Of a stretch of 38,646 bases of DNA, positions 1 to 38,646 are shown in pieces (the stretch's first letter is position 1; every line of letters starts with the position of its first letter). Below the pieces are notes generated by a model, which was not told the origin of the DNA, made no database searches, and saw only the letters and a list, made by a program, of their open reading frames with translations. The DNA is from Bifidobacterium breve. Lineage in GTDB: Bacteria > Actinomycetota > Acidimicrobiia > Acidimicrobiales > Microtrichaceae. The translations under genes and the position numbers were made by a program. Location of the stretch: NCBI GenBank assembly GCA_945901935.1, contig CAMDLX010000012.1, positions 1 to 38,646 on the forward strand, read 5' to 3'.

Positions 1-294
1 ATCTTTGGGCCGGTTCTAAGCGTGATCCCGTTCCGTGATGAGGCCGAGGCTGTGATGATTGCAAACGACAGCGATTACGGGCTTTCGGGGACTCTCTGGA
101 CCCGGGACTTAGGCAGAGCGCTGCGCGTCAGTTCAGCAGTGCGCACAGGGGTGATGTCGGTCAACACAAATCGCAGCGTTCGCTACGAACTGCCCTTTGG
201 TGGGTTTAAGAAGTCGGGTGTCGGACGAGAGCTGGGAATGGCCTCGATGGATCACTACACCGAGCAAAAGACTGTGTTCTTTAGCGCTGACTGA
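1..294 (+). CDS. Aldehyde dehydrogenase, C-terminal fragment (cut by window edge)
   Basis: The reading frame is open from the first base and ends at TGA 292-294, so this is the last 97 residues of an enzyme that starts outside the window. It shows the standard C-terminal motifs of the NAD(P)-dependent aldehyde dehydrogenase superfamily: IFGPV at the very start, NDSDYGLSGTLWT, and PFGGFKKSGVGRELG near the end, which belongs to the oligomerisation/substrate-side part of the fold. The catalytic Cys and Glu lie upstream and cannot be checked. A GTG at 22 is in frame but lies inside the conserved core, so it is not a start. Substrate cannot be assigned; the tail is of the betaine/broad aldehyde dehydrogenase type. 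Confidence 0.93.
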   Translation: MFGPVLSVIPFRDEAEAVMIANDSDYGLSGTLWTRDLGRALRVSSAVRTGVMSVNTNRSVRYELPFGGFKKSGVGRELGMASMDHYTEQKTVFFSAD

Positions 295-355
295 GCATTG
301 ACTCCGTCAACCTCAACAAAGCTTCAGCCACCGCTCGTGTTACTTGCCCAGGCGA

Positions 356-1057
356 CTAGTAACCAAAGCGCTGCGCTTGCCCATCTTGAATAATCGTTGT
401 CTGCGTGCGTGCCCCGAAGCCACCCTCATCAGTAAGAGTTGGCCGTGGGCCAGTGACTTGGGTCGCGTAGAGCACGGCTAGGACTACCAGCAAGACGGCA
501 ATCAGGGTAGTCCAATGCGGCTTGCGCCGGTACCTGCTCGGAGCAGCAGGCCGAGTAGACCCAGTTAGTGCTGGGTCTCCGAGGTCTCGATAGGACACCC
601 CAGGTGGCGGAGCGATAATTCCTGCGAGCGCTACAACCTCATCAGCCGAAATTCCCATCAACCCGGCAACAAACTCGGCAGGGTACGCGCAGAGTTGCAG
701 CAGAGCGCCCGCCACTTGCTCCTCGGGAGTAGCCCGAGCAAGGCGTCGTCGCAGGGCCTCACGCAGTGATGCGTTGGCATCGGACTTCGGAGCACTAGCG
801 GATGAAATGACGGTTGCAGTCCCAGCATCCTTCGCAAGCGCGCTTGGCTGAAGTGCCTGTTGCACGGTGAACAGAGTGAGTTGCTCAAGCCATTGCCCAG
901 ACCGTTCCTCGGGAAGCTGTCGAACACGATTCACAGCCACGGCCGACACCGCTCCTGCCAACTCTGAGTCTCCTAACAGCCTGTAGGACACGGCGTAAGA
1001 ATTGGCGTGAAGGGTCTGATCGTCTTCTGGAGCGGCCATGGATCTATCAATCTTCAT
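356..1057 (-). CDS. Membrane-anchored protein with sigma-70-like region (divergent)
   Basis: 233 residues, not recognised as a named family. Residues about 17-70 are helical and loosely resemble a worn sigma region 2. Residues about 97-147 look like sigma region 4: an LREALRRRLARATPEEQ helix, then QLCAYPAEFVAGLMGISADEV, which has the spacing of the region-4 helix-turn-helix. A basic stretch (YRRKPH) leads into one strong membrane helix at about 182-201, followed by a roughly 30-residue tail that would lie outside the cell if the N-terminus is cytoplasmic. This is the layout of a cytoplasmic DNA-binding-like domain tethered to the membrane. It is divergent from the LCP gene. ATG at 1057 is used, but neither it nor ATG 1039 has a good ribosome site. 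It could instead be an anti-sigma-like or merely helical membrane protein; the sigma resemblance is by eye. Confidence 0.75.
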   Translation of the reverse strand: MKIDRSMAAPEDDQTLHANSYAVSYRLLGDSELAGAVSAVAVNRVRQLPEERSGQWLEQLTLFTVQQALQPSALAKDAGTATVISSASAPKSDANASLREALRRRLARATPEEQVAGALLQLCAYPAEFVAGLMGISADEVVALAGIIAPPPGVSYRDLGDPALTGSTRPAAPSRYRRKPHWTTLIAVLLVVLAVLYATQVTGPRPTLTDEGGFGARTQTTIIQDGQAQRFGY

Positions 1058-1070
1058 CTGAGGCGAGAGG

Positions 1071-1098
1071 TTGAACCCCGTACCGTAGGCGGGGTCAA
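1071..1098. promoter_or_regulatory. Bulged inverted repeat between divergent genes
   Basis: Left arm TTGAACCCCG (1071-1080) pairs with CGGGGTCAA (1090-1098), nine pairs with a single bulged A, around a 9-nt loop. It lies 14 bp upstream of the sigma-like gene start and in the divergent region before the LCP gene. It could be an operator or a 5' leader hairpin of the minus-strand gene. No T-run follows on either side, so a terminator is unlikely. Confidence 0.4.
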
Positions 1099-1176
1099 GC
1101 GCTGAAGAGAACCACAGGACGAACTCGTGCTGCGGGGGTGCGCCCGCGCCACCAGATTTCCAGCAAGACTAAAGCT

Positions 1177-2331
1177 ATGGCTCTGCCCCCAAGCTCGGAC
1201 AACCAACCCCCAAAAGGTCCGGGCAAACAGTTCTTCGTGCCTTCACCGAGTGCTCCCCGCGCCAAGGGTCAACAGCCAGCGCCCCCAAGGAGTGCAGGCC
1301 AGGCCCCTAGAAAGCAGACTGTCCCCGCTGCTACGGCGCCGCGTTCAACTCCAGCATCGAAGAAGTCCTCTGCCGCCAGAAGTTCACCAGGGACCAAGAG
1401 CCCCCCTACACCCAAGAAGAGTCGAACCGGCCTGCGGTGGCTCATTCTGCTTCCGATATTGTTAGTAGTCGCAATGTTTGGCCTGCTCTTCAAGGCCTAC
1501 TCCACGTACAACAAAATCCAGCGAGTAGATCTGTCAGGAGTGCTAGATCCGGTATCCGGTGACTCAACCAACTATCTTCTTGTTGGCTCCGACTCGCGTG
1601 AGGCCTTTGACCCTGAAGGCTCAAGCGGAGTGACTGGGCGTCGGAGCGACACCCTCATCGTGTTACGCACCACGCCGACTGGCTCGTCGATGATGTCGAT
1701 CCCTCGTGACCTCTGGGTCACCATTGCGAGCACTTCCAAGCCAGGCCGAATCAATGGCGCCTACAACGACGGGCCAGCAAATCTTGTCCAGACAGTCCAA
1801 CAGAATCTGAACATTCCCATCAACCACTACATGGAAGTTGGGTTTGGTTCGTTTGCTGGCTTAGTTGACGCAATCGGGGGAGTCACCATTGAGTTTGCGA
1901 ATCCTGCATTCGACGATCAATCAGGTCTCGTTGTGGATACTGCTGGCCCCGTGACTCTAGATGGGACGCAGGCCTTGGCGTATGCCCGCTCGCGGAACTA
2001 CACCGAGGTTATTGACGGTAGAGAAGTCACCGAGCCGACTGCTGATCTTGGTCGTCAGCAACGTCAGCAACAGTTCTTGCGAACTGCCCTGAAAGAGGTG
2101 GGAGCTACCCGCAACCCTTTGACCCTGCTCAGAGTTGCCGACTCTATGTCTTCGGAACTGATCATCGACTCTGATCTTGGATTTAGTGAGGCTCTGAAAT
2201 TTGTTCGCAAACTTGGTTCCTCTGACCCTGCCACGGTTGTGCTTCCTACGGAAGGGGTACGTAAAGGTAAGGCCGCGGTCCTCGTGCTCCTCGAGCCAGA
2301 GGCACAAGTTGTGCTTCAGGGTTTCCGCTAA
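1177..2331 (+). CDS. LytR-CpsA-Psr (LCP) family cell-wall glycopolymer ligase
   Basis: LCP proteins transfer lipid-linked glycopolymers (arabinogalactan, teichoic acid-like) onto peptidoglycan outside the membrane. From ATG 1177 the product has 384 residues. A basic Pro/Ala/Ser-rich cytoplasmic N-terminus of about 85 residues is followed by one membrane helix (about 86-106) and the extracellular LCP domain. Visible motifs are LLVGSDSRE, RRSDTLIVLRT, SIPRDLWVTI, RINGAYNDGP, LDGTQALAYARSR and DLGRQQRQQQFL; the conserved Arg and Asp residues that bind the pyrophosphate/metal are present. A GTG at 1138 is also in frame and would add 13 residues; ATG 1177 is preferred because the added residues are not domain sequence. 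It stands alone, divergent from the sigma-like membrane protein. Natural glycan substrate unknown. Confidence 0.93.
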   Translation: MALPPSSDNQPPKGPGKQFFVPSPSAPRAKGQQPAPPRSAGQAPRKQTVPAATAPRSTPASKKSSAARSSPGTKSPPTPKKSRTGLRWLILLPILLVVAMFGLLFKAYSTYNKIQRVDLSGVLDPVSGDSTNYLLVGSDSREAFDPEGSSGVTGRRSDTLIVLRTTPTGSSMMSIPRDLWVTIASTSKPGRINGAYNDGPANLVQTVQQNLNIPINHYMEVGFGSFAGLVDAIGGVTIEFANPAFDDQSGLVVDTAGPVTLDGTQALAYARSRNYTEVIDGREVTEPTADLGRQQRQQQFLRTALKEVGATRNPLTLLRVADSMSSELIIDSDLGFSEALKFVRKLGSSDPATVVLPTEGVRKGKAAVLVLLEPEAQVVLQGFR

Positions 2332-2391
2332 TCACCTGGGATCACTGCTCAGGAAAATGGGCATGCTGCCTGCGCTGACTACACTCGCCTC

Positions 2392-2946
2392 ATGCCTACA
2401 GAACAACCAGCAGCAGACGGATCCTCGCCACGTCAGACAAAGTTCTCGGAGCCTTTTCCGATGTACATCGATCCCTCGAAAAGTTACCAAGCAGAGATCG
2501 TCACCAACCACGGAACGATGACGGCGTTTCTGCATGCAAGCGATGCCCCAAACACCGTGAACAACTTTGTAAACCTGGCCCGGTATCACTACTACGACGG
2601 TGTCATCTTCCACCGTGTGATTCGCGAGTTCATGATTCAAGGTGGAGACCCCGAAGGCTCAGGGCGCGGCGGACCCGGGTACAGGTTTGCCGATGAACTA
2701 CCGGCAGCCGGCAAGTACAAGGTTGGCTCGCTCGCAATGGCGAATGCCGGGCCAAATACAAACGGAAGCCAGTTCTTCATCATCTCCGGAGCTGCAGGAG
2801 TTCGTCTGCCGCCTCAGTACTCGCTCTTTGGTCAGTTGATTGCTGGCGAGGATGTACTCAAGGCCATCGAGAGCCTGCCAACTGGTGCTCAGGATCGCCC
2901 CGTCAACGAGGTAGTCATCGAGTCCATCACGATCACCGAAAGCTGA
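2392..2946 (+). CDS. Cyclophilin-type peptidyl-prolyl cis-trans isomerase
   Basis: Catalyses proline cis-trans isomerisation during protein folding. 184 residues, with no signal peptide or membrane helix, so probably cytoplasmic. The first 22 residues are a polar extension and the cyclophilin domain follows. Motifs are NTVNNFVNLARYHYYDG, VIFHRVIREFMIQGGDP (catalytic Arg in FHRV; QGGDP loop), GSLAMANAGPNTNGSQFFI and YSLFGQLIAGEDVL. The usual active-site Trp is replaced by Tyr in QYSLFG, as is common in short bacterial cyclophilins, which usually lowers cyclosporin binding. ATG 2392 is used; ATG 2461 would start right at the domain. It follows the LCP gene after 60 bp on the same strand and is probably monocistronic or weakly coupled. 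Confidence 0.95.
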   Translation: MPTEQPAADGSSPRQTKFSEPFPMYIDPSKSYQAEIVTNHGTMTAFLHASDAPNTVNNFVNLARYHYYDGVIFHRVIREFMIQGGDPEGSGRGGPGYRFADELPAAGKYKVGSLAMANAGPNTNGSQFFIISGAAGVRLPPQYSLFGQLIAGEDVLKAIESLPTGAQDRPVNEVVIESITITES

Positions 2947-2972
2947 CTCGGACTAGAACTCGGACTCGGTCG

Positions 2973-2994
2973 AACTTGGCTCGGATGCCAAGTT
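2973..2994. terminator. Hairpin after the cyclophilin gene, terminator-like
   Basis: AACTTGGC (2973-2980) and GCCAAGTT (2987-2994) form a perfect 8-bp stem around a 6-nt loop, 26 bp after the cyclophilin stop. The 3' side reads GGTCTT, not a clean T-run, so an intrinsic terminator is plausible but not textbook. It sits before the start of the UbiB-like gene. Confidence 0.45.
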
Positions 2995-3025
2995 GGTCTT
3001 CGGCGCATTACTCACCTCTAGCGCG

Positions 3026-3062
3026 TGAATCCTATGAATCTTAAGAAGCCCTATGAATCCTA
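3026..3062 (+). repeat. Direct repeats duplicating the UbiB-like start region
   Basis: CCTATGAATC occurs at 3031-3040 and again at 3050-3059, and TGAATCCTA-like units occur at 3026, 3035 and 3054. The second copy contains the start codon used for the kinase-like gene (3053). The first copy contains an out-of-frame ATG (3034) that opens a 9-codon frame ending in TAG at 3061-3063, overlapping the real start. Confidence 0.75.
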
Positions 3063-4531
3063 GGAAACTGTCGCTGCTTGGCCTTGGCAGCCTTGCAGTC
3101 GGTGGCGCGCTATTTCTGGCTTTCAGAAAGCTTGCGCACCAGTCACCCAACTCCTCGGTCATCCCTACTCAGCGAGTTCGTCGATCCGCTCAGTTGGCCG
3201 TGGTTGGCGCGCGGAGCGGTGGCAACTTCGTCTCCATGAAGGCTCGAGGAGTACTCGCTACCGAGGAGCGTCGTGAGGAACTCCGGTCAGAGTTCGAACT
3301 GCAGACGGCCGAGCAGGTCACTCAGGTCCTTGGCAATATGCGCGGGGCCATGATGAAGCTCGGTCAAATGGCCAGCTATCTAGATCAGGGATTACCTGAG
3401 CCAGTAAGACAATCTCTCGCTCAGCTGCAAAACAATGCGCCTCCCATGGCCTACGCCTTGGTTGAACAGGTCATCATCGAGGAACTCGGTGGCGCACCTG
3501 ATGTTATTTTCGCCGAATTCGCTCAGCTGCCGCTAGCTGCGGCCTCGATTGGCCAAGTTCATCTCGCTACCACTCATGCTGGGCAAAAGGTGGCAGTGAA
3601 AGTGCAGTACCCGGGGGTTGATCGGGCCATAGCTGCGGATCTAGACAACACTGATCTGCTGTTCCAGATGATGAGTCTGCTTTTTCCGGGCATGGATCCT
3701 GGTCCGATTGTGGCGGAGTTAAAGGAGCGGATAGCAGAGGAGCTTGATTATGCCCTCGAGGCTGACCACCAACGAATGTTCGCCTTGGCCTATGACGGCC
3801 ACCCCTATATCCACGTCCCTCAGGTACTCGATACGCTGTCAACCCAGCGGGTTCTCACAACCGAGTTTGCCGAGGGAGTCCCTTTCTCTGAGGCGATGAC
3901 CTGGTCGGACGAGGAGCGGCAGCTAACAGCGGAGTGCTTGTACCGCTTTGCATTTGGCAGCATCTACCAGCTCAATGCCTTCAACGGTGACCCTCACCCG
4001 GGCAACTATGTGTTTCGACCCGGCGGTCAGATCACGTTCTTGGATTTCGGGCTCTGCAAGCGATTCACGGCAGCAGAAGTGCAGGTCTTTGAAGAGATGA
4101 TTCAGGCCATCGTGTTAGAGAAGGACATCGGCAAGTTCCGAGAGATTATTCAAAGAATCGGCATTCTGCCGCCTGACCTCGAGGTCCCTGATCCCGTAAT
4201 GCAGGAATACTTCGGGCACTTCTACGAGTTCGTCCTTGATGATCAGGTCATGGAGATCACACCCGAGTATTCCTCGCAGTCAGTCAGACAATTCTTTGAC
4301 CTTTCGGGACCCCACGCCGAAATCATGAAAGTTGCGAACCTGCCGCCATCAATGGTCATCATCCAGCGTATCAACCTAGGTCTCTTTGCTCTGTTCGGAG
4401 ACCTTCAGGCTCGCGGAAACTGGCGACAGATTGCTGAAGAGCTTTGGCCCTTTGTGTCGGGACCACCGTCAACTCCCATGGGGGAGAAGATCGCTGACTG
4501 GCAGACTGCTGCAGCTACTCAACAAGCCTAA
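3053..4531 (+). CDS. ABC1/UbiB/AarF-family atypical kinase
   Basis: 492 residues. This family has a protein-kinase-like fold and is mostly tied to quinone or prenyl-lipid metabolism; many members are ATPases rather than protein kinases. Motifs are the family-specific MKLGQMASYLD (about 101-111, KxGQ), AAASIGQVH (about 162-170, replacing the P-loop), VAVKVQYPGV (ATP-binding Lys about 183), EELDYALEADHQ, FNGDPHPGNYVF (catalytic loop) and FLDFGLCKR (metal-binding DFG). A short hydrophobic segment at residues 6-24 may anchor the N-terminus. An AAGAAG run precedes ATG 3053 by 5 bases. Its 3' end overlaps the convergent TadG-like gene by 17 bp. Actinobacteria usually have menaquinone, so a role in menaquinone or another isoprenoid lipid is an inference. 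Confidence 0.92.
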   Translation: MNPRKLSLLGLGSLAVGGALFLAFRKLAHQSPNSSVIPTQRVRRSAQLAVVGARSGGNFVSMKARGVLATEERREELRSEFELQTAEQVTQVLGNMRGAMMKLGQMASYLDQGLPEPVRQSLAQLQNNAPPMAYALVEQVIIEELGGAPDVIFAEFAQLPLAAASIGQVHLATTHAGQKVAVKVQYPGVDRAIAADLDNTDLLFQMMSLLFPGMDPGPIVAELKERIAEELDYALEADHQRMFALAYDGHPYIHVPQVLDTLSTQRVLTTEFAEGVPFSEAMTWSDEERQLTAECLYRFAFGSIYQLNAFNGDPHPGNYVFRPGGQITFLDFGLCKRFTAAEVQVFEEMIQAIVLEKDIGKFREIIQRIGILPPDLEVPDPVMQEYFGHFYEFVLDDQVMEITPEYSSQSVRQFFDLSGPHAEIMKVANLPPSMVIIQRINLGLFALFGDLQARGNWRQIAEELWPFVSGPPSTPMGEKIADWQTAAATQQA

Positions 4532-6290
4532 TTGGGTTGCCGAGAATGGCAGCAGACCATGTAGTGGTGTCAGTGACCCCACTAGGGAATGCAGCACGAA
4601 CCTTGATCCAGCACTGAGTGGCAACAGCCGGAGTGCATGTGTAGTTAGCCGGAATAGGGATATCTACCGTTACGCTTCGACCGTCAAATCCGTTTGCACT
4701 TGAGACGTTACTGAGCGTGCAAGTGCTGGGAGTTGAACTCAGAGTTGCCCCGTCGTTTCGCCTAAAGGCACACCCCGAGAATGTCGCAGCAAATTCAGCT
4801 GGGGGAAGAATCTGTAGCACCCCTGCCGAAGCTGCATCGCCGATATCAAACAGCGTGACTCGAAGTGTTCGCCCTGCGTCGTAGGGGAGTACTCGAGCTA
4901 GATAGAACGAAGTATTTGCAGCAGTGGCATTGGCATAAATCGGTAGACGTCCTCTGGCATTGATCGACACAGCCGAGCCGTCGACTGCTGCGAGGCCAGC
5001 TGTTCCGAAACCAGCAAAGATTGACATCCGGTTATGGCCACCATCGACAACAGACGCGCTGTACACCGTGGGTGCTGCGGCAGTGGCATTGCTTCTGACT
5101 TGCAGAATGTATTCGCCTGTCGACACCGACCCTGCTGGAATGGAGCACATAGTGACGTTCTGTCGAAAGAGTTCGGCAAAGGTGTTCGAGCCATCAGCAG
5201 CGTTAACTACAGCCTGAGCATCCTGCTTTCCATCGGTTGGGTGGAGGTACTGATAAATGGTGGGATTGCTTCCACCAGGGTCGAAGGAGGGCATCTGCTT
5301 AGTGCATCCAGCTACCACTGGATTATCTAAGTCAGACCAAGGCGTAGCGTCGGGGCCACGCACAATAAAGGTTGTCTTGGTGCCGCGTCCGCTGATGTCT
5401 TGGTCGCCTGTGCACCACGAGGTGAGACCTGGTGCAAAGCGGAGCGCTCCATCTGGGTACGGTGTTCCAGGGAGGGCCTGTAAGGCGTTCGCCTCTGACT
5501 GCGTAGGCATATTCACACCGCATGTGTCATTCACATAGGTCATAGCTGGGTCATACACCTGGATGTTCAGTGGTTGGCCCACCACTACCGATGCCACCTT
5601 GAGTGCAAAGAAGTAACCCTCGGTTGCGTACTCATCATTGTTGATTCCTGAGATCACGGTTCCTGTGCAGTTGGCTACCGAGGTCGCACAGAACTTTGCT
5701 TGAAAGCGGTCGCCAGACTTTTTGGTCGCGTTCGGCCCGGCAATATTGATCCAGAACTGAGGGGTGTTCTGAGCGCGAGCTGGGTCATTACCCAGCTTGT
5801 TCTCTGGTGATCCCATCGGCACCGGTGCTACGTACTCTGCTACTGCCTCTCGAGTTAGGTCAACACTTCTAACTCCGAGAAGTCCCACAAAATATGTTGG
5901 AATTGTCGCCTTGACCTTCACTCTCAACCGGTTTGGATTTGGCTCTTGTGACACTGTCACTGTTGCGTTCGAACCATTCTTGAAACCATTTTGACCTGTC
6001 AAGCTTCGGGCCGTCGTGGTAGCGGAAGGTAGATCCCCAGGTAGAAACGCTGCACCAGCATGTGCACCAGCATCCGCTGAGCGCTGAATCTTTTCAGCTT
6101 GGAACCACCAGTTCGACAGGTCTACGGCGAACCCTGCAAACCCCATCAGCATTATCAACATCAGGGCGAACCAGATCAGCACAACTCCGCGCTCGCCCCG
6201 CTCGCTACCTCGCTGGCGAGTAGATGCGCTATCCCTCACGCGTCCCCGGATGGAGTGGAATCCGCGCGTCACTGTCATCCGCCGGGGCAT
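4515..6290 (-). CDS. TadG-like Flp pilus-assembly/surface protein
   Basis: 591 residues (587 from the alternative start). An Arg-rich N-terminus is followed by GERGVVLIWFALMLIMLMG and a membrane helix at about 36-57. Next come VDLSNWWFQAEKIQRSADAGAHAGA, the typical Flp pilus-assembly TadE/G-like opening, and a long Thr/Ser/Ala-rich exported region with paired Cys residues (for example CGVNMP, WCTG, CSIP, CTLS), probably disulfide-bonded outside the cell. ATG 6290 is the outer start; ATG 6278 would overlap the upstream TGA as ATGA, a common coupling, and may be the real one. Cotranscribed with the TadE-like gene. The C-terminal domain of about 450 residues is not one I recognise. No TadA ATPase, TadB/C or prepilin peptidase is nearby. 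Confidence 0.85.
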   Translation of the reverse strand: MPRRMTVTRGFHSIRGRVRDSASTRQRGSERGERGVVLIWFALMLIMLMGFAGFAVDLSNWWFQAEKIQRSADAGAHAGAAFLPGDLPSATTTARSLTGQNGFKNGSNATVTVSQEPNPNRLRVKVKATIPTYFVGLLGVRSVDLTREAVAEYVAPVPMGSPENKLGNDPARAQNTPQFWINIAGPNATKKSGDRFQAKFCATSVANCTGTVISGINNDEYATEGYFFALKVASVVVGQPLNIQVYDPAMTYVNDTCGVNMPTQSEANALQALPGTPYPDGALRFAPGLTSWCTGDQDISGRGTKTTFIVRGPDATPWSDLDNPVVAGCTKQMPSFDPGGSNPTIYQYLHPTDGKQDAQAVVNAADGSNTFAELFRQNVTMCSIPAGSVSTGEYILQVRSNATAAAPTVYSASVVDGGHNRMSIFAGFGTAGLAAVDGSAVSINARGRLPIYANATAANTSFYLARVLPYDAGRTLRVTLFDIGDAASAGVLQILPPAEFAATFSGCAFRRNDGATLSSTPSTCTLSNVSSANGFDGRSVTVDIPIPANYTCTPAVATQCWIKVRAAFPSGVTDTTTWSAAILGNPIRLVE

Positions 6291-6922
6291 TGATCACTCG
6301 GTAGCGGCTCAAGGCGCATCACAGTGTGGCCAGTGACGGTTCGATTGCTGCCAAAAAACCCGGTGATGTATTTGTGCTGCACCTGAACAAATACCCCAAT
6401 GGTGTCCACAGTCACTCCGCATGCATCTGCGTTTGTCCAGCTACCTGTTGTTTGGGTCATGGTTTTGGTAGTCGGATTCCAAGTAAATTTCACGCAACTC
6501 GAGGAACAGCCGCCCGCCATTGCGTCCCCTGGGTATCCACCGAATGGGGCTCCGTCAGTTGCTGCAGGATTCACCTTGTAGACAGCCATGCCGACAGGGG
6601 TTCCGTTTGTCAGCACCTTCAGGTCTGCAGCCGATGAGAGTGCGATCTGTGTGAGTGCAGCATTCTGAGCGGAGGCTACGGATCCGGCCTGCGCATATGC
6701 AGTTGCAGCGAGTCTGGCTCCGCTGCGGGTAGAGGCTGTAGAGGTGGAATAGGAGGTGAACAGCATTCCGAACTCAATGATTCCAACCACGATAAGGATC
6801 ATGACCGGCAATACCATTGCGGCCTCCACCATGACTGCACCCTGCTGCGAGCGTGTGCGAGCATGCTGCGCTCGGCCAGAAAGAAGTCTCACCTGTTCGT
6901 TGTCGGCGCGAAACAACGACAC
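6275..6922 (-). CDS. TadE-like minor pseudopilin
   Basis: 215 residues. The N-terminal part has the TadE signature QQGAVMVEAAMVLPVMILIV with Glu at about 33 and a membrane helix at about 35-55 ending in GIIEFG. Such proteins are minor pseudopilins of Flp/Tad pili or related surface assemblies, inserted through the membrane with the C-terminus outside. The exported part has Cys pairs (GGCSSSC; DACG) that could be oxidised. The start is GTG 6922; no strong ribosome site is seen. It is upstream of and overlaps the TadG-like gene. Pilus or adhesin function is inferred from the family; no other Tad component is in the window. Confidence 0.87.
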   Translation of the reverse strand: MSLFRADNEQVRLLSGRAQHARTRSQQGAVMVEAAMVLPVMILIVVGIIEFGMLFTSYSTSTASTRSGARLAATAYAQAGSVASAQNAALTQIALSSAADLKVLTNGTPVGMAVYKVNPAATDGAPFGGYPGDAMAGGCSSSCVKFTWNPTTKTMTQTTGSWTNADACGVTVDTIGVFVQVQHKYITGFFGSNRTVTGHTVMRLEPLPSDQCPGG

Positions 6923-6975
6923 CTTTAGGTCATTTGGCCCACCTGATGATTCGTTGGACCTAGTACTTGCAATCC

Positions 6976-7533
6976 CTAGAGGACACTACGAACCAGAACC
7001 TCTGCAGCCCGGCTAGCGATCAGGTCCGTATCAAGATCTGGTTGAAAGATATGTTGGATAAATCCAGCAAAGATTTGGGCGACAAACACCTCGGAGACAG
7101 TCTCTGTGTCTTGGATCTCTGGCACGTACTGTTCGAGCAAGCTCAGAACGCCCGTCCTGAAAAGTTCCAGCATTGCCGAACCAGTTGGAAGGGCTACTGC
7201 CTGATTCCTCAGCCCCTCACCCAAGAGAAGGCGCAACACGTCCTCCTCTTCGAGAGCGCCCGACCAGAACAAGTTGAATACTGAGCGGAGGCGCTCCGGA
7301 ACATCTGCTTCAGCCTCGAGTCCCGCAACTTTAACCTGACTCGCTAGGCGCGTGTCATAGCGTCGCTCCTCAAACACACTCTGCAGCAGGGCATCCTTTG
7401 AGGGGAAGTAGTGGTAGATAGCAGCCACCTGCACGCCGCAAGCCTGAGCAAGCTGCCGCATGCTCATCGCAGCGGAACCCTCTGCCGACATCAGGCGCAG
7501 CGCCTCGTCAAGGATCCGCTCACGTTGATTCAC
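6976..7533 (-). CDS. TetR/AcrR-family transcriptional regulator
   Basis: 185 residues. The N-terminal helix-turn-helix is clear: ERILDEALRLMSAEGSAA, then MSMRQLAQACGVQVAAIYHYFPSKDALLQSVFEER (about residues 24-58), whose YHYFPSKDALL is the family hallmark. The rest is a helical ligand-binding domain with no assignable ligand. It starts with GTG 7533, only 7 bp after the P450 stop, so the two are almost certainly one transcript. A 14-bp palindrome of TetR-operator type lies upstream of the P450 gene at 8911-8924, which makes autoregulation and control of the divergent aldehyde dehydrogenase the simplest reading. Confidence 0.93.
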   Translation of the reverse strand: MNQRERILDEALRLMSAEGSAAMSMRQLAQACGVQVAAIYHYFPSKDALLQSVFEERRYDTRLASQVKVAGLEAEADVPERLRSVFNLFWSGALEEEDVLRLLLGEGLRNQAVALPTGSAMLELFRTGVLSLLEQYVPEIQDTETVSEVFVAQIFAGFIQHIFQPDLDTDLIASRAAEVLVRSVL

Positions 7534-7540
7534 AATGAGT

Positions 7541-8839
7541 TCAGTGATCCACAGGGCAGCCAGCCCCAGGAGTGAAAGTGGCAGGCAGGTGATTCAGCGC
7601 AAGCACTAGCGTGGAATCCCCTCGAGAGGGAACTGCGTCCGCAGGAACGGTGATATCTGGTAGCCGGGTCAGAAGCTCCTGAAACACGGTGGTGATCTCC
7701 ATTCGAGCCAGGTTTGCTCCCAAACAGAAATGTGGCCCGATCCCAAAAGCAAGATGGGGGTTTGGATTACGCGTGAGGTCAAGTTCATTGGGATGGGTAA
7801 ATACGCGGTGATCACGGTTGGCACTTCCGTAGAGCATGAGCACGCGATCGCCCACCTTCAGCTCCGTGTTGCGATAGGTGTGATCCACCGTCACCGTTCG
7901 GATAAAGCCGAGCACTGGCGTCACATAGCGAACAATCTCGTCCACTGCTACTTCCATGAACTCGGGATTATTCAGATTTTCAAGTAGCAATTTGCGCTGC
8001 TCGGGAAACCTGCTCAAAGCAACAAGACCGCCAGTGAGGGCATTTCGAGTGGTTTCGTTCCCAGCCACCATGAGCACAACAAGAAAGGCCAGCAGCTCGT
8101 CATCTTGAAGTCGCACTTCCTCGGCCATCTTGGCCAGAGACTCTTCGTCAAGGCCCTGTGTAGCCTTGTACTCCTTCGTCAAACCTCCATCGTCAAAGGC
8201 CTGAGTCAGGATGCTGATGAGGTCACTCTGCGGGTCAGCTCGGCGCTCAGCAATCAGTTCAAGGGCCAATTCAGCAAACTCGCCGAAGGCCGTAGCCGCC
8301 GCTAACAACTGAGGTGAGTCGGCCTCGACGTGGCCATCTCCATCCATCATTGCGTCCGACCATCCGTACATAGACATGCGCTGACTCGGATCAAGTCCCA
8401 TCAATTCACAAATGATGATCAGCGGGATGTGAATTGCAAAGTCAGAGACAAAGTCGACGTCACCCTTCGCTTCCATGGCGTCGATTATTTCGTTGGTGAG
8501 TTCGCGAACATGCGGAATCATCTCTCGCACCTGTCGCGGGGTGAACCCCTTATTGATCAAACGCCGCTGCCGCACATGCTCCTCACCATCAAGGGTAATG
8601 ATCGACATGTCGCCGGCAATCTTGGGGCGCACGCCAAACCGACTGCAGTAGGTCTCCTCGTCCCGGCTAAGAGCGAAAATATCCTCGTGTCGGGGAGCGA
8701 TGTACAGATCGTTCACTTCGTCGTAATGCAGGTAATCCAGACCACGTAGCCAAGTGAACAGATCATACGGATCGTCAAAAACCCGTGGGTCGTTGAAATC
8801 AGTCTTGGAATAGTTCACTGCGGAATCCGTTACGGTCAT
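7541..8839 (-). CDS. Cytochrome P450 monooxygenase
   Basis: 432 residues, soluble bacterial class. Haem thiolate motif FGIGPHFCLG at 365-374 with Cys372; I-helix AGNETT at 259-264 (oxygen activation); K-helix EIVR at 301-304 (ExxR). The overall sequence, including MVAGNETTRNALTGG, resembles the actinobacterial CYP125/CYP142/CYP124 group that hydroxylates sterol side chains or branched lipids, but the subfamily cannot be fixed by eye. It needs a ferredoxin and reductase, not seen here. It is the first gene of an operon with the TetR regulator and divergent from an aldehyde dehydrogenase: hydroxylation followed by aldehyde oxidation is a sensible pair. Confidence 0.96.
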   Translation of the reverse strand: MTVTDSAVNYSKTDFNDPRVFDDPYDLFTWLRGLDYLHYDEVNDLYIAPRHEDIFALSRDEETYCSRFGVRPKIAGDMSIITLDGEEHVRQRRLINKGFTPRQVREMIPHVRELTNEIIDAMEAKGDVDFVSDFAIHIPLIIICELMGLDPSQRMSMYGWSDAMMDGDGHVEADSPQLLAAATAFGEFAELALELIAERRADPQSDLISILTQAFDDGGLTKEYKATQGLDEESLAKMAEEVRLQDDELLAFLVVLMVAGNETTRNALTGGLVALSRFPEQRKLLLENLNNPEFMEVAVDEIVRYVTPVLGFIRTVTVDHTYRNTELKVGDRVLMLYGSANRDHRVFTHPNELDLTRNPNPHLAFGIGPHFCLGANLARMEITTVFQELLTRLPDITVPADAVPSRGDSTLVLALNHLPATFTPGAGCPVDH

Positions 8840-8910
8840 GAGAACCCCTTATTACTACTTGTGGTGGTGCTGGGAACATCTCGTTCCTGTGTCGAAATCG
8901 TACCCCTTAC

Positions 8911-8924
8911 TGAACGTTCGTTCA
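8911..8924. promoter_or_regulatory. TetR-type palindromic operator
   Basis: TGAACGTTCGTTCA: perfect 6-bp arms TGAACG and CGTTCA separated by TT. It lies in the 132-bp region between the divergent P450 (start 8839) and aldehyde dehydrogenase (start 8972) genes, 48 bp before the latter. Size and form fit TetR-family sites, and a TetR gene is in the P450 operon. Binding is inferred. Confidence 0.75.
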
Positions 8925-8971
8925 AGAGCTTTTTTAAGGGTTCTCGGTCATCTCCGGTGTAGCTTTCTTCC

Positions 8972-10546
8972 ATGAGCATCACCGCTGAACCAAGAACTCC
9001 AGCAGACAATTCCAGTGTGACTACTGCAGGGACGCAGCCACCTCTGAACACGTTCGAGACCTTCGACCCTCGGACAAACACCCTGATCGCAGAGATCGAA
9101 GAGATGGGGCCTGAACAAGTTGAGCAGGCGGTAGATCGGGCGCGTTACCTAGCTGGGGCTTGGTCGGCATTGACCTATAAGGAGCGTTCACGGCATCTTC
9201 TCCATGTTCGAGATCGGCTTCTAAATTCCGCGGAGGAACTTGTTGACACCATTTGTGCAGAGACTGGCAAACAGCGCGCCGAGGCAGTTACTACTGAGTT
9301 GATGGCCGTTTGCGAAACCATCGGCTGGTACGCGAAGAACGGTGGGCAGGTACTCATGCCCCAGAGCGTTGCGCCAGGTCTCATGGCTCATAAGAAGGCT
9401 TGGAAGCGCTACGAGCCGCTTGGTGTCATTGGTGTGATCAGCCCCTGGAACTACCCATTTACCTTGTCGATGACCCCTGTGATTACTGCCTTGTTTGCTG
9501 GCAACACTGTGGTACTCAAGCCATCTGAGGTAACTCCAACTGTTGGGCTCGCCATCGGAGAGCTGTTCGAGGATGAGAACTGGGGAGATATCGTCCAGGT
9601 CGTCACGGGAGGCGGTGCAACTGGCGAGGCGTTGGTGCGAAGCGGGGTAGACAAGGTTTGCTTTACGGGGTCCGTCCGCACTGGCAAGCGCGTCATGGCA
9701 GCGGCTGCAGACTCCCTCACGCCGGTGTTACTCGAGTTGGGTGGCAAAGACCCGATGATCGTCTGTGCTGACGCAGACCTTGCACGGGCATCCAAGGGTG
9801 CCGTCTGGGGCGCATTTCAGAACTCAGGGCAGACCTGCATGTCAGTGGAGCGCTTCTACGTGGAGGAAGCAGTTTTTGAGGATTTCGTGGAGCGGGTACT
9901 CGTAGAGACGGCCCAAATTCGCCAGAATGCGAGTGGGGGAGATATCGGGTCAATGACCTTCGCTCCACAGTTGGCCATCGTCGAGGACCACATCGCCGAT
10001 GCAGTCAGCAAAGGGGCTCGCATCCTTGCTGGCGGCAAGCGCCTTGATCAGCCTGGCCTTTGGTTTGAGCCCACAGTTTTGGTCGACGTCGATCACACCA
10101 TGAGCATCATGGTTGAGGAGACGTTCGGGCCAGTCATGCCGATTATGTCGGTGAAGGACCCAGAGGAGGGTCTTCGTCTTGCAAACGATTCGATCTACGG
10201 GTTGAACAGTTCTGTTTGGACCTCGGATCAGCAACTCGGAATTTCTATCGCCAACCGCCTTGAGGCTGGCAACGTTTGCATTAATGACTGCATAGTTTCC
10301 TATGCAATTCCTGGCCTTCCCTTTGGGGGAGTGAAGCAGTCAGGAATCGGCCGGGTGCATGGACCAGAAGGTTTACGAGAGTTCTCCTCTGTGAAGTCCG
10401 TCATGTCGAGTCGAGTGACTACTCCGCGCGAAATGTGGTGGTTCCCAGTCCCCAAGGCACTAGAGGCTCTCGGGATTACTTCAGCGAGAGCACGGTTTGG
10501 AACCACGCTCGCAACTCGGATCAAGCGATTCAAACGAACTACCTAA
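8972..10546 (+). CDS. NAD(P)-dependent aldehyde dehydrogenase (GabD2-like layout)
   Basis: 524 residues. Motifs in order are GVISPWNYPFTLSMTPV (cofactor site), VVLKPSEVTP, FTGSVRTGKR, LELGGKDPMIV (catalytic Glu), NSGQTCMSVERFYV (catalytic Cys), ETFGPVMPI and LPFGGVKQSGIGRVHG. The C-terminal region beyond the core (HGPEGLREFSS and about 50 more residues, Arg/Lys-rich at the end) recalls the mycobacterial GabD2-type succinate-semialdehyde enzymes, but substrate is not proven. Divergent from the P450/TetR operon with a shared palindromic operator, so oxidation of an aldehyde made through the P450 is a reasonable inference. Stop TAA 10544-10546 lies inside a tandem repeat. Confidence 0.94.
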   Translation: MSITAEPRTPADNSSVTTAGTQPPLNTFETFDPRTNTLIAEIEEMGPEQVEQAVDRARYLAGAWSALTYKERSRHLLHVRDRLLNSAEELVDTICAETGKQRAEAVTTELMAVCETIGWYAKNGGQVLMPQSVAPGLMAHKKAWKRYEPLGVIGVISPWNYPFTLSMTPVITALFAGNTVVLKPSEVTPTVGLAIGELFEDENWGDIVQVVTGGGATGEALVRSGVDKVCFTGSVRTGKRVMAAAADSLTPVLLELGGKDPMIVCADADLARASKGAVWGAFQNSGQTCMSVERFYVEEAVFEDFVERVLVETAQIRQNASGGDIGSMTFAPQLAIVEDHIADAVSKGARILAGGKRLDQPGLWFEPTVLVDVDHTMSIMVEETFGPVMPIMSVKDPEEGLRLANDSIYGLNSSVWTSDQQLGISIANRLEAGNVCINDCIVSYAIPGLPFGGVKQSGIGRVHGPEGLREFSSVKSVMSSRVTTPREMWWFPVPKALEALGITSARARFGTTLATRIKRFKRTT

Positions 10547-10577
10547 CCCGAACTACCTAACCCGAACTACCTAACCC
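10536..10577. repeat. Three perfect copies of a 14-bp unit across the ALDH stop codon
   Basis: Unit GAACTACCTAACCC occurs at 10536-10549, 10550-10563 and 10564-10577 with no mismatch. The first copy encodes the last codons and TAA stop of the aldehyde dehydrogenase; the other two lie in the 60-bp gap before the convergent J-domain gene. Confidence 0.95.
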
Positions 10578-10606
10578 AGAACCGGCTCAAATGAAGCCCT
10601 AGGCAA

Positions 10607-11218
10607 TCAGGGAGACTCTGCGTGAATCAGAGTGCGATGCAAAAGCCTCGCTACTGCATCAGCCGGTGGTGAAATACCGCCACTCAGGGGCTCAACCGAA
10701 CAGAAAACCTCGGTCGTAGCGTTTCCCCTGCCCTGCATGCTGAGCAACACCGAACTGGTCGGCTCTTCAACGAACTCAATCACTATCTCGAGCAGCCCCG
10801 CTGAGGGATCAAGGTAACTGATCTCGCCGAGTTCGTGCGCCATATCAATCAGCAACATCAGCGTTTCTGAAGCTGGAGCGGCCACCGAAATGGTCAAATC
10901 CCCAAGCAGCAGAATCTCAATTTCTTCCTCTTTTTTCGGAGCTCTCCGGCGGCCTTGCTCTGCAGCTGGCTCTTCCTGTTGAGCAGCAGCAGCAGGAGCA
11001 GGGTCTACCACTAGAGAAGTGAGTAATAGGTAAGCGCTAGTCAGTGCCATGGTTCGCTCGGTGGCATCCGCTTTGGAGTTGATGTCTGGGTGTGTGCGCA
11101 GCAGCAGCATTCGGTAGGCCGCGCGAATCTCAGCCTCTGAGCAGGCAGCCTCAACACCGAGCAGTAGACGTGCAGCATCTACTTTCGAAGTGCTCACGCC
11201 TATGCCGCCGTGCGCCAT
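10607..11218 (-). CDS. J-domain (DnaJ-like) protein
   Basis: 203 residues. Residues about 12-65 form a J-domain: DAARLLLGVEAACSEAEIRAAYRML, then the HPD tripeptide at 43-45 (RTHPDINSKADA), followed by a helix, MALTSAYLLL. The HPD loop is what stimulates Hsp70 ATPase in this family. An Ala/Glu/Arg-rich linker (about 72-98) leads to a beta-rich domain of about 100 residues (EIEILLLGDLTISV; ISYLDPSAGLLEIVIEFVEE) that I do not recognise. No G/F region or zinc-finger domain, so it is a type III J-protein with its own client domain. It starts 1 bp after the alpha/beta hydrolase stop, so the two are translationally linked. Client unknown. Confidence 0.87.
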   Translation of the reverse strand: MAHGGIGVSTSKVDAARLLLGVEAACSEAEIRAAYRMLLLRTHPDINSKADATERTMALTSAYLLLTSLVVDPAPAAAAQQEEPAAEQGRRRAPKKEEEIEILLLGDLTISVAAPASETLMLLIDMAHELGEISYLDPSAGLLEIVIEFVEEPTSSVLLSMQGRGNATTEVFCSVEPLSGGISPPADAVARLLHRTLIHAESP

Positions 11219-11219
11219 C

Positions 11220-12089
11220 TCACGGGAGCGTATCCATGAAATCCACTATCGCTGAAGTAAAGAGATCGTTGCGGTCTCCGGCAACCATGTGACCGGCGCC
11301 AGAGACATCTACAAACTTGGCGTCAGGACGGAGGACCAGAAACTCTTGAGCAGTCTCCTCGCTGACCAAGTCAGACATCCGGCCGCGCACGAGCAGGGTT
11401 GGCACAGTCAACGCAACAGTCGCATCAACAAACTGCCCTGTCACCGATCCCGTTCCAATTGGTAGCGGGCCTAGGAAGATGTCTGGGTCCCAGTGCCAGC
11501 GCCACCTTCCGTCGTTATCGAGCCTCAGGTTCTTTGCCAAACCAGACGTATCCGCTGGTCGGGGCCGGTGCGGTTGATATGCGGCAATTGCATCGGCGGC
11601 ATCATCAAGACTCTCGAAACCTGTCTCAGCGCGGTCGAGCATGAACTGAACTATCCGGTCGACGCCGACCTTTTCCATCCGTGGAGTGATGTCGACGAGG
11701 ACGATCGCGGAACAGCAACCTGGCATCAGTCGGCCCTCTGCTAACAGGCTTGCCAATCCGCCGAGAGAAGCTCCAACGACTACTGGTCGCGAATTTGTCT
11801 GCTCCGTGAGCGCCACGCAGACATCCACAAGATCCTCGGCAAAGCGAATTGTTGAATAGTCACGGTTATCGGCTTTGTCAGATTCGCCGTGACCGCGCTG
11901 GTCGTAGCTGACCGCAAACCAACCCTGCTGAGCTAACGCCTCAGCCGTACCACCCCAGCTATGACGAGTTTGACCACCACCGTGAACTAAAACCACCGCC
12001 CGATCAGTCGGGTTTCCCCAACACTGCGCAGCAATAGTCATGCCAGTTCTGACAGTGAACGCTATGAGGTCATGATCAATCTCAGACAA
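11220..12089 (-). CDS. Alpha/beta-fold hydrolase
   Basis: 289 residues, cytoplasmic. The fold's landmarks are VVLVHGGGQTRHSW (oxyanion-hole HG motif), SYDQRGHGESD, the nucleophile elbow VVGASLGGLA (Ser108), an Asp in LVRGRMSDLVSEE and the catalytic His in SGAGHMVAGDRND (about 267). All three triad residues are therefore present. Substrate class (ester, lactone, haloalkane, epoxide) cannot be read from the sequence. It is followed by the J-domain gene (1-bp gap) and preceded by the F420-type oxidoreductase gene (8-bp gap), forming a tight three-gene operon. Confidence 0.93.
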   Translation of the reverse strand: MSEIDHDLIAFTVRTGMTIAAQCWGNPTDRAVVLVHGGGQTRHSWGGTAEALAQQGWFAVSYDQRGHGESDKADNRDYSTIRFAEDLVDVCVALTEQTNSRPVVVGASLGGLASLLAEGRLMPGCCSAIVLVDITPRMEKVGVDRIVQFMLDRAETGFESLDDAADAIAAYQPHRPRPADTSGLAKNLRLDNDGRWRWHWDPDIFLGPLPIGTGSVTGQFVDATVALTVPTLLVRGRMSDLVSEETAQEFLVLRPDAKFVDVSGAGHMVAGDRNDLFTSAIVDFMDTLP

Positions 12090-12097
12090 TTCTGTGC

Positions 12098-13012
12098 CTA
12101 GATCAAGGACTTCAGGAGTTCCCAGGTGCGCGAATGATCTTCGGCACTCGGGGCGGCTATCACTGCAGAGAACTCAGTTACGCCACCATCGGCTAGGCGA
12201 CCGAGAGCAGCGGCAACGTGTTCCTCATCGCCAATAATGGCTACATCGGCTGGGCCTTCGGCTCCCTCGATGTCGAGCATCGCGCGGTAAGAAGGTAGGC
12301 CCCCGTACAGCGCTAGCTGCTCGGCGACGATTGCATACGCAGCATCGGGGTCAGAGGTGACACAGACCGGCAAACCAGCAATCACCCGGGGCGCAGGCTG
12401 AGCAGCAGCTTCAGCTGCCTGAGTGATCTTGGGTACGACGTGGTTCAGTAGTGCTCGCTCACCCGTGCACCACGTGATCGTGCCGCAGCCGTTTGAGCCC
12501 GCCAACTTGAGCATCTGAGCACCAAGCGCAGCAACGATCACAGGCGGCGCCTCAGCACCCTGAACATCGACGCCACCCACGCAAGTGATGTCCTCACCGT
12601 GCACATCAACCGACTCGCCATTGAGCAAAGGAAGGAGTGCCGACAGGTACTCGCGCATGTGACGAATGGGCTTCTCATACGAGTAGCCCCACAGTGACTC
12701 AATAACAATCTGATGCGACAGCCCGATTCCAAGTGCAAGTCGATTTTGACTTGCTAACTGCACGGTCAGCGCCTGCCCGGCCATCATCATTGGGTGGCGC
12801 GGATAAGTGGGGACTACTGCAGTACCAAGTTCGATTCTGGGCACTTCACGCCCAACAACTGCTAACGCAGTCAGGGCATCCATGCCAAAGATCTGAGCAA
12901 TCCAGAACGAGTCAAAGCCATCGGCCTCGGTCCGCTTTGCCTCTGCGAGCACTTGGTCCAAAGTTGCCAAACTGCCTGTTCCATTAATGCCAATGCGCAT
13001 GTTGATGCTCAT
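12098..13012 (-). CDS. Luciferase-like (LLM), probably F420-dependent oxidoreductase
   Basis: 304 residues, TIM-barrel luciferase-like family. Start MSINMRIGINGTGSLATLDQ, then ADGFDSFWIAQIFGMDALTALA, IELGTAVVPTYPRHPMMMA and LALGIGLSHQIVIESLWG are typical of the actinobacterial F420-dependent subgroup related to mycobacterial MSMEG_4879-type proteins. F420 use is inferred from that resemblance. A second in-frame ATG (MRIGING) at 13000 is possible. First gene of the operon with the hydrolase and J-domain genes. Its upstream region holds a run of G tracts (13032-13052) but no recognisable operator. Confidence 0.92.
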   Translation of the reverse strand: MSINMRIGINGTGSLATLDQVLAEAKRTEADGFDSFWIAQIFGMDALTALAVVGREVPRIELGTAVVPTYPRHPMMMAGQALTVQLASQNRLALGIGLSHQIVIESLWGYSYEKPIRHMREYLSALLPLLNGESVDVHGEDITCVGGVDVQGAEAPPVIVAALGAQMLKLAGSNGCGTITWCTGERALLNHVVPKITQAAEAAAQPAPRVIAGLPVCVTSDPDAAYAIVAEQLALYGGLPSYRAMLDIEGAEGPADVAIIGDEEHVAAALGRLADGGVTEFSAVIAAPSAEDHSRTWELLKSLI

Positions 13013-13094
13013 CTAAGACTCCTCGTTACTTGGGGGTGGGGTAGGGGGGTGGCTACGTGATCGGTTTACCCGGCGTTGGGCAAGGTTGCCGGAA

Positions 13095-13733
13095 CTAGGC
13101 GAGAACTACCACCGTGGAACCTATGTCCAAAAAGCTCCAAGTGAATACAGCATCATCCTGTGCCTGACGAATGCATCCGTGCGACATAGTTTGACCAAGC
13201 TGCTCTTCGGTCTGGACTGGCACCCCGTTGATTCTTGGGATGTTGTGGAATCCGATTGCCCAACCCTGGGGACCCTTGGTGAATCGCACGAAGTAGTCCA
13301 TCTTTGAGCCATCTAGTCCAGTTGCATTCTCAGTCTTTGAGTAGACCTGAAAGGTGCCGGTCTGAGGAGTGTTCGCTCGACCCGACACAAGGGCTGTTCG
13401 GATCGCTGCCCCTGCTTCATCTACCCACCAGACTCGTTGCTGAGAGATAGACATCACCATCCGCTTGCCGGAACCAGATTCTGCTGGCAGTTCCTCTGAT
13501 GCGGTTTCATCGAGCCCTTGCGCAGGACTGGTTGTGCTGGGGGAGAGGGGGGTTGTTGTCGTCGATGGGTCGACGAGTTGACCTGCTTCTCGCTTGACCT
13601 CGGTGCTGGGCAGTGAACCTTCTGCCGAGACCCTGTCAATGTCTGAGGACCTTCCCGAACCCAGCAGGACAAAAGCAGCAATCACCACAACGGTGATACC
13701 GCACAAAATTCGTATGCCGGGGGAACGAAACAT
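13095..13733 (-). CDS. L,D-transpeptidase (YkuD domain), membrane-anchored
   Basis: 212 residues. An N-terminal signal anchor at about 8-26 is followed by a Ser/Thr/Pro-rich spacer (about 40-88) and a YkuD catalytic domain. Active-site motif SHGCIRQAQDDA gives His185 and catalytic Cys187, with the upstream His in IGFHNIPRING (about 163). These enzymes make 3-3 cross-links in peptidoglycan or attach proteins to it, outside the membrane; 3-3 links are abundant in actinobacteria. The domain is short, with no added immunoglobulin-like domain as in mycobacterial Ldts. It lies 82 bp upstream of the F420-type oxidoreductase start, on the same strand, and downstream of an aldehyde dehydrogenase gene. 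Confidence 0.93.
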   Translation of the reverse strand: MFRSPGIRILCGITVVVIAAFVLLGSGRSSDIDRVSAEGSLPSTEVKREAGQLVDPSTTTTPLSPSTTSPAQGLDETASEELPAESGSGKRMVMSISQQRVWWVDEAGAAIRTALVSGRANTPQTGTFQVYSKTENATGLDGSKMDYFVRFTKGPQGWAIGFHNIPRINGVPVQTEEQLGQTMSHGCIRQAQDDAVFTWSFLDIGSTVVVLA

Positions 13734-13795
13734 CAGACTCAGAGGTTACTGGACGCAGACGGATGGCCGGCGACGGCAGAGATAACTCGAGCCAT

Positions 13796-15217
13796 TCACC
13801 CTTGGATGATGATGAGCTTTCGTTCGGTCATCTCCTCAATTGCGTACGCGGGGCCCTCCCGGGTGTTTCCAGAATCTCGCATCCCTCCATAGGGCTGCTG
13901 GTCAGTGCGAAATGCTGGCACCTCGTTAATCAACACCCCACCAAAGTCAATCCGGTCTGCTGCTTGAAGCGCAGTTGTGATGTCAGCAGTGAAGACTCCC
14001 GCCTGCAATCCATAGCGAGAGTCGTTTACCAAGTCCACGGCTTGGTCAAAGGTGTCGTAGGCAGCTACTCCAATAACGGGTCCGAACACCTCTGTATTAC
14101 TGATCCTCATGCCTGGAGTTACCCGATCAAGCAAAGTCGGCTCAAGAACTGAACGTTCGCGTCGGCCACCACCAACAACCACACGTGCACCGTCGCCTTG
14201 AGCCTCATCAATCCAACCAGCCACGCGTTCGGTCTCGCTCTGCTGAATCAACGCGCTGACCTGAGTTGTCGGATCAGCGGGGTCTCCAACTTGAAGCGCA
14301 GCCACCTTCTGCTCGAGCATGCCGAGAAGTTCATTGTGGACCTTGGCATGCACATAGACCCGCTGAACAGAAATGCAGGTTTGGCCCGAGAATGCGAATC
14401 CACCAGCGAGAATTTTGCTGGCTGCAACCTCTAGATCTGCGTCTGGTTCGACGATGACCGGCGCGTTATTTCCGAGCTCTAAGCCGACACGCTTCTTAGG
14501 CGCACGTGCCCGGATTCCCCATCCAACCTCTGGGGAGCCTGTAAACGTGATCATGGCCACCCCCTCATGCTCGACCATGTGATTCGCCACCGAACCTGCG
14601 CAAGGAACGACGTTCAGCCATCCGGGTGGTAGGCCGCATGCCTCAAAGAGGCGAGCAATCTTGAGTGCAGTTAGGGGAGTGGCCGAGGCCGGTTTAAGCA
14701 CCATCGGGACACCCGCTGCAAGGGCCGGTGCGATCTTGTGACAAACGAGATTGAGAGGAAAGTTGAATGGGGAAATACCAGCGACCACACCGATCGGCAC
14801 CCGCTTGACGTAACCCAGCTTGCCCACACCAGCAGCGGAAGCGTCCATGGCAACCATCTCGCCCGTAAAGGTGCGCGCTGCTGCAGCTGAGAACCGAATC
14901 GTGTCAACGGCCCGCACAGCTTCAACTCTGGCTGTTGCAATCGGTTTGGCCGACTCAGCCGAAATCGACTGTGCAAACTCCTCGGACTGCTCCAGCATCG
15001 CAGCGGCAATTCGATCCAGAATTTCTGCGCGCTCAAAAGCAGGTAGTGCGCCTTCAGCATGCCTCCTGCCGGCCACTGCTATGGCCTGATCAAGATGCTC
15101 CGCAGAGCATGCGGTGACCTCGCCTACGAGGTCACCGCTGTACGGAGAATGAACCAAGATGGAGTCACCAGTGACAAGATCTTGCCCATCGATCAGGGCT
15201 GGCGTGAAGTCAGACAC
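13796..15217 (-). CDS. Aldehyde dehydrogenase (lactaldehyde/GapN-like group)
   Basis: 473 residues. Motifs are IGVVAGISPFNFPLNLV, VPMVLKPASATPLTA, MITFTGSPEVGW, VGLELGNNAPVIV (catalytic Glu; NNAP instead of the common GKSP), FSGQTCISVQRVYV (catalytic Cys), NTEVFGPVIGV and QPYGGMRDSGNTREGP. The shorter length and the ELGNNAP variant are typical of the lactaldehyde/phosphoglyceraldehyde-like branch, which accepts small hydroxy- or phospho-aldehydes; the exact substrate is not assigned. It stands 62 bp upstream of the L,D-transpeptidase gene and 62 bp downstream of a small basic protein gene, all on the minus strand. Confidence 0.93.
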   Translation of the reverse strand: MSDFTPALIDGQDLVTGDSILVHSPYSGDLVGEVTACSAEHLDQAIAVAGRRHAEGALPAFERAEILDRIAAAMLEQSEEFAQSISAESAKPIATARVEAVRAVDTIRFSAAAARTFTGEMVAMDASAAGVGKLGYVKRVPIGVVAGISPFNFPLNLVCHKIAPALAAGVPMVLKPASATPLTALKIARLFEACGLPPGWLNVVPCAGSVANHMVEHEGVAMITFTGSPEVGWGIRARAPKKRVGLELGNNAPVIVEPDADLEVAASKILAGGFAFSGQTCISVQRVYVHAKVHNELLGMLEQKVAALQVGDPADPTTQVSALIQQSETERVAGWIDEAQGDGARVVVGGGRRERSVLEPTLLDRVTPGMRISNTEVFGPVIGVAAYDTFDQAVDLVNDSRYGLQAGVFTADITTALQAADRIDFGGVLINEVPAFRTDQQPYGGMRDSGNTREGPAYAIEEMTERKLIIIQG

Positions 15218-15279
15218 AATCTGACCCTAGCCCCCTAATACACGGGCCGTCAGCAGCAACTGCTCTGAAACTGCTCTGA

Positions 15280-15609
15280 TCAGGAATAGCTTGCGGTTCG
15301 CAACTCTTCACGGGCTCGCCGCTGGCGCTCAACCGAGCGCCGCTTCCAAAATGATTGCTTCCAATGCTTAATCCGGCGCTCTGGATCGGCTGAAGCATGC
15401 GGCGTGGCAGGAGCATGTTCATCGGTGTATCCATGGGTCGGATGCGGGAGTTCAAGAACAAGACCATCAAGATCTTCTTCAAGGACGGCCACATGCAATG
15501 ACTGATTGACGGTTCGGCGCACCCTACGGTGTTCTGCCTTTCTTTGCTCGCGCTCCTCTTGGAGAGCTGAACTAGGTCCGGACTGCCGGGCACGATGACG
15601 AGTAGACAT
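15280..15609 (-). CDS. Small basic hypothetical protein
   Basis: 109 residues, not recognised. The start is fixed by a perfect ribosome site, AGGAGG, five bases before ATG 15609; a longer in-frame start at 15645 lacks one. The N-terminal 40 residues are very rich in Arg/Glu/Gln (ALQEEREQRKAEHRRVRR), probably a charged helix. The middle (LHVAVLEEDLDGLVLELPHP) could form beta strands, a His/Pro/Ala linker follows, and the C-terminus is again Arg-rich (KHWKQSFWKRRSVERQRRA). No membrane segment and no Cys. The composition suggests a nucleic-acid or ribosome-associated protein, which is only a guess. The mRNA leader holds a strong hairpin. Confidence 0.8.
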   Translation of the reverse strand: MSTRHRARQSGPSSALQEEREQRKAEHRRVRRTVNQSLHVAVLEEDLDGLVLELPHPTHGYTDEHAPATPHASADPERRIKHWKQSFWKRRSVERQRRAREELRTASYS

Positions 15610-15633
15610 CGGCACCTCCTCAGTTGTTTTAGG

Positions 15634-15653
15634 GACCGGGGCCAACCCCGGTC
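15634..15653 (-). promoter_or_regulatory. Perfect 8-bp stem-loop in leader of the small basic protein
   Basis: GACCGGGG (15634-15641) and CCCCGGTC (15646-15653) pair around a 4-nt loop. On the minus-strand mRNA the hairpin ends about a dozen bases before the AGGAGG ribosome site of the 109-residue gene. No U-run follows, so it is more likely a translation or stability element than a terminator. A second inverted repeat, TTCCTAG/CTAGGAA (15707-15713 and 15731-15737), lies further upstream and may be an operator. Confidence 0.6.
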
Positions 15654-15812
15654 GCTACATGCATTTGACACCTTTCGGGCGCGCATGTAAAGGACCTTTG
15701 GGGATCTTCCTAGAGAAAGAGTAGTTTGACCTAGGAAATGCCATCACTTTACATAATGAGGATTTCCGGCGTTTTGTCTCAACCCAACCAAGGGGCTGAG
15801 GTAGTCCCTCTC

Positions 15813-16919
15813 CTAGACGGCCTCGTTGGCAATAATCTTGCCAAGTGCAAGCAGCTGCCGGGTAGAGCCACCGAGTTGCAGTTCAATCTCTTTTGCCATC
15901 AGGAAGTACCGGTGCAGCGGATAATCGCGATCGACTCCAACGCCACCATGCAGATGCTGAGCCGTATGCACTACTCGTTGGCCACCAAATGAGACCCAGT
16001 ACTTGGCTACAGCAACCTCAGCTGAGGCTGGCATGTCTACTGACAGTCTCCACAAAGCCTGCTTTGATGTGAGTCGGATTGCTTCTGTGTCCACAAAGGC
16101 GTCTGCCGCACGATGAGCCACAGCCTGGAACGAGGCAATCGGCACATCGAACTGCTTACGCTCCTTGGTGTATTCAGCCGTCAGCCTAAGCGCCTCAGCA
16201 AACACGCCTGATGCAACTGCACACTGTGTAGCTACAGCACGGTCGTAGGTCCACTGCAACGACTCGTAACCCTCTGCTACGAGTTCTGCAGGTGCTAGCG
16301 CCATGAGGACAGCCGCCTGCGGGTCACCAAGTGTGGTGTCTAGAGGCTCGATTCCGACGCCTTCGCCAGTCTTTCGGACTAGGAACAGGCCAACCGATCC
16401 GCCCTCAATGGCTGCGGGCATAAGGAATGCGTCGGCAATAGCTCCGGCCGGCACACAAATCTTTGTGCCAGTCAGTTCCCAGCCATCACCATTTCGGCTC
16501 GCAATCGTCGTTGGAAGAAGCGGCTCCCCTAGGTCCTCGTGCCATCCGGCTGTAAGGATCATGGACCCGTCAGCTACCTGAGGCAGGATCTCTGCGGCCA
16601 GACTCGCCGGAGCGAACTCCGCAATCGCGGGGACTCCCAAGCCGCAAGTTTCCCAGAGTGGAACTGCTGCTGCAGTGCGACCAACATGCTCCAGCGCTCC
16701 ACCGAGAGCGATCAAGTCCAGGCCCGCTCCCCCATGCTCCTCGGGCAAGAATGCCCCCAGAATTCCGGTCTCAGCTAGCGAGGCCCAAAGCGCCGCATCA
16801 AAGCGAGGGCCGTCAGCTTTTTCAAGCTCACGCAATTTCTCGTTCGTTGAGGCATCGCCAATTACCTGACCAGCGAGTTCGCTGATTGCTAGTTGTTCTT
16901 CGTTGAGAGCAAAATCCAT
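15813..16919 (-). CDS. Acyl-CoA dehydrogenase, short steroid-type subunit
   Basis: 368 residues, FAD-dependent acyl-CoA dehydrogenase fold: an N-terminal helical domain (MDFALNEEQLAISELAGQVI), a shortened middle beta domain (WELTGTKICVPAGAIADAFL) and a C-terminal helical domain (ERKQFDVPIASFQAVAHRAADA; HTAQHLHGGVGVDRDYPLHRYF). The shorter length and the poorly conserved middle domain fit the partner subunit of actinobacterial alpha2-beta2 acyl-CoA dehydrogenases (FadE27/FadE28-like) that work on steroid side chains. It is directly downstream of a FadE29-like gene, as expected for such a pair. CoA-ester substrate is not proven. Confidence 0.92.
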   Translation of the reverse strand: MDFALNEEQLAISELAGQVIGDASTNEKLRELEKADGPRFDAALWASLAETGILGAFLPEEHGGAGLDLIALGGALEHVGRTAAAVPLWETCGLGVPAIAEFAPASLAAEILPQVADGSMILTAGWHEDLGEPLLPTTIASRNGDGWELTGTKICVPAGAIADAFLMPAAIEGGSVGLFLVRKTGEGVGIEPLDTTLGDPQAAVLMALAPAELVAEGYESLQWTYDRAVATQCAVASGVFAEALRLTAEYTKERKQFDVPIASFQAVAHRAADAFVDTEAIRLTSKQALWRLSVDMPASAEVAVAKYWVSFGGQRVVHTAQHLHGGVGVDRDYPLHRYFLMAKEIELQLGGSTRQLLALGKIIANEAV

Positions 16920-16939
16920 GTAACTATCCCTTCAAATCC

Positions 16940-17024
16940 TTCGAATACGCCTGTTTTTCGAATATGCCTAGTGTTCGAATATGCCTAGTGTTCGAATATG
17001 CCCAGTGTTCGATTACGCCTGCGG
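16940..17024. repeat. Five tandem copies of a 17-bp unit between acyl-CoA dehydrogenase genes
   Basis: Units begin TTCGAAT and are 17 bp long: 16940, 16957, 16974, 16991 and 17008. The second and third are identical (TTCGAATATGCCTAGTG); the fourth has one change; the outer two are more diverged. Each of the first four contains the palindrome TTCGAA. They fill most of the 122-bp gap. Confidence 0.93.
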
Positions 17025-17041
17025 GCAGAACTAGAACTCAG

Positions 17042-18220
17042 TTAGCCGCGAAGTGCGCGAGGCAGGCCTAGCCCGAACATGCCAATGAGGTCTCTTTGAA
17101 TCTCGTTCGTTCCGCCACCGAAGGTCAGAATAAGCAGGCTTCGGTAGTTCATCTCGAGTCGACCCTTGAGGATCGAACCAGTTGACTCACGATCGAGGTA
17201 GGCACGCGGGCCCAAAATTTCCATCATCATTCGGAATGCATCGAGATAGAACTCGGTTCCGTAAATCTTGATTGTGGATGCATCCGAAATGTCGAGCGGC
17301 GCATGCATTGCCGTCCATGCGACCTTCCAGTTGATGAGTCGCAGGAACTCGATCCCGGCATGAACCTTTGCCAGGTTGAGTTGAACCCACTCGTTATCGA
17401 TCACGCGCTTGCCATCAGCGCCGACGTTTTCCTGCGCCCAGCGGCGAACCTCAAAGTAGCTCTGCTCCAACAAGCCCGAGGAACACAGCGTTACACGCTC
17501 ATGGTTCAGTTGGCTCATGATCAAGCCCCAACCGTTGTTCTCTCCCCCAACAAGGTTGCTCGCCGGAACACGCACGTCGTCAAAGAATGTCGCATTGATA
17601 TCGTGACTTGAGAGCAGGTGCAGCGGGTCAACGGTGATGCCTGGGGTCTTCATGTCAACGATGATCATGGAGATGCCTTTGTGCTTTGGCGCATCCTGAT
17701 CCGTGCGAACAGCTAGCCAGCAATAATCAGCATCTGAGGCCAAGCTGGTCCACATCTTCTGGCCGTTGATGACGTACTCATCACCGTCGAGAACCGCTTT
17801 GGTCTTGAGTGCAGCTAGGTCAGTACCAGCCTGATTTTCGGAATACCCGATGCAGAAATGCAGGTCGCCGGAAAGGATTCGGGGCAGGAAGTCCGCCTTG
17901 AGTTCCTCAGTGCCGTACTGCATGATCGTCGGTCCAACCGTATTGATCGTAAGCATGGGAACAGGTGCACCCGAACGCATCGATTCGTCAAAGAAGATGA
18001 ATTGCTCCACTTGGCTTCTGCCCTGGCCGCCGTACTCCGTTGGCCATCCGATTCCAAGCCAACCATCGCCTGCCATCTGCTTGACGATCTCTCTTGTGAC
18101 GGCACCGCAGCCCATCTCTTGATGAAGTGCGTCTCGAACCTCAGGGGTCAACAAGTTGTCGTAATAAGCCCGGAGTTCGTCCCGAAGCTTCTCTTGTTCT
18201 TCTGTATAAGCGATCTGCAT
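17042..18220 (-). CDS. Acyl-CoA dehydrogenase, FadE29-like subunit
   Basis: 392 residues. N-terminal MQIAYTEEQEKLRDELRAYY, then GDGWLGIGWPTEYGGQGRS, LHFCIGYSENQAGTDLAALKT (FAD/substrate site), INGQKMWTSLASDADYCWLA, KHKGISMIIVD and C-terminal LILTFGGGTNEIQRDLIG. From memory it resembles M. tuberculosis FadE29 closely, including the WPTEYGG and TFGGGTNE regions; FadE29 works with FadE28 on a three-carbon steroid side-chain CoA ester. A strong GGAGG ribosome site precedes the start by 5 bases. A KstR-type palindrome lies 30 bp upstream. The next gene encodes its likely partner subunit. Steroid specificity remains an inference. Confidence 0.94.
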   Translation of the reverse strand: MQIAYTEEQEKLRDELRAYYDNLLTPEVRDALHQEMGCGAVTREIVKQMAGDGWLGIGWPTEYGGQGRSQVEQFIFFDESMRSGAPVPMLTINTVGPTIMQYGTEELKADFLPRILSGDLHFCIGYSENQAGTDLAALKTKAVLDGDEYVINGQKMWTSLASDADYCWLAVRTDQDAPKHKGISMIIVDMKTPGITVDPLHLLSSHDINATFFDDVRVPASNLVGGENNGWGLIMSQLNHERVTLCSSGLLEQSYFEVRRWAQENVGADGKRVIDNEWVQLNLAKVHAGIEFLRLINWKVAWTAMHAPLDISDASTIKIYGTEFYLDAFRMMMEILGPRAYLDRESTGSILKGRLEMNYRSLLILTFGGGTNEIQRDLIGMFGLGLPRALRG

Positions 18221-18250
18221 AATGGCCTCCGTCTGACTGAACGTGGAAAC

Positions 18251-18264
18251 TGTAACGCGTTCTA
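18251..18264. promoter_or_regulatory. KstR-like operator
   Basis: Minus-strand reading TAGAACGCGTTACA fits the published KstR consensus TNNAACNNGTTNNA at every fixed position. It sits 30 bp upstream of the FadE29-like start and 64 bp upstream of the divergent mycothione reductase. A GATATA element overlaps it on the minus strand and could be the -10 box, so binding would block transcription. No KstR gene is identified in the window. Confidence 0.65.
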
Positions 18265-18328
18265 TATCTGTAACCGAACCGGTCAGAGAGTTTCTGTCCT
18301 GATCAACCCGAACACCTAGCCTTGAGCC

Positions 18329-19711
18329 ATGGATGACTTCGACCTGCTCATTATTGGCACCGGTTCGGGCAATTCACTGCTGAATGAACAGTTCAGTTCG
18401 TGGAAGGTTGGAATCATCGAGCGGTCAGTATTTGGTGGCACATGCCTGAATGCTGGCTGCATCCCATCCAAGATGTTTGTCCTCCCCGCCGACCGAATGC
18501 GAGAAGCTGCAGAGGCGACAGAGCGGCTCAACGTAGATATCGAAGCTCGGGGAGCTGACTTTGCAGCCCTGAGGGATCGGGTGTTTGGACGCATTGACCC
18601 CATCGCTGCCGGTGGGACCCTCTACCGGCAGGAGCAACCGAACGTCACGGTCTTTCTTGGAGATGCGCGCTTCATTGGGGAGCGAGCGGTCAGCGTTGAC
18701 CTGCACGATGGAACGAATCAGATCGTTACTGCCAAGCAGATTGTCATTGCTGCAGGCGCTCGCCCGCATCTGCCTGAACTCACGGGCTTAGCCACGACCC
18801 CGTTCCACACCTCTGACAGCATTATGCGAATAGAGAAGTTGCCCGAGCACTTAATCATCTTGGGTGGCGGATTTATTGCTGCCGAGCTTGGGCATGTGTT
18901 TTCTGGACTTGGTTCGAGAGTCTCGGTCATTCACCGCGGTACAGAGATGCTGCGACACACTGATCGAGAGATCTCTTCGCGCTTCACAGCGGCGTTTGCG
19001 GAACAGGTGGAACTTCACCTCGGGACAAACGCAGTTTCGGTACAGCAGACCGATGAGCATCTCGAACTCACTTTGCAAAACGATGCGGGCGAGCAGTCCG
19101 TGTTGTTTGGGGATGCCTTGCTCGTAGCTACTGGACGGACACCAAATGGCGCCCAGCTTGAGGTGGGTCGAACAGGAGTCGAGCTTGATTCCAATGGCTA
19201 CATCATCACGGACTCAACACTGCTGACTGACGCCCCTGGGGTCTGGGCTCTCGGCGATGTCCGCAACCCTTGGCAACTCAAGCACCTAGCAAATCAAGAG
19301 GCACGAGTAGTGGGTCACAACCTGCTCAATCCCCGCTCCCCCATCAGCATCGACCAACGCGTCGTACCCCACGCAGTCTTCTCGCACCCGCAGATTGGCT
19401 CGGTCGGACTCACTGAACAGGAGCTTCAGGCGAGCGGCCAAAGCTACGTGGTTGGGTCCTGCGAGTATTCCAATGTCGCGTTTGGCTGGGCCCTTGAAGA
19501 CCAAACAGGGATTGCCAAAATCCTGATCGATCCTGCGAACTTTCGCATTCTGGGAGCGCATGTACTTGGCCCTCAGGCTGCGACTCTGATGCAACAACTC
19601 TCTCAAGCCATGCAGTTCAACATCCCCGCTGATCGCCTGGCACGAGAGCAGATTTGGTGTCATCCGGCTCTGCCTGAAGTGCTAGAGAACGCCTTGCTCA
19701 GCGCCCTGTAG
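18329..19711 (+). CDS. mtr: Mycothione reductase
   Basis: 460 residues, flavoprotein disulfide reductase family. It reduces oxidised mycothiol with NADPH, keeping the actinobacterial low-molecular-weight thiol reduced in the cytoplasm. Features are an N-terminal FAD site IIGTGSGNS, the redox-active disulfide GGTCLNAGCIPSKMF (Cys39 and Cys44), a second nucleotide site LGGGFIAAELGHVFSGLG, ALGDVRNPWQLKHLANQEA, and a C-terminal dimerisation domain with the active-site His in IWCHPALPEVLENAL (about 445). The GSGNS variant of the first glycine motif is characteristic of mycothione reductase rather than glutathione or dihydrolipoamide reductases. Its last 14 bp overlap the convergent epimerase gene. 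Confidence 0.94.
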   Translation: MDDFDLLIIGTGSGNSLLNEQFSSWKVGIIERSVFGGTCLNAGCIPSKMFVLPADRMREAAEATERLNVDIEARGADFAALRDRVFGRIDPIAAGGTLYRQEQPNVTVFLGDARFIGERAVSVDLHDGTNQIVTAKQIVIAAGARPHLPELTGLATTPFHTSDSIMRIEKLPEHLIILGGGFIAAELGHVFSGLGSRVSVIHRGTEMLRHTDREISSRFTAAFAEQVELHLGTNAVSVQQTDEHLELTLQNDAGEQSVLFGDALLVATGRTPNGAQLEVGRTGVELDSNGYIITDSTLLTDAPGVWALGDVRNPWQLKHLANQEARVVGHNLLNPRSPISIDQRVVPHAVFSHPQIGSVGLTEQELQASGQSYVVGSCEYSNVAFGWALEDQTGIAKILIDPANFRILGAHVLGPQAATLMQQLSQAMQFNIPADRLAREQIWCHPALPEVLENALLSAL

Positions 19712-20681
19712 AACCCGCAGCAGAACCCTCGCCTGCTAGGTATGCGTCGGCTAGTGCCGCAAAACCCTCTTGCCAGGAAACCTTTGTCGCTCCGCAGATG
19801 CTCTGCATCTTCGAGGTATCTACGGTGACGCCTCCAATGGTTGAATCAGTGACCTCAAAACTTGCAGTTAGCCCGCAACGATCCGCCAAGAACTCGCACC
19901 ACTCCTCTAAAGAGACCTGCTCCGCTCCCGCCCAGTTGAGGATGGTCGCTGGCACGGTGGCCGCTTCCAATAGTGCGGGGATGCTCGCTGCGATGTCCAA
20001 CAAGTTGATGGGGTTGAACAGATTTGGTTGATCTGCCTCAACGGGAATCGCCAAGCCTGCTTGCATCATTGCCAGGTGAAACGCTGGCCAACCTCTCGGC
20101 TCACCGAGCGGGCCCACGCCATAGGGAACATTCAATCTTGCGATGGTGGTCGGAATATTCAGGTGTCGGCACATCGTCCGGACAACTTCTTCAGCAGCAA
20201 TCTTGGAGATTGAATAGGTCGGCATAATCGGAGCGTGGTTATCTCCGAGCGGCGCTCGCTCGTCGAGCACCTCAGATCCGGCGGCTGCGTACACACCAGT
20301 AGAAGAACAATGCAGAAATGCCTTGGGCTTAGTGTGTGCCATGAGCAACCCCGCCGACTCGGCGTTTGCCCGAAGATCCACGTCCCAACGTTGGGACTTC
20401 ACCACAGCAAAATTCAGTACTGCGTCAACATCGCTCGGAACTCCAACGAACTCAGCTGTGAGGAGATCCGTTGGGATGCACTCGACACCGCATTCCTCGA
20501 GCCGCCGACGAGCCGCCTCATCTGTAAAGCGGGCCAAGCCGATCACTTGGTGATCTCTACTCAACTCTGTTGCGACAACCTCTGCAACCTGCCCGGTGAC
20601 TCCTGTGATCACCACTGTTCTCGGGCTTGCAGACCAGCCTGATGTGGGTTCATGAATGGCATCTGAGATGTTCTTACTCAT
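19698..20681 (-). CDS. NAD(P)-dependent epimerase/dehydratase (extended SDR)
   Basis: 327 residues, extended short-chain dehydrogenase fold. The nucleotide site TVVITGVTGQVAEVVATEL (glycine-rich loop about 26-32) is followed by a substrate core with LHCSSTGVY (Ser126/127) and the YSISK catalytic Tyr156/Lys160, then RLNVPYGVGPLGEPRGW. Typical of sugar-nucleotide epimerases and related lactone or steroid dehydrogenases; substrate not assignable. A ribosome site GAGGAG precedes ATG 20681. It is divergent from the Arg-Gly-rich protein gene with only 45 bp between the starts, so promoters must overlap. The 3' end overlaps mtr by 14 bp. Confidence 0.92.
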   Translation of the reverse strand: MSKNISDAIHEPTSGWSASPRTVVITGVTGQVAEVVATELSRDHQVIGLARFTDEAARRRLEECGVECIPTDLLTAEFVGVPSDVDAVLNFAVVKSQRWDVDLRANAESAGLLMAHTKPKAFLHCSSTGVYAAAGSEVLDERAPLGDNHAPIMPTYSISKIAAEEVVRTMCRHLNIPTTIARLNVPYGVGPLGEPRGWPAFHLAMMQAGLAIPVEADQPNLFNPINLLDIAASIPALLEAATVPATILNWAGAEQVSLEEWCEFLADRCGLTASFEVTDSTIGGVTVDTSKMQSICGATKVSWQEGFAALADAYLAGEGSAAGSTGR

Positions 20682-20726
20682 CGGAGGTTCTCCTCTGGCG
20701 TTGATCTTCGATAGGTTGGGACAACT

Positions 20727-22559
20727 ATGCCCCGTCGTCTAGAGATCGAACTAACAAGTGAACGCCCCGATGGCACATGGACCTGGCGCGCAGCCGGAGC
20801 CAAACAGCCCAAAGGCGATTTACGCTCATCCATTCTTCCTGCAGGCTGCAAGGTCGGCGATGTCGTTCGGGCTGATGCCGAGTTCGAACTAGAGGGCATC
20901 GAGATTCTTCATGTGCTGCCTCCAAAGGCTGCAAGAAAAGAACCTGAGATGTTGACTGTGATTGGAACACGCCAGGACGAGCCGCTCGTCACGAGCACTC
21001 TGGTTGAGAAGTCGGGTCGTTCACGTGATGGCGACCGCGGAGGGTCGCGTCGTGATCGTGAGGATCGCGGTCCACGTGGTGACCGAGGGCCACGCGGCGA
21101 TCGTCCCAATGGTGATCGTCCTGGTGGCGGCCGTGGCGGTGGACGCGACGGTGCTGGTGGAGGCCGTCCAGGTGGGGACCGACCCGGAGGAGATCGACCC
21201 GGAGGCGACCGTCCCCGCAGCGATCGTCCCCGCGGCCCTCGTCCGGAAGCTGTTCCTGAACGTCCACGGCCAAAGCGCTTGCGCCCAGGTCGCGCACACC
21301 GAGCAGCGGTTCTTGACACGCTCCCGGTAGAGCATCGTCCCATCGCCGAGCAGGTCATTCGGGGCGGAGTTCCGGCCGTACGTGAAGCAATTGCTGAGCA
21401 AAACGCCCAAGCTAAAAAGGAAGGCCGAGCAGAGATCCCCTCAGAGCAACTGATTGGTCTCGCAGAAGACCTGCTGCCTCAGCTGCGCGCTGCTGAGTGG
21501 ATGGATCGAGCCGAGGCAGCGTTAGCTGACCTCGAGGAGCTAGATCTTCGTGACCTTCGTTCTGTAATCGTGGCAGCAGATGGCGTTGCCCGCGATCCCG
21601 AGGCCTTGGCCCTGAAAGATCAGATTCAAGCAGGGCTTACCCGACGAATTGAAGAGGAACAGGCCCTATGGATTGCAGATATCACTGCCAATCTTGATGG
21701 TGGTCGATTCGTTAGGGCGCTCCGTCTGAGTTCACGTCCACCAAAGGCCGGCGCCCCGCTTCCGGTTGAACTATCTAGTCGCTTAGTCACAGCGGTGTCT
21801 GAGGGACTTACCCCAACGGTCAATCAGGACCTCTGGGCCGCAGCATTGGATGCTCTGGCCTTTTCGCCTGTTCGCAATCAGGTCACCCCAGCGGGTCGAC
21901 CTGAGGAACCCTCCCCCGCCCTGCTCGACGCTGTTCGGCGCGTTGGTGATCGTTTGCCCAAGATTGTTCTGTTGTTTGGGCTTGATCCCGCCGAGATTGC
22001 TGCAGCAGCAAAGAAGCGTGGGCGAACTGGACTCCGCGGCTCAAAGCCCGGCGGTTCAAAGTCCGGCGGCGCGAAGTCCGGCGGTTCAAAGTCCGGCGGC
22101 TCAAAATCTGGCGCATCGAAGCCCGAATCAGCCAAGCCTGAATCAGCAGAGCCCGAATCAACTCAGCCCGAGACTCCGACACCCAGTTCGGATCCGGGTG
22201 CTGAACAAAGTCCTGCTAGTGCAAACAACGATAGGGAGAACAATTCAATGAATACTTCAGAGGAATCATCACCAGTAGCGCCAGGCGAAGTCACTATTGA
22301 CGAGATCATCATTGGCGAGGAGATCATCGTCGAAGAGACCATTTTGGTCGAGGAAGTCTTGATGGAAAACAGCGATGGAGAAGTCGTCCTTGTCGAGGAC
22401 ATCATCGTTGTGGAAGACACCATCGTGATTGACGATGTGCTCCTCGTAGAGAGCATCGACGGCGTAGTCGTTGACGTCGAGGAAATCCTCGTCGTCGAGG
22501 AGACAGTCACCGTTGATGAGGTCATCATCGTCGAGGAACTCACAGCCGAAGACTCCTAA
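20727..22559 (+). CDS. Three-part Arg-Gly-rich/helical/acidic-tail protein, unknown function
   Basis: 610 residues. Residues 1-80 form a small beta-rich domain (LEIELTSERPDGTWTWRAAG; GCKVGDVVRADAEFELEGIEI), possibly OB-like. Residues about 90-180 are an Arg/Asp/Gly-rich linker with repeated DRPGGDRPGG, the composition of RNA-binding RGG segments. Residues about 185-425 are helical (VLDTLPVEHRPIAEQVIRGG; ADLEELDLRDLRSVIVAADG), faintly like DUF349-type helical proteins. A Ser-Gly-Gly-Ser-Lys repeat linker follows. The last about 95 residues alternate acidic pairs with Val/Ile/Leu triplets, as in VVEDTIVIDDVLLVE. No signal or membrane segment. An internal ATG at 22248 with an AGGGAG site could make the acidic tail alone. 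RNA binding is inferred from composition. Confidence 0.85.
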   Translation: MPRRLEIELTSERPDGTWTWRAAGAKQPKGDLRSSILPAGCKVGDVVRADAEFELEGIEILHVLPPKAARKEPEMLTVIGTRQDEPLVTSTLVEKSGRSRDGDRGGSRRDREDRGPRGDRGPRGDRPNGDRPGGGRGGGRDGAGGGRPGGDRPGGDRPGGDRPRSDRPRGPRPEAVPERPRPKRLRPGRAHRAAVLDTLPVEHRPIAEQVIRGGVPAVREAIAEQNAQAKKEGRAEIPSEQLIGLAEDLLPQLRAAEWMDRAEAALADLEELDLRDLRSVIVAADGVARDPEALALKDQIQAGLTRRIEEEQALWIADITANLDGGRFVRALRLSSRPPKAGAPLPVELSSRLVTAVSEGLTPTVNQDLWAAALDALAFSPVRNQVTPAGRPEEPSPALLDAVRRVGDRLPKIVLLFGLDPAEIAAAAKKRGRTGLRGSKPGGSKSGGAKSGGSKSGGSKSGASKPESAKPESAEPESTQPETPTPSSDPGAEQSPASANNDRENNSMNTSEESSPVAPGEVTIDEIIIGEEIIVEETILVEEVLMENSDGEVVLVEDIIVVEDTIVIDDVLLVESIDGVVVDVEEILVVEETVTVDEVIIVEELTAEDS

Positions 22560-22576
22560 AACACAGGAGTACGCAC

Positions 22577-22597
22577 CTAGCGCGCTTGCTGCGCTAG
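22577..22597. promoter_or_regulatory. Stem-loop just upstream of the enoyl-CoA hydratase start
   Basis: CTAGCGC (22577-22583) pairs with GCGCTAG (22591-22597) around a 7-nt loop, ending 10 bases before ATG 22608. There is no recognisable ribosome site between hairpin and ATG. It could be a weak terminator for the upstream gene or a translation element. Confidence 0.5.
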
Positions 22598-22607
22598 ATT
22601 CCGCGTC

Positions 22608-23384
22608 ATGACTGTGGACTATGAAAAACTCGGCAATGTTGGAATCATCACGATTAATCGTCCTGAGGCGCGCAACGCAGTAAGTAGCGAAGTCGCCCAG
22701 GGGATTGAGTCGGCGATCGATCAGATTGAAGCAGACGACGAGGTGTGGGTCGGGATTCTGACTGGCGCTAAAACAGAAAAAGGCTACATCTTCTGCGCAG
22801 GCGCTGACCTCAAGCAGATGGCAACTGACCCGGGCGGTATGTCCACGGCAAAAGGCGGATTCGGCGGGTTTGTGCAGCGTGAACGCACCAAGCCGATCAT
22901 TGCTGCAGTTGATGGCCCAGCGTTGGCAGGCGGAACAGAGTTGGTCCTAGCGGCCGACCTTGTTGTTGCCTCGAGGACTGCCGTGTTTGGTGTGCCTGAG
23001 GTAAAGCGCAACCTTGTTGCAGCTGCAGGTGGGCTTTTTCGGCTGCCGCGCAAGTTGCCGAGAAATATTGCAATGGAGCTCGTACTGACGGGACGCCTTG
23101 ATTTTCCTGCTGAGCGGGCATACGAATTTGGTTGGGTCAACCGGCTCTGCGAAGAGGGTGAAGCTCTCGAGACTGCAAAGGCTCTTGCTGCAGAGATCAC
23201 TGCTAACGCACCACTTGCCGTTCGAGAGAGTCGAAAGATCGTGCTCGAAGCCACAGACCAGCCAGACGATATTGGTTGGAAACTCTCGGGAGACGGCATC
23301 GTCAAGATGTTTGGCACCGAAGACTTTGCAGAAGGTCTCAATGCCTTTATCGAGAAGCGCCCTCCGGAGTGGAAGGGCCGCTAA
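22608..23384 (+). CDS. Enoyl-CoA hydratase/isomerase (crotonase family)
   Basis: 258 residues. Crotonase fold: NRPEARNAVSSEVAQ, first oxyanion-hole strand IFCAGADLKQM (about 62-71), second oxyanion-hole loop VDGPALAGGTELVLAADLVVA, then FGVPEVKRNL. Glu111 (GGTEL) and Glu131 (GVPE) stand where the two catalytic acids of hydratases are found, so hydration of a trans-2-enoyl-CoA is likely. The start of the acid pair matches EchA-type proteins of actinobacteria. It is 48 bp downstream of the Arg-Gly-rich protein gene and ends before a strong hairpin terminator. Together with the acyl-CoA dehydrogenase pair it would serve beta-oxidation, though it is not in the same transcript. Confidence 0.94.
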   Translation: MTVDYEKLGNVGIITINRPEARNAVSSEVAQGIESAIDQIEADDEVWVGILTGAKTEKGYIFCAGADLKQMATDPGGMSTAKGGFGGFVQRERTKPIIAAVDGPALAGGTELVLAADLVVASRTAVFGVPEVKRNLVAAAGGLFRLPRKLPRNIAMELVLTGRLDFPAERAYEFGWVNRLCEEGEALETAKALAAEITANAPLAVRESRKIVLEATDQPDDIGWKLSGDGIVKMFGTEDFAEGLNAFIEKRPPEWKGR

Positions 23385-23403
23385 GGCCAACTCGCTCTGT
23401 CTT

Positions 23404-23433
23404 GCGCCTGACCCCCTCTATGGGGTCAGGCGC
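23404..23433. terminator. Strong 12-bp stem-loop between convergent genes
   Basis: GCGCCTGACCCC (23404-23415) and GGGGTCAGGCGC (23422-23433) form a perfect 12-bp stem with a 6-nt loop, 20 bp after the enoyl-CoA hydratase stop and 24 bp before the end of the convergent Nudix-like gene. No clear T-run follows on either strand, so the hairpin may act as a bidirectional barrier or 3' stabiliser. A partial echo of the arm, GGGTCAGG, recurs at 23445. Confidence 0.8.
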
Positions 23434-23456
23434 ATAACAGAATCGGGTCAGGGGAT

Positions 23457-23867
23457 TCAGATAAGAGTCTCGATCAATCCGTGCTCGCCGAGGAACTCCG
23501 CCAGTCCGTCGGCTAAGCCGAGCTCTGCCGCGTCCCAAGATGGAATCCAGCGAACCTCTGCCGCCTGTGACGCAGGTTGAGTCGTTGAATCAAGAAGCAC
23601 CGCCCGAAAGTACATACTCAGTGTGTGGCTCTGCGATGTGTCGATGTCGGTGTCGGTGTCGATTGACTCAGCCCATCCGATGAACGGGCCACAGATAGCC
23701 TCGGCAACACCGGCTTGTTCTCCTAGTGCTCGAACCACCGCTTCGGCCAGCGTCTCGCCGTAGCGCACGGCTGTAGCGGGTAGTGCCCAGTTATTGTGTT
23801 GCCTCAGCATCAGAAAGTCATCGCCACTCACCACAAGAGCGGCTACGTGGACGGCTAGATGACTCAT
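23457..23867 (-). CDS. Nudix-fold protein with degenerate Nudix box
   Basis: 136 residues, one Nudix-like domain: beta start HLAVHVAALVVSGDDFLMLRQ, then a Nudix-box region YGETLAEAVVRALGEQAGV (about 36-54). Compared with the canonical G-x5-E-x7-R-E-U-x-E-E-x-G-U, the first Gly is Ala, the RE pair is RA (46-47), and the metal-binding EE is EQ (50-51). Only part of the divalent-metal ligand set is left, so hydrolase activity is doubtful and a binding or weakened role is possible. The ATG overlaps the stop of the upstream GNAT gene by 4 bp (ATGA type), so the two are translationally coupled. Confidence 0.85.
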   Translation of the reverse strand: MSHLAVHVAALVVSGDDFLMLRQHNNWALPATAVRYGETLAEAVVRALGEQAGVAEAICGPFIGWAESIDTDTDIDTSQSHTLSMYFRAVLLDSTTQPASQAAEVRWIPSWDAAELGLADGLAEFLGEHGLIETLI

Positions 23868-24415
23868 TTGCCAGAAAGGTCCTGATGCACGGTGATTGCT
23901 CGTGCTACGAGACCAAAGGTCTCGAAGAAGTTCTTGGTCTCACGATCGCCAGGCATAACCGTGGCGTCAATCCCAGCGCATTTGCGCTCGACTGCCCATT
24001 GCGTGGTGAACTGCAGGAGCAGCGCACCCATCCCGATTTCTTGTGCCGGTGATTCAACAAAGAGTTCACTGATGCGACAGAGCGCATAGCCCTGTTCAAG
24101 CTGCGTGATCGCAGCTGAGCAGTAGCCGACCGGAGTATTCCCAATCAGAGCAATGATGAATAGACGTTCGGCATCTGCCCCGGGCTCAAGGCTGGCCATG
24201 AGTGAGTCCTGCTCCGGGAACTCGCTGAGCAGCGCTACCGCTCCCCCGCGCTGCTGCGCAATGTGCTCGCAGGCCAAGTCGCGCAAGCGGGCAAGCTCAG
24301 GTGCATCCTCGAGCATGGCTGTACGAACATCCATCCTCAACTCAATCTGTAACAAACCCGTTTCCGGAGCGAACTGCTCAGTATCTGGGTCGGGTCCCGT
24401 GCTACTCAGACTCAT
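23864..24415 (-). CDS. GNAT-family N-acetyltransferase
   Basis: About 183 residues from ATG 24415. The acetyltransferase domain begins at VRTAMLEDAPELARLRDLA and contains SELFVESPAQEIGMGALLLQFTTQWAVE, the acetyl-CoA binding motif A (Q/R-x-x-G-x-G/A type), and NFFETFGLVARA near the end, as in GNAT proteins. Acceptor substrate unknown. Start is uncertain: an ATG at 24445 would overlap the upstream gene by 44 bp, ATG 24415 by 14 bp, and ATG 24334 would begin right at the domain with no overlap. It is coupled to the Nudix-like gene downstream and follows a hypothetical gene upstream in one operon. Confidence 0.85.
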   Translation of the reverse strand: MSLSSTGPDPDTEQFAPETGLLQIELRMDVRTAMLEDAPELARLRDLACEHIAQQRGGAVALLSEFPEQDSLMASLEPGADAERLFIIALIGNTPVGYCSAAITQLEQGYALCRISELFVESPAQEIGMGALLLQFTTQWAVERKCAGIDATVMPGDRETKNFFETFGLVARAITVHQDLSGK

Positions 24416-24977
24416 CTGAGTTTGAATCCAAAAGCTCAAGTGCACGGTTCAGAATTGTTTGCCGGCGGCGATGCCCTAGTTCATAGTCAACTATTGCCTG
24501 AAGATCCACAGCCGAAAGCATTAAAAGTCTCGGCACAACCTGAGATGCCGCAAGACTGTCGTAATCAGGAACTCCTAGTTCCGATTCGAGTACCTGCACA
24601 CCAGCAACCTCTGGGACGGCTTCAGGGGCCATGCTTGAGGCGCCTGGATTCGCCAGCTCGTTCTGATGACTGCCATCGGTACCCCGCTCGGACTCAACAG
24701 GTTCGGCTTGCAACACATCGAGCACGTCGAGGGGTTCCGGCTGTACTGCACCTGCCGCGAGCAGATCGGTAGCCGTGACCTCATGAACGCTGCCGCTCGT
24801 AGCATGACAGGTCAGCGCCACAAGCAAGGAACTTGCTAGCTCAAACTGGCGAACGCTGCGGTCGAACAGTCTCGGGATTGCTGAAAGCAGCGAGCCAAGA
24901 TTCTCCTGGGTAGATGGCGCCGAGGATGCAGCGTCCTGCCGCTCTCCCGATTCATCCAGATCTAGCTGCTCTGACAT
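24402..24977 (-). CDS. Hypothetical protein with C-terminal PDYDSL helical domain
   Basis: 191 residues, no assigned function. Polar, acidic N-terminus (SEQLDLDESGERQDAASS), a helical region at about 25-60 (GSLLSAIPRLFDRSVRQFEL), a long Pro/Glu/Ser-rich linker (about 70-130) and a C-terminal module of about 50 residues starting LGVPDYDSLAASQVVPRLLM and ending YELGHRRRQTILNRALELL. I have seen that module (P-x-Y-D-x-L, then A-x-x-x-Y-E-x-x-H-x-x-R) in many actinobacterial proteins of unknown role; it looks like a short helical interaction domain. No membrane segment. It lies 60 bp downstream of the DUF4193-like gene. Confidence 0.8.
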   Translation of the reverse strand: MSEQLDLDESGERQDAASSAPSTQENLGSLLSAIPRLFDRSVRQFELASSLLVALTCHATSGSVHEVTATDLLAAGAVQPEPLDVLDVLQAEPVESERGTDGSHQNELANPGASSMAPEAVPEVAGVQVLESELGVPDYDSLAASQVVPRLLMLSAVDLQAIVDYELGHRRRQTILNRALELLDSNSDESE

Positions 24978-25037
24978 ATATACAAGGATGCCCTGATTTG
25001 GTCGAGCCTGAAAGTCAGAACACCGACACGGCTAGTT

Positions 25038-25583
25038 CTACTTCTTTGCAGCCTTCTTGAGTCGCTTCTGAACCTGTGCAATCGAAGGGCAGGGTGAGTA
25101 CCCCTCGGGGCAAACCAGATTGTCTTTGGGCCCGAATTGGCGCGGGTGGACAATCATGAAACAGGTCCCACAGGTGAACTCTTCAGCAGACTTGGCTGCA
25201 ACCCGTTCTGTACCGTCCGCATCAGAAGAGGCATCGGAGATTTCTTCTTCTTCGTCCTCGTCATCAGGAGTTGCAGCGATTCGGTCTTTCAAGATGGCGT
25301 CGAGGTCCGCCTCAACGTCGTCAGGGTCTACGTCTTCATCTTCGTCGTCATTAACATCGGAAGGACGCTTACGCCGAGCGGCTGGAGCATCATCCTCTTC
25401 CTCCTCGACAACAACCTCTGCAGAGACATCGTCAACTATGACGTCTCCGACAACAAGATCGTCGAGGTCGCCGTCATCCTCTAGCTCGTCTACTTCAAGG
25501 TCGTCTTCCTCGAGTTCTTCCTCCTCAAGGGCTTCGACCTCTTCGCCATCAATGTCATCTTCCAAGATTTCTCTTCCGTTCAC
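25038..25583 (-). CDS. DUF4193-like acidic zinc-binding protein
   Basis: 181 residues. The N-terminal 125 residues are extremely acidic (runs such as EALEEEELEEDDLEVDELED) and probably disordered. The last about 50 residues hold EFTCGTCFMIVHPRQFG and NLVCPEGYSPCPS, a four-Cys zinc site (CxxC plus CxxxxxxC) like the C-terminus of the actinobacterial DUF4193 family, whose function is unknown. Mycobacterial members have about 100 residues, so the acidic arm here is unusually long. Starts with GTG 25583; no ATG is in frame and no clear ribosome site is seen. It is 188 bp downstream of the ThyX gene; that gap holds nothing I can identify. Confidence 0.83.
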   Translation of the reverse strand: MNGREILEDDIDGEEVEALEEEELEEDDLEVDELEDDGDLDDLVVGDVIVDDVSAEVVVEEEEDDAPAARRKRPSDVNDDEDEDVDPDDVEADLDAILKDRIAATPDDEDEEEEISDASSDADGTERVAAKSAEEFTCGTCFMIVHPRQFGPKDNLVCPEGYSPCPSIAQVQKRLKKAAKK

Positions 25584-25761
25584 GTAGACAAACCAGAAAT
25601 CGGCTTGAGTCGGGCCGCATCATAGACACTCAAACAGTATGTTGTGTGCATCCAGCCGAAAAAGTGCACTTCCTGCTCAAACCTCGACGAGTTCCACAGC
25701 CCTCAGTACGCTCAGGATTGCCGCAAAGCCTGTTAGTTCGATGGAGCAGGGTTAGGTCCCT

Positions 25762-25790
25762 GGACTACGGCTAGCTCGCAGGACTACGGC
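25762..25790. repeat. 10-bp direct repeat flanking the thyX stop codon
   Basis: GGACTACGGC occurs at 25762-25771 and 25781-25790. The thyX stop (TAG on the minus strand, 25771-25773) lies at the edge of the copy at 25762, so one copy is coding and the other is just past the gene. Confidence 0.7.
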
Positions 25791-27396
25791 GAGTCTCGGC
25801 TTGACGTTCAGCCTGAAGACGCTCAAGTTCAGGCTCACCCGAGTGATCCACAAACAGCATCATCTCGGCAATGGTCCTGTGGCCCGCCTGCTCGGCGATG
25901 AGGCGATGCATTTCTTGGCCCACAGAGCGATAGCTGGGATGGCCCTGAATAGAGGTTCGCAACTCAATCAAATGCATGGCTTCTCGTGCGTTGAACTGCA
26001 TGGCGTAACGGATGCGATAGGCCAAGGAAACTGCGTACCCGGCACGCTCAGGGAATCGTTCGGACAAATCGGTCCAGAGATCCTTTGAGATACCCATGGC
26101 CTCATCAAACTGAGCCGTGAGTCCAGCGTCATCGATGGAAACTGGTCGCGTGTACCCATGCCGCGGCGTAAGTTCTTGCCATTCAATAGTCATGAGTCGG
26201 TGACGCTGCAGGTCTCTGAATGCGCCGTAGTCAGAGACAACATCAAAGCGATAATCAGTTCGCTCTAATGCTCGGCCAGGCTTGTGACGCCTATTTGTTC
26301 GCTCGCCAACATATGCCCGAGCAACTGCGAGTCGGTCATCAACCGACATCAGGCGTACTCGGTCAAGAATCTGGGCCTCTGGGATACTGGTATGCGGATA
26401 CAGCATCGCCGCAATGACTTTGACCTCACCCTCGGGATCCCAATCAAGCAGGGTCACCGTTGGGGCAGCTAGGCCAGAGGATTCATCACCGGGCAACATC
26501 TCGTAGGCAACAGTTTCCATGGCTTCACGATTATCGGACATGTACTTCGAGGAAGCTCCGCCTCGGTCTGGAAGATCAACTCGTCGCAGAAAGCTGGGTA
26601 TGACCTTTCGGAGCTCAACCAGCATCAATTCCGAATATTGCCGAGCCTCTGGCAGAGGGTGAGAGCGCATCCGCAGTAGCAAGGCTTCGAAGCCCTGACC
26701 TGAGCCATAGATTCCGACATTCGAGAGCGAGGCAGCGGGAAGGATTCCTCGGGTGGCATCAAAGGCCTTGGCACGTATGGCCTGCCGATAAACGAAGTCG
26801 GAATCCTGCTCATTCTTTGGATAGCGCTCCCGGAAATGATCCTGGATTGACCGAGCAAGTTCTCCGTAGGTATCGAATAAGCGATCCATATCGCCTACAT
26901 ACCGGGCCCCCATGTTGGACCCTAGGAGTTCGGGATCTCGGTGATAGCGGAACCGTCCGCCGAGCCGCTCGTCATAAGGGATGTACCGAGTCGATTGCTC
27001 GAGGTACGACATCAGCCGGCCCCACTCCAGTATCTTGGTGAGCAAGTTCGAGGCCTGCTCACATGCAAGGTGTACGCCACCTAGCTGAGCGACGCTGTCG
27101 TCGCCGTATTCAAAAAAGATTCGGTCGTAGAGTGCCTCGGCGCGATCCAAACCAATCGTCGCATCTACTGACTCATCACCAGTCGTATCTAGCTCTCCGA
27201 CGAACTCGTCGACGAACAACCTCCGCAGCGACTTAGCAGATCGGGAATAACGCGCAAACAACGCACCCTTCACCACCTCGGGAAGGTTGACAAGCGCAAA
27301 GACTGGACCGTCGAGATTTGAGAAGTACCGCCGGAGGACAACTTGCTCCTCCTCCGTGAACTGCTCTGCGACGTACGTTGGTACGAGGGAACTCAC
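25771..27396 (-). CDS. thyX: Flavin-dependent thymidylate synthase, tandem double-domain form
   Basis: 541 residues, twice the usual 220-250. ThyX makes dTMP from dUMP using methylene-tetrahydrofolate, NADPH and FAD. The classical signature is RHRxxSxxxxSxRY. The N-terminal half has WGRLMSYLEQSTRY (about 125-138): the RHR is lost but both Ser and the RY remain. The C-terminal half has RHRLMTIEWQELTPRH (398-413): RHR remains but the second Ser is replaced by Glu. Each half also has the conserved LR-containing C-terminal helix (EALLLRMRS; HLIELRTSI). An intact active site would therefore have to be built from both halves. Starts with GTG 27396; first gene of a run containing the DUF4193-like and GNAT genes. 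Confidence 0.93.
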   Translation of the reverse strand: MSSLVPTYVAEQFTEEEQVVLRRYFSNLDGPVFALVNLPEVVKGALFARYSRSAKSLRRLFVDEFVGELDTTGDESVDATIGLDRAEALYDRIFFEYGDDSVAQLGGVHLACEQASNLLTKILEWGRLMSYLEQSTRYIPYDERLGGRFRYHRDPELLGSNMGARYVGDMDRLFDTYGELARSIQDHFRERYPKNEQDSDFVYRQAIRAKAFDATRGILPAASLSNVGIYGSGQGFEALLLRMRSHPLPEARQYSELMLVELRKVIPSFLRRVDLPDRGGASSKYMSDNREAMETVAYEMLPGDESSGLAAPTVTLLDWDPEGEVKVIAAMLYPHTSIPEAQILDRVRLMSVDDRLAVARAYVGERTNRRHKPGRALERTDYRFDVVSDYGAFRDLQRHRLMTIEWQELTPRHGYTRPVSIDDAGLTAQFDEAMGISKDLWTDLSERFPERAGYAVSLAYRIRYAMQFNAREAMHLIELRTSIQGHPSYRSVGQEMHRLIAEQAGHRTIAEMMLFVDHSGEPELERLQAERQAETRRSPAS

Positions 27397-27511
27397 CTAC
27401 CCACAATAGGTCCCATCGGCGGGCACGTTGGCGACCCGGCCAGCAAAATGGACGAAAAACGCCGATATTTCTCGCGAAACAGCTACTTCGGTAGCCGCAC
27501 TGCTCAGGAAT

Positions 27512-28696
27512 TCAGGCCCACAAAGGGTCGAGCCAGCAGTCAATGATTGTTGCAGCTAATGATGTTGCACCGTCTAGTACTGCGCGGTCTCCGGCCTCGC
27601 TGCGTGCACATGCGGCAAATTCCGGCGTGTGAATCGAGACTCCCGGTGGAGCGACTGCAATGAGAGGGTGAATGGTGGGCATGACTTGGCTCAGATTCCC
27701 CATATCTGTGCTTCCCGTGACGTAGCCAACCACCTCAGGGTCTTCGAACGGCCGTCCGAGGAACTCCGCATTACGTTGATACCTGCTGAGCAACTGATCG
27801 TTATCGCTCATCTCGCTATAGGCAGGGTCAACCCAATTCAGATCCATGACGCAGCCAGCGGCTAGCGCACCGGCTGCCAGACAGTTGACAACTCGCTCTT
27901 TGAGTTCTTCAAGACGCTCGGTGGTTGACGCTCGGACATACCAATGAGCACTAGCAGTACTCGGCACAATATTTGGCTGCTCCCCGGCATTGGGGAACAC
28001 GCCATGTACGCGCTCATCGCTGCGGATGTGCTGCCTCAACGCAGCGACGTTTACATAACCAAGAACGGCTGCATCAAGTGCGTTTCGACCTAGGTGAGGC
28101 GCTGCAGCGGCGTGTGATGCAACCCCGCTGTAGTGAACATGAAGCGTATGAACTGCAAGAGTCGTGAGTGTGGGGAGGTCATGATCGGCCGGGTGCACCA
28201 TCATTGCGGCGTCTACCCCGTTAAATGCACCTTGGCGCAACATAAAGACTTTGCCACCTCCGCCTTCTTCGGCAGGTGTGCCAAGAATTCTGACTCGGCC
28301 TCCCAACTCCGCAGCCAAACTCGCTGCGGCAAGTCCAGCCCCAAGGCCTGCCGCTGCAATTACGTTGTGGCCGCAAGCGTGACCTATCCCTGGCAACGCG
28401 TCGTACTCGCAGAGCACTGCAATCTCTGGCCCTTCGGTACCTGCCGAGGCTACGAAAGCAGTCTCGAGACCATAGGCATGCGCCTGAGCATCTAATCCGT
28501 TCTCACGCAGGGTCTTGCACAAAAGGTCATGCGCATGTCGCTCCTGAAAGGCTAACTCAGGTGTCTCCCAAATTTGATGTGAGATGTCAACGAGCAAGTC
28601 CGACTGGCTCTGAACCAGTTCAGCTGCTCGCTGCTTGGCTTGCGCTGATGCTCCAGTCGCTCCCGATGCCCCAGTCACTCCGGATGCTCCAGTCAC
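27512..28696 (-). CDS. M20-family amidohydrolase (peptidase M20D type)
   Basis: 394 residues. Metal-dependent amide hydrolase of the M20D group that cleaves N-acyl amino acids, p-aminobenzoyl-glutamate or similar. Metal and catalytic residues are visible: PGIGHACGHN (Cys108, His110), GTPAEEGGGGK (Glu143/144) and MMVHPADHD (His168). The dimerisation lid domain (HYSGVASHAAAAPHLGRNAL) is present. No signal peptide, so cytoplasmic. Starts with GTG 28696, overlapping the upstream MDR gene's TGA. The N-terminal VTGASGVTGASGATGAS is encoded by an 18-bp tandem repeat, so the first about 20 residues are not part of the domain. Substrate unknown. Confidence 0.93.
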   Translation of the reverse strand: MTGASGVTGASGATGASAQAKQRAAELVQSQSDLLVDISHQIWETPELAFQERHAHDLLCKTLRENGLDAQAHAYGLETAFVASAGTEGPEIAVLCEYDALPGIGHACGHNVIAAAGLGAGLAAASLAAELGGRVRILGTPAEEGGGGKVFMLRQGAFNGVDAAMMVHPADHDLPTLTTLAVHTLHVHYSGVASHAAAAPHLGRNALDAAVLGYVNVAALRQHIRSDERVHGVFPNAGEQPNIVPSTASAHWYVRASTTERLEELKERVVNCLAAGALAAGCVMDLNWVDPAYSEMSDNDQLLSRYQRNAEFLGRPFEDPEVVGYVTGSTDMGNLSQVMPTIHPLIAVAPPGVSIHTPEFAACARSEAGDRAVLDGATSLAATIIDCWLDPLWA

Positions 28697-28706
28697 TCCG
28701 GATGCT
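28647..28706. repeat. 18-bp tandem repeat spanning the MDR stop/M20 start junction
   Basis: On the plus strand, units begin GATGCTCCAGTCACTCCG at 28683; an almost identical unit starts at 28665 and a more diverged one at 28647, with a partial fourth at 28701. On the minus strand each full unit carries GGAGTGACT or a close form, so the GTG start/TGA stop overlap itself is duplicated. Confidence 0.9.
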
Positions 28707-29679
28707 CCAAGATGACTTTGCCTAATTGAGATGCCGTGCGCAGTCGGTCAAGCGCTCGTGGGAATTCAGACAATGGAAGTATCTCGTCGAGCACTACTGG
28801 CAACCCCTGCTCCATCAAGGAAGTCACGTACCGGAACTCTTCCTGACTGCCGCAACTCGCACCCAAAATATCAAGCTGTTTAAAGAACAATCGGGGCAGA
28901 TTCAGCTCGACTTTTGGCCCTGAGGTCCCACCGCAGACGCACATGCGCCCGCCGTGTCGAAGGGTCCGAACGGAGTATTCCCATGTAGCCGGGCCGATGC
29001 TATCTACCACGACATCAGCGCTGATCGGGTAGGGCCCCTTGGAATCAAAAGCACCTTCGGCACCAAGCTCGAGCGCTCGAGCGCGCTTGGCCGGGTCTCG
29101 TGAGGTAACAAAAACGCGTGCCCCAAGGTGAATCGCTAGCTGCATCGCGGCCGTCGCGACACCGCCACCGATTCCTGTGATGAGAACCGTCTCGTCTGGA
29201 GCCAGTCGGGCCCTTCGTAAGAGTCTCCATGCTGTGGTTGTGCACACCGGGTAGGAGGCAACCTCGGCCCAAGTTCGGTTCTTTGGCTTGAACTCAAGCT
29301 GATGTGCGGCCACCACACAGAACTCTCCGTGGCCTCCCCAGCAGTGCTCACCTAGTAGTCGCATCTTCGGATCGAGAACCGAGTCAACCCCACGCTGTAA
29401 AGCAGACTCAGGAACGAGGGCCGTGTTGATCACAACCTCATCACCTATCGCAAAGCTCGTCACACCCTCACCGAGTGACTCGACTACTCCCGCAACGTCA
29501 TTTCCCGGAACATGCGGAAACACCGGAGGTTTGGGAAGTCCCGTGGTGAGCCAAAGATCCATATGATTGAGGGCCGAAGCACGAACCCGAACCCTGACTT
29601 GGCCCGGGCCAGCCACGGGATCTGGGACTTCGCCCCACACAAACTGACCTGGTGATTCAGGAAGATGCCATGAGTGCAT
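28693..29679 (-). CDS. Zinc-independent MDR alcohol dehydrogenase/quinone reductase-like
   Basis: 328 residues, medium-chain dehydrogenase/reductase. GroES-like N-terminal domain (GQVRVRVRASALNHMDLWL; HVPGNDVAGVVESLGEGV) and Rossmann domain with ITGIGGGVATAAMQLAIHLGA and VDSIGPATWEY. The catalytic zinc ligands are not conserved (the usual first Cys is replaced in ALNHMDL), so it probably acts like quinone oxidoreductases or enoyl reductases with NADPH. Its TGA overlaps the GTG start of the M20 gene, so the two are coupled. It starts 45 bp after the degenerate lipid-kinase-like gene. Substrate unknown. Confidence 0.93.
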   Translation of the reverse strand: MHSWHLPESPGQFVWGEVPDPVAGPGQVRVRVRASALNHMDLWLTTGLPKPPVFPHVPGNDVAGVVESLGEGVTSFAIGDEVVINTALVPESALQRGVDSVLDPKMRLLGEHCWGGHGEFCVVAAHQLEFKPKNRTWAEVASYPVCTTTAWRLLRRARLAPDETVLITGIGGGVATAAMQLAIHLGARVFVTSRDPAKRARALELGAEGAFDSKGPYPISADVVVDSIGPATWEYSVRTLRHGGRMCVCGGTSGPKVELNLPRLFFKQLDILGASCGSQEEFRYVTSLMEQGLPVVLDEILPLSEFPRALDRLRTASQLGKVILEHPE

Positions 29680-29724
29680 GGGACTAAGGCTAGCGAGGTC
29701 TGCCCATATTGCGTTGAAGCTGTA

Positions 29725-30396
29725 TCAAAGCAAAATCCTTGCAGCATCGGGAATGCAAGTAATTGAGAACTGCCGGGCAGCCCCACAGGGCCGTCCATCG
29801 GCCACGAATCGAAACTTGGTTTCGCCGCGAATCTCTAATCGGGTACTCACTCGCTGCTCGATCAGGGCCGGGTGCGGCAGATGCGAACCGCTCACAGCCC
29901 GGCGCAAGGCCTGCTTCCTCTGTGACCTATTGAGTTGCCCGTCCGTCACATCGAGTCGGCCATCGTTGGGATGTGATTTTGGTGCCAGGTTCAAGTCATC
30001 AAGAAATGCGGCATTCATAGCAATGACTGTTCGGCCTTTCCAGAGTCTTGATCTGGGATCTGTCAGTGCGAGCAGATGAGCCACGAAGACCACCTCGTGG
30101 TTCGCTCCTTGCGCATCGCTGAATCCTAAAATTCCCACATCTATGGGATAGATATAACCCTGCCCCCCTCTGAGTGCTGCCTCGTCTCGCTGTGGCGCAC
30201 CAAGGGTCCGATGCAGCGACCCGCCGAGTAGACCGATCAGCGGAGCAACTGTCTGGGAGTTCCGGTAGCCCTGTAGGAGTGCTGCCAACTCGGAGTCAGT
30301 CGACACAAACTCACCTGGACGCTCGTCTCCAGCGGGTTCGCCCCATGTTTCACCCTTGCGGATTGTCATCTCTGTTCCATGGATCCAAACTGACAC
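29725..30396 (-). CDS. Degenerate diacylglycerol-kinase-like protein
   Basis: About 223 residues from GTG 30396, which lies 4 bp after the helicase stop. Longer in-frame starts (30501, 30495) would overlap the helicase by about 100 bp and add non-domain sequence, so they are disfavoured. ATG 30369 is another option. The sequence follows the second half of YegS/BmrU-type lipid kinases: VAPLIGLLGGSLHRTLGAP where a GTGND-type loop is expected, PIDVGILGF, then HPNDGRLDVTDGQLNRSQ and FRFVADGRP, the typical C-terminal beta-sandwich of the family. The GGDGT nucleotide motif is missing (VSTDSELAALL stands there). It is probably a non-catalytic or divergent lipid-binding member. Placed at the end of the tat/helicase block. 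Confidence 0.7.
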   Translation of the reverse strand: MSVWIHGTEMTIRKGETWGEPAGDERPGEFVSTDSELAALLQGYRNSQTVAPLIGLLGGSLHRTLGAPQRDEAALRGGQGYIYPIDVGILGFSDAQGANHEVVFVAHLLALTDPRSRLWKGRTVIAMNAAFLDDLNLAPKSHPNDGRLDVTDGQLNRSQRKQALRRAVSGSHLPHPALIEQRVSTRLEIRGETKFRFVADGRPCGAARQFSITCIPDAARILL

Positions 30397-30400
30397 GCCC

Positions 30401-33067
30401 TCACGAGACCTCGCCCGAAGCAAGAACGACCCCACGAGAGAGCGACTCTGCGGCACGCCGTGCGGACTTTGCCGTGGTTGGGTTTGGTGCAACATCGCCA
30501 AACTGTCTCAGGAGATCGATCAGCTGGCGGACATTGCGAACAAAGTCTCCGCCCAACAGATCCTCATCGAGAATGTCATCGAGTTCCTGACCCGCAGACC
30601 ACGACCATGCAGAAGCGGCAAACCCGGCTTCTGGTTCACGGCTCAGCGGTAGCTTCAAGCCGCGCTCTAGACGTTCCAAGCGTTTCCATGTGCTCTGCAT
30701 CATGCCGAATCGCCTGCGCAGTTCCGTGCTCGGCAAGAGTGGTGCGGGGGCCGGTTCAGAACTCCGGTGTTCGTAGGTTGCGCAACTCACAAGTGCCGCC
30801 AGCTCGGCATCTTCGAGACCATCAAAGATTCCCTCAGTCAGACAGAGCGAGATCAGCAGGTCCGACTCGTGGTAAATCCGGCGTAACCGGAGGCCAGCCG
30901 GAGTCAGCGCCCATCCGTCACTGTGGCCAGTTCGTTCAAGGACCTCTCGAACCGAACCAAACCGCTGCACGAGGCCGGAACCACGGCGGTCAATCTCTTG
31001 AACTAGTGACTGCTGTTCTTGTTGCAGTTTGGACAGGCCGAACTGAACACGCATCAGCTGATCTCGATCGGGGTGATCATGGAGGGGATGGTCCTGCTGT
31101 GCCTGCAAGGCATCGAGATACGGGTCAGCGCCCCAGATCGCAGCAGCTTCTGATCGATCAGGGCCCGCTCCCTGCTGACCCCTGTCAGGCAGTCGCGCTG
31201 AGTTCAGGCGCTTTGGGTTCAGGCGCTTAAGGAGCCCGGCGCACTGCCGTCGGTAGTTGGGATCCTTTGGCATATAGGGAACTGGCAGATCGATGTGAGC
31301 TACCGGCTGCAGAGACCCACTCACGGTGGCGGCTTCCACCGAGGCCGAATTTCCGCTCGGGTTTACGCCTCGAACACGCATGACTCCCCCCTTTCGCGAG
31401 GATACCGATAGCACTAAGAACAGCTTGCTCCCCTTGCGGGTACCCCGTTCCAGAACATCCCCTGGCCTTAAAGCCGACAGCGCCCTGTCTACTGCAGCGC
31501 GGTTGCCACGAGCATCGCGCTTGAGTTGCCGGATGGAATCGGTGATCTCTACATATCCAGCCACGTCGAACACCAACTCGCTGTTGCTGGCTTGTTCTGA
31601 GCGGTACTCGTCGATCTCTCGCTCGAGGTTATGAACTCGTGCAGACAGCAGGACTACTGCTCGGTCAGTCTGGAATTGAGCGAAAGAACGAGTGAGCACT
31701 TCCATCGCCGGAGCCTCTTCATAACGCTCAATCAGATTGGCGGCCATGTTGTAAGTAGGCCGGAACGAGGAGACAAGGGGAAACTCCCGACTTGCTGCCA
31801 GAGTGGCGACCTGGGCGAATGTACAGAAGGGCGACCACAGCACCACAGCTGACCCTTGGTCGTCGATTCCACGTCTGCCCGCGCGGCCAGTGAGTTGTGT
31901 GAACTGCCCCGGCGTCAAGAACTCGTGGCCTTCGCCGTTGAATTTGCTGAGCCGCTCAATCACTACTGTACGCGCCGGCATATTGATACCTAGTGCCAGA
32001 GTCTCGGTCGCAAACACAACCCTGACGAGTCCTTCAACAAAGCAATCCTCTACTGCCTCTCGAAACGACGGGATCATTCCAGCGTGATGGGCTGCTATGC
32101 CGTGTTCAAGGCCTTCAAGCCACAGGTCATAGCCGAGCACGTCAAGATCCGCATCGCTCAAACTCGCCGTCCTCGCCTCTGCGAGTTGCCGTATTCGGAC
32201 TCGGTCTTCGGGTTGAGTTACCCGCACTCCAGCCTCGAAACACTGCCGGACGGCCTCGTCGCAACCCTTGCGACTAAAGATGAAGTAGATGACTGGCAAC
32301 AGGCTTTCGGAGGTGAGGCGTTCAATAGTCTCGACTCTTCGCGGCGTATAAAATCTTGCCCGTTGCTTGCGGTGCTGCGCCGAACTTGGACGCTGTTGCT
32401 CTGCGTCAAAGCGGTGGCCTTCGGGATTCGTAACCCCGTTGACAATCAAAGGCAGAAGATGCTCCCTCTCGGCTGTGCGATCTCCGACAAAGAGCAATGG
32501 GTCCAACTCAATGGGCCGACGATGTTCAACAACGGTATGGGTTGGGCCGCGGAGGGCAGTTACCCAATCACCCAACTCCTCGGCATTGGACACTGTTGCG
32601 GACAAACACACAAAACGCACCCTGCTCGGTGTGTGAATCAGCACCTCTTCCCAGACTGGCCCGCGGTATGCATCCGCCAAAAAGTGGACCTCGTCGAGCA
32701 CCACCCACTCAAGATCCTCCAGAGTGGAAGACCCGGCGTAGACCATATTGCGTAGGACCTCAGTGGTCATCACGATCACAGCGGCACCGCTATTGATCGC
32801 CCGATCGCCAGTCAAAAGACCGACCTGATCTGCTCCCAACACAGCGCAGAGATCATTGTATTTTTGGTTCGACAGCGCCTTAATCGGAGCAGTGTAAAAA
32901 CACTTGCCCCCGGATTTGAGCGCTAATGAGACTGCGTGTTCGGCAACTACAGTTTTTCCGGAACCTGTCGGGGCAGCAACAAGCACGTTCTGTCCGCGTT
33001 CCAACGCCGCTATTGCTTCGCTCTGGAACGGGTCGAGAGCGAACTCGTGGTCGAATCTGGGTTTCAG
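30401..33067 (-). CDS. helY: DEAD/DEAH-box helicase of the HelY/Mtr4-like (Ski2-type) group
   Basis: 888 residues if started at CTG 33067. Motifs are FALDPFQSEAIAAL (Q-like motif), VAAPTGSGKT (Walker A), FYTAPIKALSNQKY (Ia), VVLDEVHFLAD (motif II, DEVH), CLSATVSNAEEL (III), GIAAHHAGMIPSFRE and QLTGRAGRRGIDDQG (VI). A long C-terminal part includes a DSHCT-like helical region. Actinobacterial HelY is thought to act on structured RNA or DNA. Only TTG at 33004 is a standard start, but it would delete the Q-like motif. CTG 33067 overlaps the tatC TGA (CTGA), with GAGG seven bases before it. Gene order pafB-pafC ... tat-helY matches actinobacteria. Confidence 0.93.
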   Translation of the reverse strand: MKPRFDHEFALDPFQSEAIAALERGQNVLVAAPTGSGKTVVAEHAVSLALKSGGKCFYTAPIKALSNQKYNDLCAVLGADQVGLLTGDRAINSGAAVIVMTTEVLRNMVYAGSSTLEDLEWVVLDEVHFLADAYRGPVWEEVLIHTPSRVRFVCLSATVSNAEELGDWVTALRGPTHTVVEHRRPIELDPLLFVGDRTAEREHLLPLIVNGVTNPEGHRFDAEQQRPSSAQHRKQRARFYTPRRVETIERLTSESLLPVIYFIFSRKGCDEAVRQCFEAGVRVTQPEDRVRIRQLAEARTASLSDADLDVLGYDLWLEGLEHGIAAHHAGMIPSFREAVEDCFVEGLVRVVFATETLALGINMPARTVVIERLSKFNGEGHEFLTPGQFTQLTGRAGRRGIDDQGSAVVLWSPFCTFAQVATLAASREFPLVSSFRPTYNMAANLIERYEEAPAMEVLTRSFAQFQTDRAVVLLSARVHNLEREIDEYRSEQASNSELVFDVAGYVEITDSIRQLKRDARGNRAAVDRALSALRPGDVLERGTRKGSKLFLVLSVSSRKGGVMRVRGVNPSGNSASVEAATVSGSLQPVAHIDLPVPYMPKDPNYRRQCAGLLKRLNPKRLNSARLPDRGQQGAGPDRSEAAAIWGADPYLDALQAQQDHPLHDHPDRDQLMRVQFGLSKLQQEQQSLVQEIDRRGSGLVQRFGSVREVLERTGHSDGWALTPAGLRLRRIYHESDLLISLCLTEGIFDGLEDAELAALVSCATYEHRSSEPAPAPLLPSTELRRRFGMMQSTWKRLERLERGLKLPLSREPEAGFAASAWSWSAGQELDDILDEDLLGGDFVRNVRQLIDLLRQFGDVAPNPTTAKSARRAAESLSRGVVLASGEVS

Positions 33068-33879
33068 ACTGTCGCCTCGTTCGGCTCAGTGGATGAAGAT
33101 TCCTCGCCCTTGTTCTTCTTGCGTACGAGTAACCGCCCGATCACCACTGCAATCTCATAGAAGATGTACATCGGTACTGCTAGCGCCGCCAAAGAAACAG
33201 GGTCACCGCTGGGAGTGATCGCTGCAGCAAGGATCACGATGATTAGAACAGTCTGTCGCCGCCAAGATGAGAGTTGCTGTGGAGTGACCACTCCAATCAT
33301 CTGGAGAGCAACCAGCACCACCGGGAACAAGAAGCCAGTCCCGAATGCCAGCATCATAAAAAGCGAGAGCCGGACAAACTCAACCGGACCCGACCGAATA
33401 TCGATCTCGGGTCCGCCAATCCGAACAAGAAAGTTCACGGCTTGGCTCAGGGTGAAGTAGGCCACTATTGCACCAGCTGTGAACAAGAAGAACGAGGACA
33501 GCACAAATGCGAGTGCATACCGTCGTTCTTTTTTGTAGAGCCCAGGTGCAATGAACCGCCACAACTGCCAGAGAATGATGGGCAAAGCTAAGAAGAGCCC
33601 ACCATATCCGGCGACTTTTAGTCTCAAGGAAAACGGGTCAAGCAAGTTCGTGACCAGAAACTTGCAATCCGATCCTGGATCCACGCCGCGAAGTGCGTTG
33701 CAGTAGGGGGCATTGAGAATATCGAGCAACCAGTTATAAGCGAACCATGCAGGCAGCATTGCTACAAGCACAGCAACCACGCAGATCACCAAGCGGTAGC
33801 GAAACTCGCGCAGGTGATCACTCAGGGTCATATCACCACCCTCGCGTTCAGCTCCTTTGAGCCATGACGGTCTACTCAT
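33064..33879 (-). CDS. tatC: Sec-independent protein translocase TatC
   Basis: 271 residues. Six membrane helices can be read, beginning RLVICVVAVLVAMLPAWFA and GGLFLALPIILWQLWRFIAPGLY, with TatC landmarks MTLSDHLREFRYRL (signal-peptide twin-Arg contact region), FVLSSFFLFTAGAIVAYF and ITPSGDPVSLAALAVPMYIFYEIAV. TatC recognises twin-arginine signal peptides and, with TatA/B, exports folded proteins. The ATG at 33879 overlaps the tatB TGA (ATGA type); a second ATG (33831) is in frame but less favoured. It is followed by the helicase with an overlapping CTG. A hydrophilic, Glu-rich C-terminal tail ends the protein. Confidence 0.97.
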   Translation of the reverse strand: MSRPSWLKGAEREGGDMTLSDHLREFRYRLVICVVAVLVAMLPAWFAYNWLLDILNAPYCNALRGVDPGSDCKFLVTNLLDPFSLRLKVAGYGGLFLALPIILWQLWRFIAPGLYKKERRYALAFVLSSFFLFTAGAIVAYFTLSQAVNFLVRIGGPEIDIRSGPVEFVRLSLFMMLAFGTGFLFPVVLVALQMIGVVTPQQLSSWRRQTVLIIVILAAAITPSGDPVSLAALAVPMYIFYEIAVVIGRLLVRKKNKGEESSSTEPNEATV

Positions 33880-34403
33880 GGGTCCTGCACCGTCACTGTC
33901 TCGGGCTCAATCTCGGGCTCGGACGCGAGTTCCAGCTCCAGCGCTAGTTCCGCAACTGCCTCTGACTCTGGCTCAGGCTCAATCTCGAGCTCTGGCTCAA
34001 TCTCGAAGTCGGGCTCTGTCTCTGGCTCAATCTCGGGCTCCGAGAGCTGCTCTGGAACTGCTTCAGCTTCTGAGTCGACCTCGGCCAACTCAGTAGCAAC
34101 TGGTTCATCTGCTGCTTGACGTGCAGCCTCTTTCTTGGCCCGCTCCTCGGCTTCCGCCTCGAGAGCGTACTCAGCCAACTTCTGCCGCGGATTCGCTGCA
34201 AGTTCAGTGAGTTCCTTAAAGGGCTTCATCGCCGGGTCATCCATCACGTCCGAGACCCCGCTGCTGAACCCCTCTGTCATCGTCTTGATCTTGTTGATCA
34301 TGCGACCGGCGCTGCGCGCCACCTCGGGAATGCGCTCCGGGCCAAGAACGACAAGAGCAACCGCCAAGATGATGATCAACTCGCCGCCTGTCACATTGAA
34401 CAT
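33876..34403 (-). CDS. tatB: Tat translocase subunit TatB (TatA/B family)
   Basis: 175 residues. An N-terminal membrane helix, TGGELIIILAVALVVLGPER, is followed by the hinge GPERIPEVARSAGR and an amphipathic helix (residues about 25-70): the TatA/B fold, and the GPERIP pattern with early Glu favours TatB. The C-terminal about 75 residues are a highly acidic Glu-Pro repeat (EPEIEPETEPDFEIEPELE), encoded by imperfect CTCAATCTCGGGCT-type repeats, and are unusual for length. It couples to tatC through an ATGA overlap. A short membrane-protein gene lies 10 bp upstream. No separate TatA is in the window. Confidence 0.93.
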   Translation of the reverse strand: MFNVTGGELIIILAVALVVLGPERIPEVARSAGRMINKIKTMTEGFSSGVSDVMDDPAMKPFKELTELAANPRQKLAEYALEAEAEERAKKEAARQAADEPVATELAEVDSEAEAVPEQLSEPEIEPETEPDFEIEPELEIEPEPESEAVAELALELELASEPEIEPETVTVQDP

Positions 34404-34412
34404 TGCTGCGCG

Positions 34413-34607
34413 CTACCCCTTGATCCGTTCATCCACCTTGGAACTCAACTCGTTTGAGGCATGCCTGAGCTCTTCGGCTACTTGCACTGCAGGAACGAAC
34501 TGTGAAACCCGCAGTTCCTCCCTGGCTTGAGACAGTTTCTGAATTGCCACATAGATCATCGCCATCGAGGCCACGAGCACAGCAAGGGTTACAGCAACAG
34601 CGAACAC
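34413..34607 (-). CDS. Small single-pass membrane protein upstream of tatB
   Basis: 64 residues from GTG 34607. One membrane helix at about 3-22 (FAVAVTLAVLVASMAMIYVA) followed by a charged helix (QKLSQAREELRVSQFVPAVQ; EELRHASNELSSKVDERIKG). It ends 9 bp before tatB. The layout resembles a very short TatA/B-like or DUF948-like protein but lacks the FGxxxLP-type hinge, so it is not a TatA. It may help the Tat complex by position only. No strong ribosome site is seen; an initial GTG makes the start uncertain. Confidence 0.6.
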   Translation of the reverse strand: MFAVAVTLAVLVASMAMIYVAIQKLSQAREELRVSQFVPAVQVAEELRHASNELSSKVDERIKG

Positions 34608-34680
34608 CTAGAAAAGATACCCTGCGAATCCCGCAAGATCGGAACCTTCACAAATCGCCACTGAACCAGTGTCAAAAATA

Positions 34681-34719
34681 CAGCGGGACGCCCCGGCAAG
34701 AAGCAGCGGGACGCCCCGG
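34681..34719. repeat. 16-bp direct repeat downstream of the zinc-ribbon gene
   Basis: CAGCGGGACGCCCCGG occurs exactly at 34681-34696 and 34704-34719. It lies within the 125-bp gap between the small membrane-protein gene and the zinc-ribbon gene, 13 bp past the zinc-ribbon stop codon. Each copy contains GGGACGCCCC, able to form small hairpins. Confidence 0.85.
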
Positions 34720-34732
34720 AGAGCAAGATCGA

Positions 34733-35062
34733 TTATCGGTCTGTCATGGTGGTCAAGGTGGTGTACCAGTCGGGGGTACTCAGCAGGTGATGAAAGTCCA
34801 GAACATCATCGTGATCGATTGATTCTCCGTGATGTACTTCGTGCAGTTCTGCTGGCAGGAGCCAGTCCTCTGACTGCACTCCTGCAGCGAGGAGCACGTC
34901 AACGACGTGGTCTTCTGCCGCACGAACTTCGATCATTCGACAGACAGGGCAGCGGAACAAGTACGTAGCCTCGGATGTGTCGATGCAGGTACGAACCCGA
35001 AGGTCTCGGGAACGCAGTTCCACGTCGCCGCAGTCGCTACAGGTTGCTCGAATCAGTGCCAT
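34733..35062 (-). CDS. Small zinc-ribbon protein
   Basis: 109 residues. Cys pairs CSDCGD (Cys8 and Cys11) and FRCPVCR (Cys38 and Cys41) form a zinc-ribbon, with beta strands between. The C-terminal half is acidic and His-rich (LHEVHHGESIDHDDVLDFHH), possibly a second metal site or a helical tail. Start ATG 35062 is backed by an AAGGAG ribosome site six bases upstream. No membrane segment. Similar short zinc-ribbons near tat genes are annotated as hypothetical; a nucleic-acid-binding role is common for such folds but not shown here. Confidence 0.83.
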   Translation of the reverse strand: MALIRATCSDCGDVELRSRDLRVRTCIDTSEATYLFRCPVCRMIEVRAAEDHVVDVLLAAGVQSEDWLLPAELHEVHHGESIDHDDVLDFHHLLSTPDWYTTLTTMTDR

Positions 35063-35112
35063 CAGTGTCTCCTTGTGTCACGTACCTGATTACTATCGGC
35101 CGCATATGGGGC

Positions 35113-35148
35113 AGGGTTGAACTTTCCCCTCAACCTTTTCAATTTTTT
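35113..35148 (+). terminator. Terminator-like hairpin with T-run upstream of the GDPD gene
   Basis: AGGGTTGA (35113-35120) pairs with TCAACCTT (35130-35137), eight pairs counting one G-T, around a 9-nt loop, and is followed by TTTTCAATTTTTT. It has intrinsic-terminator form on the plus strand, yet no plus-strand gene lies upstream; the leader of the glycerophosphodiesterase gene is downstream. It may be an attenuator or end a small transcript. Confidence 0.5.
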
Positions 35149-35190
35149 ACTCTGTTACGGCCTGTTTGGCTTGGATACCCGTGCTTTGGG

Positions 35191-35200
35191 CACCTAGGTG
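35191..35200. promoter_or_regulatory. Perfect palindrome CACCTAGGTG
   Basis: Ten-base perfect palindrome between the divergent zinc-ribbon and glycerophosphodiesterase genes, 38 bp before ATG 35239. It could be an operator half of a larger site; no regulator can be matched. Confidence 0.35.
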
Positions 35201-35238
35201 GCCCTAATTCGTTGCATTCAGTGGCAATATTCATCCTG

Positions 35239-35952
35239 ATGAACCCTGAATTTCCTACCCTTGCGGCAGAGGCAGTGCTTTTTGCCCATCGTGGTGCCCG
35301 GGCTCACGCTCCGGACAACACCCTTGAGGCCTTCACACTCGGATTACGACTTGGCGCAACAGGCCTAGAGAGCGACGTCTGGATAACTGCTGACGGTGTA
35401 GCTGTGCTCGACCACGACGGCGTGGTTGGTGGCACATTTCGGCGCAAACCGATCTCATCTGTACATCGCCAGGATCTACCCCCGCACATTCCGTCACTGG
35501 CGGAACTGTATGAGGAGTGCGGTCACGAGTACGCGCTCTCCCTAGACATCAAGGATCCAAACGCAATGCAAGAAGTCCTGCGGGTTGCTCGGTCATTTGG
35601 AGCCTGCGAGCAGCTCTGGCTATGTCACCCTGACTTGGAGTTGTTGGAATCATGGCGGGAACTCAGCCGACCTGCACGGTTAGTACATTCCACGCGTCTC
35701 ACTGCCATGAAGTTTGGTGCGGAGCGCCACGCAGCCCAACTTCGCCAGGCTGGAATAGATGCTGTGAATCTGCATCACAGCGAATGGAGTGCCGGGCAGG
35801 TCACGTTGTTTCACCGGTTCACCCGGTTCACACTCGGCTGGGACGCACAGTACGAGCGGACAATCGGCGCCCTCTTGCAGATGGGTATTGACGGGGTGTT
35901 CAGTGACCACGTCGACCGCATGGTCGACTTGGCGTCACAAGACACCGAGTAG
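35239..35952 (+). CDS. Glycerophosphodiester phosphodiesterase
   Basis: 237 residues. Hydrolyses glycerophosphodiesters, giving glycerol-3-phosphate. Metal-dependent TIM-barrel motifs are VLFAHRGARAHAPDNTLEAF (catalytic His17-Arg18), GLESDVWITADG (Glu44 and Asp46, metal ligands), VLDHDG (His59) and YALSLDIKD. No signal peptide, so cytoplasmic. An open frame reaches upstream to 34975, but it runs through non-conserved sequence with no start that fits the domain; ATG 35239 is the only convincing start, although no clear ribosome site precedes it. Divergent from the zinc-ribbon gene and ends directly (no gap) against the convergent lepB stop. Confidence 0.93.
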   Translation: MNPEFPTLAAEAVLFAHRGARAHAPDNTLEAFTLGLRLGATGLESDVWITADGVAVLDHDGVVGGTFRRKPISSVHRQDLPPHIPSLAELYEECGHEYALSLDIKDPNAMQEVLRVARSFGACEQLWLCHPDLELLESWRELSRPARLVHSTRLTAMKFGAERHAAQLRQAGIDAVNLHHSEWSAGQVTLFHRFTRFTLGWDAQYERTIGALLQMGIDGVFSDHVDRMVDLASQDTE

Positions 35953-36657
35953 TTACAGCGAGGCAATCCTGCCAGGCGGCCACATGATGGTAAACGCACG
36001 ACCAATGACGGTGCTGGTTTCGATGGGCCCAAACACGCGACTGTCTTGAGAGTTATTGCGATTATCCCCCATTACCCATGCCTGGCCTTCCTGGAGCGTC
36101 ACGGGCTTCTCAAGGTTGACTGTCGAGGTCCCGGGAGGCAGATATGGCTCCTCGAGTAGCTTGCCATTGACGTACATGGACCCGTCTTTGGCTTGAACAG
36201 TGTCGCCGGGTACCCCGATGACCCTCTTAATCAAGTCTTCTGGCTCACCTGGCCCGGCAGGCAATCCTGGGGGGCGAGTAAACACCACGACATCTCCACG
36301 GTTGATGTCGTGAGCTCGATAGCTCAGCTTGTTCACCAGTACACGATCCCCAATTTCGAGCGTTGGGACCATGGATTCAGAGGGAATGCGAAAGGCCTGA
36401 ACTAGGAAGGTCTTAATCAGCACTGCTACGAGCACAGCACCGACAATGACTGCAACCCATTCGAGAAGATTGCGCAGAGATGCCGCGCGCTGGCGCCGGG
36501 CGATGCTCTTGCGATTCACTGCCGATCCGGGCTGCAACTCCACTGCGGCAGCCGGTGTTTCTGTGGATTGCAAACTTGGGTCGCTAGCTGCAGCAGTAGG
36601 TGACTCTGGCGTGGAGTCAAGCGGTTGATCTGTCACCCGCAGCAGGCTACAGGCCAC
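35953..36657 (-). CDS. lepB: Signal peptidase I
   Basis: 234 residues. Cleaves signal peptides from exported proteins at the outer face of the membrane. A disordered cytoplasmic N-terminus of about 60 residues, then a membrane helix at about 64-85 (LEWVAVIVGAVLVAVLIKTF), followed by the catalytic Ser in FRIPSESMVPTL (Ser95) and the general-base Lys in EDLIKRVIGVPGDTV (Lys144). GDVVVF and VMGDNRNNSQDSR are also present. Start GTG 36657 is used; a second GTG at 36636 is possible. It lies between pafC and the tat genes, so a protein-export enzyme is added to the conserved pafBC-tat block. Confidence 0.95.
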   Translation of the reverse strand: MACSLLRVTDQPLDSTPESPTAAASDPSLQSTETPAAAVELQPGSAVNRKSIARRQRAASLRNLLEWVAVIVGAVLVAVLIKTFLVQAFRIPSESMVPTLEIGDRVLVNKLSYRAHDINRGDVVVFTRPPGLPAGPGEPEDLIKRVIGVPGDTVQAKDGSMYVNGKLLEEPYLPPGTSTVNLEKPVTLQEGQAWVMGDNRNNSQDSRVFGPIETSTVIGRAFTIMWPPGRIASL

Positions 36658-36711
36658 AGCCTTGTCTCAGAGCAGCCAGAGCTGAGGAATTACATCTTCA
36701 GGCCAGCAGTG

Positions 36712-37665
36712 TCATGTGGGGAGATAGCGATTCAGAATTCTTTGCGCTGCTGCAGAACGGACCCGGTTCAGCGACTCCCCCGACAGACCATCAGTGGCCA
36801 CGGTTGACGGGTCGAGGCGCAACAACAAACGTTCCAACCAAGGAGTGGCAGTAACTGGCAGGACTAAGCGCACGGTGCCGTCCGGATTCTGTTCAAAGAC
36901 GTCATACGGGTAGGCGTCGGCTACCCAAGAGATCGACTCGGGACCCATCAACTCAACAGAGCGCGAGGTTCCAGACAGCGTGGCCCCAACTTGGCTTATC
37001 GAATCTGGCGGGTCGAATGAACCACCAGTCAACTCAGCTTTCTGGACCCGATCCACTCTAAACAGTCGCTCGGCTTCCATCAGGTGGCAATAGGCAAGCA
37101 GATACCAATGACCATCTCGACTGAGAACGCTGTACGGATCAACCTCTCGGTCGGTGGCCTGATCACGGCCATAACTGAAGTAGCTCAGTGCTAGAACCGA
37201 ACTCTCCTCGACGGCCTTCTGCAGCACCTGAAGGATCCTCGGATCGGCTGGTCCCAAAGCGACTTCGACAGCAGACACTTCGCCCTCACCGAGAACAGCC
37301 GACAATTTCTGTACTGCGCTACGCAAGACTCCTTCGGGATCTGACCCATCTCGACCCAGAACAGCACGTCCACCAGCCAGCAGCGTGAGGGCTTCCTCGT
37401 GAGTCAGGCGAACCGGTCGGTGAAAATAGTCCGCCAAGTTGATTGTTACGCAGTCATTCTCGAAGCTCACCTCGACTAGGACATCTGGAGTGAAGGGGTA
37501 CAGACCAACCCCATAAAACACAAGCTCCAAGTCCTTACGGAGATCCTCTTTGCTGAGACCGAACCGTTGAGCGATCTCAGTCAGAGGAGTCCCAGGGTTG
37601 TGAACAATCCACGGAATGACCGCCAGAATGCGCTGCACCCGATCAGGCGCTGCAATGCCACTCAC
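36712..37665 (-). CDS. pafC: WYL-domain transcriptional regulator, PafC
   Basis: 317 residues. An N-terminal winged helix-turn-helix (RVQRILAVIPWIVHNPGTPL; EIAQRFGLSKEDLRKDLELV) is followed by a WYL domain with GHWYLLAYCH and SVLALSYFSYGRDQ, and a C-terminal WCX-like region (SGESLNRVRSAAAQRILNRY). In mycobacteria PafB and PafC form a heterodimer that activates DNA-repair genes independently of LexA, and they lie beside the proteasome accessory gene pafA. Starts with GTG 37665, overlapping the pafB stop by 4 bp. Upstream partner pafB, then lepB downstream after 54 bp. The ligand sensed is unknown, though single-stranded DNA has been proposed for WYL domains. Confidence 0.92.
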   Translation of the reverse strand: MSGIAAPDRVQRILAVIPWIVHNPGTPLTEIAQRFGLSKEDLRKDLELVFYGVGLYPFTPDVLVEVSFENDCVTINLADYFHRPVRLTHEEALTLLAGGRAVLGRDGSDPEGVLRSAVQKLSAVLGEGEVSAVEVALGPADPRILQVLQKAVEESSVLALSYFSYGRDQATDREVDPYSVLSRDGHWYLLAYCHLMEAERLFRVDRVQKAELTGGSFDPPDSISQVGATLSGTSRSVELMGPESISWVADAYPYDVFEQNPDGTVRLVLPVTATPWLERLLLRLDPSTVATDGLSGESLNRVRSAAAQRILNRYLPT

Positions 37666-38624
37666 GCTGACCTCTCAGCCTCGGAAGAGACAAAGCTGCT
37701 CAGCCATGAAACGAGGTCGTCACGAAACTCCGCAGGCGACAAGATTTCGGCTCGGTCAAGGAAATTCATCATGAAGCTCCTCAAGCCACCCGGATTTCGT
37801 ACATCAAGTTCCAACACGAGCGAGCCGTCAGTTCGAGTTTCAGCAACTCTCAAGTCTGGATCTTCTGCAAGCACTGCGGGAGCGATCTCTGAGTCAATCA
37901 GCACTCTGGCTAACCTCACTTCTCCATCACCAATCTCCCACTGACGAAGCAGCACGCCCTCGATCACTTCGGGCAACGCATAGGAATCCGCGACGCCGGA
38001 ATCTACTGGACCTGTCAGCCTGTCGAGTCGAAAGCTTCGCTGCGCTTCGCGGTCTAAGTCGAAACCAGTCATGTACCAATGCCCGCGCCGGTACTCCAGA
38101 CGATAGGGCTGCACCTGTCGGGGGGCGCCTTCATAGTCAAAGCTGGCCACACGCCGCTCCAAAGTGCAGGCGAACAGCGTCAAGAGTTGTGGAGGCATGG
38201 GAACTGCACCAACAGGGGCGGCGCTTGCAGCCGCAGTCGAAGCTAGGCCACCGAGTTTGCGAAGCCCCTCTTCAAGATCATCCGGGTCAAGCCCCTCCGC
38301 TTGAATCATGGTTGCTGCTAAGTGAAGGGCTGCGAGTTCCTCGAGTTCGAGGCCAAGATCTGGCAATTCATAGCTGTCACGGATGATTGTGTAAGCAGCA
38401 CGCGGCTGTTCGAAGTGGTGAACCTCGACTGTCTCGATAGGTATCCCAACCTCTCGCAGAGACTCCTTATCTCGCTCGAAAGCCCTATGAAATGCAGCAT
38501 CAGACTGACCAGACTCAGCGTTTGGATAGCCAGGCACTCGAATACGGATTTGCTCCGCTGTTAGCGGAGTTGTGGTGTCGATCAATGCCGCCACAAGATT
38601 CAGGAGTCGCTCTACCCTTGCCAC
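37662..38624 (-). CDS. pafB: WYL-domain transcriptional regulator, PafB
   Basis: 320 residues. Helix-turn-helix at the N-terminus (RVERLLNLVAALIDTTTPLT; RIRVPGYPNAESGQSDAAFH), then the PafB-type RAFERDKESLREVGIPIET, an extended WYL domain with HWYMTGFDLDREAQRSFRLD, and a C-terminal region ending EILSPAEFRDDLVSWLSSFV. The paired order pafB-pafC, the PafB-like extended helix-turn-helix and the WYL motif support the names. GTG 38624 is used as start; the promoter lies beyond the 22 bp left in the window. Target genes, if any here, are not evident. Confidence 0.91.
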   Translation of the reverse strand: MARVERLLNLVAALIDTTTPLTAEQIRIRVPGYPNAESGQSDAAFHRAFERDKESLREVGIPIETVEVHHFEQPRAAYTIIRDSYELPDLGLELEELAALHLAATMIQAEGLDPDDLEEGLRKLGGLASTAAASAAPVGAVPMPPQLLTLFACTLERRVASFDYEGAPRQVQPYRLEYRRGHWYMTGFDLDREAQRSFRLDRLTGPVDSGVADSYALPEVIEGVLLRQWEIGDGEVRLARVLIDSEIAPAVLAEDPDLRVAETRTDGSLVLELDVRNPGGLRSFMMNFLDRAEILSPAEFRDDLVSWLSSFVSSEAERSA

Positions 38625-38646
38625 GACTTGATCTTATTGGGTCGGG

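Follow-up and report, generated by a model that had tools for sequence, protein, structure and literature searches.

The product of a single open reading frame within the window (the whole analysed stretch of 38,646 nucleotides) is composed of two ThyX domains fused head to tail, between which the residues of one ThyX active site are divided. This double ThyX is very probably a functional flavin-dependent thymidylate synthase in which one dUMP site has survived per pseudo-symmetric pair of domains, and a whole bacterial order appears to depend on it for the thymidylate required for DNA. The gene and its two halves are arranged as follows.

25771..27396, minus strand: double (fused) ThyX gene, an ORF of 541 amino acids with a GTG start and two PF02511 stretches; orthologues in 95 of 99 genomes of the order
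26482..27396, minus strand: N half, residues 1–305, ThyX fold, supplying the Ser-Arg-Tyr/Arg147 face
25774..26481, minus strand: C half, residues 306–541, ThyX fold, supplying the RHR/Arg174 face

The reading frame extends from the GTG at 27396 to a stop codon at 25771–25773. Thy1 (PF02511) was the only family matched in the Pfam scan, in two stretches (E 5e-29, 101.8 bits against a cut-off of 24.8), while the ThyA domain (PF00303, Thymidylat_synt) had no match in the source genome and hence none in this protein. With the NCBIfam ThyX equivalog TIGR02170 the protein scored 39.9 bits, below the cut-off of 87.9. The two halves share 15 % identity with each other and 18–19 % with Thermotoga maritima ThyX. 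Among the relatives listed, the closest named one is a protein of Actinobacteria bacterium IMCC26207 (99 % identity), and the remainder belong mainly to Acidimicrobiia/Acidimicrobiales. Two neighbouring genes lack a Pfam match: a 610-aa ORF at 20727–22559 (plus strand), for which 22 of 80 related loci hold a relative close to the double ThyX gene, and the downstream neighbour at 25038–25583 (minus strand), which is kept beside it in 29 of the 80 and whose product is strongly acidic in its N-terminal region and rich in Cys at its C-terminal end (CGTC...CPEGYSPC).

Since a phmmer search with the full-length sequence as query gave nothing but spurious hits among PDB sequences (EF-Tu, for example), the halves were compared by fold. 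The full-length model, built with 29 orthologues, reached a pLDDT of 83 and a pTM of 0.85, the latter suggesting that the predicted relative placement of the halves is confident. Its C half matched a Thermus ThyX structure (Z 16.4, rmsd 2.3, 183 residues); the comparison of the full model returned the C half only, and the N half was therefore folded and compared separately. Modelled alone (pLDDT 84.7), the N half matched ThyX structures with a Z of 13.1 over 189–206 residues, the next unrelated fold having a Z of 5.0. The fold matches included Corynebacterium 3fnn and 3ge9, whose titles point to a function other than making thymidylate; the existence of such proteins with a ThyX fold, like the low TIGR02170 score, speaks against a thymidylate synthase.

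A genome with a single thymidylate synthase candidate and no dihydrofolate reductase (DHFR) shows the pattern classically associated with a functioning ThyX. Profile searches over 99 genomes of the order of the source genome (Acidimicrobiales), in each of which the control genomes responded, revealed Thy1 in 95, almost invariably as a pair of matches within a single reading frame, as well as ThyA in 3, DHFR above the cut-off in 2 (both directly beside ThyA) and thymidine kinase in 25. The double ThyX occurs without ThyA and without DHFR in 92 of the 99 genomes, and 69 of those 92 also lack thymidine kinase, the only salvage route covered. This profile makes the double ThyX most likely a working flavin-dependent thymidylate synthase, with, as its sequence suggests, one live site per domain pair. 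In the phylum sample most genomes with a double ThyX likewise lack ThyA. The gene adjoins that of dCMP deaminase and lies near that of dUTPase in phage Tunturi_5, and is close to a dCTP deaminase gene on a Euzebya plasmid.

The only two DHFR genes of the order above the cut-off lie immediately downstream of its rare ThyA genes (L154/L155; G061:C8 and G042:C270), a pattern consistent with joint acquisition of a thyA-folA pair by genomes that have also kept the double ThyX. Four genomes that are 91–96 % complete (G030, G086, G097 and G098) yielded no ThyX, ThyA or thymidine kinase, reflecting either missing contigs or another route to dTMP. A weak ThyA match alone (30–50 bits, in a frame of approximately 230 aa, sometimes with an in-frame stop) was found in G113, G118, G128 and several dozen actinobacterial genomes, many of which also lack ThyX; these matches possibly represent a divergent ThyA-like enzyme.

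A ThyX-like uracil methylase acting on another substrate is improbable, although it has a precedent in PolB, a ThyX relative that methylates UMP (PMC5003785), and the active-site neighbourhood of the double ThyX does differ, His53 having been lost. Against such a function stand the order-wide profile, in which the double ThyX is the only thymidylate synthase candidate, with no DHFR, in 92 of 99 genomes, and the scarcity of ThyA among its carriers across the phylum sample.

The arrangement of residues in the double ThyX is best understood from the classical enzyme, whose active site is formed where three chains meet. In Mycobacterium tuberculosis ThyX, chain A provides RHR (95–97) and Arg199, chain C provides Ser105, Arg107, Tyr108 and a contact through the backbone of Gln103, and chain B provides Ser71 and Arg190 to the FAD phosphates (PMC6514825). 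PolB is split in the same manner, with Arg82/His83 and the unprimed Arg193 on one chain and Ser96′/Arg98′/Arg166′ and Glu94′ on the other (PMC5003785), and in PBCV-1 ThyX Gln75/Arg182 and Ser88 belong to different monomers (PMC3498832). Mutants of Ser88, Arg90 and Tyr91 are strongly impaired, and Arg174 has been proposed to activate dUMP (PMC8316439). In T. maritima numbering, which is used below for the roles, A comprises R78, H79, R80 and R174, C comprises E86, S88, R90, Y91 and R147, and B includes T55 and R165 and probably also H53, as deduced here from PMC11940539. Assembly in trans is thus the rule, and a pair of chains ordinarily yields two sites that mirror each other. The subunit roles, which are also described in PMC4632503, match the partition found in the double ThyX exactly. 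Its elements are the following.

26983..27009, minus strand: S130–Y138, with E133, S135, R137 and Y138 equivalent to T. maritima E86, S88, R90 and Y91, kept in the N half of 154/154 proteins (Tyr91 in 153/154)
26749..26751, minus strand: R216, equivalent to Arg147, the dUMP-phosphate Arg on the same face as S135/R137, kept in the N half of 154/154
27016..27024, minus strand: W125-G126-R127, N-half relic of RHR with the first two residues lost, Arg-His lost in 154/154
26197..26205, minus strand: R398-H399-R400, equivalent to RHR, FAD/dUMP-binding face, kept in the C half of 154/154
25957..25959, minus strand: R480, equivalent to Arg174, proposed to activate dUMP, kept in the C half of 154/154
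26158..26178, minus strand: Q407–H413, degenerate ELSGRY segment of the C half, variable across the family
25984..25992, minus strand: N469-A470-R471 in the C half, equivalent to Asn163/Arg165, third-subunit FAD-phosphate role, R471 in 135/135 of the Actinomycetota type
27094..27102, minus strand: D99-D100-S101, N-half counterpart of His53/Thr55 with Ser kept and His replaced by Asp, D99 and S101 in 135/135 of the Actinomycetota type

The N half reads W125-G126-R127-L-M-S130-Y-L-E133-Q-S135-T-R137-Y138 and the C half R398-H399-R400-L-M-T-I-E-W-Q-E-L-T410-P-R412-H413, in which the spacing from RHR to Thr is two residues longer and the Ser and Tyr are gone. Consequently, the ThyX signature RHRX7S is absent from any single chain segment (WGRX7S in the N half, RHRX9T in the C half) and becomes complete only when the halves are combined. 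The earlier note had read the N half as keeping S-x4-S-x-RY without RHR, and it does so, with only the third Arg of RHR left; the first Ser of S-x4-S (S130) is not conserved, being replaced by Ala in the family about as often as it is kept. The C half, described there as having RHR without the second Ser, does retain RHR, but its loss is larger and encompasses the whole Glu-Leu-Ser-x-Arg-Tyr segment plus Arg147. The Arg174 position of the N half, R242 with a gap in one alignment and M/L in a wider one, is treated as lost or displaced.

The same partition was found when 154 double ThyX proteins from Actinomycetota, Bacillota plasmids and viruses, and tailed phages were aligned, with identities down to approximately 20 %. 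E86, S88, R90 and R147 are present in the N half of all 154 and Tyr91 in 153 (one Phe), whereas R78, H79, R80 and R174 are present in the C half of all 154, such that the full set occurs once per protein, counting the one Tyr91Phe. Arg-His occurs in 0/154 N halves, Tyr91 in 0/154 C halves and an Arg147 equivalent in 2/154. A second alignment, which included classical ThyX rows, gave the same partition in the doubles, with the classical rows carrying all of the residues. The role-C residues of 12 viral Bacillota-type loci were partly selected for, these loci having been fetched by patterns including EYSQRYQ; the remaining sets were fetched via Pfam, tblastn or patterns outside the motif. Partition by chance is ruled out by the agreement of these 154 sequences.

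A composite site of C-half RHR and R174 with N-half E86/S88/R90/Y91/R147 is thus possible in 154/154 proteins and the reciprocal site in 0/154, which argues for one working site per domain pair, the reading that the earlier note had favoured and the one best supported here. The split between chains is not itself new, as RHR/Arg174 and Ser-Arg-Tyr/Arg147 already lie on different subunits there; what is new is the degeneration of the mirror site. Four equal sites, as in the homotetramer, are argued against by the sequence.

Activity of both half-sites, with T410, R412 and H413 acting as substitutes in the C half and R127 in the N half, is very unlikely. Some C halves do keep Ser (72/154) or Arg (49/154) at those positions, and R127 is invariant in the Actinomycetota-type lineage of the window protein, the only one to keep the third Arg of the relic; but the C-half segment is variable (PRHG, NNGL, NCSH, SDKL), Tyr91 and Arg147 are missing from the C half at the frequencies given above, and no N half possesses Arg-His. 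There is equally little to recommend an N half serving solely as a structural or regulatory pseudoenzyme with catalysis confined to C-half dimers. The main FAD-binding elements are indeed kept in the C half, including Asn163/Arg165 in the window lineage, but the C half lacks the S88, R90, Y91 and R147 set, and the N-half residues that are invariant in all three lineages are exactly these catalytic ones. An assembly or annotation artefact merging two genes, or a decaying pseudogene, as might be feared from a metagenome-assembled genome that is 84 % complete in 225 contigs, is refuted by the orthologues, which share this fused frame in almost every genome with a match (95 in total), the single-contig G002, G006 and G032 among them, most relatives across the families of the order being 54–70 % identical.

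In the favoured single-site enzyme, the two halves would form a pseudo-symmetric dimer that retains just one of its two dUMP sites. FAD and dUMP would lie between RHR/R480 of the C half and the S135/R137/Y138/R216 face of the N half: the C half would hold both ligands via RHR, with R480 (Arg174) activating dUMP, and the N half would close the site with its Glu86/Ser88/Arg90/Tyr91 equivalents, R216 (Arg147) binding the dUMP phosphate. Tyr138 and Ser135 may act on the flavin-bound carbon as in ThyX. The mirror site, formed by WGR of the N half and QELTPRH of the C half, is predicted to be catalytically dead, and the probable assembly is a pair of chains whose four domains resemble the ThyX tetramer but offer two live sites rather than four.

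A tree of 83 half-domains groups the 34 N halves in a single clade (SH-aLRT 99), and a branch with an SH-aLRT of 98 separates every one of the 34 C halves from classical ThyX, although the exact place of the phage C halves is uncertain owing to their long branches. The family is thus explained by one old fusion, and the partition is probably older than the split into three lineages. These are the Actinomycetota type (135 doubles, including Euzebya, Miltoncostaea and one Parabacteroides plasmid), the Bacillota plasmid/virus type (14) and the tailed-phage type (5: Tunturi_5, Vibrio Yong XC31, Vibrio BONAISHI, Microcystis Ma-LMM01 and Microcoleus My-WqHQDG). The double ThyX of Parabacteroides distasonis plasmid NZ_OY725790.1 (L148) is 45 % identical to the actinobacterial one and was apparently transferred laterally between phyla. 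Two Bacillota virus doubles (L187, 3001–5433; L189, 3001–5508) contain an insert of approximately 330 aa with intein-like ends (CYDE... and ...SGN|S), which in L187 has a LAGLIDADG match. It immediately precedes the N-half residue Ser55, which binds FAD, a hint that the position is under functional constraint in these proteins.

The lineages differ in the placement of the third-subunit role. Arg165 is found in the C half of 135/135 proteins of the Actinomycetota type, the N half there having Gln in 135/135, and in the N half of 14/14 proteins of the Bacillota type, the C half there having Trp in 13 and Arg in 1; the latter protein, L190, has Arg165 twice, once per half, and resembles an intermediate between the two placements. 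The window lineage has Ser55 in the N half, Arg165 and Glu58 in the C half and His53 in neither, with the C-half 53–58 register resting on spacing to RHR and wider alignments, as MAFFT misplaced this region in one alignment. The folate-stacking His53 is replaced by Asp in the N half and Pro in the C half, and folate binding, at least, must therefore differ; in the Bacillota and tailed-phage lineages the N-half position is His. Further invariant residues surround positions 53–58 in both halves of the window lineage. The predicted dead site would still be lined by invariant residues, namely D99-D100-S101, R127 and Q234 of the N half and N368-R369-R370 and R375 of the C half.

Such a swap of Arg165 would be expected if the A/C pair were fixed and the second pair docked oppositely in two lineages. 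A tentative extension, which we consider possible but less probable than its converse, is that the fused pair is fixed, that pairs dock in two opposite ways and that the dead site serves as a second, non-catalytic nucleotide-binding or regulatory site. In the Actinomycetota type two C halves would then face each other and share both FADs, whereas in the Bacillota type the partner would bind the FAD phosphates with its N half. If true, one enzyme family would have undergone a swap of quaternary packing after gene fusion.

Databases already call such proteins FAD-dependent thymidylate synthases, and PHROG 36506 is a known phage double. Classical ThyX (T. maritima TM0449, M. tuberculosis ThyX; PF02511, TIGR02170) resembles the double ThyX in the fold of both halves, in having all catalytic and dUMP/FAD residues of the A and C roles, each present once in the double, and in the genomic profile. 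It differs as a homotetramer of identical chains rather than a fused pair with one site per pair, in an RHRX7S motif that neither half of the double possesses and in a His53 that is absent from the window lineage. PHROG 36506 (Microcystis phage Ma-LMM01 gp20 and relatives, 'thymidylate synthase') has the same fused architecture and residue partition (L193), but is approximately 22 % identical and keeps His53 in its N half, and its family entry gives no mechanism. The Bacillota plasmid/virus doubles (e.g. WP_269108148.1, annotated as FAD-dependent thymidylate synthase) share the A/C partition, with an RHR-like segment and Arg174 in the C half and Ser88/Arg90/Tyr91/Arg147 in the N half; unlike the window protein, they carry Asn163/Arg165 and the His53/Ser55/Glu58 set in the N half, and one relative passes TIGR02170 at 95.3 bits. 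The nearest analogy is the herpesvirus dUTPase (Epstein–Barr virus), in which the subunit of a multi-chain enzyme was likewise duplicated and fused, with one composite site and rearranged motifs (PMC8961515), although its fold and reaction are unrelated and it is a monomer with one site. A literature search for double, tandem, fused or duplicated ThyX, with most subscription journals outside its coverage, found no description of the fusion, of a site divided between the halves or of the loss of the mirror site. Given the split motif and the low TIGR02170 score, searches based on RHRX7S or TIGR02170 can miss or underscore double ThyX proteins.

ThyX, an essential enzyme known as a symmetric homotetramer whose four sites are equal, also exists in a fused form in which half of the sites have probably been discarded, which suggests that four sites are not needed. 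The lineage with Asp in place of His53 calls into question the role assigned to the folate-stacking His. The double ThyX constitutes a natural experiment: because residues can be altered in one half only, the share of each chain in a single ThyX site becomes testable, which a homotetramer does not allow. The fused form spans a whole bacterial order and several phage groups, and apparently survives as the sole thymidylate synthase.
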